Origin: Thermaerobacter subterraneus DSM 13965 | GTDB taxonomy: Bacteria > Bacillota > Sulfobacillia > Thermaerobacterales > Thermaerobacteraceae | Reading direction: 5' to 3' | Length of the DNA stretch: 64,000 nucleotides | NCBI RefSeq assembly: GCF_000183545.2 | Contig: NZ_JH976536.1 | Coordinates: forward strand, 221,672-285,671 | In this document: in pieces, positions 1 through 64,000 of the stretch | How the letters are laid out: each line of letters opens with the position of its first letter | How positions within the stretch are numbered: the stretch's first letter is position 1 | Notes under the pieces: generated by a model | Seen by the model: only the letters and a program-made list of their open reading frames with translations | What the model was told of the DNA's origin: nothing | Databases searched by the model: none | Position numbers and translations under genes: made by a program

Positions 1-556
1 CCCCGGCCGCCGCCTTCCGCCGGGGCCCGGGCGTCACCAGCGGGGGTGGGGCCCAGGCCTCGGGCGGATCGGCAACAGGCCGCCGGGAGGGCGCGGCGGG
101 AGGCAATGGAGGCCGCCGCCGGCCGCCGGTGTCCACTGCCCCGGGGGACCGCCGCCCTTCCTCGCCCCGTTCCTGGATGCGGCCGGAGGGATCGCCGGGT
201 TCCTCGGCGGGATCCGCCGGGCGGTCCGGGGCTTGGGCCCCTTCACCCGGGCTTCCGGCCATCCAGGCAGGCGCCGGCCCACCCGCCTCCCCTTCCTGGC
301 CGCCGGCCGTGCCCCGGGCCTGCTTCCAGCGGCTGTAGGCCCGGGCCAATTCCATCCCGTCCAGGTCGACCAGGCTGGCGTAGGCCCGGATGAATCCGCG
401 GGTGTACACCTCCGGGGGCAACTCCGCATCGTCCCCCCGTTCCAGCGCCTCCAGGTACTTCCGCCGGATCTTGGTGGCCACCTGCACATCGTGCAGGGTC
501 AACCCCTTGCGCTCCCGGGCCTCCCGCAGCTGCCGCCCGATCTCCTCCAGGGTCAC
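1..556 (-). CDS. RodZ/YmfM-like helix-turn-helix protein, partial (C-terminus beyond window)
   Basis: The GTG start at 556 opens a frame that stays open to base 1, so at least 185 residues are visible. Residues 2-80 are a Cro/C1-type HTH of the RodZ (HTH_25) kind: TLEEIGRQLREARERKG, then the signature stretch PEVYTRGFIRAYASLVDLD. After about residue 85 the chain becomes a charged Pro/Gly/Ala-rich linker. RodZ proteins usually follow this with a membrane helix and an extracellular domain, which would lie outside the window. RodZ links MreB to the membrane for rod-shape control, and B. subtilis ymfM sits in the same gene neighbourhood downstream of spoIIIE. A GGGGGTGAGGGA stretch immediately precedes the GTG, so the exact start is uncertain by a few codons. 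Confidence 0.8.
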   Translation of the reverse strand, partial: MTLEEIGRQLREARERKGLTLHDVQVATKIRRKYLEALERGDDAELPPEVYTRGFIRAYASLVDLDGMELARAYSRWKQARGTAGGQEGEAGGPAPAWMAGSPGEGAQAPDRPADPAEEPGDPSGRIQERGEEGRRSPGAVDTGGRRRPPLPPAAPSRRPVADPPEAWAPPPLVTPGPRRKAAAG

Positions 557-741
557 TCCCTCACCCCCGTGCCCTGCCGCCCGCTGTCCGACGCTGGCAA
601 CGCCGTCAACTCGCGCCCGCACGCCCCCCGCCGCCGGCCGGATTCGGCCGGGGACGCGATGGAGCCCGCCTCGCCCAACGCGCGGCCCGCCGGCTCCCGG
701 GCGTCCAGCGCTTCCTCGCTTCCACCGCCGCGGCGGGCCTC

Positions 742-777
742 GGGGCGGGGCGGCGGCGGGGCCCGCCGCCCCGCCCC
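742..777 (-). terminator. Strong GC hairpin after asnS
   Basis: Arms 742-756 and 763-777 are perfectly complementary over 15 bp (GGGGCGGGGCGGCGG and its reverse complement) around a 6-nt loop. It lies in the 263-bp gap between asnS and the RodZ-like gene. No T-run follows on either strand, so it may be a pause or stability element rather than a classic intrinsic terminator. Nothing else was recognised in the gap. Confidence 0.45.
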
Positions 778-819
778 ATGGGCCACCCGGACCCCCGGAC
801 CCCTCAAGGCCCCATCCCG

Positions 820-2112
820 TCAAGGATAGAGCCGGTTGAGCAGGCGCGGGAAAGGAATGGCCTCCCGGACGTGCTCCAGGCCGCAGATCCAGGCCACCGT
901 CCGCTCGATGCCCAGGCCAAACCCGGAGTGGGGAACCGAGCCGTAGCGGCGCAGGTCGATGTACCAGGCCAGAGCCTGGCGGCTCAAGCCGTGCTCGTCG
1001 ATGCGGCGCAGCAGCAGGTCCAGGTCGCTGATGCGCTGGCTGCCGCCGATGATCTCCCCGTAGCCTTCCGGAGCCAGCAGGTCGGCGCAGAGGGCCACCT
1101 CCGGCCGCTCCGGATCGGGCTCCATGTAGAAGGCCTTCACCTGGGCGGGAAACCGTTCGACGAATACGGGCCGCCCGAAGTGCTCGCTCAGCGCCGTCTC
1201 ATGGGGAGCGCCGAAGTCCTCTCCCCAGGGCAGGCCCAGGCCCTGCCGGTCCAGGATGCGCAGGGCGTCGTCGTAGCTGATCCGGACGAAAGGCGCTTCG
1301 ACCTCCCGGCGCAGGGTCTCGGGGTCACGGCCCAGGGTTTCCAGTTCCCGCGCGCACTGGTCCAGCACGCGCAGCACGATCCCCCGCACCAGCCGCTCCT
1401 GCAGCGCCACGTTGTCTTCGTGGGTAAAGAAGGCGGCCTCGGGCTCCAGCATCCAGAACTCCAGCAGGTGCCGGCGCGTCTTGGACTGCTCGGCCCGGAA
1501 GGTGGGGCCCAGGCAGTAGACCTTGCCCAGCGCCATGCAGGCCGCCTCCATGTAGAGCTGGCCGCTCTGGGAGAGGTACGCCTTCTCGCCGAAGTAGTCG
1601 GTTTCGAACAGGTTGGTGGTCCCCTCGGGCGCCGAGGGGGTCAGGATGGGCGCATCGACCCGGACGAACCCCTCCTCGGCCAGCACTTCGGCCGCGGCCT
1701 GCATCACCGCCGCCCGCACCCGCAGGACGGCATTCTGCCGCGGCGTGCGGATCCACAGGTGGCGGTGGTCCATGAGGAAGTCGACGCCGTGTTCCTTGAG
1801 CTTGATGGGATAGTCTTCCGCCACGTGCACCGGCTCCAGGCGGGTGACGTCCAGCTCGTACCCTCCCGGCGCCCGGCGGTCAGCCCGCACCACGCCCCAC
1901 ACGCGGCAGGACGACTCCTGGGTCAGGGACGCGAAGGTCTCCAGCCCCTGCTCTCCCGCCCTGTCGCGGGTGATCACGCACTGGATGACGCCCGTGCCGT
2001 CGCGCAGCAACAGAAAGGCGATACGCCCGCTGGACCGGCGGTTGTACACCCAGCCGGCCAGTTCCACCTCCTGGCCCTCGAACCGGCCCACCTGGGCCAC
2101 GGTGACCGTCAC
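820..2112 (-). CDS. asnS: Asparaginyl-tRNA synthetase (AsnRS)
   Basis: Class IIb synthetase that charges tRNA-Asn with asparagine in the cytoplasm, 430 residues. An N-terminal OB-fold anticodon-binding domain (about residues 8-100, [22 protein letters not shown]) precedes the class II catalytic core. Motif 2 ([21 protein letters not shown], about 205) and motif 3 ([15 protein letters not shown] near the C-terminus) are intact. The end [12 protein letters not shown] is of the archaeal/clostridial AsnRS-AspRS type, but the FW(M)LEPE context favours AsnRS over AspRS. I chose GTG at 2112 because GGAGGG lies 6 nt upstream; an ATG at 2118 abuts that ribosome site. It stands between the RodZ-like gene and dacF, outside the conserved ylx order. 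AspRS activity is the main alternative. Confidence 0.93.
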
Positions 2113-2196
2113 GACCATCCCTCCGCCTTCACCGTCTCCCTGGTTCCGCTTTCCGCCTGCGCCCCTTCGCCCCGGCCCCCGCCCGGACCGCCGCTC

Positions 2197-3474
2197 TCAG
2201 CCGAACAGGTTGCGGAAGAGCAGGCGCACGCTGTCCCACAAGACCCGGAAGAACCCGCCCCGGGGCACGGCGTCGGCCGTCACCAGGGGCAGCTGGCGCA
2301 GCACCCGGCCCCCTGCATCCTCGATGGTCAGGGTCCCCACCCGCTGCCCTCGCTCCAGAGGCGCCACCAGGGGCTCCTTCAACTCCACCCGGCTGCGCAC
2401 CTCCCCGGCGGCCGTCTTGGGCACGGTCACCACCGGGTCCTCCGCCGGCTGCACCGTCACCTGGGGCTGGGCGCCCTTGAAGACCGGAACCACCTGCCGC
2501 CCGTTCTCGCCAAAGGCCACCCGGGTGTTGGTGAACTGCTGGAACCCGTAGTCCAGGAGCCGCTGGCTCTCGCCGACCCGCAAGGCGTCGCTGGCCGCCC
2601 CCATGACCACCGACACCAGGCGCCGGTCACCCTCCCGGGCCGTCGCCACCAGGTGATACCCCGCCTCCGACAGGTGGCCGGTCTTGAGGCCATCCACCCG
2701 CGGGTCGCGGAAGAGCAGCCGGTTGTAGTTGGGCTGGGCAGCGAAGTCCTTCCACTCGAAATACTTCATGCTGGTGTACTTGAGGATGCCGGGATGCTCC
2801 TTGAGGACATGCAGGGCCAGCCGCGCCATGTCCCGCGCGGTCACGTGCTGCTCGCCCCCCGGCAGGCCGTGGCTGTTGCTGAACACCGAGTCCTTCATGC
2901 CGAGCTCGGCGGCGTGCTGGTTCATCCGCTGGACGAAGGCCTCCTCGCTGCCCGCCACCGCCTCCGCCAGCACCGTGCTGGCATCGTTGCCCGAGGCGAT
3001 GGCCACGCCCCGGATCAGGTCCTCGATGCGGACCCGCTCCCCCACCTCCAGGAACATGGCCGACGGCCCGCCCAGGCCGGCCTGTACCGAAAGCCGCCAG
3101 GCGGCCTCGCTGACGGGCACTTCCTGGTCCAGCGTGATCTGCCCCTGTTCCAGGGCGTGGAACACCAGATCCAGGGTCATGATCTTGGCCAGGCTGGCCG
3201 GCGGGATGGGCTCGTCCGCCTTCTGGGCAAAAAGTTCCTGGCCGGTGGTCGCGTCCACCAGCAGGGCGGAACGGGCCTGGATCTCGAGACCGCCCTCGCC
3301 GCCTGCACCGGTCGCAGGCGGGCTGCCTTGAGGTGCACCGGCCTGGGCCCAGGCTACGGGGAAGCCCGTCCCAGCTCCCAGCACCGTCGCCACGCTCGCC
3401 GTCAGCATCACCACCCCGGCCGCGGCCCTCCACAGCCGCCCCCGGCGGGCGCGCCGGGATTCAGCCAACCCCAT
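2197..3474 (-). CDS. dacF: D-alanyl-D-alanine carboxypeptidase (DacF/PBP5 family, peptidase S11)
   Basis: Low-molecular-weight penicillin-binding protein of 425 residues that trims the terminal D-Ala from peptidoglycan stem peptides outside the cytoplasmic membrane. A basic N-terminus and hydrophobic segment (about residues 16-44) look like a signal peptide. All three active-site motifs are present: SLAK (S94-K97), SGN (161-163) and KTG (264-266). A C-terminal beta-rich region (about 330-400) matches the PBP5_C-type domain. The tail VLWDSVRLLFRNLFG is an amphipathic anchor helix typical of the family. In B. subtilis, DacF is a forespore enzyme setting spore-cortex cross-linking. That role fits the sporulation genes nearby but is inferred. 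ATG at 3474 has GGAGG upstream. Confidence 0.93.
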   Translation of the reverse strand: MGLAESRRARRGRLWRAAAGVVMLTASVATVLGAGTGFPVAWAQAGAPQGSPPATGAGGEGGLEIQARSALLVDATTGQELFAQKADEPIPPASLAKIMTLDLVFHALEQGQITLDQEVPVSEAAWRLSVQAGLGGPSAMFLEVGERVRIEDLIRGVAIASGNDASTVLAEAVAGSEEAFVQRMNQHAAELGMKDSVFSNSHGLPGGEQHVTARDMARLALHVLKEHPGILKYTSMKYFEWKDFAAQPNYNRLLFRDPRVDGLKTGHLSEAGYHLVATAREGDRRLVSVVMGAASDALRVGESQRLLDYGFQQFTNTRVAFGENGRQVVPVFKGAQPQVTVQPAEDPVVTVPKTAAGEVRSRVELKEPLVAPLERGQRVGTLTIEDAGGRVLRQLPLVTADAVPRGGFFRVLWDSVRLLFRNLFG

Positions 3475-3572
3475 GGGAACCCTTTCGCCTCCTTCTGCCC
3501 GCGGCGATGTTCCAGGGCGCGCAGGAGCCCTGGGGAGCGCCGCGCCAGGCCTCGGCGGCCGGCGCCGCCCTG

Positions 3573-4523
3573 CTACCCCTCCGCCTCCCGGGCCGCCTGG
3601 CGGGCCTGGACCGACCGCACCAGATCGCTCCGCTTGCCGGCCTTGAGGACGAATCCCGGCAGCTCCCGGCCCATCAGCTCCTGGGCCAGCCGGGCCGCCG
3701 CCAGCAGGCGATCCAGGTCGACCCCCGTGGCGATCCCCATCTCGTGCAGCATGTGCACCAGGTCTTCGGTGGCCACGTTGCCCGTGGCCCCCGGCGCATA
3801 GGGGCAGCCGCCCAGGCCCCCGACGGCCCCATCATACACGGTGATGCCGGCCTGCAGCCCGGCCACCACATTGGCCAGCGCCGCACCGCGGGTGTTGTGG
3901 AAGTGAAGCCCCAGCTCCAGATCGGGGAAGCGCTGCTTCAACAGGCGGCAAAGGCGGTCGACCTGGGCCGGGTTGGCCATCCCCGTGGTGTCCCCCAGAT
4001 AGACGGCCGCCACCCCCAGGTCCCGGTACGCCCCCACGATGCGCTCCACCTGCTCTTCCGGCACATCCCCCTCGTAGGGGCAGCCAAAGGCTGTCACCAC
4101 ATAGCCCGAGAGGCGCACCCCCGCCGCCGCAGCCAGCTCCGCCACCGGGACGAAGCCGGCCAGGGACTCGGCGATGGAACGGCGGACGTTGTGCCGGTTG
4201 TGGGTCTCGCTGGCCGAGACGAAGAGGCTGATCTCGTCCACGCCGCAGGCCAGGGCGCGCTCGGCACCGCGCCGGTTGGGCACCAGGGCGCTGTAGATCA
4301 CCCCGGGACGGCGCCGGATGCGGGCCAGCACCGCCTCGGCGTCGGCCAGCTGGGGGACGGCCCCCGGGTGGACGAAGGACGTCACCTCGATGCGGCCGAA
4401 GCCGGCCTCCGTCAGGGCATCGATCAGCCGGACCTTTTCCTCCGTGGACAGGATCCGGGCCTCGGCCTGCAGGCCGTCCCGGGGCCCCACCTCCCGCACG
4501 GTCACCTGCGCCGGCCAGTCCAT
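3573..4523 (-). CDS. mvaB: Hydroxymethylglutaryl-CoA lyase
   Basis: TIM-barrel lyase of 316 residues cleaving HMG-CoA to acetoacetate and acetyl-CoA, usually the last step of leucine breakdown. The N-terminal signature REVGPRDGLQ carries the catalytic Arg15 and Asp16. The metal-binding pair is His207/His209 in GLHFHNTRG. The mobile-loop catalytic cysteine is Cys240 in GGLGGCPYAPGATGN. Length and motif order are normal for the HMGL-like family and separate it from isopropylmalate synthase. An acyl-CoA dehydrogenase lies 87 bp downstream, suggesting an acyl-CoA or amino-acid degradation pair, although the rest of the leucine pathway (methylcrotonyl-CoA carboxylase, for example) is absent here. 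ATG at 4523 has GGGGAGG upstream. Confidence 0.93.
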   Translation of the reverse strand: MDWPAQVTVREVGPRDGLQAEARILSTEEKVRLIDALTEAGFGRIEVTSFVHPGAVPQLADAEAVLARIRRRPGVIYSALVPNRRGAERALACGVDEISLFVSASETHNRHNVRRSIAESLAGFVPVAELAAAAGVRLSGYVVTAFGCPYEGDVPEEQVERIVGAYRDLGVAAVYLGDTTGMANPAQVDRLCRLLKQRFPDLELGLHFHNTRGAALANVVAGLQAGITVYDGAVGGLGGCPYAPGATGNVATEDLVHMLHEMGIATGVDLDRLLAAARLAQELMGRELPGFVLKAGKRSDLVRSVQARQAAREAEG

Positions 4524-4610
4524 CCCGTTCCTCCCCTTCCCCGGCAGTTCCTGGACAGGGCGCGCCTGCCGGCAGGAGGCCCCGGCCAGGGCCCCTTCCC
4601 TACCGGTGCC

Positions 4611-5771
4611 CTAGCAGCCCAGCTCCCGGGCGATGACCAGGCGCTGGATCTCGGATGTGCCCTCGCCGATCTCCATCAGCTTCGCATCCCTCAGGTAGCG
4701 TTCCACGGGAAAGTCCCGGGTGTAGCCGGCACCGCCGTGGATCTGAATGGCCTCCAGGGCGGCCCGCACCGCCAGTTCGGACGCGAACAGCTTGGCCATG
4801 GCGGCCTCCCGCCGGTAGGGCCGGCCCCGGTCCCGCAGCCAGGCGGCGCGGTAGACCAGCCAGCGGGCGGCTTCCAGCTGGGTCGCCATGTCCGCCAGCT
4901 TGAACTGGATGGCCTGGAACTTGCTGATGGGCCGGCCGAACTGGCGGCGATGGCGGGCGTACTCCAGGGCGGCGTCCAGGCAGGCCTGGGCGATGCCCAC
5001 CGACAGGGCGCCGATGCCGATGCGGCCGCCGTCCAGGGTTTGCAGGAACTGCTGGTGCCCCTTGCCCCGCTCCCCTACCAAGTGGTCCAGGGGAACGCGG
5101 CAACCGTCGAAGACCAGCTCCGCCGTGTCGGACGCGTGCAGGCCCAGCTTCTCGTACCGGCGCACCGCCCGCCAGCCCGGCGCCTCCCGCGGCACCAGGA
5201 TGTTGCTGATGCCGTCGCGCCCGGCCTCGGGGTCGGTGACGGCCGCCACCACCACGAAATCGGCATGGCTGCCGTTGGTGATGAAGATCTTGGTGCCCTC
5301 GATGACCCACCGGTCGCCTTCCTGCCGCGCCCGGGTGCGGATGGCCGCCGTGTTGGAGCCGGCCTCCGGTTCGGTGAGCCCGAAGGCCGCGATCTTCTCG
5401 CCGCGCAGCGCCGGCGCCAGCCAGCGGGCCTTCAGCTCCTCGCTGCCGAACAGGTAGAGGGGCGTGCAGCCCAGGGAGACGTGGGCCGCCACCGTCAGGG
5501 CCGTGGAAGCACAGGCCCGGGCGATCTCCTCGACGGCGATGGCAAAGGAGAGGGTGTCACCGCCGGAGCCGCCCACCTCTTCGGGAAAGGGCAGGCCCAG
5601 GATCCCCAGCTCGCCCAGCTCCCGGAACTGCTCCGCCGGAAAGGTCCCCGTCCGGTCGCGCTCCGCCGCCCCCGGCGCGATGCGCCGCGCCGCGTAGTCG
5701 CGGACCATCTCCCGCACCAGCCGCTGCTGCTCCGACAGCTCGAAGTCCAACGGCGCCACCCCCGTGGGCAT
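4611..5771 (-). CDS. Acyl-CoA dehydrogenase (short/branched-chain type)
   Basis: FAD-dependent dehydrogenase of up to 386 residues that introduces the alpha,beta double bond in acyl-CoA. It begins with the typical [19 protein letters not shown] helix, has the FAD-binding [13 protein letters not shown] segment, and ends [17 protein letters not shown]. The glutamate of GEGTSEIQ (about residue 370) is the base used by short- and medium-chain and butyryl-type enzymes. Isovaleryl-CoA dehydrogenases usually have Gly or Ala there and use another Glu, so despite the adjacent HMG-CoA lyase a leucine-specific role is not assured. ATG 5771 lies only 5 nt from a strong hairpin and has no ribosome site. 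TTG at 5750 (start MDFELSEQQ) has GGGGGTGG 5 nt upstream and may be the true start. Confidence 0.92.
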
Positions 5772-5776
5772 CGCAA

Positions 5777-5809
5777 CACGCCGGGCGGGCCCGAAGGCCC
5801 GCCGGCGTG
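5777..5809 (-). terminator. Tetraloop hairpin between GH18 gene and acyl-CoA dehydrogenase
   Basis: On the minus strand CACGCCGGCGGGCC and its near-complement flank a TTCG loop. The stem is about 14 bp with one bulge. It is followed by TTGCG rather than a T-run. It lies downstream of the GH18 gene and directly upstream of the acyl-CoA dehydrogenase start, so it could end the first transcript or block ribosome access to the ATG. The rest of the 200-bp gap shows nothing recognisable. Confidence 0.45.
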
Positions 5810-5971
5810 CCCGTTCCATACCTACTTTCGGAAAGGGCCGGGGGTGTCCTGCCGTCCTGGGGTGCTGCCGGGCGGGAGGCCGGGTCCTGCGGCGCCGGAG
5901 GGCGCGGGTACGGCAGGGCCTGGAGGGCCGGAAGCGACGGTGCCCTCCTGGCGGCACTTCTCTCCTCGGCG

Positions 5972-7510
5972 CTAGCGGCGCGGGCCGTACGCCCGCTCGA
6001 TCACGTTCCAGAAGGCGTCGTCCTCGTACCCCAACCGCCAGATGGCGATGCCGCCCAGACTGTACTTCCGGACGAGATCGATACGCTGCTCCAGCACCCG
6101 CTCGTCCAGGTACCAGATCTCGCGCGCCTGGCCCCCCTCGCCGGTATAGGTGAAGTGGGGGTTCTGGCTCTCCCGGTCCCACTGCGGCCGCACGCCGTGG
6201 CGGTCGATGATCTGCTTGACCTGCCAGAGGGGCACGGGGGTGGAACTGGCCTCGTTGCCGGGCCCGGCCCCGGCCGGCCAGTCGTACCCGTAGGCCCCCA
6301 CGCCGAGCAGGATCTTGTTCCCTGCGATCCCGGCGTTGAGCATCTCCTTGATGTTGGCCTCGACCCAGCCGGCCGGCGACACGGGACCCGGCTGGCTGCC
6401 CAGGTAGTGGCGGTCGTAGGCCATGAGGATCACCTGGTCCGCGTGGCGGGCAAACACCTGCCAGTTGTGCCCCCCGTGCACCGAGGGATCCACGTCCACC
6501 TTGGGGAAGGCGGCGATGTCCAGCCGCTTGTCCTCCGGCAGCGCCGCGTCCAGCTCCCGGATGAAGTCCGACATCAGAGGCTCCGCGTCGGGCGGCAGCA
6601 GCTCGAAGTCGATGTTGACGCCGTCGTAGCCCCGCTCCCGGACCTCGCGCACGATGGCCTGCACGGCCCGGGAGCGGGCCGCCGGGTCGACCAGGAACCC
6701 GGCCTCGTTGCCCCCGCTCTGCAGCAGGTTGAACAGCGGGATCAGCAAGATGTCTTGCGACCTGGCGAAATCGATGACCTCCTGGCGGATCTCCTGGGGC
6801 CAGAGGCTCCCGTCGGACCGGATGGAGTACCAGAAGGGGCTGATGCTGTCGATGAGATCGGGCCGCTTCTTCACTGAAGGGAAGGAATCGCCGAAGACGG
6901 GGGACCACCCGTTCTCGAAGAAGCCCAGCACCTCGGGACGTGCCACCCCCGCCGGCTTGCGCAGCGGCGGCTGCCCCTGGGGTCCGGGCTCCCCCGGCAG
7001 GGTCGCCAGGATCAGGAGGAACAGGCCCGCCGCCACGGCGCCCACCTGCCAGCGCCGGTCCGTGCGCAGCTTGTCCCAGATCCCGTTCCACCCGCCCAGG
7101 CTCGCCCACCAGCCTCGGCCGCGCCCGCCGCCACCGCCCCAGTCGCCGCCGCCACCGCCCGGTGGCGTGCCCCCGCGCCCCGTGCCCCCGGGGCCGGCGG
7201 CACCGCCACCCCCGGACGGCCCGTCTTTTGCGGGGCCGCCCCCCTGGTCGCCACCGTCCGGCCTGCCGGGGGCATCCCACTGGACGGGGGCGTGTCCTGC
7301 CGGCGCTTCCCGGCCCTCCGGACCTCCACCGTCACCGGCCGCCGCGCCGCGGTCGAAGGCCACCGCCGGCCGGCCGGGCTTCCCGGCTCCGGACTCGCCC
7401 GCCGGAGCACCCGGCCCTGCGGCCGGTTGCCTGCCCCGCCCGGCGGCACGGCCTGCCCTCCCGGAGTGCGGCTCCGGCCCGCGGCGGTGTTCCGGTCCTT
7501 CGCTGTTCAC
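5972..7510 (-). CDS. Membrane-anchored glycoside hydrolase family 18 protein (spore/cell-wall type)
   Basis: The protein has 512 residues. Residues 1-150 are a Gly/Pro/Arg-rich low-complexity cytoplasmic region, and 155-172 is a membrane helix ([16 protein letters not shown]). From about 190 to the end runs a GH18 TIM barrel. The active-site strand reads [14 protein letters not shown], with Asp296, Asp301 and the proton-donor Glu303, so it is predicted active on a beta-1,4 GlcNAc-containing polymer such as peptidoglycan. Downstream motifs typical of the YaaH/YvbX-like group include [10 protein letters not shown] and [12 protein letters not shown]. No LysM domain is seen. A GTG start at 7510 has GGGGAGG 7 nt upstream. 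It is paralogous to the GH18-like gene at 10704-11936. A role in cortex lysis or spore wall remodelling is inference. Confidence 0.88.
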
Positions 7511-7589
7511 ACCATCGCCTCCCCTCTCTGGAATCGGCCCCCCGCAGCCGCCTCCCGCGGTGGACCCCTGCTGCGGGCTCCGGCGATCC

Positions 7590-8432
7590 TTACCGCGTAG
7601 GCCGCTCGGCGTAGGGCACCGGGATGAACTGGACCGAAGGGCGCCGCCCGTCGGGCTGGGGATAGAGTTCCATCAACCGGTAGACCAGGTCCGGCAGCTC
7701 GCAGCGCACCTCCAGCCCCAGCGCCCGCAGCTCGTCGCAGCCGATGGGAAAGTCGTGGGTCCAGCGGCCTTCCGTCAGCGCTTCGGCGATGCGCCGCGCG
7801 TCCTCGGCCGGCAGGCGCTCCTGAAGCAGCCGCTGGACGGTCTGGCGGACCTGGGCGATGGCCTTTTCGGCCAGATCGCCCAGCATCAAGGTCTTGTCGT
7901 CCACCTTGTCGGGCCCCTTCTGGCGGATGGCGGCCAGGATGCTGGCCGCGGGGTAGCCGCCCAGCTGGGGGTCCACGGGACCCAGCACGGCGTTCTCGTC
8001 CATCCAGATGGCGTCCGCCGCCAGGGCGATCAGGGTGCCGCCGCTCATGGCGTAGTGGGGCACCATCACGGTCACCCGGCCCCGATGCCGCCGGATGGCC
8101 TCGGCGATCTGCTCGGCCGCCAGCACCAGGCCGCCCGGCGTGTGGACGATGAGGTCGATGGGCATGTTGGGCGGCGTGTAGCGGATGGCCCGCAGAACCT
8201 GCTCCGAATCGTCGACGGTGATGTACCGGGTCAGGGGGATGCCGAGAAGGCTCAGGGACTCCTGGCGGTGGATCAGGGTGATGACCCGCGAGCCCCGCTC
8301 CCGTTCCAGCTGGCGGATCACCTGCAGGCGGCGGTCGGCAATGCGCCGTTGCCGCAGCAGGGGCAGCAGGGACCAGAGGATCAGGACGAACCAGAACAAG
8401 TTGCTGAACAGTGCCCCCAGGTTGACGTCCAT
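7590..8432 (-). CDS. Membrane ClpP-fold serine protease (SDH_sah / SppA-like family)
   Basis: This 280-residue protein matches the 'serine dehydrogenase proteinase' (SDH_sah) family. It has an N-terminal membrane helix (residues 8-26, LFSNLFWFVLILWSLLPLL). A crotonase/ClpP fold follows, with HTPGG at 97-101 as oxyanion region and HYAMSGGTLIALAADAIWMD, where Ser130 is the predicted nucleophile. VLGPVDPQLGG follows, as in SppA and SDH_sah proteins. Members are membrane-bound proteases of poorly known substrate; the dehydrogenase name is historical. It is transcribed divergently from the phosphosulfolactate synthase gene with 168 bp between them. ATG at 8432 has GGTGA 4 nt upstream. A second ClpP-fold protease (TepA-like) lies at 16325-17413. 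Confidence 0.87.
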   Translation of the reverse strand: MDVNLGALFSNLFWFVLILWSLLPLLRQRRIADRRLQVIRQLERERGSRVITLIHRQESLSLLGIPLTRYITVDDSEQVLRAIRYTPPNMPIDLIVHTPGGLVLAAEQIAEAIRRHRGRVTVMVPHYAMSGGTLIALAADAIWMDENAVLGPVDPQLGGYPAASILAAIRQKGPDKVDDKTLMLGDLAEKAIAQVRQTVQRLLQERLPAEDARRIAEALTEGRWTHDFPIGCDELRALGLEVRCELPDLVYRLMELYPQPDGRRPSVQFIPVPYAERPTR

Positions 8433-8600
8433 CGGTTCACCGGCCGGCCGCCCCTGGGCCCGCCGGCAGTAGTGTGTGCGGGGCGGCCCCGTTCTAACGG
8501 CCGGGCGGCGTCACGGCGCGGCCGGCACCGCCATAGGATGGGCGTGGCAAAGGCCGTGGCCGTCCGGGACACCGGCCCGGGCGGCGGAGGAGGAAAACCC

Positions 8601-9434
8601 ATGAGCTTGCCTGCGCCCTGGAACGGCGTGGTCTCGCCGCCCCTGGCGGGACGCCCTCCCAAGCCCCGCCGGCGCGGTTTGACCATGATCCTCGACAAGG
8701 GGCTGGGGCCCCGCGCCACGGCGGACCTCATCGAAGTGGCCGGGCACTGCATCGATTACTGGAAGCTGGCCTTCGGCACCCCCGCCTGCTACCCCCCGGC
8801 GGTGCTCAAGGCCAAGGTGGAGCGGATCCGCGCGGCCGGCATCGCCGTCTACCCGGGCGGCACGTTCCTGGAGGTGGCCCTGGTGCAGGGACGCTTCCGA
8901 GCCTTTCTCGAGGCCGTGCGGGAGATGGGCTTCACCCACGTGGAGGTGTCCGACGGCACGGTGGACATCGCCCCAAAGGTGCGCCGCGACTTGATCCGCG
9001 CCCTGCTGGCGGAGGGCCTGGGGGTGGTGAGCGAGGTCGGCAAGAAGCATCCCGCCGATCGGGTCTCCACCCTGCGCCTGCACCAGCAGGTGCTGGACGA
9101 CCTGGAGGCGGGGGTGGAGAAGGTCATCGTGGAGGCACGGGAGTCGGGCAAGGGCATCGTGATCTACGACGCGCAGGGCCGGGTGGATGAAGACGAACTG
9201 GAGGCCCTGGTGCGCGGGCTGCCCGACCCCTACGTGCTGGTCTTCGAGGCGCCGCAGGTCCACCAGCAACAGGACCTGATCCTGCGCTTCGGGCCCGGCG
9301 TCAACCTGGGCAACGTGCAGCCTGCGGACGTCCTGGCCCTGGAGGCCTTGCGCCACGGCCTGCGCGGCGACACCCTGCGCGCCGCCCTGCTCGGGCGGCC
9401 CGACCTGCGCTCCGTCCGGTTTCCCCAGGGGTGA
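8601..9434 (+). CDS. comA: Phosphosulfolactate synthase (ComA family)
   Basis: TIM-barrel enzyme of 277 residues adding sulfite to phosphoenolpyruvate to give (2R)-phospho-3-sulfolactate. Family signatures are seen: MILDKGLGP (29-37), YWKLAFGT (53-60), THVEVSDGT (112-120), the conserved SEVGKK (144-149) and VIVEARESGKGIVIYD. In methanogens this starts coenzyme M synthesis. In spore-forming Firmicutes the homologue (YitD) is tied to sulfolactate, a major solute of Bacillus spores. ATG at 8601 follows GGAGGAGG by 7 nt. It is one of three plus-strand genes and shares a GTGA overlap with the next gene. Upstream, AC at 8513 and CATAGGATG at 8532 (17-bp gap) loosely resemble a sigma-K promoter; this is weak. 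Confidence 0.9.
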   Translation: MSLPAPWNGVVSPPLAGRPPKPRRRGLTMILDKGLGPRATADLIEVAGHCIDYWKLAFGTPACYPPAVLKAKVERIRAAGIAVYPGGTFLEVALVQGRFRAFLEAVREMGFTHVEVSDGTVDIAPKVRRDLIRALLAEGLGVVSEVGKKHPADRVSTLRLHQQVLDDLEAGVEKVIVEARESGKGIVIYDAQGRVDEDELEALVRGLPDPYVLVFEAPQVHQQQDLILRFGPGVNLGNVQPADVLALEALRHGLRGDTLRAALLGRPDLRSVRFPQG

Positions 9435-10468
9435 GAGCCGTGGCCAGCGTGCCGGTGCCGGAACCCCTGGCGGGACCGGTGGTGGTGGCCGAGTTCTGTC
9501 CCGGGTCGGCGGTGGAGATCCTCCAGCAGGCAGGGTGCCGGGTGGTCTACGACCCTGGGCTGGCCCGCGACCCGGCGCGCCTGCTGCGCCTGCTGCCGCA
9601 CGCCACCGGCCTGGTGGTCCGCAACCAGCTCCGGGTCGACGACGCGCTGCTCGAGGCCGCACCACGTTTGCGGGTGGTGGGGCGCCTGGGTGCGGGCCTG
9701 GACAACATTGACGGCGAGGCGGCGGCGCGCCATGGGGTGACGGTGGTCTACGCCCCCGGCGGCAACGCCCGGGCCGTGGCCGAGTTCGTCCTGGCCCAGA
9801 TGCTGGCCCTGGCCCGGCGGCTGCCTGCCGCCGCGGCCATGGGAGCCTCGGGCCGCTGGGCCCGCCAGTCCCTGCTGGGGGACGAGCTGGCCGGGACCCG
9901 GGTCGGCATCCTGGGCCTTGGCCGGATCGGCCGGGCCCTGGTGCCCCTGCTCCGGCCCCTGGTGGGGGCCGTGGCCACCTTTCACCCCCGGCGGGGGCCC
10001 GAGGATCCCGAATGGCGAGAGCTGGGCATCCACTGGCGGCCCCTGGAGGACCTGCTGGCCTGGTCCGATTACCTGGTCGTCCTCCTGCCGCTGCGCGCCG
10101 GCACCCGGGGCCTGCTGGACCGGTCCCTGCTGGCGTCCCTCAAGCCGGGAGCCCGGCTGGTGGTCACCGGCCGGGGCGGCGTGGTGGACGAGGCGGCCCT
10201 GGCGGACCTGCTGCGCAGCGGCCATCTGGCCGGGGCGGCCCTGGACGTGAGGGCCCTGGAGCCACCGGGTCCCTGTGATCCCCTGCGGGGACTGCCCAAC
10301 GTGGTGTTGACACCCCACGTGGCAGGGCTGACCGTCCAGGCCCAGGAGCGCATCGGCCGTTCGGTGGCCGAAGACGTGCTGCGCGTGCTGCGCGGCCTCC
10401 CGCCGCTGCAGCCGGCCTTCCTGCCGGCCACCGCGGGTGCGTTGCGGCAGGGGCCGCCGCAAGGCTAG
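9431..10468 (+). CDS. D-isomer-specific 2-hydroxyacid dehydrogenase
   Basis: NAD(P)-dependent dehydrogenase of 345 residues in the PGDH/SerA superfamily. The Rossmann motif is GILGLGRIG (159-167). The catalytic triad positions are intact: Arg248 (TGRGGVVDE), Glu277 (DVRALEPP) and His296 (LTPHVAGLT). No C-terminal ACT domain is present, so it is not a full-length SerA-type enzyme. The GTG start overlaps the comA stop as GTGA, so the two are translationally coupled. A bacterial sulfolactate dehydrogenase (SlcC) belongs to this same superfamily, so a sulfolactate or sulfopyruvate substrate is a reasonable guess from context. Phosphoglycerate or another 2-hydroxyacid remains possible. Confidence 0.88.
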   Translation: MRAVASVPVPEPLAGPVVVAEFCPGSAVEILQQAGCRVVYDPGLARDPARLLRLLPHATGLVVRNQLRVDDALLEAAPRLRVVGRLGAGLDNIDGEAAARHGVTVVYAPGGNARAVAEFVLAQMLALARRLPAAAAMGASGRWARQSLLGDELAGTRVGILGLGRIGRALVPLLRPLVGAVATFHPRRGPEDPEWRELGIHWRPLEDLLAWSDYLVVLLPLRAGTRGLLDRSLLASLKPGARLVVTGRGGVVDEAALADLLRSGHLAGAALDVRALEPPGPCDPLRGLPNVVLTPHVAGLTVQAQERIGRSVAEDVLRVLRGLPPLQPAFLPATAGALRQGPPQG

Positions 10469-10502
10469 AATGGGGGCGAACCCTGAAGACGGGAGGCCCG
10501 CC

Positions 10503-10613
10503 ATGGTCACCCTGCTTTCGATCTTGAGCAACTGGATTCTGCCGTGGGGGTTCGTGCTGTTCGTCGGCTACTGGCTGTGGAGCGTGACCCGGCCACCCCG
10601 GCGCTCATGGTGA
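10503..10613 (+). CDS. Small single-pass membrane peptide, 36 residues
   Basis: ATG at 10503 has GGGAGG 7 nt upstream, and the frame ends with TGA at 10611-10613. A perfect terminator hairpin follows 28 bp later. The peptide is very hydrophobic: one helix with four tryptophans (NWILPWGFVLFVGYWLWS, residues 10-27), then a basic tail VTRPPRRSW, as expected for a membrane peptide with the C-terminus inside. It lies 34 bp after the hydroxyacid dehydrogenase on the same strand and is probably the last gene of the comA transcript. The ribosome site, hydrophobicity and terminator together argue that it is real. I recognise no family; the helix vaguely recalls the first helix of SpmB-type proteins, which is not evidence of homology. 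Confidence 0.65.
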   Translation: MVTLLSILSNWILPWGFVLFVGYWLWSVTRPPRRSW

Positions 10614-10640
10614 GAAGCGGTTCCCGCGCAGCGGCCGCAA

Positions 10641-10669
10641 CAGGGGCGGAGCCTGGCGCTCCGCCCCTG
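10641..10669 (+). terminator. Intrinsic terminator of the comA transcript
   Basis: A perfect 12-bp stem (CAGGGGCGGAGC with its complement) around loop CTGGC is followed on the plus strand by a pyrimidine tract GCCCTTTCCCTT. It sits between the convergent 36-residue peptide gene and the GH18-like gene. Confidence 0.75.
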
Positions 10670-10703
10670 GCCCTTTCCCTTCGGGTGCGGGGAGCGGTGG
10701 GGC

Positions 10704-11936
10704 CTAGGTCCCGCCGTTGCCGTCCGGATCGTTGCCCGGATGCCCCTCCTGGATCTCCCCGGGATCCGCGTCGGGATCCTTGTTCTCGCTTTCCCGCTGC
10801 TGGTTCCGGTCTGGCGTCATGTCCATGCCGGTGCGGCCGGTCTCCCGCAGCAGCATGCGCCAGTAGGGTTCATCCTCGTAGCCCAGGCGCCAGATGGCCA
10901 CGCCGTACAGGTTGTGGCGGCGGGCCAGGCGCACCTTGCGGGCCACGGAGACCTCGTCCTCGTACCAGACGGTGTGGCGGACTCCCCGCTCGTCCACGTA
11001 GGTGAAGTGGGGGATCCCGTCTTCGTTGCGCTGCACCTGGATGTCCCTTTGCCGGGTCAGGGTCCGCACCTCTCGCAGGGGAACGGGCGTGGCCCGGTCG
11101 CGGTTCTCCGCCCAGTCGTAGCCGTAGGCGGGAATCCCCAGCCAGATCTTGTCGGCCGGGACGCCGTCCTCCCGGGCGGCGGCCACCACCTCTCCCACCC
11201 AGTCCAGAGGCGAGACGGGCCCGGGGCCGGTCAGCTCGCCGTGGCGGTCATAGGCCATCAGGACGATGCGGGCGTATTGGGCCAGGCCCTTGTAGCTGTA
11301 GGCGTCCTTACTGTGCTGCGTGCTGTCCTCCTGGTGGCGATGGGGGATGACGGACACGGTGATGGCCTTGTCTTCGGGCAGGGCCTGGCGAAGTTCCCTC
11401 AGGAAGGTCGTCAGCTCCTGGCGGCTGCGAGGCTCCAGCAGTTGGAAGTCGATCTGGACGCCGCCGTAGGCATGCTGGCGCACCAGACGGACGATGCTGG
11501 TCACGGCCCGGCGCCGGGCACCGGCGTCGTGCAGGAAGGCGTCGGTCCCCTCATGGTTGTTGAAGAGGGGCATCAGCTTGATGTTTTCCCGCGCAGCGAA
11601 GTCCCGCAGGTCCCGGTCGCTGCGGTCGACGATGGAGCCGTCGGCCCGCACGCTGTACCAGAAGGGCGACAGGTATTCGATCTGGTTGCGGTGCCGGCGC
11701 AGGGTGGCCAGGATGTCCTCGCCCCGGGCCTCCTCGGTCTCGTCGTAAAAGCCAAGGATGAAGAGCTGGCCCGGCACCTTGGCCCGCGGCGCCGGCTTGG
11801 CGGGCACCTGCAGGTTGTCGTTGCTCCGGTCGGCCCGCGGCTTGGCCACCGGGTTGCGATCGCCGCCGGCCGCCATCCAGATGCCGGCGCCCACCAGCAC
11901 GGCCACCAGCACCCAGACCCAGGCGCGATTCCGCAT
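10704..11936 (-). CDS. GH18-like protein with degenerate active site
   Basis: This 410-residue paralogue of the GH18 protein at 5972-7510 shares SPFWYSVRADGSI, LMPLFNN, VLMAYDRHGE, IWLGIPAYGYDW and [12 protein letters not shown] signal-anchor helix occupies residues 5-23. The active-site strand reads YGGVQIDFQLLEP. The proton-donor Glu is replaced by Gln165 (codon CAA at 11444-11442), and the first acidic position by Gly158, although Asp163 is kept. Hydrolysis is therefore unlikely, and a glycan-binding or structural role is possible. The C-terminal 45 residues are a charged Asn/Asp/Gly tail. ATG at 11936 has GAGGTGAGGG just upstream. A CATACTA box lies 25 bp upstream of the start. Confidence 0.85.
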   Translation of the reverse strand: MRNRAWVWVLVAVLVGAGIWMAAGGDRNPVAKPRADRSNDNLQVPAKPAPRAKVPGQLFILGFYDETEEARGEDILATLRRHRNQIEYLSPFWYSVRADGSIVDRSDRDLRDFAARENIKLMPLFNNHEGTDAFLHDAGARRRAVTSIVRLVRQHAYGGVQIDFQLLEPRSRQELTTFLRELRQALPEDKAITVSVIPHRHQEDSTQHSKDAYSYKGLAQYARIVLMAYDRHGELTGPGPVSPLDWVGEVVAAAREDGVPADKIWLGIPAYGYDWAENRDRATPVPLREVRTLTRQRDIQVQRNEDGIPHFTYVDERGVRHTVWYEDEVSVARKVRLARRHNLYGVAIWRLGYEDEPYWRMLLRETGRTGMDMTPDRNQQRESENKDPDADPGEIQEGHPGNDPDGNGGT

Positions 11937-11960
11937 GACCCTCACCTCGCTTTCCGGCCG

Positions 11961-11967
11961 TAGTATG
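11961..11967 (-). promoter_or_regulatory. CATACTA box upstream of the degenerate GH18 gene
   Basis: The minus strand reads GGCCATACTACGG, 25 bp before the ATG. CATACTA equals the -10 core of sigma-G forespore promoters. No good GHATR -35 is found at 17-18 bp, so the call is tentative. The rest of the 207-bp gap to spoIIIE shows nothing recognisable. Confidence 0.3.
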
Positions 11968-12143
11968 GCCGCGAGGCTCGGGCCGCCGAGCCGGGTGCCG
12001 CCCGGCATTGTCTCGTAAGAATGGAAGGGAACGCCGCCGGGTGCCGCGCCCATGCCGCCGGGCCATCCCTCCCCGGCCGGCATCACCCCCGCCGGCCGCC
12101 ACCGCAGGAGACCTTCCCCGGCGCCGCGAACCGGCCCGGCCGG

Positions 12144-14879
12144 CTAGCCGCCGGCCGGCATCCCCGGCGGCAGGCCGGCATCGCCGTGGCGGCGGCGGAA
12201 CTCCTCCCAGGTGATCAGCACGTCGCGGGGCCGGGCCCCCTGGTGGGGGCCGATGTAGCCGCGTTCCTCCATCATGTCGATGAGGCGCCCGGCCCGGGTA
12301 TAGCCGACGCGCAGGCGGCGCTGGATCAGGGAGACCGAGGCCTGGCCCGCTTCCAGAACCACCCGTACCGCCTGGACGAACAGGTCGTCGTCTTCCTCCG
12401 TTGCCGGGTTGTCGCCCGCCTGCACCTCCGCGCGCAGGACCTCCTGGTCGTAGGCCGGCTGGGCCTGGCGCCGCAGGAAGGCCAGAACGGCCTCCAGGTC
12501 CTTTTCGGAGATGTAGGCGCCCTGCACCCGGACGGGCTTGGTCGCCCCCACGGGCATGAAGAGCATGTCCCCGCGCCCCACCAGCTTCTCCGCCCCGGCC
12601 AGGTCCAGGATGACCCGGGAGTCGGTCTGGGACGAGACGGCAAAGGCGATGCGCGACGGGATGTTGGCCTTGATGACGCCGGTGATGACGTCCACCGACG
12701 GCCGCTGGGTCGCCACCACCAGGTGGATCCCCGCGGCCCGCGCCATCTGCGCCAGCCGCTGGATGGCGTCCTCCACCTCCACGGGGGCCACCATCATCAG
12801 GTCCGCCAGCTCGTCGATCACCACCACCATCAGGGGCAGCGGCTCTTCCCCTTCCTGGGCGGCGCGCAGGTTGTAGCGGGTCACGTCCCTGACGCCCGTG
12901 CGGGCAAAAAGCTCGTACCGGCGCTCCATCTCCCGCACGGCCCACTGCAGGGCTCCCGCCGCCTTGCGCGCGTCGGTGATCACCGGCGCGATCAGGTGGG
13001 GGATCCCGTTGTACCCGCTCAGCTCGACCACCTTGGGGTCGATCAGGAGCAGCTTGACCTCGTCCGGCCGCGCCTTGAAGAGCAGGCTGGCGATCAGGGC
13101 GTTGATGCACACGCTCTTGCCCGAGCCCGTGGCACCGGCGATGAGGACGTGCACCAGCCTGTCCAGCGAGGTCACCACGGGTTGCCCCGCGATGTCCTGG
13201 CCCAGGGCTACGGTGAGCTTCGACCGCGACCGGGCGAACTCGGGGGTCTCCAGCACGTCGCGCAGCTGGACCGCCACGATCTCCCGGTTAGGCACCTCGA
13301 TCCCCACCGCCGCCTTGCCCGGAATGGGCGCCTCGATCCGCACGTCCGGCGCCGCCAGGCTCAGGGCGATGTCGCTGGCCAGGGCCTGAATCTTGCTGAC
13401 CTTGACGCCCCGGGCCGGTTCCACCTCGAAGCGGGTGACCGCCGGCCCCACCGCCACGTCGACGATCCGTGCCTGCACGCCGAAACTGGCCAGGGTCTCC
13501 TGCAAGGTGGCCGCCTTCTCCAGGATTTCCCGCTGCCTGCGGGCGGTGGCCCCCTGCCGGCCCCGGCTCAAAAGCTCCAGGGGGGGCAGGCGGAAGGACT
13601 GGGGCACCGCCGGATCCGGTGCGGTCGAGGGACCACCCGCCGGGTCCGGTGCAGCGGAGGAACCGGTCTCCCCGCCCGCCGGTGCCTTGCCCGCACCCGG
13701 CTGGTGCGGGCCGCCTCCCCCGCCGGAGCCGCCGCCGGGGCCGGTTTCGCCCGCCTCGTCCCGGCCGCCGGCCTGCGCAAGCCGCCCTTCGCCGGGTCCC
13801 CAACGGGGCGACGGGCCGGAAGCGCCGCCGTCGTGCCCGGCTCCCGCCCCGCCGGCACCCTCCGGCACGGTGCCGGCGCCGGAGGCCTCCTCCAGCACGC
13901 CGGCTCCGTCCTGGAAAGCCCGCTCGACAAGCCGTTCCAGTCCCGGCAGCAGCACGGCGGGCTCCTCGGCGACGGCGCCCTGCGGCCCGGTGGCCGGAGG
14001 CAAGGAGGCGACCCGCCCATCGCCTTGTGATGGCCTGGCGCGCCCCCCGGCCCACCAGCGCCGCAGGTGCCACCAGGGAGCCCGCCCGCCCCGGATGCCG
14101 TCGCCGGGCGGGGCGGCAGCAGGGCCGTTTGCGGCCGCTGCGGAGCGCGACCGGCCCGCCCCCGGGGCGGAAGCCGCCGCCCCGGCCAGGTCGTCCACCG
14201 GGCGCGGGCCGGCGGTGCCCGTCTCGGGGTCCCGGGCGGCCGCCGCCATCCGCCCGGCAGCCGCCCCGGGCGCCACGGCCGCCGCCTGCCCGGGTTCATC
14301 CCCGTCGGGGCTGAAGAAGGCGCCCGCGGCCCATTCCCGCACCTGCAGGGCCACCGCCGCCAGGCCCCGGCCGGCCAGGGCGGCCCAGGTGGCCAGGGGC
14401 ACGCCGCTGATCAGCCGGAAGGCCAGCACCGCCAGGGCCGCCCACGCCACCAGGGCGCCGGTGGCGCCGAAGGCCCGGGCCAGGAGCCAGCCGGCGGCGG
14501 TACCCACCAGGCCGCCGCCGGAGCGGTAGCAGCGGCTGGACCAGAGGTCCGCGCAGGGTTCGGCCACGGCGACCGCCACCAGCACCACGGCCAGCAGCAG
14601 GCCCGCTTGCCGGGAGCGGGCCCGCAGCGCCGGCGCGGCCAGCAGGGCCGCCAGGGCCCGCCAGGCCATCAGGGGCGGCAGGACCCAGGCCGCCCGGCCC
14701 AGGAACCAGCGCAGGCCTGCCGCCAGCTGGCTTCCCACCACGCCGCCGGCCGCCGGGCCGCCCCCTAGGGCCAGGGCCGTGGCGGCCGCCGCCACCAGGA
14801 GCACGATGCCCCCGACTTCCGCCCGCAGGGGACCGGCTTCGCCGGATGCCGCCTTGCGCCGCGCCCTGCGCCGTGCCAT
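12144..14879 (-). CDS. spoIIIE: SpoIIIE/FtsK DNA translocase
   Basis: Septal DNA pump of 911 residues that moves the chromosome into the forespore or through the division septum. The N-terminal 190 residues hold four hydrophobic segments. A long Gly/Ala/Pro-rich linker runs from about 200 to 430. The motor domain follows, with Walker A GATGSGKS near 580, Walker [12 protein letters not shown], and [11 protein letters not shown]. The C-terminal gamma winged helix (last 75 residues, [21 protein letters not shown]) reads the SRS/KOPS guide sequences. Length is above the usual 790 because of the linker. ATG at 14879 has GGGGGAGG upstream. It lies downstream of tepA-ylzJ as in B. subtilis, but with uppP in between. 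Confidence 0.96.
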
Positions 14880-14978
14880 CCGCCTCCCCCCTCCTGGACA
14901 GGCATTTCGGCCGCAGCCGGGTTTTTCCTACGCCCGCTCGGGGCGCCGGCCTCGTCCGGAGCCCGCCCCGCCGCCGGC

Positions 14979-15830
14979 TCAGCCCCGCCAGCCGCTGTAG
15001 AACAAGAGAAGAATGGCGACGGTCCACAGGTAATATGCAAACCATGGCAACCGGCCGGCGATGAGCCAGCGCAGGAGCCAGCGGATGGCCATGTAGCCGG
15101 TGACGCCGGCCGCCACCGCCCCGGCCAGCAGGGGCGCCCAGCCGGTGCCGCCGCCGGCGGCCGCCAGGTCGGGCAGCTGCAGGACCGCCGCGCCCAGGAT
15201 GGCCGGCACCGAGAGCAGAAAGGACAGGCGGGCCGCCTCCTCCCGCTCCAGCCCCCGCAGCAGGCCGCCCACCAGCGTGCTGCCGGAGCGCGAGACGCCG
15301 GGAAACAGCGCCAGCGCCTGGAACAGGCCGACCACCACCGCGTCGGCCAGGGTCGCCCGGGCGAGGGGCCGACCGCCCGGCGGCCTGCGCCCGGCCCACC
15401 AGAGCAGCGCGCCGGTGAAGATCCAGAAGGCGGCCACCACCACGGGGGACTCGAAAGCCGCTTCAATCAAGCCTTCGAAGGCCAGGCCGGCGACGGCCGC
15501 CGGGATCGTCCCGGCGATGACGAGCCAGCCGAGCCGGGTGCCGGGATCCAGCCCCTCCCACCACTGCAGGCTCCCTGGCCGGCGGCCCCCGGCCAACCCC
15601 CCGCCGGTGCGCACAAACCCGGCCAGGGCAGCCCGCAGGTCCGCCCCGTACACCACCAGGACCGCCGCCAGGGTGCCGAGATGCACCATCACTTCGAAGG
15701 CCAGCCCCGGCAACTGCAGCCCCAGGAGATCTTCGGCCACCGCCAGGTGGCCACTGCTGGAGACCGGCAAGAACTCGGTCAAACCCTGTACCACGCCCAG
15801 CAGGACGGCGTTCCAAAGGGAAAGCTCCAC
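14979..15830 (-). CDS. uppP: Undecaprenyl-diphosphatase (BacA/UppP)
   Basis: Polytopic membrane phosphatase of 283 residues that recycles undecaprenyl diphosphate to the monophosphate carrier for peptidoglycan synthesis. Both family motifs are seen: GVVQGLTEFLPVSSSGHL near residue 15 and FPGVSRSGSTLVGG near 170. Hydrophobic helices continue to the C-terminus (FAYYLWTVAILLLFYSGW). The GTG start at 15830 is 5 nt after GGGGAGGAG; a second in-frame GTG two codons earlier abuts the ribosome site. It lies between spoIIIE and ylzJ. The matching synthase UppS is at 50843-52060. Confidence 0.95.
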   Translation of the reverse strand: MELSLWNAVLLGVVQGLTEFLPVSSSGHLAVAEDLLGLQLPGLAFEVMVHLGTLAAVLVVYGADLRAALAGFVRTGGGLAGGRRPGSLQWWEGLDPGTRLGWLVIAGTIPAAVAGLAFEGLIEAAFESPVVVAAFWIFTGALLWWAGRRPPGGRPLARATLADAVVVGLFQALALFPGVSRSGSTLVGGLLRGLEREEAARLSFLLSVPAILGAAVLQLPDLAAAGGGTGWAPLLAGAVAAGVTGYMAIRWLLRWLIAGRLPWFAYYLWTVAILLLFYSGWRG

Positions 15831-15886
15831 GTCCACTCCTCCCCACGGTGGCGCTTCCCCCATTTTAAAAGCCAGGGGCCCCGCCG

Positions 15887-16108
15887 TCAGCGGGGCCCCC
15901 ACCACAAGACGCGGCGTCCGGGCTGGTACGCGGGATCCAGGAAGTCGTTGGGGTCGCAGGACAGGAGCCGGACGATCCGGCCGCCGTAGGGCGAGTCGGG
16001 TTCGACCAGCACCGTGCGGCCGTTGATCTGGAGCTCCACCGGCTCCGGCCGGGGAGCATCCCACCCCTCCAGCACCTGGTGGAGGGGAACGACGGTGTAG
16101 AGCAGCAA
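15887..16108 (-). CDS. ylzJ: YlzJ-like protein
   Basis: Small protein of 73 residues. It starts MLLYTVVPLHQVLEG and contains NGRTVLVEP, then RLLSCDPNDFLDPAYQPGRRV. The pattern LYTxxP...DPxxFLD...PG matches the YlzJ-like family known from endospore formers, whose function is unknown. The start is TTG at 16108 with AAAGGAGG 7 nt upstream. B. subtilis ylzJ also follows tepA, and here the order tepA-ylzJ is kept, supporting the call. The 216 bp between this start and the tepA stop shows nothing recognisable. Confidence 0.85.
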   Translation of the reverse strand: MLLYTVVPLHQVLEGWDAPRPEPVELQINGRTVLVEPDSPYGGRIVRLLSCDPNDFLDPAYQPGRRVLWWGPR

Positions 16109-16324
16109 CGGCCATCCTCCTTTCGGGCGCACCGCCGCCGGAATGAACGGTGGCCGGGGGATTCAGCCTAACCCGTGAGGGCGTTGTTGCCGGGGCCCGG
16201 GCCCGCGTCCGACCCGAGCGGTGGCGCGGGCCCGTATGCTTCCGCCACGGCGGCGGCCGCCCTCCGGGCTCGGCAGCGGCCAGCCCGGGCTTTGCCGGCC
16301 GCTCCCCCCGCCTGGCGGAGGACG

Positions 16325-17413
16325 CTACCGCCCGTGCCGGCGCCCGGCCGCTGGGGCCGCCGGGCCCCAGGGCGTACCCTGGGGCCGCCCGCTTGGCACA
16401 CCGGGCGGGCTCCACCCCGGGCTCCCCGCCGGCTGGGTTCCCGTGCCCCACGCCGCCGGGGCTCCCCCACCCCAGGCGGGCGCCGGGGCCGGTGCCGGCG
16501 GAGCCGGCCAGGCGCCCGGCCCCGCGGGGCCCGGACCGCCCGGCCCGATCCCGTCGGCCGTACCGCCGGCCCCCGCCGCCGGGACTCCACCCGCCGCTGC
16601 CGGCTCGCCGGCGCGGCCGGCGCTCCTCTGCGCGATCAGCTGGTTGAGCCGCTGAACGGCCTGGGCCAGGCCCCCCACCTCGTCGATGAGGCCCTCCCGG
16701 ACGGCGTCCTCGCCCACCAGCACCGTCCCGATGTCCCGGGCCAGCTCGCCCGTACGGAACATGAGCTCGCGGAAACGGTCGCGGCTGATGCGGGAGTTCT
16801 CCACCACGAAGCGGATGATGCGCTCCTGCATCTTGTCCAGGTACTCGTAGCTCTGGGGGACGCCGATGACCAGGCCCGTCAGCCGGATGGGGTGGATGGT
16901 CATGGTGGCCGTCGGCGCGATGAAGCTGACGTCCGCCGCCACGGCGATGGGCACGCCGATGGAGTGGCCGCCGCCCAGCACGATGGAGACCTTGGGCTTG
17001 GACAGCGACCGGATCAGCTCCGCCAGGGCGAGCCCCGCCTCCACGTCGCCGCCCACGGTGTTGAGGATCACCAGCAGCCCCTTGATGGCGGGATTCTGCT
17101 CCACGGCCACCAGCTGGGGGATGATGTGCTCATACTTGGTGGTCTTGTTCTGGGCGGGCAGCTGCAGGTGCCCCTCCACCTGCCCGACGATGGTCAGCAC
17201 GTGGATGTCCGGCGGCGACTGGGGTACCCGGTCCGTGCCCATTTCCTTGATGTTGGCCGCCGCCTCGTCCATGGGCGGCTGGGCGGGGCCGGTCCCTCCG
17301 TCGCCTCCCGGGCCCCGGCCGGGGGTAGGGGCGGGCCCCGGCACGGGGGTATACGGCACCGTGGTGGGCGGCCCCGGCTGGGTCGCCCGGAAGCGCTGCT
17401 CCGGTCCAGGCAA
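16325..17413 (-). CDS. tepA: TepA-like ClpP-fold protease
   Basis: The 362-residue protein has a Pro/Gly-rich N-terminus (about 60 residues), a ClpP/crotonase-type core and a Pro/Gly/Ala-rich tail of about 80 residues. Core motifs are [35 protein letters not shown], and the predicted nucleophile loop [19 protein letters not shown] (Ser about 150), followed by ATMTIHPIR. This matches B. subtilis TepA, a cytosolic or forespore protein linked to sporulation. The TTG start at 17413 has GAGGAGGG 6 nt upstream. The context RNase J-tepA-ylzJ-spoIIIE is conserved. A CATACTA box lies 20 bp upstream. Long low-complexity ends are unusual for the family. Confidence 0.9.
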
Positions 17414-17433
17414 GGGTATCCCTCCTCGGCGTG

Positions 17434-17462
17434 TAGTATGGCCGCCGCGCTGGTCCACAAGC
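17434..17462 (-). promoter_or_regulatory. tepA: Sigma-G-like promoter candidate before tepA
   Basis: The minus strand reads GCTTG (17462-17458), a 17-bp spacer, then CATACTA (17440-17434). The sigma-G consensus is GHATR and CATNHTA with a 17-18 bp spacer. The -10 is exact and the -35 matches 4 of 5 positions. Forespore expression would suit TepA. Confidence 0.35.
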
Positions 17463-17631
17463 CCCCGGCAAAGGCACAGGCGGCGGGTCGACCCCGCCGC
17501 CTGTGGGACCCTTGTCTCACCCGTCGAGTTCCTTCCGGCCGCCCGGCCCGGCGGAAGACCCGGCAACGTCGCACGCCGCCGGCTGCCGCTGGGGCCGGCT
17601 GCCGCTGGTGCCGCCCGCGGCGGGACGGCCC

Positions 17632-19272
17632 TTACACCTCCAGCACGATGGGCAGGATCACCGGCCGCCGGCCCGTGCGCTCATAAAGGAACTTCCCCAG
17701 GGCGTCGCGCACCGCGGCCTTGATGGTGGACCATTCGGTGATGTCCTGCTCGTCGATGCCGTTGAGGGCCTTGACGGCCCGCTCCCGCGCCTCCGACAAG
17801 AGGTCTTCCGATTCGCGCATGTAGACGAAGCCGCGGGTGATGAGGTCCGGACCCGACACCACCTTGCGCTGTTCCCGGCTGAGCACCATGGCCACGATCA
17901 GCACGCCGTCCTGGGCCAGCTGGCGCCGGTCGCGCAGCACCACGTTTCCCACGTCGCCCACGCCCAGGCCGTCGACCATGACGGCGCCCGCCGCCACCTT
18001 GCCCCGCACCCGGGCGGTGCTGGCCGTGACCTCGAAGACGCTGCCGTTCTCGCCGATCAGGATGTGGTTGTCCGGGATCCCCACCGAGCGCGCCAGCTCC
18101 GCGTTGTGCAGCAGGTGCCGGTACTCGCCGTGGACGGGGATGAAGAACCGCGGCCGGGTCAGGTTGAGCATCAGCCGCAGCTCCTCCCGGGACCCGTGAC
18201 CGGACACGTGCACCCCGGCGTGGGGACCGTATACCACCTGGCAGCCGCGCCGGAACAGGTTGTCGACGGTGCGCTGCACCAGTTTCTCGTTGCCGGGGAT
18301 GGGGTTGGCCGCGATGACCACCGTGTCGCCCGGGATCAGCTCGAGCTTGCGCAACTCGCCGGTGGCGGCGCGCGCCAGGGCGGACAGGGGCTCGCCCTGG
18401 CTGCCCGTCATCAGCACCACCACCCGCTCGGGCGCCAGCTCGCCGATCTTCTCCGCCGGGGTCAGGACGCCGCCGGTGTCCCGCAGGTACCCCAGCTTCA
18501 TCGCCACCTCCACGGCGTTCTCCATGCTGCGCCCGATCACGGCCAGGCGCCGCTTGAACTGGGCCGCCAGGTCGAAGACCTGCTGCAAGCGGTGCAGGTG
18601 GCTGGCGAAGCTGGCGATGAGAATGCGCCCCCGCGCCTGCCGGAAGACGTTCGCCAGGGCTTCGCCCACCTGCCGCTCCGAACCCGTGACCCCGGGGCGC
18701 TCGGCGTTGGTGCTGTCCATCATGAGCACGTGAACGCCTTCGGCCCCGTAGGCCGCCAGCCGCTGGTAATCGGCTACCCGCCCGTCGATGGGCGTCTGGT
18801 CGAACTTGAAGTCCCCCGTATGGATGAAAAGGCCCACCGGCGTGCGGATGGCAAAGCCCACGGAGTCGGGGATACTATGGTTCACCAGGAAGGGCTCGAC
18901 GGTGAAGGCGCCGGCCTTCACCCTCTCGCCCGGCCGGATGGCCCGCGACCGGGGGGGCAGGGCCCGCTTGTCCTCCTCCAGCTTGCGCTCCACCAGGCCC
19001 AGGGTGAGGCGCGTGGCGTAGATGGGCGCCTGGATCTCCTTCAGCAGGTAGGGGATCCCGCCGATGTGGTCCTCGTGCCCGTGGGTGAGGAAGATACCGC
19101 GAAGCTTCTGCCGGCGTTCGATGAGATAGGTGTAGTCCGGGATCACGACGTCGACGCCGGGCATGTCGTCGCCGGGGAAGGCCAGACCCGCGTCGATGAC
19201 GATCAGGTCCTGCTCGGTCTCGAGCACCATCATGTTCTTGCCGATCTCGCCCAGCCCGCCCAGCGGCACCAT
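17632..19272 (-). CDS. rnj: Ribonuclease J
   Basis: Metallo-beta-lactamase/beta-CASP ribonuclease of at least 546 residues, with 5'-3' exo- and endonuclease activity, central to mRNA decay in Firmicutes. The N-terminal [12 protein letters not shown] signature is followed by the zinc motif HGHEDH (64-69). The beta-CASP region includes [11 protein letters not shown] and [24 protein letters not shown] and [15 protein letters not shown] carry later metal ligands. ATG at 19272 is the first standard in-frame start but lacks a near ribosome site. A perfect AGGAGGT lies upstream, 8 nt before an in-frame ATC at 19305 that would add 11 residues. It occupies the RNase J2 position of B. subtilis (between dapA and tepA). 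Confidence 0.94.
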
Positions 19273-19392
19273 CGTGACCGCGGATCCCTTACCTTGTGCC
19301 GCGATGCTCGTCCACCTCCTGCGCCAGGCCCCGCCCCGCCCTGCGCGGCGGCCCGCAGGACGGGCAGCGGGGGTACTTCGCGATCCAGCGAT

Positions 19393-19429
19393 ACACAAAG
19401 AAATGCCCCGCGCCACGGCGCGGTGGCAT
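19393..19429 (-). terminator. Hairpin plus U-tract in the RNase J leader
   Basis: On the minus strand ATGCCACCGCGCC pairs with GGCGCGGGGCAT (one bulged A, tiny loop), followed by TTTCTTTGTG. It is shaped like an intrinsic terminator. It lies about 120 bp before the RNase J start and only about 20 nt after a likely transcription start. It could attenuate or protect the RNase J mRNA, or end dapA transcripts. Confidence 0.55.
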
Positions 19430-19453
19430 CCCGAACCCGAATCCGCTGCCGCT

Positions 19454-19459
19454 ATTATA
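19454..19459 (-). promoter_or_regulatory. Perfect TATAAT -10 box upstream of RNase J
   Basis: The minus strand reads CCGGGTATAATAGCGG between dapA and RNase J. No strong TTGACA-like -35 is found at 17 bp (TGGCGC is there), so the promoter may be weak or activator-dependent. Confidence 0.5.
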
Positions 19460-19595
19460 CCCGGCCCCGGCAAGGGGCGCCAGGGTACCGGGGCGGGCGC
19501 CGCGCTCGTCCGGCGGCCGGCGGCGCGGGGTCCGCCCGGGTCCGGACCGGGCCACCGCCCGGGCGGTGCCGCGGCGGCGGCGCCGGTTCGACCGT

Positions 19596-20486
19596 TCAGG
19601 CAGGCAAGAGCTCCAGCTCCACCAGCAGCCGGCGCAGGCGACCCGCCAACTCTTCCGGCATCTCCACCAGCGGCGGCCGGAACCCTCCGGCATCGAAGCC
19701 CATCCAGCGAAGGGCCGTCTTCACCGGGATCGGGTTGGCCGTCCAGAACAGGCCCTTGAACAGGGGCAGCAGCCGCAGGTGGATGGCGGCGGCCTGGTCG
19801 ACCCGGCCGGCCCGGAAAGCATCGACCAGCTGCCTCAGCTCCCGCGCGACCAGGTGGGAGGCCACGCTGACCACCCCATCCCCGCCCACCGCCAGGATGG
19901 GCAGCAGCAGGCTGTCGTCGCCCGAATACACCCGGAAGGGGCGCGGCAGCAGGCGGCGTACCTCACCCACCTGGTCCAGGTTGCCGCTGGCCTCCTTCAC
20001 CGCCACCACGTTGGGCGCCTGTTCCACCAGCCGGGCCAGGGTCGCCGGCTCCAGGTTGGAAGCGGTGCGCCCCGGCACGTTGTAGATCATCACCGGCAGG
20101 GACGTCGCCTCGGCCACCGCCCGGAAGTGGGCCAGCATGCCTGCCTGGGGCGGCTTGTTGTAATACGGCGCCACCAGCATGACCCCGTGGGCGCCCTGAT
20201 GCTCCGCCGCCCGTGTCAAGCGGATGCTGGTGGCGGTGTCGTTGGTGCCGGTCCCCATCCAGACGAAGACCCGGTCGCCCACGGCATCCAGCACCGCCGC
20301 CAGCAAGGCCGCCCGCTCGTCTTCGGTCAACGTGGGCGATTCGCCGGTGGTGCCCGCCACCACGATGCCGTCCGAGCCGGCGTCCACCAGGCGGCGGGCC
20401 AGGGCGCCCGCCCGGGCGACGTCGAGCCGCCCCTCGCTGTCGAAGGGCGTGACCATGGCGGTGATCACCGAGCCGTAATCGGCCAC
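19596..20486 (-). CDS. dapA: 4-hydroxy-tetrahydrodipicolinate synthase
   Basis: Class I aldolase of 296 residues condensing pyruvate with aspartate semialdehyde, the first committed step to dipicolinate and lysine. Schiff-base Lys164 (VVAVKEASGN), Tyr135 (MIYNVPGRT) and GTTGE (45-49) are all in place. The GTG start at 20486 has GGGAGGGA 6 nt upstream. It follows the aspartate kinase gene by 40 bp, completing a spoVFA-spoVFB-asd-dapG-dapA order as in B. subtilis. In sporulating cells its product is oxidised by SpoVFAB to dipicolinic acid. Confidence 0.97.
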   Translation of the reverse strand: MADYGSVITAMVTPFDSEGRLDVARAGALARRLVDAGSDGIVVAGTTGESPTLTEDERAALLAAVLDAVGDRVFVWMGTGTNDTATSIRLTRAAEHQGAHGVMLVAPYYNKPPQAGMLAHFRAVAEATSLPVMIYNVPGRTASNLEPATLARLVEQAPNVVAVKEASGNLDQVGEVRRLLPRPFRVYSGDDSLLLPILAVGGDGVVSVASHLVARELRQLVDAFRAGRVDQAAAIHLRLLPLFKGLFWTANPIPVKTALRWMGFDAGGFRPPLVEMPEELAGRLRRLLVELELLPA

Positions 20487-20526
20487 CCGCGGTCCCTCCC
20501 TTCCCTGAATGACGATCTGGAACGAC

Positions 20527-21864
20527 CTACGCTCCGCCTTCGCCCGCCGCGGTACCGGGGGCCCGGTCCCGCCCGCCCCGGGACGCCGCCGGCGCCTGCT
20601 CCCGCGGCGCCCGTTCGGGCCCGTCCAAAAGCGGCTCGACCGATCCCAGGCCGAAGTGCTCGTGCAGGGCGCGCACGGCCCGGCCCAGGTCATCGCCGTC
20701 CACCAGGCAGGAGATGGTCATGTGGGAGTCGACGGTCAGCAGGATGGACACCCCGGCGGCCTTGAGGGCTTCCACCACCCGGGCCATGACCCCGGGGACC
20801 CCGTGCATCCCGGCGCCCACCACCGTCACCTTGGCACACCCCGGGCGCAGCTCCGGTTCCAGCCCCAGTTCCTCCAAGGCGGCCCGGGCCTCCCCGGCCC
20901 GTTCGTCCCGCACAACGAAGGACTTGCGCCGGGGCGAGACGTTGATCATGTCGACGCTGATCCCCCGGTCCGCTAGGCTGCGGAAGAGCCGCACGTTGAG
21001 CGCCTGGTCGTCCTCGGCGGTGGTGTGCAGGGTGATCTGGGTCAGCCCGGGGATGTGGGTGATGCCCGTCACCGCCCGGACCTGGCGCAGGTCGGGCCAG
21101 ACCTGGTCGACCTCCCAGTGCCGCGTGATCAGCGTGCCCGGGTCGTCGCTGAAGGTGCTGCGGATGCGCAGGGGCACGTTGCCCCGCATGGCCAGCTCCA
21201 CCGCCCGGGGATGCACCACCCGCGCCCCTTCGTGGGCCATCTGCACGATCTCGTCGTAGGTCGCCGTGCTCAGGGTGCGGGCCTCGGGGACCAGGCGCGG
21301 ATCGGCCGTCTTGATCCCGTCCACGTCGGTGTAGATCTCCACCACCTCGGCCCGCAGGGCCACGCCCAGGGCCGCGGCGGTCGTGTCGCTGCCGCCCCGG
21401 CCCAGGGTGGTGAACTCGCGACCGTCCTCGGTCACGCCCTGAAACCCGGCGACCACCGGGACCAGGCCGCGCTCCAGCAGGCGGCGCAGGGGGGCCGGGT
21501 CGACCCGCAGGATGCGGGCATCGCCGAACTGGCCGTCGGTGACGATGCCCGCCTGGCCGCCCGTCAGGGCCACGGACTGGATGCCCCGGGCCCGCAGTTC
21601 CTGGACGAAGACCACGGCCGAAATGATCTCGCCGCAAACCATCAGCAGGTCCTGTTCCCGCTCGGCCAGCCGCGGGTGCACGCCCCGGGCCAGCTCCAGC
21701 AGGGTGTCGGTGGCGTAGGGATCGCCCCGCCGGCCCATGGCGGACACCACCACCACCGGCTTGAGGCCGTCCTGGACGGCGGCGACCACATGGCGCGCGG
21801 CCGCCGCCCGTTCCTGCGGGCCGCGTAGGGACGTGCCGCCGAATTTCTGGACGATGGTGCGCAC
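20527..21864 (-). CDS. dapG: Aspartate kinase (DapG type, monofunctional with ACT domains)
   Basis: Phosphorylates aspartate at the head of the lysine/DAP/dipicolinate pathway. The kinase domain starts KFGGTSL (7-13) and contains TTLGRGGSDTTAAAL and EIYTDVDGI. Two ACT-type regulatory repeats follow (about 270-340 and 345-410, including NVSPRRKSFVVRDE and SILLTVDSHMTISCLV). At 445 residues with an Arg/Gly-rich tail it is slightly longer than B. subtilis DapG. GTG start at 21864. Its place between asd and dapA supports the DapG (DAP-sensitive) assignment over LysC or ThrD, though the effector cannot be read from sequence. Confidence 0.94.
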   Translation of the reverse strand: MRTIVQKFGGTSLRGPQERAAAARHVVAAVQDGLKPVVVVSAMGRRGDPYATDTLLELARGVHPRLAEREQDLLMVCGEIISAVVFVQELRARGIQSVALTGGQAGIVTDGQFGDARILRVDPAPLRRLLERGLVPVVAGFQGVTEDGREFTTLGRGGSDTTAAALGVALRAEVVEIYTDVDGIKTADPRLVPEARTLSTATYDEIVQMAHEGARVVHPRAVELAMRGNVPLRIRSTFSDDPGTLITRHWEVDQVWPDLRQVRAVTGITHIPGLTQITLHTTAEDDQALNVRLFRSLADRGISVDMINVSPRRKSFVVRDERAGEARAALEELGLEPELRPGCAKVTVVGAGMHGVPGVMARVVEALKAAGVSILLTVDSHMTISCLVDGDDLGRAVRALHEHFGLGSVEPLLDGPERAPREQAPAASRGGRDRAPGTAAGEGGA

Positions 21865-21960
21865 GGTGGTCCCGTTCCTTTGACCGTGGAATGGTGAACC
21901 GTGGCAGGGTGCCGGCCGCCGCGCCCTGGGGGCGGTGCCGGCTCCTTACCCCACCGGCCC

Positions 21961-22980
21961 CTAGTGCCTCGAGGGGGCCCCGGCGGCGACCAGGGCCTCG
22001 GCGATCTGCACGGCATTGGTGGCGGCGCCTTTGCGCAGGTTGTCGGCCACGATCCAGAGCCAGAAGGCGCGGGGCACGGCGGGATCGTGGCGCAGCCGGC
22101 CGACGTACACCTCGTCGCGGCCTGCCACCTGCAGGGGCGTGGGATAGGCGCCGGCGCCGGGATCGTCCACCACCACCACCCCGGGCGCCGCCTGGAGAGC
22201 CGACCGCAGGTCGTCCACGGTGGCCTCCTCCCGGGTTCTCAGCCATACGGCCTCGCTGTGCCCCACCCGCACCGGCACCCGCACGGCGGTGGCCGTCACC
22301 GCCAGGCCGGGCTGCTCCAGGATCTTGCGGGTCTCGCGCACCAGCTTCCATTCCTCCAGGGTGTAGCCTTCCGCCTCGAAACGGTCGCAATGGGGCAGGA
22401 CGTTGAAGGCGATGGGCTGGGGATAGACCTGGGGCCCGTGGACGCGGCCCTCCACGCCGGCCCGGACCTCCGCCTCCAGCTCGTCCAGGGCGGCGGCGCC
22501 CGTGCCCGAGACGGCCTGGTAGGTCGACACCACCACCTGTTCCAGGCCAAAGCGGTCGAGGATGGGCTTGAGCGCCACCACCAGCTGGATGGTGGAGCAG
22601 TTGGGGCTGGCGATCAGGTTGCGGTGGCGGGCCAGGGCGTGACCGTTGACCTCAGGCACCACCAGGGGAACCTCCGGATCCATGCGGAAGGTGTTGGACT
22701 TGTCGATCACCACGGCGCCCGCCCGGGCCGCCACGGGTGCCAGCTCCTTGCTGACGTCGCCGCTGGCCGCAAAGAAGGCGAAATCGACACCGGCCAGCGC
22801 GCCGGCCGTGGCCTCGCCCACCTCCCAGGTGGTGCCGCCGAACTCCACCGTGCGCCCGGCCGAGCGGGAGGTGGCCAGGGGCCGCAGCTCCTCCACCGGG
22901 AAGCGGCGCTCCTCCAGTACCCGCAGCACCTGCTGGCCGACCAGCCCCGTGGCCCCCACCACAGCAACCCGAAAGCCCAT
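21961..22980 (-). CDS. asd: Aspartate-semialdehyde dehydrogenase
   Basis: NADPH-dependent enzyme of 339 residues reducing aspartyl phosphate to the semialdehyde. The N-terminal dinucleotide motif VGATGLVGQQ and the catalytic cysteine Cys128 in ASPNCSTIQ are present, followed by STYQAVSGTG and the substrate-binding region. ATG at 22980 is chosen. An in-frame GTG at 22992 directly follows GGAGGAGG and is too close to it, though the spacing for the ATG is also imperfect. It lies between spoVFB and dapG, as in B. subtilis. Confidence 0.96.
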   Translation of the reverse strand: MGFRVAVVGATGLVGQQVLRVLEERRFPVEELRPLATSRSAGRTVEFGGTTWEVGEATAGALAGVDFAFFAASGDVSKELAPVAARAGAVVIDKSNTFRMDPEVPLVVPEVNGHALARHRNLIASPNCSTIQLVVALKPILDRFGLEQVVVSTYQAVSGTGAAALDELEAEVRAGVEGRVHGPQVYPQPIAFNVLPHCDRFEAEGYTLEEWKLVRETRKILEQPGLAVTATAVRVPVRVGHSEAVWLRTREEATVDDLRSALQAAPGVVVVDDPGAGAYPTPLQVAGRDEVYVGRLRHDPAVPRAFWLWIVADNLRKGAATNAVQIAEALVAAGAPSRH

Positions 22981-23071
22981 ATCCTGCTCCACCCTCCTCC
23001 GTCATGGTCCCCCACGCCCCGCCGGTGCGCCGGGTCCCCGGGTTTCGCCCCGCGGCACCTTCCGCCGGCGC

Positions 23072-23656
23072 CTACCAAGGCGTCACCAGCAAGGGCTGGA
23101 GCTGGCGCCCCTCCAGCGCCGCGGCCACCGTCTGGGGCAACAGGTCGAAGCGTGCCGTCAGAGAGTTCGGTTTCTCGCCGGGATTATCCTGGCCAAAGGG
23201 AACGAAGTAGACGTTCCTGGTGTTGAGCAGCGTGGCCAGGTTCCGGGCGTTGAGCCCCAGGCCGTCGTTGGTCGAGATGGCCAGGACCACGGGCCGCTGG
23301 TTGCGCAACTGGGCCTTGGCCGCCATCAGCACCGCCGAGTCGCTGAAGCCGTTGGCCAGCTTGGCCAGGGTGGTGCCCGTGCAGGGTGCGATCACCAGCA
23401 CGTCCAGCAGGCGCCCCGGCCCGATGGGTTCGACCTCGGGAATGGCCCGCCAGGGCGAGCGGCCCGTGACGGCTTCCAGCCTGGCCAGCCACCGCTCCGG
23501 CGTCCCGTGGCGGGTGGCTACCGTGGCCACCGAGTGGGACACGATGGGGTACACATCGGCCCCCTCGGCCACGAACCGCTCCACCCACCCCAGGACCGTG
23601 TCCAGATTGTGATGGGAAGCGCACAGCGCGAAACCCACGCGCCGTCCCTCGAGCAC
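23072..23656 (-). CDS. spoVFB: Dipicolinate synthase subunit B
   Basis: Flavoprotein-fold subunit of 194 residues that with SpoVFA oxidises dihydrodipicolinate to dipicolinic acid in the mother cell. Recognisable stretches are GFALCASHHNLDTVL, YPIVSHSVATVATRHG, DVLVIAPCTGTTLAKLANG and RPVVLAISTNDGLGLNARN. The GTG start at 23656 has GGGGAGGG 8 nt upstream. Usually spoVFA and spoVFB abut; here 125 bp separate them, with a small palindrome at the spoVFA end. Dipicolinate accumulation implies true endospores. Confidence 0.96.
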   Translation of the reverse strand: MLEGRRVGFALCASHHNLDTVLGWVERFVAEGADVYPIVSHSVATVATRHGTPERWLARLEAVTGRSPWRAIPEVEPIGPGRLLDVLVIAPCTGTTLAKLANGFSDSAVLMAAKAQLRNQRPVVLAISTNDGLGLNARNLATLLNTRNVYFVPFGQDNPGEKPNSLTARFDLLPQTVAAALEGRQLQPLLVTPW

Positions 23657-23781
23657 TGCCCGATCCCTCCCCGCCCGCGGGCCTCTTCCGCTTGGGACCC
23701 GTGTCCGGGCCCCTCACGGGCACCCTATGGCGTCCCGGGCAAGGAGGTCACCCCGGCCGGGTGGAATTGGGCTCGTTCGCG

Positions 23782-24624
23782 TCAGGTTTGCTGACCTGAC
23801 GCCACCGCCATGACCCGTTCCGCCAGGATGCGGCCGGCCGTCACGGGGAAGAACCGGGCCGGCAGGCCCAGCTCCAGGTAGGCACGGATCTGCCGGCGGC
23901 GGGCCGCTTCCCAGTCCACGCCGCCGGGATGGGAGGCGATGTCGATCACCAGGGCGCCGGGCGGGAGGGCTTCCAGGGCGGCCGCGTCCAGCACCGGGGC
24001 GGGGACGGTGTTGAAGACCAGCTCGGCATCCCGGAGGGTAGCGGCCAGCTCGTCAAACGCCACCGCCGCCGCCCCGCCGGCCGCTGCCCGGGCCCGCGAC
24101 TCTTCCCGCCGGGCCACCACCGTCACCCGGCAGCCGAAGCCGTGCAGCAGCCGGGCCAGGGCCCGCCCGCAGCGCCCGTAGCCCACCACCACCGCGGTCC
24201 GGCCGCCCACCACCTGCCGGTCCAGCTGCTGGGCGCGCAGGACGGCCCCCTCGGCCGTCGGCCAGGCGTTGGCCTCGGCAAAGGCGGCATCGGTCAGGAT
24301 ATCGTACACGCGGCCGCCCGCGGCAGCCACCGCCGCCTCGGCGGCGGGCCCGGGCCGCCCGCCCACGTAGAGGACACCGGGCGCCAGCGGCCAGCGCGCC
24401 GGCTCGAGCCAGGCGGCGCCCACCGTGTTCATCAGGCCCACGGTAGGACCGCCCGTCACGGGCCCGACCACCACCGCCGCCCCGGCCAGCGCCTCCGCGC
24501 CCGCCCCGCCGGGCAGGCCCTCCACGGGCTGTCCCCACCAGCGCACCGCCCATCCCCGGGCGGCCAGTTCCCGGGCACAGGCCACCTGCCGCTCGTCGGT
24601 GGTGATCACCGCGGCCACAGGCAT
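23782..24624 (-). CDS. spoVFA: Dipicolinate synthase subunit A
   Basis: NAD(P)-binding subunit of dipicolinate synthase, about 280 residues. An N-terminal domain (VAAVITTDERQVACARELAARG) is followed by the Rossmann domain VVVGYGRCGRALARLLHGFG and VFNTVPAPVLDAAAL...LVIDIASHPGGVD. The C-terminal YLELGLPARFFPVTAGRILA is typical of DpaA. ATG at 24624 has GGTGGAGG 8 nt upstream. An in-frame GTG at 24648 overlaps the dapB stop as GTGA and would add eight residues. The overlap implies coupling with dapB. Mother-cell sigma-K control is expected from B. subtilis, but no clear site is seen. Confidence 0.95.
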   Translation of the reverse strand: MPVAAVITTDERQVACARELAARGWAVRWWGQPVEGLPGGAGAEALAGAAVVVGPVTGGPTVGLMNTVGAAWLEPARWPLAPGVLYVGGRPGPAAEAAVAAAGGRVYDILTDAAFAEANAWPTAEGAVLRAQQLDRQVVGGRTAVVVGYGRCGRALARLLHGFGCRVTVVARREESRARAAAGGAAAVAFDELAATLRDAELVFNTVPAPVLDAAALEALPPGALVIDIASHPGGVDWEAARRRQIRAYLELGLPARFFPVTAGRILAERVMAVASGQQT

Positions 24625-24644
24625 CGCCGCTGCCTCCACCCCCG

Positions 24645-25433
24645 TCACCCCCGCCGCCGCCGGACCGCACCACGGCCCGGCTCGCCGCCCCGGCGCGCCG
24701 GCAAGGCCACCAGTTCCTCCAGGTCGTAGACCACCCGGCCCGCCAGCTGGCGCACGTGCCGGACGGCCAGCAGGACGCCGGGCACGAAGGAGTCGCGGCT
24801 CAGGCTGTCGTGGGCGATGGTCAGCACCTCGCCGCGCCCCCCCAGGATCACCCGGTGATGCGCCACCAGGCCGGGCAGGCGCACGCTGTGGACGGGTGCC
24901 GGCCGGCCCGTCACCGCCTCCAGGCGCTGCCGCAGGCGCAGGGCCGTCCCCGAAGGCCGGTCCCGCTTGCGGTCGTGATGCAGTTCGATGATCTCCAGGT
25001 CCGGCAGCAGCTCCGCCGCCAGGGCGGCCAGCTGGGCCAGCAGCATGGCCCCGAGGGAGAAGTTGGCGATGACGGCCGCGCCCAGTCCCCGCTGGCGGCA
25101 GGCTTCCTCCAGGGCCGACAGCACCTCGGCGGACAGGCCGGTGGTGCCCACCACCGGGGCCACGCCGTGTTCCACCGCCAGGCGCAGGTGCCGCTCCGCC
25201 ACCGGCGCCACGGTGAAGTCCACCAGGACGTCGGCCTCCGTGCGGGCCAGCACGGCGGCCAGGTCGGTGTCCAGGGGGACGCCAGCCGGGCCGGCGCCCA
25301 CCTCGACGCCCACGTCCGGGGCGCCGTGGGAGGCCACGGCCCCGACCAGCTGGACGTCGGGTTCAGCCAGGAGCCCGCGGGTGATGGCGCTGCCCGTCTG
25401 CCCGGTGGCGCCGCACACGATCACGCGCACCAA
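24645..25433 (-). CDS. dapB: 4-hydroxy-tetrahydrodipicolinate reductase
   Basis: NAD(P)H-dependent reductase of about 262 residues drawing the DapA product toward diaminopimelate and lysine, hence peptidoglycan cross-links. The N-terminus is VRVIVCGATGQTGSAI. The catalytic block is IIELHHDRKRDRPSGTAL (His-His...Lys). PVVGTTGLS and GRGEVLTIAHDSLSRDSF follow. The TTG at 25433 is 7 nt after GGAGGG; GTG at 25430 is the alternative. It is coupled to spoVFA by overlap, which puts the lysine and dipicolinate branches in one transcript. Confidence 0.95.
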   Translation of the reverse strand: MVRVIVCGATGQTGSAITRGLLAEPDVQLVGAVASHGAPDVGVEVGAGPAGVPLDTDLAAVLARTEADVLVDFTVAPVAERHLRLAVEHGVAPVVGTTGLSAEVLSALEEACRQRGLGAAVIANFSLGAMLLAQLAALAAELLPDLEIIELHHDRKRDRPSGTALRLRQRLEAVTGRPAPVHSVRLPGLVAHHRVILGGRGEVLTIAHDSLSRDSFVPGVLLAVRHVRQLAGRVVYDLEELVALPARRGGEPGRGAVRRRRG

Positions 25434-25534
25434 TACCCATCCCTCCGCAGCCGCGGCGCCAGGGGATCCGGCCGTCCAGGGCAAGGCGCGGCATCACCCC
25501 AGGGCGCGCCGGCGGCTCCGTCCCAATCTCCTCC

Positions 25535-25540
25535 ATTATA
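25535..25540 (-). promoter_or_regulatory. TATAAT -10 candidate for the dapB-spoVF transcript
   Basis: The minus strand reads GCGTATAATGGAGG about 100 bp upstream of dapB. The 17-bp-upstream position falls inside the adjacent hairpin and has no TTGACA-like sequence. Confidence 0.4.
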
Positions 25541-25545
25541 CGCAA

Positions 25546-25582
25546 CGCGGCGTTCCGGGGCGGGAAACCCCGGAACGCCGCG
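25546..25582 (-). terminator. 15-bp perfect hairpin after the stress-protein gene
   Basis: Arms CGCGGCGTTCCGGGG (25546-25560) and its complement (25568-25582) flank loop CGGGAAA. No T-run follows. It separates the stress-type gene from dapB and overlaps the region where the dapB -35 box would be. Confidence 0.6.
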
Positions 25583-25648
25583 GGCTGTTCAAGGGTGCGG
25601 CAGGGCCGGCCTTGGGCCACGGCCGGGCTCCGTGCGCCTGCTCGCGGG

Positions 25649-26143
25649 TCAGCGGGCAGCAGGATGGGTCTTGACGTCGGCGGCGCCGTGCTGGCGGAGC
25701 ACCTGGGCCACGTCGTTGACCTGGGCGTCCTCGCAGCGCACGGCACACAGGGTCTTGCCCTGCTTCACCTTGTTCTCGAACTCCCGGGCCTCGGCCTCGG
25801 GAATGCCCCAGTCCACCAGGCCACCCGCCAGGCCGCCGGCCGCCGCGCCCGAGAGGGTGGCCGCCAGAGGCCCGGCCGCCACCAGGGGACCGATGCCGGG
25901 GATGGCCAGCGCGCCGGCCGAAGCCAGGAGGCCGGCGCCCGCGCCCAGACCGGCGCCCCACGCCGTGCCCTCGCTCAGCGACTGGTTGGTGAAGGACGGA
26001 TCGCCGTTGCCGGCATCCCGGCCGCCCTCCCGCCGGGAGACCAGGGAGATCTCCTGCTCCTTCACGCCCCGCGCCTTGAGGGCCTCCACCGCCGCTTCCG
26101 CCTGCTGCCGCTTGTCAAAGGAACCAATGACCGTCTTGGCCAA
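25649..26143 (-). CDS. YflT-like / general stress protein 17M-type protein
   Basis: The protein has 164 residues. The N-terminal part (AKTVIGSFDKRQQAEAAVEALKARGVKEQEISLVSR) resembles the YflT/GSP17M domain. A Gly/Ala-rich hydrophobic centre (GAGLGAGAGLLASAGALAIPG...[21 protein letters not shown]) follows, like glycine-zipper regions of low-temperature-induced or stress proteins. The end CAVRCEDAQVNDVAQVLRQHGA is a ferredoxin-like alpha-beta unit. The TTG start at 26143 has GGAAGGGGGT upstream. It is inserted between ymxH and dapB, where B. subtilis has no equivalent. Stress-related function is a family inference. Confidence 0.75.
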   Translation of the reverse strand: MAKTVIGSFDKRQQAEAAVEALKARGVKEQEISLVSRREGGRDAGNGDPSFTNQSLSEGTAWGAGLGAGAGLLASAGALAIPGIGPLVAAGPLAATLSGAAAGGLAGGLVDWGIPEAEAREFENKVKQGKTLCAVRCEDAQVNDVAQVLRQHGAADVKTHPAAR

Positions 26144-26209
26144 CCGTGCTACCCCCTTCCGGTGCCCGGTGCAGGGCACCCGGTGGTAGCCTGCACCCCG
26201 ATTCCCGGG

Positions 26210-26488
26210 CTAATGCGCACCGCCCTCGCGCACGCCGGTCTCAGGGTCTGCTGCGGCTGGCAATTCCACCAGAACCAGATCTTCGCCGATGCGGCGGATG
26301 GCCGGCCACGGGATCACCAGGACCCGCCGCCCGCCGCGCCAGAAGGGGCGGGGTGGCCCGGCCAGGCGCAGCTCCACCACCTGGCCCGTGGCCGGGTCGA
26401 ACACCAGGTCGGCGTCGGCCACCCGCCCCAGGCGCCGGGCGTGGGTGATGTCGATGATCTCCTTGCCCGCCAGCTGCGTCCAGCGCAC
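26210..26488 (-). CDS. ymxH: YlmC/YmxH family PRC-barrel protein
   Basis: PRC-barrel protein of 92 residues starting VRWTQLAGKEIIDITHARRLGRVADADLVFDPATG and continuing VLVIPWPAIRRIGEDLVLVE. The GKE(I/V)(I/V)D...LG...DLV pattern is that of YlmC/YmxH proteins of spore formers. GTG start at 26488. In B. subtilis ymxH lies between the M16 protease (mlpA) and spoVFA; here dut and the stress-type gene join the set. Function is unknown; a sporulation link comes from family distribution. Confidence 0.85.
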   Translation of the reverse strand: MRWTQLAGKEIIDITHARRLGRVADADLVFDPATGQVVELRLAGPPRPFWRGGRRVLVIPWPAIRRIGEDLVLVELPAAADPETGVREGGAH

Positions 26489-26527
26489 GGCGCCCCGCCC
26501 CCCGGAACCCACGGTGCCCCCCCGCCC

Positions 26528-27004
26528 TCACCGTCCCGTGCTGCCGAAGCCCCCCTCCCCGCGGGGGGTCGGGGGAAGGCTCTCCACCTCGACGAAGTAC
26601 GCGCGCGCCACCGGCGCCACCACCAGCTGGGCGATGCGGTCGCCCGGCGCGACGGTGACGGGCTCCCGGCCCAGGTTGACCAGCAGCACCTGGATCTCGC
26701 CCCGATAGTCGGCGTCGATGGTGCCGGGAGCGTTGAGCACGGTGAGGCCATGGCGCGCGGCCCAGCCGCTGCGCGGCCGGACCTGGGCCTCGTAGCCGGG
26801 CGGGAGGGCGATGGCCAGGCCCGTGGGCACCCGGCAGGTGCCCCCGGGCGGGATGCGGACCGGTTCATCCAGCGCCGCCACCAGGTCGCAACCCGCCGCC
26901 AGCTCGGTGGCATAGCGGGGCAACTGCGCCCGGGGATGGACGCGGCGCACCGCCACGGGCACTCCCCCCGCGGCAGCGGCCGGCTGGTGGCTGCCGCCCG
27001 TCAT
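26528..27004 (-). CDS. dut: Deoxyuridine 5'-triphosphate nucleotidohydrolase (dUTPase)
   Basis: Trimeric dUTPase of 158 residues hydrolysing dUTP to dUMP to keep uracil out of DNA. All five motifs are present: AGCDL (motif 1), RPRSG at 76-80 (2), [14 protein letters not shown] at 91-104 (3), GDRIAQLVV (4) and the P-loop-like [10 protein letters not shown] at the C-terminus (5). The ATG overlaps the stop of the M16 protease gene as ATGA, so the two are coupled. Confidence 0.96.
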
Positions 27005-28299
27005 GCCAGCCACTCCCGCAAGGGCAAAGATTCCGCCGGCCCCACACCTGCCACGACCCAGCGGTCCGGATCCAGGAGCCGTTCCGCCGCGGCGGCCACC
27101 TGCTCGGCGGTGACCGCTTCGACCCGGCGAACCACTTCCTCTACCGTCACCACCCGGTCCAGCATCAGCAGCGTGCGGCCCAGCCGGTTCATCCGGCTGC
27201 CCGTGCTCTCCAGCCCCATCAGCAGGTTGGCCTTGATCTGGTCGCGGGTCCGGGCCAGCTCCGCGGCGGTCACACCCTCCCGGCGCACCTTGCGGCATTC
27301 CCGGCCCACCAGCTCCAGCACCCGCGCCGCCGTATCGGGGCTGGTGGCAGCGTAGAGGCCGAAGACGCCCGCATCGGAGTAACTGACGTGATAGGTGTAC
27401 ACCGAGTAGGCCAGGCCGTGGTCCTCCCGGATCACCTGGAAGAGGCGCGAGCTGGAGGCACCGCCCAGGATGCTGGACAGCACCATCTCCGGGTAGATCT
27501 CGTCGCTCCCGTAGGCGGCTGCCGGCGCCACCACGCACAGGTGCACCTGCTCGACAGGCTTCTGTCGCCAGGCCTCGGCCGCCTGGGGCACGGGAGGCGT
27601 TTGGCGGGCCCGCTCCCCGGTCCGGGCCCAGCTGCCGAACCAGCGCTGGACCTCCTCCAACACCTGCTGGTGGCTTATGTGGCCGGCGGCGGCGATGACG
27701 GTGCGGCCGGGCTCGTAGTGCCGGCGCCAGAAATCCACCAGGGCCTCACGGTCCACGGCGCCCACCGTGCTTTCGAACCCGATCACGGGTCGGCCCAGGG
27801 GATGACCCGGCCACAGGGTCCGCACCGCCAGGTCGTGGACCACGTCCTCCGGGTCATCTTCGTACATCTTGATCTCTTCCAGGATGACCCGCTTCTCCTT
27901 CTCCAGCTCCTCGCCGTCCAGCCGCGAGTGCAGGAGCATGTCCGCCAGGATCTCCATGCCCAGGCCGAAGTGCTCATCCAGCACCTTGATGTAGAAGGAC
28001 GTATCCTCCTTCGACGTATATGCGTTCATCTGCCCGCCCACCCGGTCCACCGCTTCGGCCAGTTCCCGGGCGCTGCGGGATTCGGTTCCTTTGAAGGCCA
28101 TGTGCTCCAGCAGGTGGGCGATCCCGGCCTGCTCCTCCGGCTCGAACCGGGACCCGGTGCGGAACCAGATGCCCAGCGTCACCGAGCGCACCCCGGGCAC
28201 CGTCTCGGTGACCACCCGCAGGCCGCTGGGCAGTGTGGTGATGCGGTAGGGCGTGCCGGTCCAGGCAGCGGCCGCCGGCACGCCGTGCCCTCCGTTCAT
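27001..28299 (-). CDS. mlpA: M16 zinc metallopeptidase (MlpA/YmxG type)
   Basis: Pitrilysin/processing-peptidase family protein of 432 residues. The inverted zinc motif HLLEH (His62, Glu65, His66) follows [13 protein letters not shown]. The distal Glu lies in [15 protein letters not shown]. The C-terminal half is the inactive M16_C domain, with [23 protein letters not shown] at 28299 has AAGGAGG upstream. It follows pnp as in B. subtilis, where it is called mlpA/ymxG. Substrate unknown. Confidence 0.94.
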
Positions 28300-28341
28300 C
28301 CCCGACCTCCTTCCCCTCCCCCGGCGGGGGCGCGTGCGGTC

Positions 28342-28372
28342 AAAGAAAAAGCTTCCCGCCACGGGGAAGCTT
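28342..28372 (-). terminator. Intrinsic terminator after pnp
   Basis: On the minus strand AAGCTTCCC, loop CGTGGC, GGGAAGCTT is followed by TTTTTCTTT. It is a textbook rho-independent terminator between pnp and the M16 protease gene. Confidence 0.9.
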
Positions 28373-28419
28373 CATCGGGTTGGGCCCGCGCCGCCGGAGC
28401 CGGCCTCCCCGGCCGGCCA

Positions 28420-30708
28420 TCACCGGCGCCGGCGCCCCCGGGGTCCGCCCATGCCGCCCCCCGGCCCGCCTCCGGGCCGCCCGTTGCGGCCGGCAGGACC
28501 TCGCCGCTCGCCCGGCCCGGCCACGGTCACCGGCTCGTCGAAGTCGTGGGCCCGCGGGCCGCTGAGCTGCTCCATGTGCTTCTTCTCGGGCTGCTCCTCG
28601 ATGGCGTCCTTGCGCGAGAGGTTGACCCGGCCCAGGTCGTCGATCTCCACCACCTTGACCAGCACCGTGTCGCCGGGGCGGACCATGTCCTCCACCTTGG
28701 GCACCCGTTGGGGCGCCAGGCGCGAGACGTGGACCAGCCCCTCCTTGCCCGGCAGGATCTCCACGAAGGCGCCGAAGGTCATGAGCCGCGTCACCTTGCC
28801 CAGGTAGACGCTGCCCACCTCCACGTCGGCGACGATCTGCTCGATCCACTCCTTCGCCTTCTGGCCGCCCTGCTGGGTCTGGGCGGCGATGTAGACCTTG
28901 CCGTCGTCCTCGATGTCGATCTTGACCCCGCACTCGTCGGCGATGCGGTTCACCATGCGGCCGCCGGGGCCGATGACCTCGCGGATCTTCTCCACCGGGA
29001 TCTGCATGATGATGATCCGCGGCGCGTAGGGCGACAGTTCCGGTCGCGGCTTGTCGATGACGGCCAGCATCTTCTCCAGGATGAACAGCCGGCCCGCCCG
29101 CGCCTGCTCCAGGGCCGTCTCCAGCACCGCCCGGTCCACGCCGGCGATCTTGATGTCCATCTGGATCGCCGTGACGCCCTCCCGGGTGCCGGCCACCTTG
29201 AAGTCCATGTCGCCCAGATGGTCTTCGATGCCCTGGATGTCCGTCAGGACGGCGAAGCGGTCGCCTTCCTTGATCAGGCCCATGGCCACGCCGGCCACCG
29301 GCGCCTTGATGGGCACGCCGGCATCCATCAGGGCCAGGGTGCTGCCGCAGGTGCTGGCCATGGAGGTGGAGCCGTTCGAGCTCAACACCTCCGACACCAG
29401 GCGGATGGTGTAGGGGAAGTCCAGCTCGTCGGGAAGAACCGGCACCAGGGCGCGCTCGGCCAGGGCGCCGTGGCCGATCTCCCGCCGGCTGGGCGCCCGC
29501 AGGGGCGCCACCTCGCCCGTGCTGTAGGGCGGGAAGTTGTAGTGGTGCATGTAGCGCTTGAACTCTTCGATCTGGCCCAGGGTGTCCAGCATCTGCCGGT
29601 CGCCGGGGGCGCCCAGGGAGGCCACCGTCAGCACCTGGGTCTGGCCCCGCTGGAACAGGCCCGAGCCGTGGGCCCTGGGCAGCAGGCCCACCTCCACGTG
29701 GATGGGCCGGATCTCGGCGGGGCGGCGGCCGTCGGGCCGGATCCCCTCGTCCAGGATCTGGCGCCGCACGATCTCCTTGAGGACGTCGTCCAGCACGTGC
29801 TTGATGTCCAGCTCGGCCTCGGGAAACTCGGCCAGCAGCTCCTCCAGGGCGGTCTTCTTGACCTCGTCCACGGCCTGTTCCCGGGCCTGCTTGTCCGGAT
29901 GGTTGATGGCCGCCCGCAACCGTTCGGTATACCGGGCGCGCACCGCCACCGCCACGTTGGGGTCGGGCTCGTAGAGCACGGGCTCCGCCTTGGGCTTGCC
30001 GCACTGGGCGATGATGGCCTCCTGGAACTCCACCAGGCGCCGGATCTCCTCGTGGCCCCGGAAGATCGCATCCAGGATGGTCGCCTCGGGCACCTCGTGG
30101 GCCCCGGCTTCCACCATGTTGATGGCGTCGCGGGTGCCCGCCACCGTCAGGTCGAGACGGCTGTGCTCCCGCTGGGCGGCGGTGGGGTTGATCACCAGCT
30201 CGCCGTCCAGCAGGCCCACCTCCACGGCCCCCACCGGCCCGTTCCACGGGATGTCGGAGATCCCCAGGGCCACCGAGGCGCCGATGATGCCGGCGATCTC
30301 GGGAGAGCAGTCGTCGTCGTAGGAAAGGGTGGTGACGATGATCTGCACGTCGTTGCGGTACCCCTTGGGGAACAGCGGGCGCAGGGGCCGGTCCGTCAGC
30401 CGCCCCGAAAGGATGGCGCGCTCGCTGGGCTTGCCCTCCCGGCGGAAGAAGGAACCGGGGATGCGCCCGGCCGCATACAGGCGCTCCTCCCAGTCCACCC
30501 GCAGGGGAAAGAAGTCGATGCCCTGGCGAGGCTCCTTGGAAGCCGTGGCCGTGGCCAGGATCACCGTGTCGCCGTAACGCACCAGGGCGCTGCCGTTGGC
30601 CTGCTGGGCCAGCTGGCCGATCTCCACCACCAGCGGCCGGCCGGCCAGCTCGGTGCGGAAGACCTTCTTCGAGTCGCCTGCCTGGGTCTCCATGGTCTCC
30701 ATTGTCAA
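28420..30708 (-). CDS. pnp: Polyribonucleotide nucleotidyltransferase (PNPase)
   Basis: 3'-5' phosphorolytic RNase of 762 residues, part of the mRNA decay machinery. Two RNase PH domains are visible: the first with [17 protein letters not shown] and the second with [17 protein letters not shown] and [25 protein letters not shown] domain ([20 protein letters not shown], about 565-620) and an S1 domain ([26 protein letters not shown], about 640-700) follow, then a Gly/Arg-rich tail. The TTG start at 30708 is 9 nt after GGGGAGGG; ATG two codons later is possible. It follows rpsO, the arrangement known in many bacteria. Confidence 0.97.
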
Positions 30709-30735
30709 GTCGTCGGGCCCTCCCCTCCAGGAAAG

Positions 30736-30765
30736 GGCAAGAGCGGGCGGGTGCCCGCTCTTGCC
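30736..30765 (-). terminator. rpsO-pnp intergenic hairpin
   Basis: A perfect 13-bp stem (GGCAAGAGCGGGC and complement) with a 4-nt loop is followed on the minus strand by CTTTCC. The weak T-tract suggests partial readthrough into pnp or an RNA-processing site, as in the rpsO-pnp gap of E. coli. Confidence 0.65.
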
Positions 30766-30772
30766 GGCAAAC

Positions 30773-31042
30773 CTACCGCCTCAGGCCGAGGCGTGTGATG
30801 ACGGCCTGATACCGCTCTGCATCGCGACTCTTCAGGTACTGCAGCAGGCGGCGGCGCTTGCCCACCATCTTGAGCAGCCCCCGGCGGGAATGGTGGTCCT
30901 TCTTGTGGCGGCGCAGGTGCTCGGTCAGCTCGTTGATGCGCTCGGTCAGGATCGCCACCTGGACCTCGGGGGAACCGGTGTCCTGCTCGTGCTGGGCGAA
31001 CTCCTTGATCAGCTGCTGCTTCCGCTCCTGGCTCAGGGCCAT
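30773..31042 (-). CDS. rpsO: 30S ribosomal protein S15
   Basis: Standard-length S15 (89 residues) binding 16S rRNA early in 30S assembly. It starts [15 protein letters not shown] and has the conserved [20 protein letters not shown] and [28 protein letters not shown] at 31042 has AAGGAGGA 6 nt upstream. A clear promoter at 31201-31229 drives it with a leader of about 150 nt, long enough for S15 autoregulation, though no known S15 motif was identified. Confidence 0.98.
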
Positions 31043-31200
31043 CGGGGTTCCTCCTTTTCCCTGGGCCCGGGCATCCCCGCCCGGCCAGGCCGCCGCCGGA
31101 GGAACGGCCGGCCTCGCCGGAGGATCGCCGCCCGGGACCCGCGCCGGCTCCCGGCACCCGGCTTGCGGGTGCGCGCCCGGCCGCATGCAAGGTCGAAAAG

Positions 31201-31229
31201 ATTGTAACAACGGCGCCGCGGGTTGGCAA
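31201..31229 (-). promoter_or_regulatory. rpsO: rpsO promoter (vegetative type, extended -10)
   Basis: On the minus strand TTGCCA (31229-31224), a 17-bp spacer ending TGT, then TACAAT (31206-31201). Both hexamers match the sigma-A consensus at five of six positions, and the TGn extension is present. It lies in the ribF-rpsO gap. Confidence 0.8.
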
Positions 31230-31258
31230 ACGGCCCCGTCCCGTCCGGCCCGCCGCCG

Positions 31259-32263
31259 CTAGCGGGGCGGCTCCTCCGGCCCCGGCGCGGGCGTGGCGCC
31301 CTGCGGCGGCACCGCCCCCAGCAGGGGATCTCCCTCGGGCGGCGTGCCCAGCGCCTCCCGGGCCGCCGCCACGTCTCGGGCAATCTGCCGGGCCAGCTCC
31401 TCAGGACCCGAAAACCGGCGCTCTTCCCGCAGGCGGCGGGCGAAGCCCACCCGCAGGACCTGGCCGTAGAGGTCCCTTGCCCCATCCAGCAGGTGGACCT
31501 CCAGGCGCAAGGCGCCGCCGCCGAAGGTGGGGCGCCGGCCCAGGTTGGCCACCCCGGGCTCCAGGCCGCCGGGCGTGCGCACCCACACGGCGTAGACGCC
31601 GGCCGCCGGCAGGGCCAGCCCCGGCGCCAGCTCCAGGTTGGCCGTGGGAAAGCCCAGGCCGGCACCGCGGCCCTCCCCCCGCACCACCCGCCCGGCCACG
31701 GAATAAAGCCGTCCCAGGGCGGTGGCCGCGATCTCCACCTGTCCCATCTCCAGCAGGCTGCGCACCCAGCTGCTGGACACCAGCTGGGCGCCGACCCGCA
31801 CCGGCGGCACCGTGTGGGTCCAGAACCCCCACTGGCTTCCCCAGCGCTCCAGGTCGGCCGGCGTACCCTGGCCACCCCGGCCGAACCGGAAATTGTATCC
31901 GACGAACACGGCCCGGGCCTGAAGCTTCCCCGCCAGCACCTCCCGGGCGAAGTCCTCGGCCGTCGTTTGCGACAGGGCGTGGTCGAACCGGGCCACCAGC
32001 GTCCGGTCGATGCCCAGGGACGCGAACAGGGCCAGCCTGTCGTCCAGGGTCCCCAGAAGCGGCGGCAGCCGGTCGGGCGCCAGCACGGCCAGCGGGTGCG
32101 GGTCGAAGGTCAGGGCCACCGCCACCGCCTGCTGCGCCCGGGCAGCGGCCACGGCGCCGCGCAGCAGGGCCTGATGGCCGCGGTGGACGCCGTCGAAGGT
32201 TCCGATGGCGACGCAGGTGGGTTGCCCATCCCGCCAGCCGGCGATTCCGTGGATGACCTCCAT
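31259..32263 (-). CDS. ribF: Bifunctional riboflavin kinase / FMN adenylyltransferase
   Basis: Converts riboflavin to FMN and FAD; 334 residues. The N-terminal nucleotidyltransferase domain has IGTFDGVHRGHQ near residue 20 and TFDPHP. The C-terminal flavokinase domain has GRGAGLGFPTANL and YAVWV...GVANLGRRPTFGGG. ATG at 32263 has AGGAGA 6 nt upstream. The tail is Pro/Gly-rich. It lies between truB and rpsO as in Bacillus (ribC). Confidence 0.96.
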   Translation of the reverse strand: MEVIHGIAGWRDGQPTCVAIGTFDGVHRGHQALLRGAVAAARAQQAVAVALTFDPHPLAVLAPDRLPPLLGTLDDRLALFASLGIDRTLVARFDHALSQTTAEDFAREVLAGKLQARAVFVGYNFRFGRGGQGTPADLERWGSQWGFWTHTVPPVRVGAQLVSSSWVRSLLEMGQVEIAATALGRLYSVAGRVVRGEGRGAGLGFPTANLELAPGLALPAAGVYAVWVRTPGGLEPGVANLGRRPTFGGGALRLEVHLLDGARDLYGQVLRVGFARRLREERRFSGPEELARQIARDVAAAREALGTPPEGDPLLGAVPPQGATPAPGPEEPPR

Positions 32264-32371
32264 GCCCACTCTCCTAGCCCGTCACGATGCGTTCCGCCCT
32301 CGGGGTCCGGCCGCCCCCTCACCGGGGAGCGGCGCTGCCCCTCCGGCCCGGCGGCGCGGCCGGCCGGCCTC

Positions 32372-33628
32372 CTACCTCTCCTCCCGCCCCCGCTGCCGGA
32401 GCTCCGGAGGGAAAACCTTTTCCGGCACCGCCGCCCAGCCCGGTCCGGCCCGCTGGAGCCGGGCCACCGCCAGGAGGTGCCCCTCCTCGTCCAGGAGGCG
32501 CACCCGGGGCGCGGCGGCCCCGCCGCCCGCCCCCGGTTCCCGCCGGGTCCCGGCCCCGGCCGGAACCGGCGGAACCTGCGGGACCGGAGGGGTCGGGGTC
32601 CCCTGGGGGAGCGGCGTCACCGGCGGCGGGGCCCCGGCCCTGCCGCCTTCCGGCCGGGGAACGCAGGCCCCGGCCGGGGCGCCGGTGGCGGCGCCGTCGC
32701 CAGTGGCGGCGCCTTCGCCGGCGCCGGCGTCCCCCGCCATGGCCATGCCCGCCTCCGGCGGCCGGTCCCACGGCCGGCTGCGCACCCGGGGCCGCCCGCC
32801 CTGGACCACCCGCCGTGCCTCGCCCGGGTCCAGCACCCAGGCCGGCAGGAAGGCAAGGGCCTGGGCCGGCGGCACGACGGGACCGCGGGCGCCGGCCCCG
32901 GCCACCAGGGCGGGCCCCTCCCCCGCCGCCGCGGCCAGGTCTTCCAGGGTCACGGCCTGCTCCAGGCGGAAGGCACCCTGGGCCGTACGCACCAGCGCCC
33001 CCAGGAGGGCGGGCACGCCCAGGGCCCGGCCGAGATCCCGCGCCAGGGCCCGCACATAGGTGCCCTTGCTGCACACCACATCGGCCAGCAGGCGTGGCAC
33101 CGGACCGGGCCACCACGCCAGCAGCTCGAACCGGTAGACGGTCACCGGCCGCGCCTCCAGTTCGACCGCCTCACCCTCACGGTGGCGGTGGTAGGCTCGC
33201 CGGCCGTCCTGCCGGACGGCGCTCACCGCCGGCGGCACCTGCAGCTGGGGGCCGCTGAGCATGGCCAGCGCTCGCCGCACCGTGCCCTCGTCCAGCGCAG
33301 CCGCCGGCCGGGATGGCGGCCCGGGCGGTTCCACCCGCTGCCCCTCGCTGTCCAGGCTGTCGGTGGTCACCCCGAGCCAGATCTCCGCCCTGTATGCCTT
33401 GGGAGCCTCGCTCAAATACTCCGCCAGCCGGGTGGCCGGCCCGAGGCAGATCACCAGCACGCCCGCGGCGGCCGGGTCCAGGGTACCGGCGTGGCCCACC
33501 CGGCGGAGGCCGAAAAGGCGGCGGCACCAGTCCACCACGTCGTGGGAGGTCATGCCCGGCGGCTTGAGCACCGGCACGACCCCACCGGACGAACCGGCGG
33601 CGCGCCGGCTGCGGCCGGCGCCGGTCAC
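32372..33628 (-). CDS. truB: tRNA pseudouridine-55 synthase (TruB) with long insertion
   Basis: Makes pseudouridine 55 in the T-loop of tRNAs. The catalytic Asp51 lies in VGHAGTLDPAAAGVLV. KPPGMTSHDVVDW, YRAEIWLGVTTDSLDSEG and CSKGTYVRALARDLG are further family blocks. At 418 residues it is about 110 longer than usual. An Ala/Gly/Pro-rich insertion (about residues 286-372) separates the catalytic domain from a C-terminal PUA-like segment (VRLLDEEGHLLAVARLQ). The GTG start overlaps the nrnA stop as GTGA and has GGGGAGGGG 5 nt upstream. Confidence 0.95.
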   Translation of the reverse strand: MTGAGRSRRAAGSSGGVVPVLKPPGMTSHDVVDWCRRLFGLRRVGHAGTLDPAAAGVLVICLGPATRLAEYLSEAPKAYRAEIWLGVTTDSLDSEGQRVEPPGPPSRPAAALDEGTVRRALAMLSGPQLQVPPAVSAVRQDGRRAYHRHREGEAVELEARPVTVYRFELLAWWPGPVPRLLADVVCSKGTYVRALARDLGRALGVPALLGALVRTAQGAFRLEQAVTLEDLAAAAGEGPALVAGAGARGPVVPPAQALAFLPAWVLDPGEARRVVQGGRPRVRSRPWDRPPEAGMAMAGDAGAGEGAATGDGAATGAPAGACVPRPEGGRAGAPPPVTPLPQGTPTPPVPQVPPVPAGAGTRREPGAGGGAAAPRVRLLDEEGHLLAVARLQRAGPGWAAVPEKVFPPELRQRGREER

Positions 33629-34728
33629 AGGCGCCCCTCCCCGCCCGGGGCCGCCCGGCCCCGGGTCCCCTCGTCGCGGGTCCCGGCGGCCTGTTCTTCC
33701 AGGTAGCGGGCGACCTCCTGAAGCACCTGCACCCGGGCCCGGTCCAGCGGTCCGGCCAGGGTGCACCCCGCCGCCCGGGCGTGACCGCCGCCGCCGAAGC
33801 GGGCTGCCAGCTGGCTGACATCGACCTCCCGGTTGGAACGCCAGCTGACCCGCACCCGGCCGTCGGGCTCCTCCAGGAAGAGGAGGGCGACCTCCACCCC
33901 CGCCAGCGAGCGCGGGTAGTTGACGAACCCCTCCGTGTCCCCCCGCTGGGCGCCGGCCCGGTCCAGCATGGCCCGGGAGACGGTCATCCAGGCCAGGCGG
34001 CCGCCGGCACCCACCTCCAGGGTACCCAGGGCCTCCCGGAGCAGCCGCAGGACACGCAGGGGCCGCTGCTCGAAGACCGACTGGGACACCCGCTGGGGCT
34101 CGACGCCCAGCTCCAGCAGGCGGGCGGCCAGGCGCAGGGTCTCCGGCCGCGTGTTCTCGTACTGGAACGAGCCGGTGTCGGTCAGGATGGCCGTATAGAG
34201 CCCGTAGGCCATGGCGGCGTCCAGCGGCACGCCCAGGGCGTCGATCAGCCGCGCGGTGATCTCCCCCACGGCCGCCGCCCCGGGTTCGATGTAGTTGATG
34301 TCGCCGTACCGCCGGTTGGACGGGTGATGGTCGACGTTGATCACCCGGCCGATGCGCTCGATGGCCGAGCGGGCCGGCCCCACCCGATCCAGGTCGGCGC
34401 AGTCCAGCAGGACCGCCGCATCGTACTGGGACCAGTCCTCCTCCACCTCGTTCCAGAGACGGAACCGCTCGCTTCCCGGAAGGAAACGGTAGGCGTCGCC
34501 GGGCAGGTCCGCCCCCACCCAGACCGTGCGCTTGCCCAGGCGCTCCAGGGCCAGCCCCAGGGCCAGGGTCGAGCCGATGCTGTCTCCGTCGGGTGAGAGG
34601 TGGAGGAACAGGGCAAAGCGCCGCCCCGCCCGTAGCGCCTCCACCACCTGCCCCAGCGCGGCGCCGGCAGGCTCGCCCGCCGCGCCGGGTTCCTCCGGCC
34701 CCGCCGGGCCGTCCACCACGCCGGCCAT
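33625..34728 (-). CDS. nrnA: Bifunctional oligoribonuclease/pAp phosphatase (NrnA, DHH family)
   Basis: Degrades nanoRNAs and pAp; 367 residues. The DHH domain shows FLHLSPDGDSIGSTLALG, VLLDCADLDRVG and the namesake INVDHHPSNRRYGD. The DHHA1 domain ends with AARFGGGGHARAAGC. The ATG shares one base with the rbfA stop. The order rbfA-nrnA-truB is typical of clostridial-type Firmicutes. The C-terminus is a charged Gly/Arg tail. Confidence 0.95.
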   Translation of the reverse strand: MAGVVDGPAGPEEPGAAGEPAGAALGQVVEALRAGRRFALFLHLSPDGDSIGSTLALGLALERLGKRTVWVGADLPGDAYRFLPGSERFRLWNEVEEDWSQYDAAVLLDCADLDRVGPARSAIERIGRVINVDHHPSNRRYGDINYIEPGAAAVGEITARLIDALGVPLDAAMAYGLYTAILTDTGSFQYENTRPETLRLAARLLELGVEPQRVSQSVFEQRPLRVLRLLREALGTLEVGAGGRLAWMTVSRAMLDRAGAQRGDTEGFVNYPRSLAGVEVALLFLEEPDGRVRVSWRSNREVDVSQLAARFGGGGHARAAGCTLAGPLDRARVQVLQEVARYLEEQAAGTRDEGTRGRAAPGGEGRL

Positions 34729-35135
34729 CAATGGGCATCCTCCTCGCGGGACGCCTCCGCCCGGTCCGGACCGGGAGCGGAGACGTCGTCGGACGGACGA
34801 ATCTCCCGCAGGATCTGAGCGATCCGGACGCTGTACGCGGCCGAATCGTCCAGGCGGAAGTCCAGCTCCGGCACGTGGCGCAGGCGCACCGCCCGGCCCA
34901 GCTCGGAACGGATGAAACCGCGGGCGTGTTCAAGCCCTTCCATGGTCCGCTGGCGCTCCGCCTCGTCGCCGATGACGCTGATACGGACCCGGGCGTGGCG
35001 CAGGTCGGGGGACAGCTCGACACCCGTCACCGCGGCCATCCCCACCCGGGGATCCTTGACCCGGCGCAGGATCTCCGCCAGGGCCTCCTGGATGGCATCG
35101 GCCACCCGCTGGTGGCGCTTCGCCGACACGCCCAT
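34728..35135 (-). CDS. rbfA: 30S ribosome-binding factor A
   Basis: KH-fold protein of about 135 residues that matures the 5' end of 16S rRNA. The start SAKRHQRVADAIQEALAEIL, the centre DPRVGMAAVTGVELSPDLRHARV and EELGR-like ARGFIRSELGRAVRLRHVPELDFRLD are typical. ATG at 35135 is chosen; a GTG two codons later has AGGTGAT upstream and is equally possible. Confidence 0.95.
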   Translation of the reverse strand: MGVSAKRHQRVADAIQEALAEILRRVKDPRVGMAAVTGVELSPDLRHARVRISVIGDEAERQRTMEGLEHARGFIRSELGRAVRLRHVPELDFRLDDSAAYSVRIAQILREIRPSDDVSAPGPDRAEASREEDAH

Positions 35136-35283
35136 CACCTGCCCCAAGCCCCGCGCCGCCCCCCGCAGGGCCGGTAAGCCGGCCGGCCTGCGGCGGGACA
35201 GGTTTCCTGGCTCCCCTAGACTCCGGCCCGGCGGGATGTTCCATCCGGCGGGCCCTCGAAGCCCGGACGAGCCGGCCGGGGCG

Positions 35284-35571
35284 TCAAAGGATTTCGGTCT
35301 CCACGTGCACCAGCTCGATGTCGGACCGGGTCTCCAGCCAGCGGACGCACTCCGCCAGGATGGCCTCGCAGCGGGACGGCTCTGCGCTCACGCAGGCAAA
35401 GGCGATGTCCGCCCGCTGCCAGGCGTCCTGGGAGCCCACTTCCGCCACGGCCAGGGCGTACCGCTGCCGCAACCGGTCCACGATGCTACGCAGCACCCGG
35501 CGCTTGTCCTTGAGGGACGTGCTGCCCGGAACCGTCAGGGTCACCTGGCACAGGCCTACGAAGGCCGCCAT
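35284..35571 (-). CDS. ylxP: YlxP-like DUF503 protein
   Basis: Protein of 95 residues with the DUF503 pattern: VGLCQVTLTVPGSTSLKDKRRVLRSIVDRLR, then VAEVGSQDAWQRADIAFACVS. The DUF503/YlxP gene sits between infB and rbfA in many Firmicutes, as here. A ferredoxin-like fold and an accessory role in translation are suggested for the family; function is unproven. Confidence 0.93.
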   Translation of the reverse strand: MAAFVGLCQVTLTVPGSTSLKDKRRVLRSIVDRLRQRYALAVAEVGSQDAWQRADIAFACVSAEPSRCEAILAECVRWLETRSDIELVHVETEIL

Positions 35572-35656
35572 GCCGCCACCTCCCGGCCCCGGCCCCGGCC
35601 CCGGGACCCGGGGCCCAGGACGGACGATCCAGGCACCTTGCCTGGTCGGCGGGGCA

Positions 35657-38600
35657 TCAGAGGGCCCGGGCCACCTCCTGCTCCTGGAACACCTCCAGGA
35701 CGTCGCCCTCCTTGATGTCGTTGAAACGCTCGATGCCCACGCCGCACTCGTAGCCCTGGGCCACCTCGCGCACGTCGTCCTGGAACCGCTTGAGGGAGGC
35801 GATGCGGCCCTCGTAGATCACCGTCCCGTCGCGGATCACCCGGACCCGGGCGTTGCGGGCGATCTTGCCGTCGGTGACGTAACAACCGGCCACCGTTCCT
35901 ACCCCGGGCACCTTGAAGGTGGCGCGGACTTCCGCCTGCCCCAGGACGACCTCCCGGATCTCCGGCTTGAGCAGGCCCTGCAGGGCCTTCTTGACGTCGT
36001 CCAGCAGCTCGTAGATGACCCGGTACGTCCGGATCTCCACGTTCTCCTGGTCCGCCGCCCGCCGGGCGTTGGCATCGGGCCGGACGTTGAACCCGACCAC
36101 GACGGCCCGCGAGGCGGCGGCCAGCATCACGTCGGATTCGCTGATGGCGCCCAGGCCGGTGTGCAGCACCCGGACGTAGACCTCGTCGGTGGAGAGGCGC
36201 TCCAGGGCCGGGATCAGGGCGTCCAGCGAGCCCTGCACGTCGGCCTTGACGATCAGGCGCAGCTCCCGCTCGCCCGCGTCGCCGCCGGCCTGCTGGGAGA
36301 ACTGCTCCAGGGTCAGGCCGCGGGCGGCCCGCATCTCCTCCTGGCGCCGTTCCTCCTGGCGCCGGGTGGCGATCTCCCGCGCCTCCCGCTCGTCGGCCAC
36401 CACTTCCAGCCGGTCGCCGGCTTCCGGCACCTCCGAGGCCCCCAGCACCTCCACCGGCGTGGAGGGGCCCGCCTCCTCCACCGGCCGGCCGCGGTCGTCG
36501 AACAGGGCGCGGACCCGGCCGTAGGTCGTGCCGCAGACGAAGGCGTCGCCCACCCGCAGGGTGCCCGTCTGGACCAGGACCGTCGCCACCGGGCCGCGGC
36601 CGCGGTCCAGCTTGGCCTCGATCACGGTACCCACCGCGGGCCGGTCGGGGTTGGCCTTGAGCTCCTGCAGTTCGGCCACCAGCAGGATCATCTCCAGCAG
36701 CTCGGCGATGCCCTGGCCGGTGTGGGCCGACACCTCGACCATGACCGTGTCGCCGCCCCATTCCTCGGGCACCAGGTTGTATTCCACCAGCTGCTGCCGG
36801 ACCCGGTCGGGGTTGGCCTCCGGCTTGTCGATCTTGGTGATGGCCACCACGATAGGCACGCCCGCCGCCCGGGCATGGTTGATGGCCTCGACGGTCTGGG
36901 GCATGACGCCGTCGTCGGCAGCCACCACCAGCACGGCGATGTCCGTCACCTGGGCGCCGCGGGCCCGCAGGGCGGTGAAGGCCTCGTGGCCCGGGGTGTC
37001 GAGGAAGACGATCTTCTTCTCGCCCACCTCCACCACCGAGGCGCCGATGTGCTGGGTGATGCCGCCCGCCTCCTGGGCCGTGACCCGGGTGCTCCGGATG
37101 CGGTCCAGCAGGGACGTCTTGCCGTGGTCCACGTGGCCCAGCACCGTCACCACGGGCCAGCGCGGCTTGAGCCGCTCCGGATCCTCCTCGGCGGCCGCCG
37201 GGTCGGCCTTCCTGGCCAGCTCCGGCTCGGGCTCCTGGATCTTCACCGTGAAGCCGAACTTCTCGGCTACCCTGGCCGCCACGGAGGCATCGATCTCCTG
37301 GTTGATCGCCGCCATGACGCCCATGCCGATCAGGGTCTGGATCACCTGGGCGGGGGTCAGGCCCAGCAGCTCCGCAAAGGCGCCCACGGTCACGGCACCG
37401 GTCAGCGTCACCTCGCCGCCCACCCGGGAGCCGTGGCGGATCTCGTGGGTGGCATCGTCCTGGGCCCGGCGCCGGCGCCGCTCCTCCTTACGGCCGCCGA
37501 AGAGACGCCCGTCGTCCTCGTCCTCCAGGAACTCCCGCTCATCCCGCTCGTATTCCTTGCGCTTGGCTCCACGCCGGGCACCGGCTGCCGGCCGGCCGGC
37601 GCCAGGCCTGCCGGCCGCACCCGGCCGCCCGCCACCGGGCCGCGGCGCCGCAAACCCGCCGCCCGGGCGGCCACCGCCGGGCCGGGGGCCGCCCGGGCGG
37701 CCGGCGGCACCACCCCGCGGCCCGCCGGCCCCGGCCGGGCGGCCTTGAGCCGGGCCCGGGCGGCCGGCGGCGGGTGGCCGGCGGGGCGGCGCGCGGCCGG
37801 CATGCGAGCGGGGTGATGCACGGGCGTCGCCCGGGCAGCCCTCGCCTGGGCGGCCGGGCCGCCCGGGCCGGTCGCCCCGGCGGTCATCCCGGCGCTCGCC
37901 CCGCGCCGGCCCTCCCCTGGGAGCGCCCCGGCCCTGGGCTCCCGCCGGCTGCGGCCCCCGTCCCGGCATGGACCCGGCCGGGCCTCCTGGAGACTGGGGG
38001 CGCGAGCCGGCAGCCCCCGCGGCGGCGGATCCTTGCGGCCCGCCCCGGGCCGGGCCGGCGGGTGGCACCCCTCCGGCACCAGCCGGCCCGGCCGCCGCCC
38101 CAGGGAGCGCACCGGCTCCCGGACGCCCTCCGGCCGGCGCGGCCGGACGCCCGCCGGGGGCTTGTGCACCGCCCGGCCCGGCCCCCTGCCTGGGCGCCAC
38201 GGGCCCCCCGGGCGCCCCCGGTGCACCGGGGCGCGCTGCGCCAGAGCCCGGGCCCGCCCGGGTAGCCGGTGCTCCCGGCCCCCCGCCGGGCCGGGAGGGA
38301 GCCGCAGGCCGGGTGCTCATGCCGTTGCCCGCCCCGCCGGGCGCACCCGCCCTCCCGGCAGCGTGCTGCGGGCCGGCCGGCCGGCCCGTTCCCGCCGCTG
38401 CCCCGGGCGCGGCCCCCTGGGCACGGGCATCACCCGGCCGCCCGCCGGCGGGCGGCCGGCCTGCTGTCGCCGGGTTCGGCATCCCGCTTGGCCTGCCGGC
38501 CCCCGGCGCGCCGCCGGCAGCTGCGCCGGCAGGCCGGGGGCCCGAGCCCGCTGCCGGCCCGCCCGGCCGGGAGGCCGGCGGCGTACCCGGCCGGGATCCC

Positions 38601-38932
38601 TGGGCCGCGGCCGGAGCCCGCCCGCCGTTGCCGTCCGTTGCTGGTGGCGTGCCCCGGCCCGCGGCCGCCCCGCCGGTCCCGCTGCCGGATCTTCCAGGTC
38701 CCCCGGCCGGTGCGGCGCCGGACCTCGGCGTACCCCCGTTCTGCGATCCCTGGCCTGCAGGCCCGGAGTCGCCGCGCAGAATCTGGGTGATCCGGCGCGC
38801 CACCTGGTCGTTGATGGTGCTCATGTGGTTCTGGATGTCGATGTTCAGCTCGTCGTGCAGGATGCGCAGGATCTCCTTGCTCTGCACACCCAGCTTGCGA
38901 GCCAGTTCATAGATGCGAATGCTGCGTGACAA
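35657..38932 (-). CDS. infB: Translation initiation factor IF-2
   Basis: GTPase placing initiator tRNA on the 30S subunit; about 1091 residues. The N-terminal IF2-N module ([23 protein letters not shown]) is followed by an exceptionally long Pro/Gly/Ala/Arg-rich linker (about 58-460). A second IF2-N ([27 protein letters not shown]) precedes the G domain, with G1 GHVDHGKTS near 600, DTPGHEAF and NKID-type TKIDKPEAN. Domains II-IV are complete. TTG at 38932 has GGGGGGTGA 4 nt upstream; GTG at 38941 lies inside that ribosome site. It overlaps the ylxQ end. Confidence 0.97.
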
Positions 38933-39287
38933 ACGGCTCACCCCCCGATTCTGCGCCCGTTCCTCCGGCCCCGGCCGTTAGCCGTTCCCGCAGGGCTGCG
39001 GCCAGTCCCTTGTCCGTCACGGCCAGCACCGCGCACTGGGGCCGGCCGGCTAGCGCACCCAGCTCGCCCTTCCCGCCCCACACCACCAGGGGCACGGCAT
39101 CCCGGGCCGCCAGCCGCGCGAAGCGGCGGTGGCATGCAGCCCCTGCATCGGCCGCCACCACCACCAGCGCCGCCCGCCCCTGCTGGAAGGCGTGACGGAC
39201 GGCGTGATCCCCCGCCGCCAACCGGCCGGCGCGGCGGGCCAGCCCGATGAGTCCCCGCGGATCACCCCTACCGCCCGGCACCGGCAT
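38907..39287 (-). CDS. ylxQ: YlxQ-like L7Ae-family RNA-binding protein
   Basis: L7Ae/L30e-fold protein of 126 residues: [41 protein letters not shown], then [16 protein letters not shown] and [15 protein letters not shown]. It lies between ylxR and infB, overlapping both, which is the conserved nusA-ylxR-ylxQ-infB order. Family members probably bind kink-turn RNA; the specific target is unknown. Confidence 0.93.
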
Positions 39288-39561
39288 CCGCTCCCGTCAC
39301 CAGTTCCGCCAGCTGGCGCCGCAAGGCCTCCACCGCGGCGGCGTCCAGATCGATCTTCAGCGCCCGTCCCAGCTCCCGAGCCCTCAGGGCCCGGTCCAGG
39401 CACGCCGGGTCGGGACAGAGGTACGCTCCCCGCCCGGCCCGCCGGCCCGTGGGGTCGAAGACCACCTCACCCTCCGGGGTGCGCACCACCCGGAGCAACT
39501 CCCGCTTGGGCCGCACTGCCCGGCAGCCGATGCAGGTCCGCTGCGGAATGTGCCTTGGCAC
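39268..39561 (-). CDS. ylxR: YlxR family RNA-binding/regulatory protein
   Basis: Protein of 97 residues with the family hallmarks PQRTCIGCRAVRPKRELLRVVR and GRGAYLCPDPACLDRAL. YlxR (DUF448) proteins are basic, nucleic-acid binding and encoded right after nusA. GTG at 39561 has GAGGTGAC 5 nt upstream. It overlaps ylxQ by 20 bp and follows nusA by 6 bp, so it belongs to the rimP-infB operon. Confidence 0.95.
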   Translation of the reverse strand: MPRHIPQRTCIGCRAVRPKRELLRVVRTPEGEVVFDPTGRRAGRGAYLCPDPACLDRALRARELGRALKIDLDAAAVEALRRQLAELVTGADAGAGR

Positions 39562-39567
39562 GGGCCG

Positions 39568-40989
39568 TCACCTCGATTCCGGGCCGGGCGTGCCCGCGCG
39601 CGGGCTGCCATCCTGGTCCTCCGCCGGCCCCTCGCCGTCCCAGTTGCCTGCCGTCCCGTCGCCTTCCTCCCAGCGGCTGTCGCCGCCGTCGCCGGCCGCA
39701 TCCCAACCGCCGGAGCCATCCTCCCCGGCCCATTCCTCAGCGGCCCCGGCGCCGTGATCATCCCCGCGGTCCCCGTCGCCAGACCACCAGTCCCAGTTCT
39801 CGCCGCCCGCACCGCCGCCGTCGCCGGCGTCGCCGAAGGCCCCGCCGCCGAACAGCTCGTCCAGGTCGTCGTCACCGGCGGTGCCTTCCCGACCCTCCCC
39901 GCCGGATCCGGCCAGCACGGCGTCGATGTCCCAGTCGTCCTCCCGGGCCAGCCACTCGGCCGCCTGGGACTCGGCGTGGATGTCGATCTTCCAGCCCGTC
40001 AGCCGGGCGGCCAGGCGGGCATTCTGGCCTTCCTTGCCGATGGCCAGGGACAACTGGTGGTCGGGCACGATCACCCGGGCCACCCGCGTCTCGGGTTCCA
40101 GGATCACCCGGGTCACCTTGGCCGGGGACAGGGCGTTGGCCACGAACTGCTCGGGTTCCTCCGCCCAGCGGATCACGTCGATGCGCTCGCCCCGCAGCTC
40201 CGCCACCACCGCCTGGACCCGGGCGCCCCGGGGCCCGACGCAGGCCCCCACGGGGTCGACCCGCTCGTCCCGGGTGTCCACGGCCACCTTGGCCCGGACG
40301 CCGGGTTCCCGCACCGCCTCCTTGATCTCTACGATGCCGTCGTGGATCTCCGGCACCTCCAGCTCGAAGAGGCGCTTGATCAGGTTGGGATGGCTGCGGG
40401 AGATGAGGATCTGCGGCCCCTTGGGGGTCTTGCGCACCTCCACGATGTACACCTTGATCCGGTCGCCCGGCCGGTAGCGCTCGCCGGGAATCTGCTCCGA
40501 CGGGAACAGCACCGTCTCGGTCCGGCCCAGGTCGACGAAGACGTTGCGCCCCTGCACCCGCTGCACCACGCCGGTGACGATGTCGCCCTCGCGGGCGATG
40601 AACTCTTCATAGATGAGGTCGCGCTCGGCCTCGCGGATCCGCTGCAGGACGACCTGCTTGGCGGTCTGGGCGGCGATGCGGCCGAAGTCCCGCGGCGTGA
40701 CCTCCTGTTCCACCACGTCCCCGGGCTTGTAGCGGGGGTCGATCTCCCGGGCTTCGGCCACGCTGATCTGGGTCGAAGGATCCTCCACCTCCTCCACCAC
40801 GTCGCGGCGGGCCACCACCCGGATCTCGCCCGTCTCCCGGTCGATGCGCACGGCCACGTTCTGGGCCGTGCCGAAATGGCGGCGGAAGGCCGCCACCAGC
40901 GCCGCTTCGATCGCCTCCAGCAGCGTATCCTTGTCGATGCCCTTCTGCCGCTCCAGATCCTCCAGCGCCTCAATGAATTCCGCATTCAT
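39568..40989 (-). CDS. nusA: Transcription termination/antitermination factor NusA with acidic tail
   Basis: RNA polymerase-binding factor of 473 residues. The N-terminal domain (MNAEFIEALEDLERQKGIDKD), S1 domain (about 135-200, VTGVVQRVQGRNVFVDLGRTE) and two KH domains (about 230-345, including GPRGARVQAVVAELRGE and AIGKEGQNARLAARLTG) are complete. Firmicute NusA normally ends there. Here about 120 further residues are very acidic and rich in Gly and Trp (for example WEEGDGTAGNWDGEG). ATG at 40989 follows AAAGGAGG with a longer than usual gap of about 13 nt. Downstream of rimP in the operon. Confidence 0.96.
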   Translation of the reverse strand: MNAEFIEALEDLERQKGIDKDTLLEAIEAALVAAFRRHFGTAQNVAVRIDRETGEIRVVARRDVVEEVEDPSTQISVAEAREIDPRYKPGDVVEQEVTPRDFGRIAAQTAKQVVLQRIREAERDLIYEEFIAREGDIVTGVVQRVQGRNVFVDLGRTETVLFPSEQIPGERYRPGDRIKVYIVEVRKTPKGPQILISRSHPNLIKRLFELEVPEIHDGIVEIKEAVREPGVRAKVAVDTRDERVDPVGACVGPRGARVQAVVAELRGERIDVIRWAEEPEQFVANALSPAKVTRVILEPETRVARVIVPDHQLSLAIGKEGQNARLAARLTGWKIDIHAESQAAEWLAREDDWDIDAVLAGSGGEGREGTAGDDDLDELFGGGAFGDAGDGGGAGGENWDWWSGDGDRGDDHGAGAAEEWAGEDGSGGWDAAGDGGDSRWEEGDGTAGNWDGEGPAEDQDGSPRAGTPGPESR

Positions 40990-41069
40990 GGGCGGCCAGG
41001 CGCCTCCTTTCCCCTGACACCGGACCCGTCGCCCTGGCCGGGGACCGCGACGCATTCCGCGTCCACGGC

Positions 41070-41531
41070 CTAGATCCGCACCTGAAGCTGGGTCTTGGCC
41101 ACCGCGTCGCGGGGAATGCGGTGGATCCCCTCCCGGCCGGCGACCACCACGTGCCCGTCTTCCAGTCCCTCCAGGCGACCCTGGAATCGCCGCCGGCCGT
41201 CCACGGGGCGGTAGGTGGTCACCTCCACCTCGCGCCCCCGGAACCAGGCAAACTCCCGATCGTTGCGCAGGGTGCGGTCGAGGCCCGGGGACATGACCTC
41301 CACCACCACGTCCTCGGCCAGGCCGTCCACACCCTCCAGCACCGGATCCAGCGCCTCGCTGAAGGCGGCGCACTCATCCATGGTCACGCCGCCCTCCCGG
41401 TCCACCACGCACTGGAGGAACCAGCGCCCGCCCTCCCGGCGGTACTCCACGTCCAGCAGGACCAGCCCCCGCTGCTCGGCCAGGGGCTCCGCCAGCTGGG
41501 CGACGGCCGCCTCCACCTTGCGGTTGCTCAC
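41070..41531 (-). CDS. rimP: Ribosome maturation factor RimP
   Basis: Protein of 153 residues needed for 30S maturation. Conserved blocks are GLVLLDVEYRREGGRWFLQCVVDREGGVTMDECAAFSEALDPVLE, EVMSPGLDRTLRNDREFAWFRGREVEVTTYRP and a C-terminal SH3-like barrel. GTG at 41531 has GGGGAGG upstream. It is the first gene of the rimP-nusA-ylxR-ylxQ-infB operon. The 522 bp upstream contain no gene but hold a promoter, a structured leader and a terminator. Confidence 0.96.
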   Translation of the reverse strand: MSNRKVEAAVAQLAEPLAEQRGLVLLDVEYRREGGRWFLQCVVDREGGVTMDECAAFSEALDPVLEGVDGLAEDVVVEVMSPGLDRTLRNDREFAWFRGREVEVTTYRPVDGRRRFQGRLEGLEDGHVVVAGREGIHRIPRDAVAKTQLQVRI

Positions 41532-41656
41532 CCTGTCGCCTCCCCGCGGGTGGCCCGCCGGACCGGCCTGCCCCGGCCGCCCGGCGTCCCCCGGGCGTTC
41601 CCCGGCGGGCGGGCCGGTCCCGCCACCCGGCTTACACGACACCGCCCCATAACGAT

Positions 41657-41837
41657 CGAAAAGAGTGGGCGCAGAACCCACTCTTCCGGGACCATCGCTG
41701 GTTGGCGGCATGGCCCGGCGGGGACGAACCAGCCACCTTCCGGCCTACCGCCGGACCCCGCAACGGGCGCCCGCGCCGGCCACGGGGCCGGGCGCACCTG
41801 CCCAGAAGCAAGACCAGCGCCCTGAGGGCGCTACCTT
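41657..41837 (-). ncRNA. Structured leader RNA upstream of rimP-nusA-infB (unrecognised class)
   Basis: About 180 nt lie between the promoter at 41844-41872 and the terminator at 41659-41685, with no credible ORF. Helices seen: 41816-41822/41826-41832 (7 bp, 3-nt loop); 41773-41795 (CCGGCC stem); 41718-41723/41756-41761, enclosing 41739-41744/41750-41755; 41697-41703/41727-41733 (7 bp, exact); and 41686-41695/41710-41718 (9 bp with a bulge). The last three partly exclude one another, as in attenuators or riboswitches. I recognise no tRNA, T-box, SRP, 6S or known riboswitch core. It may be a leader or a free small RNA. Between the terminator and rimP (about 125 nt) only GC-rich sequence is seen. 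Confidence 0.5.
41659..41685 (-). terminator. Terminator in the rimP leader
   Basis: On the minus strand AAGAGTGGG, a 7-nt loop, CCCACTCTT, then TTCG, giving four consecutive T at the stem end. It lies about 130 bp upstream of rimP and directly follows the competing helices of the leader. Confidence 0.75.
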
Positions 41838-41843
41838 GGGGCG

Positions 41844-41872
41844 AGTATACCACAGGCCCCAGGGGCCGGCAA
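41844..41872 (-). promoter_or_regulatory. rimP-operon promoter (vegetative type, extended -10)
   Basis: TTGCCG (41872-41867), 17-bp spacer ending TGG, TATACT (41849-41844) on the minus strand. It is the same architecture as the rpsO and rpsB promoters in this window. Between it and the DUF4010 gene stop (42054) nothing else is recognised. Confidence 0.75.
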
Positions 41873-42053
41873 CCAAGCTGCGGTCCGGGGCTGGAGGCTC
41901 CGGCGCCCGGCTCCCCCGGGCAGCCGGGCCCGGGCCCGCACCAAGCTCCGGCCGACGTCAGCCCAGCCTGCGTCTGCGCCAGGTCGCCGAAGGCGTCGCC
42001 GGGGGCCGGGACCTGATCATGCCGCGGCAAGCCCCGCCCCACGGGCCGGCCCG

Positions 42054-43325
42054 CTACGGCGCCAGGCCGGTGGCCGCCAGGAAGAGGGGGTTCAGCAGCA
42101 AGCCCAGCCCCCCCGCCACCACCATCCCTACGATGGTGATCAGGAGCTGGCGGCCCAGGGCCGTGCCCCGGGCCGCCCGCTGGACGATGGGCACCAGGAT
42201 GACGGCGCTGGCCAGGGAGGCCAGAACGGTGCCGTAGGCGGCCTGGGACGGTGCGATCCGGCCCTGGGCGGCCAGGTTGGCGGCGGTGGCGGCGCTGGAG
42301 GCGCTGGACACCAGACCGCCGAGGAAGCTCACGCCGTAGAACCCGGCGGTGCCCAGGTACCGCTGGCCCAGGGTGGCGATGACGTTCAGCACCAGAAACA
42401 CCAGCCCGAACTCCAGGGCCGCCCGCACCGAAAAGGGCGAGGTCAGCCGGACCTCCGGCGCTTCTTCCCCGGCCGGCACCCGGGCCCGGGCGGCCAGCAC
42501 CAGGGCGAGGACCAGCATGAGCCCCACGGGCAGGAGGCCGTAGGGCAGGGCCACGGGAGCGAACAGGCCCAGGACCAGGCCGTTGCGGATGAACATCGCC
42601 GCCTTGGCCAGCATCACGCCGCGGAAGGCAAACCGCTCCAGCGGCGGGTTCGCACCGACCTTGAGGGCCATCTCGGCCACGGTGGCGGTGCTGTTCACCA
42701 GCCCGCCCAGGAAGCCCGTGTAGGTGACGCCCCGCGCGCCGTAGACCCGCAGGAGCACGTAGTTGGCGAACCCGATGGCCGAGATCAGCACCACCATGAG
42801 CCACACCCGGCGCAGGTCGAACAGGCCCCAGGGGTCGACGGGCTCGTCCGGCAGGACGGGCAGGATGACAAAGGAGATCACCCCCAGGTAGATGGCCGCG
42901 TGGACCTCGTCCCGGGAGATCAGGGCCGTCCAGCCCACCAGCTCCTCCTTCCAGGAAAGCAGGAGCAGCATCAGGATGGTGGCCGCCACGGGCGTGAAGA
43001 TCTGGCCGCGGCCCACCAGGATGCCGTTCAGGGCGGTGAGCAGGAGGGCCACGGAGGTGGTGATCTCGACGCTTTCGTGGGCGCGCAGGTTCTGCCAGCT
43101 GTTGATCAGCACCACCAGGGCGGTGAAGGCCAGGACGGCCAGCATGAAGGGCAACCGGTAGGGCGGTTCGGTGGAGGCCGCCAGGGTCCCGGCCAGGGCG
43201 GTGAAGGCGAAGGTGCGCATACCCAGTTCCTTGCCCGCCCGGTGCCGCTCCAGGCCTACCAGGAGGCCCAGGGCCAGGGACAGGGCCAGGCTTTGCAGGT
43301 CGACCCAGCTTGCTTCCGGCCGCAT
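42054..43325 (-). CDS. MgtC/SapB-like membrane protein with DUF4010
   Basis: Polytopic membrane protein of 423 residues with about eleven hydrophobic segments. The N-terminal third is MgtC-like (LALGLLVGLERHRAGKELGMRTFAFTALAG, typical GLERE...RT pattern). The C-terminal part (SAIGFANYVLLRVYGARGVTYTGFLGGLVNSTATVAEMA, later SFLGGLVSSASSAATAANLA) fits DUF4010. The repeated LGGLVxS motif suggests an internal duplication. Function unknown; Mg-related transport roles are speculative. It occupies the spot between proS and rimP where B. subtilis has polC. Confidence 0.88.
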   Translation of the reverse strand: MRPEASWVDLQSLALSLALGLLVGLERHRAGKELGMRTFAFTALAGTLAASTEPPYRLPFMLAVLAFTALVVLINSWQNLRAHESVEITTSVALLLTALNGILVGRGQIFTPVAATILMLLLLSWKEELVGWTALISRDEVHAAIYLGVISFVILPVLPDEPVDPWGLFDLRRVWLMVVLISAIGFANYVLLRVYGARGVTYTGFLGGLVNSTATVAEMALKVGANPPLERFAFRGVMLAKAAMFIRNGLVLGLFAPVALPYGLLPVGLMLVLALVLAARARVPAGEEAPEVRLTSPFSVRAALEFGLVFLVLNVIATLGQRYLGTAGFYGVSFLGGLVSSASSAATAANLAAQGRIAPSQAAYGTVLASLASAVILVPIVQRAARGTALGRQLLITIVGMVVAGGLGLLLNPLFLAATGLAP

Positions 43326-43413
43326 GGCCGCCCTCCTTCGCCTCCCGGACCCGGCGGCCGCCCGCCCCGGCCCAGGGCCTGCCGTCTCCCTCCGCTCTCC
43401 GGTGCGGGCCTCC

Positions 43414-45174
43414 TTAACGCTTGCCCACCGAGCCGTCCCGCCGGTTCAGCTCATCCAGGGCCTGCCGCACCCGGCGAGCCACCTCGGCCGCCGCCTGGTC
43501 CACCGGCACCGGCGTGGCCCGGCCGGTAGCCCGTTCCACCACCTCGACCTTGCCCTCCACCAGGCCGCGCGGCCCCACGGTGACCCGCAGGGGGAACCCG
43601 ATCAGGTCGGCGTCGTTGAACTTGACGCCGGGCCGCTCGTCCCGGTCGTCCAGCACCGCCTCCACGCCCGCCTCGAGCAGCTGGCCGTAGACCCGCTCGG
43701 CGGCCTGGCGCTGGTCGGGTTCGGCATAGTTGACCGGCACCACCACCACGTGGTACGGCGCCACGGACATGGGCCAGATGATGCCCTTCTCGTCGTGGTG
43801 CTGCTCGATGACCGCCGCCACCGTCCGCGTGATGCCGATGCCGTAGCAGCCCATCACCATGGGCCGCTCCTGGCCGTCGGCGTCCTTGAAGGTGCAGCCC
43901 AGGGCCTCGCTGTACTTGGTCCACAGCTTGAAGATCTGGCCCACCTCGATCCCCCGGGCCGCGGCCATGGGCGTGCCGCACTCGGGACACGCGTCGCCCG
44001 CGCCCACCAGGCGCAGGTCCGTCACCCGGTCGGGGGTGAAGTCCCGGCCCGGGTTGACGTTGAAGAAGTGGTAGCCTTCCTCGTTGGCGCCGCAGGCGGT
44101 GTTGCGCAGGGCCATCACTTCCTCGTCGGCCAGCACGGGCACGCCCTTGAGGCCCACCGGCCCCGCCGACCCCGTGGGGGCCCCGGCCACCTCCAGCACC
44201 TCCTCCCGGGAGGCCATCCGCACGTCCAGGGCGCCGGTGGCGTTCTTCAACTTCACCTCGTTGAGCTCGCGGTCCCCGCGCACCAGGGCCGCCACCAGCT
44301 GAGGATCCCGCCCGTCGTAGATCGCCCAGTAGAACAGGATCTTGATCTGGCGCTGGGGCGGGATGCCCTCCGCCTCGGCCAGCTGGGCGATGGTGCGGAC
44401 GCCCGGCGTGGCCCGCTTCTCCAGGGGCCGGGGCGCCTCGTCGACGGGCGGGGCCAGGCGGCTGGTGGCCTTCTCCACGTTGGCCGCGTAACCGCACGCA
44501 TCGCAGTATACGATCAGGGCCTCCCCGTAGTCCGCCAGGGCCATGAACTCGTGGGTGCCCGAGCCGCCGATGGCGCCCGGATCGGCCGCCACCGGCCGGA
44601 AGACCAGGCCGCAGCGGCTGAAGATGCGTCGGTAGGCGTCGTCCATGGCCTGGTAGCTGCGCTCCAGCCCCTCGGCATCGACGTCGAAGGAGTAGGCGTC
44701 CTTCATGATGAACTCCCGGGCGCGCATCACGCCGAAGCGGGGCCGGATCTCGTCCCGGTACTTGTTCTGGATCTGGTAGAGCAACAGGGGCAGTTGCCGG
44801 TAGGAGCTGACCGTGGCCCGCACCAGGTCGGTGATGATCTCCTCGTGGGTCGGCCCCAGGCAGTACTCGCGGCCGTGCCGGTCCTTGAGGCGCCACATCT
44901 CCTCGCCGTACTGGGCCCAGCGGCCCGTCTCCCGCCAGAGCTCCGCCGGCTGGACGATGGGCAGGCCGACCTCCAGGCCGCCCTTCCGGTTCATCTCCTC
45001 CCGGACGATGGTCTCCACCTTGACCACCGCCCGCCGGCCCAGGGGCAGCCACTCGTAGATGCCGGCCGTCACCCGCCGGATCAATCCCGCCCGCAACATC
45101 AGGCGGTGGCTGGCGATCTCCGCTTCGGCCGGGTCGTCCCGCAGGGTGGGAATCAGCAGCCGGGTCCACCGCAT
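43414..45174 (-). CDS. proS: Prolyl-tRNA synthetase (bacterial type)
   Basis: Class II synthetase of 586 residues charging tRNA-Pro. The start [33 protein letters not shown] is typical. Motif 2 ([21 protein letters not shown]) and motif 3 ([18 protein letters not shown]) flank an INS editing domain (about 225-390, including [10 protein letters not shown] and [14 protein letters not shown]). The C-terminal HGTP anticodon domain has [23 protein letters not shown] at 45174 has GGAGG upstream. A possible promoter and a terminator lie in the 367-bp leader. Confidence 0.97.
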
Positions 45175-45347
45175 GGGCTCCGCCTCCCGTCTTGCATCGC
45201 GGCTCCTGGTTGCAGGCTTGGCTGCAGGCTGGGCGGCCGGGGCCGCCCAGGGCGCCCTGGCCCCGGCCCTGGGGGTCGTTCCCAGGGCACGGGTCCCGGT
45301 CCGGGGCTTTCCCGCGACACCCGCCGCCCCGCCGGCACCCGGGCGCC

Positions 45348-45381
45348 AAAAAGGCCTTTCGCCCGCGTCGGACGAAAGGCC
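45348..45381 (-). terminator. Intrinsic terminator in the proS leader
   Basis: A 12-bp stem on the minus strand (GGCCTTTCGTCC with GGGCGAAAGGCC, one G-T pair) around loop GACGC is followed by TTTTTGG. It could end ispG transcription or attenuate proS. Confidence 0.85.
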
Positions 45382-45476
45382 GGCACCTGTGACCCGGAAC
45401 GTCGACGGCCGGGCTCGGCCTGGGAGACCCTCCGGCCCAGCGCCCCAGGGCCTGTCCTGCCACCTTTCTCCTCTTA

Positions 45477-45505
45477 TTCCTACCATGTCCCTGGGGGCCG
45501 AACAA
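45477..45505 (-). promoter_or_regulatory. proS: Possible proS promoter
   Basis: TTGTTC (45505-45500), 17-bp spacer ending TGG, then TAGGAA (45482-45477) on the minus strand. The layout matches other promoters here but the -10 is weak. An unusually A/G-rich patch (AATAAGAGGAGAAAGG) follows. Confidence 0.35.
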
Positions 45506-45541
45506 GATTCGGCCGGCGGCGGGGCCGCCGGTGCGGCCGGT

Positions 45542-46948
45542 CTACGTGCCGGCGGCCCGGCCACCGGCGCGGCCGGCCGGGGTACCGGCGGCGGGCCTGC
45601 CGGGGCGTCCTCCCCCGCTGCGGGCTGCGGGTCCTGCGGCCTCTCCGCCGGCATCCTCCTCGCCGCGGCGGGTCGGAGCCGCCGCTTCCCGACCGGCCGG
45701 AGCGGCCGCCCCCTTTCCTTCCCCGTTACGGCCGAAGCGGCGGGCGACGTAGTCCTCCAGGATCTGGAGAAACCGCGGCACGATGTCGTCGCCCCGCAGG
45801 GTGGTGTACTTCTCGCCGTCGATGAAGACCGGAGCGGTGGGCTCTTCGAAGGTGCCCGGCAGGGAGATGCCGATGTCGGCGTGGCGGCTCTCCCCGGGGC
45901 CGTTCACCACACAGCCCATGACCGCCACCTTCAGGGTCTCCACGCCGGGGTAGCGCCGGCGCCACTCGGGCAGGCGCCGCTGGATGTAGGCCTGCACGTC
46001 CCGGGCCATCTCCTGGAAGAAGGTGCTGGTGGTACGACCACAGCCGGGGCAGGAACTGACCTGGGGCACGAAGGTCCGCAGGCCCAGGGACTGGAGGATC
46101 TGCTGGGCCACCCGCACCTCCTCCGCCCGGTCGCCGCCCGGGGTGGGCGTCAGGGAGATGCGGATGGTGTCCCCGATCCCCTCCTGCAGCAGCACCGCCA
46201 GGCCCGCCGTGCTGGCCACGATGCCCTTCATGCCCATGCCGGCCTCGGTAAGGCCCAGGTGCAGGGGGTAGTCGCAGCGGGCCGCCAGGGTGCGGTAGAC
46301 GGCGATCAGGTCCTGGACCTCGGAGACCTTGGCGCTGAGGATGATGCGGTCATGGGGCATGCCCAGTTCCTCCGCCAACCGGGCCGAGCGTAGGGCGCTC
46401 TCCACCATGGCCTCCAGCAGAACTTCCCGGGCGCTGCGGGGGTTGGGCCGGCGGGCATTGGCATCCATCAGTTCCGTCAGCAGGTCTTGATCCAGGGAAC
46501 CCCAGTTCACCCCGATGCGCACCGGCTTCTCATACTTCAGGGCGACCTCGATGATCTGGGCGAAGTTGCGATCCTTTTGCCGGGCGCCCACATTCCCCGG
46601 GTTGATCCGGTACTTGTCCAGGGCGCGGGCGCATTCGGGGTAGCGGGTGAGCAGCACGTGGCCGTTGTAGTGGAAGTCGCCCACCAGGGGCGTGGCATAC
46701 CCTGCCGCCCGCACCCGCTCCACGATGCGGGGCACCGCCGCGGCCGCTTCCTCCCGGTTGACGGTGATCCGGACCACCTCGCTGCCCGCCCGGGCCAGAT
46801 CAATGACCTGGGCGGCGGTGGCCTCGGCATCGGCGGTGTCGGTGTTGGTCATCGACTGGACGACCACCGGGTGGTCGCTGCCGATGGGCACCGGGCCCAC
46901 CCAGACGGTGGGCGTTCGCCGGCGCGGCTTGGGGCCGAGTTCCATCAT
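45542..46948 (-). CDS. ispG: (E)-4-hydroxy-3-methylbut-2-enyl-diphosphate synthase (IspG)
   Basis: Iron-sulfur enzyme of the MEP isoprenoid pathway, 468 residues. [21 protein letters not shown] starts the TIM barrel. The 4Fe-4S ligands are the CxxC in [12 protein letters not shown] (about 297-303) and a later Cys in [12 protein letters not shown] (about 345). The terminal 80 residues are an Ala/Gly/Pro-rich extension not expected for the family. ATG at 46948 has GGAGG upstream. With dxr two genes away, two MEP steps are encoded together. Confidence 0.96.
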
Positions 46949-47140
46949 GGGGGCTCCTTCCTCCGGTCAAACCAGCGCGCCCGCCCGGCCGGGCCGCCGG
47001 TCTGCGATCACCCGCCGGGGGGCACCCTGCCGGGGCGGCGGGTGCGGCCGCCCGCTGGGGCCGCCCGCCGCCGGGCCCCGGCCGCCTGCTGCGGGGCGCG
47101 GGGCCGGCCCGCCGGCGTTCTGGGGGCCACCCCCGAGCGG

Positions 47141-48178
47141 TCACGACGCGTTCAGTCGCAAGAGATCGCGGTAGGTGATCACGATGGCCAGCAGCATCAG
47201 CAGGGCAAAGCCGACGAAGTGGATCAAGTTCTCCTGCTCCGGATCCACCGGCCGCCCGCGGACCGCCTCCACGACAAGGAACACCAGACGGCCCCCGTCC
47301 AGGGCCGGGACGGGCAGCAGGTTGACCAGCGCCAGGTTGGCCGAAAGGATGGCCGCCAGCAACACCACCTGGCTCAGTCCCACCTGGGCCGCCTCGCCGA
47401 TCTGCTGCCCGATGCCCACGGGGCCGATCACGTCGAACCCGCCGCGCCCCGTCAGCATGTGGACCAGCGCCGTGACGAACCCCGCCGCCACCTGCCAGGT
47501 CGCCTGGGCGCCGCGGCTGACGGCTTCCACCACCCCGGTGCGCACCGTCTCCACCAGGGGACGGATGCCGACCACACCGGTTCCCGGGCGCCGGGGATCG
47601 GAGCGGGGCGTCACCTGGACCGCCAGTTCCCGGCCCTGGCGCTGGATGGTGAGCTGGACGGGCCGGCCGGCCGCCTCCCGGATGGCGGCCACCACCTGGT
47701 CCCAGGACTCGACCGGCCGGCCGTCGATGGCCACGATGCGGTCTCCGGGCTGCAGGCCCGCCTCCGCCGCGGGGTAGCCCGGCACCACTTCCCCCACCAC
47801 GGGCCGCGCCACGGGGACGCCGATGACGGCAAAGACCAGGGCGAACAGCACGATGGCCAGGGCCACGTTCATCAGCGGCCCCGCGGCGATGATCTTCACC
47901 CGATCGCCCAGGGGCCGGCCGAGGAAGCGCCGCTCGGGCGGGACGTCCTCCAGCCCTTCCTCGTCGGGCTGCATCCCCGCCATGCGGACGAACCCGCCCA
48001 GCGGCAGGAGCCGCAGGCTGTACTCCGTCTCGCCCCGGCGCACAAAGGCCAGCCGGGGCCCGAAACCCAGGGCGAACTCGTGGACCAGCACGCCGCTTCG
48101 CTTGGCCGCCCAGAAGTGGCCCAGCTCGTGGATCACGATGAGCAGCGCGAAGACGGCGATCGTCCAGATCACCGTCAA
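47141..48178 (-). CDS. rseP: RIP metalloprotease RseP/RasP (site-2 protease)
   Basis: Intramembrane zinc protease of 345 residues. HELGH (17-21) lies in the first helix, followed by GFGPRLAFVRRGETEYSLRLLPLGGFVRM. A PDZ domain (about 110-180, VVPGYPAAEAGLQPGDRIVAIDG) and the second active-site motif NLLPVPALDGGRL follow. The TTG start at 48178 has AGGTGAGA upstream and begins at the first helix. It lies between dxr and ispG/proS as usual. In Firmicutes it cleaves anti-sigma factors and FtsL or signal-peptide remnants. Confidence 0.96.
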   Translation of the reverse strand: MTVIWTIAVFALLIVIHELGHFWAAKRSGVLVHEFALGFGPRLAFVRRGETEYSLRLLPLGGFVRMAGMQPDEEGLEDVPPERRFLGRPLGDRVKIIAAGPLMNVALAIVLFALVFAVIGVPVARPVVGEVVPGYPAAEAGLQPGDRIVAIDGRPVESWDQVVAAIREAAGRPVQLTIQRQGRELAVQVTPRSDPRRPGTGVVGIRPLVETVRTGVVEAVSRGAQATWQVAAGFVTALVHMLTGRGGFDVIGPVGIGQQIGEAAQVGLSQVVLLAAILSANLALVNLLPVPALDGGRLVFLVVEAVRGRPVDPEQENLIHFVGFALLMLLAIVITYRDLLRLNAS

Positions 48179-48271
48179 GGGGGTCTCACCTGCCCTCACC
48201 CGTTGGGTCCCCGCCCGCCGGAGGCCTGCTCCGGCCCTGCCCCGGGGAGCGGAAGGCGCCCCGGCCCGTTC

Positions 48272-49642
48272 TTATTCCGCCCGCCCCGCTTCCCATGCCC
48301 CTGCCAGCAGGGCCCGCGCCTCCGCCCGGGCCCAGGCGTCGGCTTCCAGCACGTCGTCCAGGCCGGTCACCGGCCGGGGCCGGTGCCGGTCCAGCACCGC
48401 CGCCACCGTCTCGGCGATGCCCGGAAAGGGCAGCTTCCCCGCAAGGAACGCGGCCACCGCCTCCTCGTTGGCAGCGTTGAGCACGGCCGGTGCCGTTCCC
48501 CCTGCCTGCAGGGCCTGGTAGGCCAGGGCCAGGCAGGGGAAGGTCCCGGTGTCCGGCTCTTCAAAGGTCAGCATGCCCGCGGCGGCCAGATCCAAGCGCT
48601 CCACCAGCCGGGGTCCACGTTCAGGATAACACAGGGCGTACTGGATCGGCTGGCGCATGTCGGGCCGCGCCAGGACGGCCACCGTCGCCCCGTCCACCAG
48701 CTCCACCAGGCCGTGGACGATGCTCTGGGGGTGGACCACCACGGCGATGCGCTCGGCGGGCAGGCCAAAGAGCCAGTGGGCCTCGATGACCTCCAGGCCC
48801 TTGTTCATCAAGGTGGCCGAGTCCACGCTGATCTTGGCGCCCATGGACCAGTTGGGGTGGCGGACCGCCTCCGCGGGGGTCACGCGGGCCAGGGCCTCCC
48901 GGCTCCAGCCGCGGAAGGGACCGCCCGAGGCGGTGAGGATGAGCCGCTCCACCTCCTCGGCCCGGCGACCCTGCAGGCACTGGAAGAGGGCCGAGTGCTC
49001 GCTGTCCACCGGCAGCAGACGCACGCCGCGGGCAGCCGCCACCCGTGTCACCAGGTCCCCCGCCGCCACCAGGGACTCCTTGTTGGCCAGGGCCACGTCC
49101 CGGCCCGCCTCCAGGGCCGCCAGGGTAGGGCGCAGGCCGGCGGCGCCGGTGATGGCGGAAAGGACGCGCCGGGCGCCCGGCCAGGTGGCCAGGACCTCGG
49201 CGGAGCCCGGTCCGACCAGGACCCGGACCCCTTCCCGTTCGAGAACCGGCTTCCAGCGGCGACCGGCCTCCGGGTCCTCCAGGGCCACCACCTCGGGCTT
49301 GAGGCGGCGCACCTGTTCCAGCAGGCGGGCGCCGTCGCGCCCCGCGGCCAGGCCCACGGCCCGCAGCCGGCCCGGCATCCGGGCGATGACGTCGGCCGCC
49401 TGCCGGCCGATGGACCCGGTGCTGCCCAGGATCACCACGCCCGTCCCGGCGCCGGCTTCGTCCCGCGGGCCGGGCTCCCGCCGCCGGCCCGCCACGGGCC
49501 CGCCCGCTCCACGGCAGCCGGACGGCCCTGCATCACCCCGAACCGGTTCCGACAGAGGCGGCTGGGTGCTGCCCGCAGCGGGCGCTGCGGCCGGTTCCTG
49601 CGCCCGCCGGCCCGCCGCCGCCACCGGCGCTATGCTCTTCAA
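48272..49642 (-). CDS. dxr: 1-deoxy-D-xylulose-5-phosphate reductoisomerase
   Basis: MEP-pathway enzyme making MEP from DXP with NADPH. The core begins GVVILGSTGSIGRQAADVIARMPG (about residue 67) and has VALANKESLVAAG, LLPVDSEHSALFQCLQG, ILTASGGPFRGWS and HPNWSMGAKISVDSATLMNKGLEVIEAHWLFG, all catalytic or metal-binding blocks. I place the start at TTG 49642 (3 nt after GGAAGGA), giving 456 residues with a low-complexity N-terminal extension. The true start could lie nearer the core or at GTG 49792. The 259 bp up to cdsA otherwise hold nothing recognised. Confidence 0.93.
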   Translation of the reverse strand: MKSIAPVAAAGRRAQEPAAAPAAGSTQPPLSEPVRGDAGPSGCRGAGGPVAGRRREPGPRDEAGAGTGVVILGSTGSIGRQAADVIARMPGRLRAVGLAAGRDGARLLEQVRRLKPEVVALEDPEAGRRWKPVLEREGVRVLVGPGSAEVLATWPGARRVLSAITGAAGLRPTLAALEAGRDVALANKESLVAAGDLVTRVAAARGVRLLPVDSEHSALFQCLQGRRAEEVERLILTASGGPFRGWSREALARVTPAEAVRHPNWSMGAKISVDSATLMNKGLEVIEAHWLFGLPAERIAVVVHPQSIVHGLVELVDGATVAVLARPDMRQPIQYALCYPERGPRLVERLDLAAAGMLTFEEPDTGTFPCLALAYQALQAGGTAPAVLNAANEEAVAAFLAGKLPFPGIAETVAAVLDRHRPRPVTGLDDVLEADAWARAEARALLAGAWEAGRAE

Positions 49643-49901
49643 CGGTCCTTCCGCCTCCCCCTTGGGTTCCCCCGCCAGGCTCTGGATGCTCCCGCCAGCC
49701 GCCGCCGCCCCGGATCCCCGGGCTCCGTCGCCCGCAGCTTGCCGGAGCCGGTTGCCCCCGGGCACCGGCGGCCGGCTGCTCCGCACCCCCACGCAGCGGG
49801 CCCTCCCGCCGGCCTCCCCCGATCCTCGCGGCGGCCTCCCACCCCCGTCCCGGACGGGGCCTCCGGCAGGAATCGGGTGGCCGCGACGGTCTCAGCCCCG
49901 G

Positions 49902-50849
49902 CTACCGCCACGGCTGCATCCACCAGTTGAAGAGGAGCAAAGCCGGCAGCAGGCTGTCGATCCGGTCCAGCATGCCGCCGTGCCCCGGCAGCAGCGCTCC
50001 CGAATCCTTCAGGCCAGCCCGCCGCTTCCAGTAGGATTCGAAGAGGTCACCCGCCTGGCCTGCGACGGCCACGGCCGCGGCCGCCGGCAAGAGGCCGGCC
50101 GGGTCCACATCCAGGAGGCCGGCCAGGGCGATGGCCACCAGCAGACCGGCCGCCAGGCCACCCGCTGCCCCCTCCCAGGTCTTGCCGGGGGAGATGCGCG
50201 GCGCCATGCGGTGGCGGCCCACCGCCCGGCCGACGAAGAAGGCGGCGATGTCCTGGACCCACAGGATCACCAGCGGCACCAGCAACCAGGCCACCCCCGC
50301 CCGGCGCAGCCAGAGGGCATGGGCCAGGGGCACCCCGACCCAGAGGGTGACGGCCGCTCCCAGCAGGGCGGCCCGGGCTGAGGCGGCAAAGACGGAGCCG
50401 CCCTGCCCGGGATTCCCCATCCCCGGCAGGCCCCCGCCGGGCCCCGGCCTGGCCCAGCCGGACCCAGGTCCCGCGCGGTGGAACCCGGCGGTCATGGCGG
50501 CCGCCAGGGCGGCCGCCATGACCGCCCCAGCCCCGCCCGCTGCCATGGCGACCATGGCCGGACCGGGCAGCAGGGCCAGGCTTACGCTCGGCAGGGCCCC
50601 GCCCAGGGCACAGGCACCGCGCACCGCCGCGGCCGGCCGGGCAGCCCGGTGGCGGGCCGGCGGCCACCGCTCCGCCGGTGCGGCCCGCCGCCCGCCGGTC
50701 GTCCCTGCCGCCAGCAGGCCCGCGGCCTCCCAGCCCGCCAGCAGGCCCACCACGGCCAGCAGGGCAGCCAGGGCCGGCCCGCCCCGGGCGACGGCCCACA
50801 GCACCGGCGGCAACAGCAGGACGGCGGTGACGACCCGTGCCTTCAGCAT
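49902..50849 (-). CDS. cdsA: Phosphatidate cytidylyltransferase
   Basis: Integral membrane enzyme of 315 residues making CDP-diacylglycerol for phospholipid synthesis. The signature near the C-terminus is [64 protein letters not shown] precedes it. N-terminal helices are interrupted by a Gly/Pro-rich insert (about 115-160). ATG at 50849 overlaps the uppS stop by 7 bp. Confidence 0.95.
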
Positions 50850-52060
50850 GGAGCGGATGCGCCCCCGCCGCTTGCGGGCCGGGGACTGCCACCGCCTCCC
50901 GGCCGGGATCCCCCGCCCCTCGCCGCCCGGCTGCCGGCGCCGGCGCCGGCCCCGGGTCCGGCGCCGGCCGACACGGCGCCGTCACCGTTGCCCGCTGCGG
51001 GGCGGCCGGCCTGCAGCACCGCACCGTCCCCACCGGGCACCGCCCGCTCCCCGGCAGCCGCGTCCGGCCCCGCCGCCGGGCCCGCTGCCCGCTGCGGCGC
51101 CGCGGGGCCAGCCGGGCCCGCCGCCGGACCTGCCCCCTGCGGCCCCGCAGCGTCCGCCGTACCCGCCGCGCCGGGCGCCGCCGGCCGGCCGGAGGAATGC
51201 TCCCCCTCGCCGGCCAGGTCACCGGCCAGGGCGGGCTGCGTCCCGTCCCGGGCCCGGGCGCCCGCCCCGGGACCCAGGCCCCCAAAGCGCCGCTCCCGCC
51301 GCGCGAAGTCCTCGATGGCCTCCACCAGGTGCACGGGGCGGAAATCGGGCCAGGCCACGGGGGTGAACCAGAGCTCGCTGTAGGCGATCTGCCAGAGCAG
51401 GAAGTTGGAGATGCGCCACTCGCCGCTGGGCCGGATCAAGAGGTCGGGGTCGGGCAGGTCCGCCGTTTGCAGGTGGGCCGCCAGGACCGTCTCGTCGATG
51501 GCCGCAGGATCGATCTCGCCCCGGGCGGCGCGCTCGGCCACCAGCCGGGCAGCCCGGGCCAGCTCCCAGCGGGCGCCGTAGTTGAGGGCCAGCACCAGCA
51601 CCATGCGGCGGTTGTGGCGGGTGGTCTCCACCGCCCGCAAGACCTCCCGCCGCGGCAGCGCCGGCAGCCCCGCGGGGTCGCCGATCACCCGGATCTGCAC
51701 GCCGTTGCGGTGAAGCTCGTTGAGGTCCCGGCGGATGTGCTCCACCAGGAGGCCCATCAGGGCGCGGACCTCGGCCGGCGGCCGCCGCCAGTTCTCCGTG
51801 GAGAAGGCGTAGAGGGTCAGGACCTCCAGGCCGATGTCCCCGGCGAAGCGCACGATCTCCCGCACGCTCTCGACTCCGGCCCGGTGGCCGGCCACCCGCG
51901 GCCAGCCCCGGCGCTGGGCCCAGCGACCGTTGCCGTCCATGATGATGGCCACGTGCCGCGGCATCCGGCCCAGCGCCCGCACCCGGTCGATCCGGCGATG
52001 CAGTTCCACCTCCTCCGGCCGGGGCGCTGCCCGGCCTTGCCGCTCAACGGGATGGGTCAC
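50843..52060 (-). CDS. uppS: Undecaprenyl diphosphate synthase (UppS) with long C-terminal tail
   Basis: cis-Prenyltransferase building the C55 carrier lipid. The active-site block [17 protein letters not shown] (Asp42) is followed by [25 protein letters not shown] and the C-terminal [31 protein letters not shown]. The catalytic domain ends near residue 255. A further 150 residues of Ala/Gly/Pro-rich sequence follow before the stop, which overlaps cdsA. GTG at 52060 has AAGGAGAGGGAG upstream and overlaps the preceding gene by 17 bp. Confidence 0.95.
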
Positions 52061-52580
52061 CGGCTCCCTCTCCTTCTCTCCCGGCTGCGTCCCGCCCGGC
52101 CCCGCTCCCTTGCTCCGCGGCACTCGCCACGCCCCGCCCGGAGCGCGGCGCCCCGGGGCCGGTGCCGGCTCCACCCGGCCGCGGGGCGGCCGTCTCCGCG
52201 GGGCCCGCCTTGACCGGGCCTGCGCCCCCGTCCCCCGCGGCGGCGCCCGCCCCGCCGGGCGCACCGGCATCCAGGGAACCCCCGCTGGGCGGCCCCCAGC
52301 TCCCGGCGGCCGCCTCGCCCAGGGCGGCCTCCAGGTCCGCCCGCGGCAGGGGGGGGAGGGGAAAGGCCGCCACCAGGAGCCGCACCTGGCCGGGCGCCTC
52401 GCCTGCCTCCGCCCGCACCACCCGCCACAGGGTCAGCCGGGGGCCCACCTGGCGGGCCCGGCGCCGGGCCGGTTCCTCCGGCGCGGCGGTCACCGTGACG
52501 GTAACGGAAAGACCTGCCCCTGCCAGGCGCCGGCGCGCTTCCGCCAGGGGCAGGCCCACCAGGTCCTGCAACGGCGTCAC
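52044..52580 (-). CDS. PASTA-like domain protein of unknown function
   Basis: 178 residues. The first 75 ([29 protein letters not shown], later [26 protein letters not shown]) read like a PASTA domain: a short helix after 'vP/L-G', a strand, then a closing strand. The rest is Gly/Ala/Pro-rich with no predicted fold. Its GTG overlaps the frr stop (GTGA) and its own stop lies 17 bp inside uppS, so it is embedded in a tightly coupled operon. That is the main evidence that it is real. No signal peptide is seen, unlike most PASTA proteins, so it is probably cytoplasmic. I know of no such gene between frr and uppS elsewhere. Confidence 0.65.
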
Positions 52581-53131
52581 ACCTCGCGGATCTCCTTCTC
52601 CTTGGCGGCCAGCAGCTCGTCGATGCGGGCGATGATCCGGTCCGTCAGCTCCTGCACCTTTTCCTGGGCGCGGCGGATCTCGTCCTCGGAAAAGCCCTCG
52701 TCCTCCAGGTCCTTGAGGTCCTCATTGGCCTGGCGGCGCAGGTTGCGCACGGCCACCCGCTCTTCCTCCGCCATCTTGCGTACCCGCTTGACCAGCTCGT
52801 TGCGGGTTTCCTCCGTCAGCGGCGGCAGCACGATGCGGATGACCTGGCCGTCGCTGGAGGGGTTCACCCCCAGGTCCGACTTGGCGATGGCCCGCTCGAT
52901 CTCGCCCATCACACCCTTGTCCCAGGGCTGGACCACCAGCATCCGCGGCTCCGGTGCGGTGATGGTGGCCAGCTGGTGGATGGGCATGGGCGTGCCGTAG
53001 TAGTCGACCCGGATCTTCTCCAGCAGGGCCGGCGTAGCCCGGCCCGCCCGGACCCCGGCCAGTTCCCGGCGGAAGTTCTCCACCCGCGCCTCCATCCGTT
53101 CCCGGGTCTCCCGGAGGATGTCCTCGATCAC
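52577..53131 (-). CDS. frr: Ribosome recycling factor
   Basis: Standard 184-residue RRF splitting post-termination ribosomes with EF-G. Conserved blocks: [80 protein letters not shown] and [21 protein letters not shown]. The GTG start overlaps the pyrH stop as GTGA. Confidence 0.98.
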
Positions 53132-53973
53132 CGGGGCTCCCCCCTGACGTATGTACCGATGTTCTCGCCCAGAACGGCCCGGCGCACGTTGCCGGGGACG
53201 CTGAGATCAAACACCCGGATGGGGATGTTGTTCTCCATGCACAGGGACGTGGCCGTCGAATCCATCACCCGCAGGCCGCGGTTGAGCATCTCCAGGTAGT
53301 CGATCTCGTCGATCTTGCGCGCGTTGGGATCCAGGCGCGGGTCCGCGTCGTAGATGCCGTCTTCCTTGGTCGCCTTGAAGAAGATCTCCGCCTCGATCTC
53401 GGCGGCCCGCAGCGCCGCCGTGGTATCGGTGGAGAAGTACGGGTTCCCCGTCCCGGCGGCGAAGATCACCACCCGCCCCTTCTCCAGGTGGCGGATGGCC
53501 CGCCGCCGGATGTAGGGCTCGGCCACCTCCTTCATCTCGATGGCCGTCTGGACCCGGGTGTCGACACCGTGCTTCTCCAGCGCGTCCTGCAGCGCCAGGG
53601 CATTGATCACCGTGGCCAGCATCCCCATGTAGTCGGAGGTGGCCCGGTCGATGCCCTTGGCGCTGCCCTGCACGCCCCGCCAGATGTTGCCCCCGCCGAC
53701 CACGATGGCCACCTGGACGCCCAGGTCGACCACCTCCCGCACCTGGCGGGCGATGGAGTCGACGACATCGGGGTCGATGCCGTACCCGCCGCCGGCCAGC
53801 ATCTCACCTGACAGCTTCAGCATGATCCGCCGATAGCGGGGGCGCGGCATGCCGTTGTCCGGCCGGCTGTCCGGGCGGCCCTCCGGGCGGCCCTCCCCGC
53901 GGGCCTGGACCGGCCCGGCCGCGCCGCTCCCCGCCGGGCGGGATGGCTGTCCCTCGGTCTGGCTGCGCTCCAC
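53128..53973 (-). CDS. pyrH: UMP kinase
   Basis: Hexameric bacterial UMP kinase phosphorylating UMP to UDP. The core starts [25 protein letters not shown] and has [58 protein letters not shown] and [10 protein letters not shown]-like [12 protein letters not shown]. The family length of 240 would start at ATG 53850. However, only GTG 53973 has a ribosome site (GGGGA), giving a 41-residue charged N-terminal extension. Both remain possible. Confidence 0.96.
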
Positions 53974-54047
53974 GGCTCCCCGACCTTTCTCCCACCGCCG
54001 CCGGGCCACCCGGAACGGGACGAGCCCGCCGGGCAGGCCGGCCCGCC

Positions 54048-54644
54048 TCAGGCGCCGCCCAGCTCGAAGCGGACGAACCGCCGCACCCGGATGTTCTCAC
54101 CCAGCTTGGCGATCGCCTGCTTGATCAGGTCCCCCACGGTGATGGAGTCGTCGCGGATGTAGGGCTGCTCCTCCAGGCAGACCTGGCTGAAGAACTTGTC
54201 CAGCCGCCCCTCGACGATCTTGTCGACGATGTGGGCCGGCTTGCCCTCGGCCTCGGCCTGGCGGCGCAAAACCTCCCGCTCCTGCTCCACCACCTCGGCC
54301 GGCACGTCGTCGCGCCGCACGTACTGGGGCGCCGTGGCCGCCACCTGCATGGCCAGCTCGTGGACCAGCTGCCGGAAGTCGTCGGTGGCCGCCACGAAGT
54401 CCGTCTCGCAGTTCACCTCGATCAGCACGCCGATGCGGCCCTGGCCGTGGATGTAGGCGTGGACCAGGCCTTCCGCCGTCTCCCGGCCGGCCTTCTTGGC
54501 GGCGGCCGCCATCCCCCACTCGCGCAGCAGCTGGGCCGCCTTGTCCAGATCACCGCCCGCCTCTTCCAGGGCCTTCTTGCAGTCCATCATGCCGGCGCCG
54601 GTGCGCGCCCGCAGTTCCGCCACCTGCTTTGCGCTGACCGCCAT
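54048..54644 (-). CDS. tsf: Elongation factor Ts
   Basis: Guanine-nucleotide exchange factor for EF-Tu; 198 residues, the short form found in Thermus and some Firmicutes. [34 protein letters not shown] is the N-terminal UBA-like domain; [21 protein letters not shown] is the core signature. ATG at 54644 has AAGGAGG upstream. It follows rpsB after a 239-bp gap with only GC-rich sequence. Confidence 0.98.
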
Positions 54645-54883
54645 GGATGGCCTCCTTCCTCCCCTGCTCCCCTGCCGGGCGGGGGGCCGGAACCGGGGCA
54701 CAGCCGCGGCGGCGTGCCTCCGCCGGTTCCGCCCCCGCCGGTTCCTCCGGCCGGGTCCGCTTGCCTCACGAGCCGTGACCGCCCTCCCGCCGGCCGGCGT
54801 GACGCGTCCCGTCGCCGCACCGGCCGGGCCCCACCTGGGCCCTCGCCGCCGGCATCAGGCCCGGGGTGGCCGGCCGCCCGGGG

Positions 54884-55585
54884 TCAGGCCTCGACCACCT
54901 GGACGCCCTGCTTGCCCTCCAGCACCGCGTCGGCGATCTTGCCCGTGATCAGCCGGACGGCGCGGATGGCGTCGTCGTTGCCGGGGATCACGTAGTCGAC
55001 CTCTTCGGGATCGCAGTTGGTGTCCACGATGGCCACCACGGGGATGCCCAGCTTGCGCGCCTCGGAGACAGCGATCTTCTCCTTGCGGGGGTCGACCACG
55101 TAGACGGCGTCGGGCAGGTCCTTCATGCCCTTGATGCCGCCCAGGTACTTCTCCAGCTTCTCCTTCTCCCGCAACAGGCGCGCCACTTCCTTCTTGGGCA
55201 GCCGGTCGAAGTGGCCCTCGGCTTCCATCTGCTCCAGCTCCGCCAGCCGGTCGATGCGGGTGCGGATGGTGGCGAAGTTGGTCAGGGTGCCGCCCAGCCA
55301 GCGCTCGTTGATGTAGAACTCGCCGCAGCGCGTGGCCTCCTCGGCGATGGCCTCGCGCGCCTGCTTCTTCGTCCCCACAAAAAGAATGCGGCCGCCCTGG
55401 GCGACCAGCTCGCGGACGAAGTGGTACGCCTCGTCCAGGAGGCGCACCGTCTTCTGCAGATCAATGATGTAGATCCCGTTGCGCTCCATGAAGATGTAGG
55501 GGCGCATCTTGGGATTCCACCGGCGGGTCTGATGGCCGAAGTGCACACCCGCTTCCAGCAGTTGCTTCATGGCCACGACCGGCAC
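54884..55585 (-). CDS. rpsB: 30S ribosomal protein S2
   Basis: Standard-length S2 (233 residues). It starts [27 protein letters not shown] and carries [27 protein letters not shown] and [42 protein letters not shown] at 55585 has GAGGAGGTGA 5 nt upstream. A good promoter 215 bp upstream and a structured leader suggest S2 autoregulation. Confidence 0.98.
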
Positions 55586-55695
55586 CGGCCTCACCTCCTC
55601 GCGGTTGGTTCCTCCGCCCCCTTCGCCGGAGTGCGGAACCGGCGCGCCGCTGCGCCGCCAGCCGGCACCGCCGCACCCCTCCGGGGGCGTGTGAT

Positions 55696-55751
55696 GTGCC
55701 TGCCACCGGTTCACCGGCCTCCCGTTGCGGCCCCGCAGCCCCGGCAGGCAC
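55696..55751 (-). other. Branched stem in the rpsB leader
   Basis: GTGCCTGCC (55751-55743 on the minus strand) pairs exactly with GGCAGGCAC (55704-55696), enclosing two small hairpins (TGCG/CGCA and CCGG-TGAA-CCGG). This three-way-like structure about 110 nt before the rpsB start is a candidate S2 or other regulatory element. It matches no leader family I can name. Confidence 0.45.
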
Positions 55752-55799
55752 TGCGGAGCTGCTGCCGCCACGGCGGTGTCCGGGCGCAAGCCGTTCGGT

Positions 55800-55828
55800 A
55801 GTATATCACAGGGTTTCCGGTGCGCCAA
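55800..55828 (-). promoter_or_regulatory. rpsB: rpsB promoter (vegetative type, extended -10)
   Basis: TTGGCG (55828-55823), 17-bp spacer ending TGA, TATACT (55805-55800) on the minus strand. It has the same layout as the rimP and rpsO promoters. Confidence 0.8.
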
Positions 55829-55836
55829 CGAAGGGG

Positions 55837-56571
55837 CTAGCGCAGGGGCTGGGGACCGCCGGCGGGCGCCGCCGCCCCGACCATCAGGGCGGGCGTCCCG
55901 CCCTGCGGGGTGGAACCGGGGGCGAGTGACCAGGACCAGGAGGACCACGGCCGGGAGGCCGGCGGGGCAGGCGACGCCTCCCGGACCCGGGTGTCGCCTG
56001 GGGACCGGCGGCCGGCGGGAGCCGCGGGCTCCGCCCCACCGTAGGCCGGCGGCGGGGAGCCGGTGTTCAGGCGGATGTAAACGGGGATGGCCAGGGGCAG
56101 CCGGTTCACCGGACGAACGGGCACCGGCTGCTGGGCCAGGCGGGTCGCCAGGCCGTCCACCAGCTGGCGCCCCAGCTGGCGGCTCCACGGCCCGGACCAG
56201 GCGGCCAGCTGCTGCGGATCCAGCTGGGCGCCGAGCTGCCGGCGCAGCTCCTCCTCCAGGTGGCGCTCCAGGGCGGCCGCCGCTTCAGGCGGCAGCTCCA
56301 GCCGCACCCCGTAGACGATGATGCCGGCCTCCCGCAGCCGGGAAGCCAGCTGGGCGGCGATGGCGGCAGGCAGCTGCTCCTTGAGGGGGTTCATCACGGC
56401 CGGCAGCTGGCGGCGGACGGCCTCCTGCACCGCCGCCTCGGCCGCTGCGGCCAGGGGCCCGGCTTCCACCTCCACCGTCAGGCCCCGGCGTACCAGGTGC
56501 TGGATTCCGGCCGCCGTCACCAGGGCGGCCACCAGCAGGCCGCAGGTGAAGCCCAGCCAGAAGCCGCGCAT
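55837..56571 (-). CDS. Membrane-anchored protein of unknown function
   Basis: 244 residues. Residues 4-24 form a membrane helix ([19 protein letters not shown]). An Ala/Leu/Glu/Gln-rich, probably helical extracytoplasmic region follows to about 140. Then comes [23 protein letters not shown] and a Pro/Ala-rich tail. I recognise no domain. It sits where B. subtilis has swrB (between sigD and rpsB), and SwrB is also a single-pass protein, but sequence similarity is not evident. ATG at 56571 has GGTGAGGGG just upstream. A sigma-G-like promoter lies 22 bp before the start, so forespore expression is possible. Confidence 0.7.
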
Positions 56572-56592
56572 CCCCTCACCCCCTGCCTGGCA

Positions 56593-56621
56593 TAGTATGC
56601 CAGCCTTGTCCCGGCCTATGC
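56593..56621 (-). promoter_or_regulatory. Sigma-G-like promoter candidate
   Basis: GCATA (56621-56617), 17-bp spacer, CATACTA (56599-56593) on the minus strand. Both elements fit the forespore sigma-G consensus (GHATR, CATNHTA). It is the best of three CATACTA sites in the window. Confidence 0.45.
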
Positions 56622-56725
56622 GGCCGGCCCAGGCAGGTCGACCCGGCCGGGCGGGCCCGGTGGCCGGCGACGGGCAGGGAACGGGCGGCGGGGGCAGGGT
56701 CGTGGAGGCCCGCCCCGGCTCGGGA

Positions 56726-57256
56726 TCACACCGTGCGATCCAGCTTCAGGCCCTTCCGTGGAAGATCCTCGGGCACCGGGCGCTTCCCCCGGGCCGCTGC
56801 GGGCGCCGGAGCTCCTCCGCCGGCGGCCGCCGGCTCGGCCCTGGCGCCGGGCACCGGACCGGTGGGAGCCGGGATCGCCGCCCCGCCCTCGGCTCCGCCC
56901 GGCGCCTCCCCCTCGTCCGGGTCCGGGGCCGGCCGGCCCCTGCCGCCGGACCGCCGGCCATTCCCCCGGTGACCCGTTCCCGAGCGCCCGCCCCCACCCT
57001 CCCCGGGACGCCGGGGCCGGCCACCGGCGCCGGCCGCCCCGGAGCCGCCGGATCCGGGTTCGTGCCCGGCCCGCCCTGCCGCCTCCCCGGCGCCGGCCCC
57101 GCTCACCTGGCGGCGCCGCCGGGCCTCGTCCAGGGTTGCGGCAAAGCGCTGGGCCTGTTCCTCCCCGCGTCCGGCCTCGGCCGGCTGGCGCTGCAGCCGC
57201 TGGGCCTCGGCCGCCGACTGGATGGCGTGGGGCCCGTCCAGCCCGCCGATGCTCAC
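56726..57256 (-). CDS. Flagellar-operon hypothetical protein downstream of sigD
   Basis: 176 residues. The first 50 (MSIGGLDGPHAIQSAAEAQR, then EEQAQRFAATLDEARRRRQ) form a charged helix-rich start. It resembles small proteins found after sigD in other clostridial flagellar operons; that resemblance is from memory and weak. The remainder is a Gly/Arg/Pro-rich disordered region, closing with a basic patch near KRPVPEDLPRKGLKLDRTV. ATG at 57256 is only 4 bp after the sigD stop, so it is co-transcribed. No function can be assigned. Confidence 0.65.
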   Translation of the reverse strand: MSIGGLDGPHAIQSAAEAQRLQRQPAEAGRGEEQAQRFAATLDEARRRRQVSGAGAGEAAGRAGHEPGSGGSGAAGAGGRPRRPGEGGGGRSGTGHRGNGRRSGGRGRPAPDPDEGEAPGGAEGGAAIPAPTGPVPGARAEPAAAGGGAPAPAAARGKRPVPEDLPRKGLKLDRTV

Positions 57257-57260
57257 CCCA

Positions 57261-58037
57261 TCACCCCCCGTCCCCGCCCAGGCGGGCCCGCAAGCGCAGG
57301 ATGGCCCGGGTGTGCAGCTGGGAAACCCGTGACGGGCTGACCCCCATGACCTCGGCGATCTCCTTGACGGTCAAGCCTTCATAATAGTAAAGGGTGATCA
57401 CCAGCCGCTCCCGCTCGGGCAGGACCGCCAGGGCCTGGGCCAGGCGCTGGCGCAGGTCGGCCAGGGTGGCGGCCGCCAGGGGGTCGGCCGCCCCGGGATC
57501 GGCCAGCCGGTCCAGCACCGCCGCCGGGTCGTCGGACTCGCTGCGCAGCACGTCGTCCAGGGAGATCACGGTGGTGCGGGCCAGGTCCTTGAGGAGCTCG
57601 CCGAATTCATCAGGTGTCAGCCCCAGCTCCGCCGCCACCTCGGCATCCTCGGCAGGCCGGCCCAGCCGGTTCTCCAGCCGCCGGTAGCAGGCCTCCACCT
57701 CCCGGGCCCGCCGGCGCAGGCCCTGGGGTACCCAGTCCATGGCCCGCAGGCCGTCCAGCATGGCGCCGCGGATCCGGGTGTAGGCGTAGGTTTCGAACTT
57801 CACCCCCCGGGAAGGGTCGTAGCGCTTGATGGCCTCCATCAGGCCGAAGATGCCGTAGCTGATGAGATCGTCCAGCTCCACCTGGGGGGGCAGGTGGACG
57901 ACCAACCGCCCCGCCAGGTAGCGGACCAGAGGCAGGTGCTCCCGGATCAGGGCTTCCCAGCTCTCGGGATCCGCCGCCGTCCGGTACCGCCGCCACAGTT
58001 CCGCCCGCTCCTGCCGCTGTTTCAACTCCGCGGACAC
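57261..58037 (-). CDS. sigD: Sigma factor of the SigD/FliA (sigma-28) family
   Basis: 258 residues. Region 2 (LPPQVELDDLISYGIFGLMEAIKRYDPSRGVKFETYAYTRIRGAMLD) is characteristic of sigma-28/WhiG. Region 3 (WVPQGLRRRAREVEACYRRLENRLGRPAEDAEVAAELGL) and region 4 (LVITLYYYEGLTVKEIAEVMGVSPSRVSQLHTRAI) are complete. GTG at 58037 has GGAGGGGGGAG upstream. Expected to transcribe late flagellar, motility and autolysin genes. It lies downstream of flhB-flhA-flhF-flhG as in Bacillus. Confidence 0.96.
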   Translation of the reverse strand: MSAELKQRQERAELWRRYRTAADPESWEALIREHLPLVRYLAGRLVVHLPPQVELDDLISYGIFGLMEAIKRYDPSRGVKFETYAYTRIRGAMLDGLRAMDWVPQGLRRRAREVEACYRRLENRLGRPAEDAEVAAELGLTPDEFGELLKDLARTTVISLDDVLRSESDDPAAVLDRLADPGAADPLAAATLADLRQRLAQALAVLPERERLVITLYYYEGLTVKEIAEVMGVSPSRVSQLHTRAILRLRARLGGDGG

Positions 58038-58102
58038 CCTGCTCCCCCCTCCGGCTTCCTCCCCCGGCCGGTCCGGGCCCCGGGCCGCTCCGGCGCCGGG
58101 GC

Positions 58103-58765
58103 TCAGCCCAGCACCCGGCGCCGCCGGGCCTGCTCCGCCAGGATGAACCCGGCGATCCGGTCCTGCACCCGCGGGTCGATCTCCACAAACTCCAGGCCCA
58201 CCACCGGCCCGTCGCCGGGTTCCACCCGCACCACCCGGGCCGTGGCCTGGGCGGCCCAGCCGGGGAAGGCCAGGTCGACCCGCACCAGTTCGCCCGGGGG
58301 CACGGGCCGGGACAGCTGGGCCCGGCAACCGCCGCCGCTGACGTCCAGGGTCCGGCCTTCCACGACCTGAGCCGGATCGCCGCGCCGCTCGATGCGCACC
58401 GGGAGGCGCAGGTCGATCCGGACCCACTGCCGCCGCTGCACCCGCTCCACCCGCCGGGGCCAGGCCACCACCAGCTCCGGCTCCGGTTCCACCCGGGCGC
58501 CGGCCACGGCGCTGACGAAGCCGAAGAGGCCCCGGGCCGCCTCCCGGTCCTGGGGGTCCCGGTACACCACCTTGACCGCCTGGCCGGGCCGGGGCAGCAC
58601 CCAGCGCTGCCGGGCCATGGGCAGGGCCAGGACCAGCCCCTCCGCCGCCGTCCCCAGGACGTGGGTGCGGTAGGGCCCCGGACCGTGGCCCGGCGGCGCT
58701 TCGCCGACGAAGGTCACCTCCACCGGATGGTTGGTCTCCAGCGGCAAAGGCTCCACCCGGTCCAT
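58103..58765 (-). CDS. PilZ-domain c-di-GMP receptor (YcgR/YpfA-like)
   Basis: 220 residues with an N-terminal YcgR-type flagellar brake domain (about 1-95) and a C-terminal PilZ domain. The c-di-GMP ligands are visible: the RxxxR element in VQRRQWVRIDLRLPV and DVSGGGCRAQL (D/NxSxxG). Such proteins slow or stop the flagellar motor, or alter export, on binding c-di-GMP. ATG at 58765 has GGGGGGAG upstream. It lies between flhG and sigD, where B. subtilis has the che genes. Confidence 0.93.
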   Translation of the reverse strand: MDRVEPLPLETNHPVEVTFVGEAPPGHGPGPYRTHVLGTAAEGLVLALPMARQRWVLPRPGQAVKVVYRDPQDREAARGLFGFVSAVAGARVEPEPELVVAWPRRVERVQRRQWVRIDLRLPVRIERRGDPAQVVEGRTLDVSGGGCRAQLSRPVPPGELVRVDLAFPGWAAQATARVVRVEPGDGPVVGLEFVEIDPRVQDRIAGFILAEQARRRRVLG

Positions 58766-58818
58766 CCCACTCCCCCCACTCCTTGCCCCGCCTCGCCGTC
58801 CGGCAGCACCGGCCCGGG

Positions 58819-59688
58819 CTAGCCCGCGACCGGCCCGCCGGCGGCTTCCCGGCCGGGAGGCGCCCCGCGGCCCGGCCAGAGCCGGGCCAGGTAGGCCAGC
58901 AAGCCTCCGGCGGCGGGCGGAGGGCACCCCAGCAGGTGGCGGGCCATGGCTTCCACAGCGCGGGCAGCAGGACTGTGGGGCGCCGCCAGCAGGAGGGGCA
59001 CCTGCCGCTGCACGGCCTCCCGCACCCGGGGATCATGAGGCACCAGGCCGAGCAGGTGCGGCTCTACGCCCAAGAACCGCCGGCACACGCTGGCCAGCCG
59101 GGCGAAGGCCGCCTGCCCCTCCGCCGCCCGCTGCACCTGGTTGACGACCACCCACAGGCGGGGCGGGAGCCCCTGCCCCCCGGCCGCCACCAGCTTGATC
59201 ACGGCGTAGGCGTCGGCCAGGGCGGTGGGCTCGGGCGTGGTCACCACCAAAAGCTCCCGCGCCGCCAGCAGCTGGGGCCGCACGGGACCTCCCACCCCCG
59301 CACCGCCGTCGATCACCACCAGGTCCCAGCGGCGGCCCGCCAGCTGGCCCAGCACATGCCGCCACCGCAGCCCGTCCACCGGCGGCAGCTCGCCCAGCCC
59401 GTGGCCCCCTGCCAGGAGGTCGACGCCCCCGGGGCCGCCCACCACCGCCTGCTCCAGGGTGCACCGGCCCGCCAGCACGTCGCCCAGGTGCAGGGGTGCC
59501 GACACCCCGGCCAGGATCTCCGCATTGCCCAGGCCCACGTCGGCGTCCAGGAGCAGCACCCTCCGTTCCAGCCGGCGGGCGGCGATGGCCAGGTTGAGGC
59601 TGAGGTTGCTCTTGCCGACCCCACCCTTGCCGCTGGCCACCAGTACCGCCCGCGCTTGTTCAGCCGGCCCCGGTGCCGCTGAAGCCAT
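58819..59688 (-). CDS. flhG: FlhG/MinD-like flagellar number ATPase
   Basis: ParA/MinD-family ATPase of 289 residues. The deviant Walker A is VASGKGGVGKSNLSLNLA; Walker B is VVIDGGAGVGG and the Walker A' LLLDADVGLGNAEIL. FlhG controls flagellar number and placement by acting on FlhF. It overlaps flhF by 29 bp. The C-terminal membrane-targeting helix is followed by a Pro/Gly-rich tail. Confidence 0.94.
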   Translation of the reverse strand: MASAAPGPAEQARAVLVASGKGGVGKSNLSLNLAIAARRLERRVLLLDADVGLGNAEILAGVSAPLHLGDVLAGRCTLEQAVVGGPGGVDLLAGGHGLGELPPVDGLRWRHVLGQLAGRRWDLVVIDGGAGVGGPVRPQLLAARELLVVTTPEPTALADAYAVIKLVAAGGQGLPPRLWVVVNQVQRAAEGQAAFARLASVCRRFLGVEPHLLGLVPHDPRVREAVQRQVPLLLAAPHSPAARAVEAMARHLLGCPPPAAGGLLAYLARLWPGRGAPPGREAAGGPVAG

Positions 59689-61042
59689 GGCCTGACCCTC
59701 CCCCTGTCCCCGCCACCTGTCCTGGGCGGGCGCCCAGCCACGACGCCAGAACCTGTTGGGTGCCGGGCAGGAGGTCGTCGGGCACCCGCTGCCCGCAGCC
59801 CACCAGGGCCAGGGGCAGGCCCCAGCGGGCGGCCCGGCTCAGCGCGGCGGCCGGGTCGAGGCACTCGTCCAGCTTGGTCAGCACCAGATCCGTTGCCCCC
59901 AGCTGCCGCCCCACTGCCACCAGTGCGGCCGCCTCGGCCGGTGCCAGCGTGGCCGGCACGACCAGCAGCACCCGCCAGGGGCGCACCGCCGACAGCAGGG
60001 TGGCCAGCTCGGCGGCCACCTCGGGCAGGAGCAGGTTGCGCCCGGCCGTGTCCACCAGCGCCAGCGGGCCGCCCCCCGCTCCCCCGGACGGAAGAACGGG
60101 CTGGGCCCCGGGGCCGGCCGGACCACGGTCCCCCGCGTGCGGCTCCGGCGCCTCGTCCCCGGCCGTGGTCCCGGCGATGCCGCGGCTCGCCGCCACCACC
60201 GGCGCTGCCGCCGCCCGGGCGAGTCCGCCGCCGGGTTCCTCCCAGGGCAGGCCCGCAACCCAGGCCGCCGCCTCGCCGGGGGAGTAGGCCACAGCCAGCG
60301 GCAAGCCCAAGAGCTCGGCGTAGGCCGCCAGGGAGCGGGTGGCTCCCAGACGGTAGGTGTCGGCCGCCAGCAGGGCCACGTCCCGGCCCTCGTCCAGCAC
60401 GGCCCGGGCAGCCAGCTTGGCCACGGTGGTGGTCTTGCCGGCTCCCGTGGGTCCCAGGACGGCGACCACTCCCGCCAGGGGCCGCCCCGCGGGAGGGAAC
60501 CGCAAGGGCCCGACCGCCGAGGCTGGCGGCCCGTCACGAAGGGGCGCGGGCCCCTGGGCGGCATGCACCGCCTGCGGCCATCTGGCCCCTTCCAGCTGCG
60601 CCGTCCCGGCTACCGGCTCCGGCCTTGGTCCTTGGACGGCCCTGGGGTGGCCGGCGGGGGCCGGCGCCCCGCCTGGGGGAGGCACCAGGGGCCCCTCCCC
60701 TACCGCCACGTCGATGCGGAGGCCACCAGGCGGCACGGGGCTGTCGCCCGCCGCGGCCTGTGGGACCGGGGAGCGGGCCGGGACCGGGGCCCGGGCCGGA
60801 GCCGAAGCCAGGGCCGGGCCGGGCGAGCCGGCACCCGTGGGTGCCTCCCGCCCGGACCCTGGATCCGGCCCGTCCCAGGCGGCGGTAACCTCCACCCAGC
60901 GCCGGCCCCGCCCCAGCCACGCCCAGATCCCCCGCCCCCGGACGGACCGGGACTGCAGGATCACGGCGTCGCGCCCCATTTCGGCCCGCACCTGCTCAAG
61001 GGCCGTGCGCATGTCGGGAGCCCGGAAGCGCTTGATCTTCAC
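59660..61042 (-). CDS. flhF: Flagellar SRP-type GTPase FlhF
   Basis: SRP-family GTPase of 460 residues that localises flagellar basal bodies. The N-terminal B domain (MKIKRFRAPDMRTALEQVRAEMGRDAVILQSRSV) is followed by a long Pro/Ala/Gly linker. The G domain has P-loop LGPTGAGKTTTVAKLAARAV (about 200), LVDTAGRN (about 331) and LTKLDECLDP. The spacing between P-loop and DTAGRN is about 130 residues, some 50 more than usual, owing to a Gly/Ala/Pro-rich insertion. It overlaps flhA (ATGA) and flhG. Confidence 0.95.
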   Translation of the reverse strand: MKIKRFRAPDMRTALEQVRAEMGRDAVILQSRSVRGRGIWAWLGRGRRWVEVTAAWDGPDPGSGREAPTGAGSPGPALASAPARAPVPARSPVPQAAAGDSPVPPGGLRIDVAVGEGPLVPPPGGAPAPAGHPRAVQGPRPEPVAGTAQLEGARWPQAVHAAQGPAPLRDGPPASAVGPLRFPPAGRPLAGVVAVLGPTGAGKTTTVAKLAARAVLDEGRDVALLAADTYRLGATRSLAAYAELLGLPLAVAYSPGEAAAWVAGLPWEEPGGGLARAAAAPVVAASRGIAGTTAGDEAPEPHAGDRGPAGPGAQPVLPSGGAGGGPLALVDTAGRNLLLPEVAAELATLLSAVRPWRVLLVVPATLAPAEAAALVAVGRQLGATDLVLTKLDECLDPAAALSRAARWGLPLALVGCGQRVPDDLLPGTQQVLASWLGARPGQVAGTGGGSGHGFSGTGAG

Positions 61043-63123
61043 GGCCGGATCACCCCCACCGTCTCCACCTGGAGATGGGGCACCAGCTCGTTATAGGAAA
61101 CCACCACCAGCTGGGGTACCGCCGCCTCCAGCATGCGGTAGAGGTGCAGGCGGATGACGGGGGCGCACAGCACCACCGGTTCGACCCCCTGGGCGGCCAC
61201 CCGCCGGACCTCGGCCTGGGCCGCCCGCAGCAACCGTCCCAGCCAGTCGGCGGGCACGGCGGGATGGGTGCCGCCGGGTGCCTGCTGCAGGGCCTCCCGG
61301 ATCACCTGCTCGGCGGCGGGGTCCAGGGCCAGGACCCGCAGCCGGCCGTCCCGCACCGGCAGGGACTCGGAGATCTGGGCCGCCAGGCGGTGCCGGACGA
61401 ACTCCGTCAGGAGGTCGGTGTCCCGGGTGGCGGGCGCCTGGTCGGCCAGGGCCTCGCCGATGGTGACCAGGTCGCGGATGGCCACGCCCTCCCGCAGCAG
61501 GTTCTGCAGGACCTTCTGGATCTCGCCCAGGCTCAGGTGCTGCTGCAGCTCGTCCACCAGGGCCGGGGCCACTTGGCGCAGCCCGTCCAGCAGCTGGCGG
61601 GTGTCCTGCCGGGTGAGCAGCCGGTAGGCGTTCTGCCGCAAGAGCTCCGACAGGTGGGTGGCCAGCACCGAGGCCGGGTCGACCACCGTGTAACCCGCCA
61701 GCTCGGCCCGCTGGCGGTTTTCGGCCGCCACCCACAGGGCCGGCAGGCCAAAGGCCGGCTCGGTGGTCTCGATGCCCTCCACCGTTTCCGTTTCCAGCCC
61801 CGTGGCCATGGCCAGGTAGTGGTCGGGCAGCAGCCGGCCCCGCCCCACCTCGGCCCCCCGCAGGCGGATGACATAGGTGTGGCTTTCCAGCAGCACGTTG
61901 TCCCGGACCCGCACCAGGGGCACCACCACGCCCAGTTCCTGGGCCATCTGCCGGCGGATGGCGGCGATGCGGGCCAGGAGGTCGCCGCCCCGGCCCTCGT
62001 CCGCCAGGGCCAGGAGACCGTAGCCCAGCTCGATTTCGATGGGGTCGACGGGCACGGCGGTGACGGGCTCCGGCTCCGCCCGGGCGGCCGCCGCTTCCGC
62101 CCGCGCCCGGGCGGCCTCCTCCTCCGCCTGGCGACGGGCCTGGAGCTGCAGTCCCCGGGCCCCGGCGGCGGCGATGCCGGCCAGGACGAAGAAGGGTACC
62201 CTGGGCAGCCCCGGCACCAGCCCCAGCAGCACCAGGAAGATCGCCGCCACTGCCAGCACCCGGGGATTGGAGAACACCTGGCGGCGGAGCTCGCCGCCCA
62301 GGTGGTCGTCCCCCGCTGCCCGGGTCACCACGATGCCGGTGGCGGTCGAGAGGAGGAGGGCGGGGATCTGGGAGACCAGCCCGTCGCCCACCGTCAGCAG
62401 GGAGTAGACCTGCAAGGCCTCGGCCGCCGGCCGGCCGTCCCGCAGGACGCCGATCAGCACGCCCCCCACCAGGTTGATCACGGTGATGATGAGCCCGGCG
62501 ATGGCGTCGCCCTTGACGAACTTGCTGGCACCGTCCATGGCGCCGTAGAAGTCCGCCTCCCGGGCCACCTGCTGCCGGCGGCGGCGGGCCTCCTGCTCGT
62601 CGATCAGACCCGCCGACAGGTCGGCGTCGATGCTCATCTGCTTGCCCGGCAGGGCATCCAGGGTGAACCGGGCCGCCACCTCCGCCACCCGCTCGGCCCC
62701 GCGGGTGATGACGACGAACTGGATCACCACCAGGATGAGGAAGACCACCAGGCCGACCACCAGGTCGCCGCCCACCACGAAGTGCCCGAACTGGCGGATG
62801 ATGGCCCCCGCGTCGCCCTGCAGCAGGATGAGCCGCGTGGACGAGACGTTCAGCGCCAGGCGGAAGAGGGTGGCCAGGAGCAGCAACGACGGGAAGACGG
62901 CGATCTCCAGCGGCTCCTGGGTGTACATGGTCATCAGGAGGACCACCAGGGCAAAGGTCAGGTTGGCCGCGATCAGCAGATCCAGCAGCGCCGTGGGCAG
63001 GGGCACCACCATCATCACCACAATGGTGACCACCAGTCCCGCCACCACCGCGTCGGCGGAACCGGCCAGCCACTGCCCGGCGGCCGCCAGGCCTCCTGCC
63101 CTGCCCGTCAAAGGGCGGGCCAT
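61039..63123 (-). CDS. flhA: Flagellar biosynthesis protein FlhA
   Basis: Export-gate protein of 694 residues. Eight membrane helices lie in residues 20-320. The FHIPEP-type signature is ATLFRLALNVSSTRLILLQGDAGAIIRQFG and the loop RGAERVAEVAARFTLDALPGKQMSIDADL...DFYGAMDGASKFVKGDA. A cytoplasmic ring domain (about 350-694) includes PALWVAAENRQRAELAGYTVVDPASVLATHLSE and ends with HLYRMLEAAVPQLVVVSYNELVP. ATG at 63123 has GGGAGGTGAGG upstream, directly after flhB. Confidence 0.97.
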   Translation of the reverse strand: MARPLTGRAGGLAAAGQWLAGSADAVVAGLVVTIVVMMVVPLPTALLDLLIAANLTFALVVLLMTMYTQEPLEIAVFPSLLLLATLFRLALNVSSTRLILLQGDAGAIIRQFGHFVVGGDLVVGLVVFLILVVIQFVVITRGAERVAEVAARFTLDALPGKQMSIDADLSAGLIDEQEARRRRQQVAREADFYGAMDGASKFVKGDAIAGLIITVINLVGGVLIGVLRDGRPAAEALQVYSLLTVGDGLVSQIPALLLSTATGIVVTRAAGDDHLGGELRRQVFSNPRVLAVAAIFLVLLGLVPGLPRVPFFVLAGIAAAGARGLQLQARRQAEEEAARARAEAAAARAEPEPVTAVPVDPIEIELGYGLLALADEGRGGDLLARIAAIRRQMAQELGVVVPLVRVRDNVLLESHTYVIRLRGAEVGRGRLLPDHYLAMATGLETETVEGIETTEPAFGLPALWVAAENRQRAELAGYTVVDPASVLATHLSELLRQNAYRLLTRQDTRQLLDGLRQVAPALVDELQQHLSLGEIQKVLQNLLREGVAIRDLVTIGEALADQAPATRDTDLLTEFVRHRLAAQISESLPVRDGRLRVLALDPAAEQVIREALQQAPGGTHPAVPADWLGRLLRAAQAEVRRVAAQGVEPVVLCAPVIRLHLYRMLEAAVPQLVVVSYNELVPHLQVETVGVIRP

Positions 63124-63124
63124 C

Positions 63125-64000
63125 TCACCTCACCTCCCCTCGGCCGGGACGAACCGGCGGCCGGCGGCCCGCCTCCCCGGCACCCGGCTCGCCGGAGCCC
63201 CACCCGCCTGGGGAGGCCGCCAGCCGGGCTTCCTCCTCGCTCCCCCTGCCTGCCGGGGCGGGCCCCCCGGCCGGGACCGCGGGACCGGGCCACGGGCCCG
63301 GCCCCGCGGTGTCCTGACCGCCGGCCGGCCCCGCCCGGCCGCGCAGCCGCCACACGAAGGCCAGCACTTCCGCCACGGCCACGTAGAAGGCAGCGGGGAT
63401 CTCGCGCCCCACCTCCACCGCCCGGTAGAGGGCCCGGGCCAGGGCCGGTTCCTCCATCACGGGCACGCCGTGCTGCTCGGCCAGGGCCCGGATGCGCAGG
63501 GCCAGGAAGTCCACCCCCTTGGCCACAACGACCGGCGCCCCCATGCGGGCCGGGTCGTAGCGCAGGGCCACGGCCACGTGGGTCGGGTTGGTCACCACCA
63601 CGTCGGCCCGGGGTACTTCCTGGAGCATGCGGCGGCGGGCCAGGTGCCGCTGCCGCTGGCGGATCCGCTGGCGCAGCACCGGGTCGCCTTCGGCTTCCTT
63701 CTGGTCCTGCTTCCACTCCTGGACCGTCATCCGCAGGGACTGCTGGTGCTCCCACCACTGGTAGGCGTAATCAGCCAGGGCCACCACCAGGTAGGCCAGG
63801 GCCCCTCGCCAGAGCAACCCCTGCAGGGACCGGCCCGCCAGGCCCAGCATCGCCGGCAGCGGCGCTCCCGTGGCCGTGATCAGCTGCATCCCGGCACCCA
63901 GCAAGGCGGGTCCCAGGGCGGCGGCCATCACCGCCAGCTTGACCGGCGCCTTCAGCAGCTCCACCAGGGCGCGGCGGGACACCAGCCGCTGCAGGCCGGC
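63125..64000 (-). CDS. flhB: Flagellar export protein FlhB, partial (N-terminus beyond window)
   Basis: The visible 291 residues are the C-terminal part of FlhB, beginning GLQRLVSRRALVELLKAPVK. Membrane segments are followed by MTVQEWKQDQKEAEGDPVLRQRIRQRQR and the autocleavage site NPTH in VVVTNPTHVAVALRYDPARMGAPVVVAKG. EEPALARALYRAVEVGREIPAAFYVAVAEVLAFV closes the switch domain. A Gly/Pro-rich tail of about 65 residues follows. It switches export from rod/hook to filament substrates. Confidence 0.95.
   Translation of the reverse strand, partial: AGLQRLVSRRALVELLKAPVKLAVMAAALGPALLGAGMQLITATGAPLPAMLGLAGRSLQGLLWRGALAYLVVALADYAYQWWEHQQSLRMTVQEWKQDQKEAEGDPVLRQRIRQRQRHLARRRMLQEVPRADVVVTNPTHVAVALRYDPARMGAPVVVAKGVDFLALRIRALAEQHGVPVMEEPALARALYRAVEVGREIPAAFYVAVAEVLAFVWRLRGRAGPAGGQDTAGPGPWPGPAVPAGGPAPAGRGSEEEARLAASPGGWGSGEPGAGEAGRRPPVRPGRGEVR

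Follow-up and report, generated by a model that had tools for sequence, protein, structure and literature searches.

The terminator that precedes rimP-nusA-infB in the window (the whole stretch of DNA analysed, 64,000 nucleotides of Thermaerobacter subterraneus DSM 13965) is, judged by its sequence, the already described and very widespread rimP/nusA leader terminator, and it very probably acts through NusA-stimulated termination in the leader with feedback on the NusA supply. The original prediction of an autoregulatory leader with a terminator on the NusA operon is supported. Its statement that the region resembles no known leader class is not, since the terminator is that of the rimP-leader (PMC2965389) and is present at all testable rimP loci in the class. 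Beyond what is known, there are solely about 110 additional bases of leader, which are conserved in the genus.

Promoter, terminator and relation to known leaders

The features of the region are collected in Table 1. The extended -10 promoter, part of the original prediction, was found as proposed, and so was the leader with a terminator about 130 bp before rimP: the leader is about 150 nt long, and about 127 nt separate the U-tract from the GTG of rimP (about 65 to 210 nt among other genus members). The stem core, GAGUGGG-UUCUGCG-CCCACUC, lies at 41683-41663, and the U-stretch CUCUUUUC (41665-41658), a short run with four U, is directly 3' of the hairpin. Profile matches in the window give the operon order rimP, nusA, rnpM (ylxR), ylxQ-like, infB. 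In the IF2 encoded here, about 500 N-terminal residues with a high share of Pro, Ala and Gly precede the conserved core, the match to which begins at residue 509.

Table 1. Positions of leader and operon features in the window
Feature	Position	Strand	Description
Extended -10 promoter	41872-41844	minus	TTGCCG (41872-41867), 17 nt, TGG-TATACT (-10 at 41849-41844); 1 found vs 0.0 in shuffles
Predicted transcription start	41837	minus	about 7 nt past -10; placed from promoter position
5' hairpin	41816..41832	minus	AGCGCCC-TCA-GGGCGCT; 7/7 pairs in 4/4 genus genomes, arms invariant
Invariant block	41795..41822	minus	GGGCGCTGGTCTTGCTTCTGGGCAGGTG; within genus
Nested hairpin	41714..41755	minus	TCCGGCGG (41755-41748) / CCGCCGGG (41721-41714); supersedes helices of original prediction
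Nearly invariant block	41676..41710	minus	TGCCGCCAACCAGCG-A/T-TGGTCCCGGAAGAGTGGGT; runs into terminator
rimP-leader terminator	41659..41686	minus	GAAGAGTGGG (41686-41677), loop TTCTGCG, CCCACTCTTT (41669-41660), U-tract 41662-41659
Shine-Dalgarno-like site	41539..41545	minus	GGGGAGG before rimP; from sequence
rimP	41070..41531	minus	153 aa, GTG start at 41531
nusA	39568..40989	minus	473 aa; TIGR01953, 453.5 bits
rnpM (ylxR)	39268..39561	minus	NF047356, 103.3 bits vs cutoff 80
ylxQ-like, L7Ae-family RNA-binding protein	38907..39287	minus	NF005825, under its cutoff
infB (IF2)	35657..38941	minus	TIGR00487, 835 bits

The rimP-leader was described by Naville and Gautheret (2010) in Firmicutes and Gammaproteobacteria and called the most ubiquitous attenuator; its terminator stem is GGGc...gCCC, and the distance from terminator to gene is 4-130 nt (PMC2965389). 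Like the Firmicutes type, the element of the window stands before rimP-nusA-infB, has a GGG...CCC stem core followed by a U-tract, shows no visible antiterminator, and has a distance to rimP near the top of the published range. It differs in its longer stem core (GAGUGGG/CCCACUC), in also occurring directly before nusA in some lineages, and in a distance from start to hairpin that exceeds the class median by about 110 nt in the genus.

In E. coli, where metY precedes rimP, a GGGC/GCCC terminator lies just before rimP and a CCCCG/CGGGG terminator lies ahead of that one. The former resembles the element of the window, and the CCCC/GGGG hairpin recalls its 5' hairpin. However, E. coli has two tandem terminators, whereas the 5' hairpin of the window is without a proper U-tract. 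In addition, the GGGC/GCCC stem differs in sequence from that of the window, so that the two may not share one recognition. The gammaproteobacterial rimP leader model, RF01770, did not match any of the four genomes of the genus at E <= 10. The Rfam search suggested in the original prediction was carried out, and no Rfam family, T-box and other leader classes included, reached gathering score in any part of the window (two matches under that score were at chance level); no tRNA or tRNA-like sequence was found in the window.

Conservation of the hairpin

A RimP search of 61 related genomes gave 49 loci with sufficient upstream DNA, and a hairpin of the GAGUGGG-loop-CCCACUC-UUU type is present at all 49. 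The stem is nearly invariant: the three loop-proximal G-C pairs never change, the fourth is U-A at 48 loci and a compensatory A-U at one, and the pairs further from the loop (G-C, then A-U) are again invariant. In other words, GTGGG/CCCAC occurs in 48 of the 49 hairpins and GAGGG/CCCTC in the remaining one, L056, which is the sole locus of the class with an altered stem core (GAGAGGG/CCCTCTC); this swap indicates that pairing is kept as well as sequence. Almost every class locus has a TGNTATANT-type -10 element ahead of the hairpin, with few exceptions in the extended form (TGN next to the hexamer on its 5' side), and the median distance from predicted start to hairpin is 41 nt. Neither RimP nor the hairpin was found in the one sister-genus genome examined, the assembly of which is fragmented.

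The hairpin occurs once per genome within the genus, and the 22 nt past its U-tract (41636-41657, GATCGTTATGGGG...) are 86-100% identical there. A conserved motif at this place across the class (UUUCA[UA]CGU-like) was also considered and was rejected, as its enrichment barely exceeded that of the shuffled control. Genome G005 has a second GAGTGGG/CCCACTC hairpin elsewhere (C28:52893; L180 1501-1523).

We extended the comparison by a scan in a collection of 84,980 species' genomes using the pattern GAGTGGGTN{2,8}CCCACTCTTT, which gave at least 119 matches. Among the 119 matches listed, 111 lie directly before rimP (91) or nusA (20), and of the other eight, several are cut by contig or locus ends. 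According to the record titles, the listed matches belong to Bacillota, Verrucomicrobiota, Armatimonadota, Chloroflexota, Atribacterota, Nitrospirota and other phyla. Five listed matches (L173, L111, L112, L148 and L176) have neither rimP nor nusA detected nearby; they may be chance occurrences, or the hairpin may serve another purpose there. At 17 loci among the listed matches, nusA comes first, 37-124 nt past the hairpin, without rimP between (L069, L074, L075, L084, L088, L091, L096, L105, L107, L110, L118, L127, L131, L133, L155, L163 and L167); by record title they are largely from Verrucomicrobiota, Armatimonadota and Chloroflexota, and also from Atribacterota and some Bacillota. The hairpin thus tracks nusA. 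A stem that is nearly frozen over so many phyla is probably recognised in a sequence-specific manner, beyond hairpin strength alone.

Folding and extension of the leader

The original prediction combined three helices that cannot all form as simple nested stems, and concluded that there are alternative folds or a pseudoknot. It made the case depend on conservation of the helices and the terminator in relatives, of which the terminator is conserved and the helices are not. Helix 41697-41703/41727-41733 has seven of seven pairs in the window, six in the nearest relative and five in G001, with the helix deleted in G003; of the six pairs of helix 41718-41723/41756-41761, G001 and G003 retain four; and in helix 41686-41695/41710-41718 the CCAT/ATGG half falls to two or three of four pairs in relatives. 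Two of the three therefore fail and the third weakens, although all three are present as strings in the window sequence. Exact short helices are expected at this G+C content. The nested hairpin that replaces them (Table 1) has all eight pairs in all four genus members, with one change from U-G to C-G.

The consensus fold of the four genus leaders is nested throughout. Note that the fold took in promoter DNA, so that its pairs with positions ahead of the start carry no meaning; the only one of the 71 predicted pairs with a two-sided change in the four genomes is located upstream of the start, outside the transcript. The whole leader folds with z -2.5, but for the leader minus terminator the four members of the genus range from z -0.87 to +0.11, which is no better than shuffled sequence, and the folding excess is thus the terminator itself. 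Moreover, a search for an antiterminator, that is, a complement of the 5' arm of the terminator, gave none over chance in 47 leaders (mean z +0.44; genus about +1). Two long-range pairings between invariant blocks, CGCTGGT/ACCAGCG and CTTCTGGG/CCCGGAAG, were also tried and set aside: their chance P values are 0.09 and 0.26, and they are uninformative because they are invariant. With a nested fold, helices that fail in relatives and no antiterminator over chance, neither the alternative folds nor the pseudoknot is upheld, and the idea of a riboswitch is likewise not supported, as there are no conserved mutually exclusive helices in the four genus sequences and no antiterminator in the 47 leaders. 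The lack of an antiterminator fits a protein-driven rather than an RNA-switch design.

The leader is nevertheless unusual in its length. In the four genus genomes, two of which are 99% alike, the hairpin lies 127-152 nt past the predicted start, versus the class median given above. Between the more distant genus species, the leader has an ungapped identity of 0.86-0.91, versus 0.60-0.65 for the 4-fold sites of rimP (0.76 for G003-G001) and 0.48-0.69 for the spacer past the terminator, and we take the extension to be under selection because the identity of the leader exceeds both. Strands 41838-41826 (beginning with the run CAAGGTAGCGCCC), 41822-41795, 41710-41696 and 41694-41676 are invariant in the genus. 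The 21-nt core of the 41795..41822 block is single copy and, among 154 class genomes, matches exactly solely in the genus; a second copy of this 5' block was rejected, since the rest of the class has few matches with 2-3 mismatches, and these are scattered, like those of reversed-pattern controls. In G006, a member of the order, only 18 nt separate start and hairpin, so that the extension looks like a gain at the genus or family level. On these comparisons, the extension is constrained and found in this genus alone.

Proposed control, alternatives and significance

Transcription would start near 41837 and meet the GAGUGGG/CCCACUC hairpin and then the short U-tract. When free NusA is plentiful, RNA polymerase would be stimulated to stop at this terminator; when NusA is scarce, it would read through into rimP-nusA-rnpM-ylxQ-infB. 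NusA autoregulation of this kind, by NusA-stimulated leader termination, was reportedly described in B. subtilis by Mondal et al. in 2016. According to a review (PMC12288461, citing its reference 34), B. subtilis NusA stimulates termination in its own 5' leader, and NusA has been named the best candidate regulator of the rimP-leader (PMC2965389). The B. subtilis case shares with the window the operon, the terminator in the 5' leader and the nusA gene downstream; it was shown there with a NusA-depletion strain, whereas in the window the control is predicted. In S. agalactiae, premature termination in the same operon occurs 31 nt past the start (PMC4448216), so that a short transcript likewise ends at the terminator, although that leader is far shorter. 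We infer the NusA dependence and the feedback from B. subtilis, E. coli and S. agalactiae.

NusA feedback does not need the conserved genus extension, which may tune termination or RNA stability. Alternatively, the extension could be a genus-specific aptamer-like domain, made up of the 5' hairpin, the invariant strands and the middle hairpins and inserted between promoter and terminator, that adds a second input to the NusA/IF2 supply. Its signal could be, for example, a protein of ribosome assembly, the operon's own L7Ae-family product or a small molecule. The elevated identity and length of the leader, and invariant strands that flank variable yet paired arms, are what such a domain has in its favour, but we consider it unlikely on four genomes of which two are nearly the same, given the single two-sided change outside the transcript, a terminator-less leader that folds like shuffles, long-range helices at chance level, and no complement of the terminator arm over chance.

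The remaining alternatives concern the hairpin and the leader as a whole. Feedback by RimP binding to the hairpin has been raised as a possibility, as RimP acts on ribosomal RNA (PMC2965389) and the hairpin precedes rimP in most genomes; the 17 listed nusA-first loci and the autoregulation of NusA reported for B. subtilis (PMC12288461) make this very improbable. Also very improbable is an ordinary intrinsic terminator without a regulatory role, at which the transcription unit upstream would end: although the hairpin with its U-tract is a good one and ORF 42054-43325, upstream of it, shares the strand of the operon, the hairpin sits past the operon's own promoter, its stem is conserved far beyond the needs of termination, and 111 of the 119 listed matches are found before rimP or nusA. 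Leader-peptide attenuation is hardly credible, for the ATG at 41711, which shares the reading frame of rimP in the window, is replaced by GTG in G001 and its frame is lost in G003 (both read by eye), there is no conserved Shine-Dalgarno sequence, and across the class both the hairpin loops and the length of the leader vary freely.

Its identification as the rimP/nusA type links this leader with a control point, known and widespread, for a factor of transcription termination, and it no longer counts as a candidate new riboswitch. What the analysis appears to add to published work is that the stem is nearly frozen over many phyla, implying sequence-specific recognition, and that the element stays with nusA where no rimP lies between, which points to NusA as both the regulated and the regulating gene. 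Its value lies in the breadth of the element, the specificity of its stem and the nusA-first loci.
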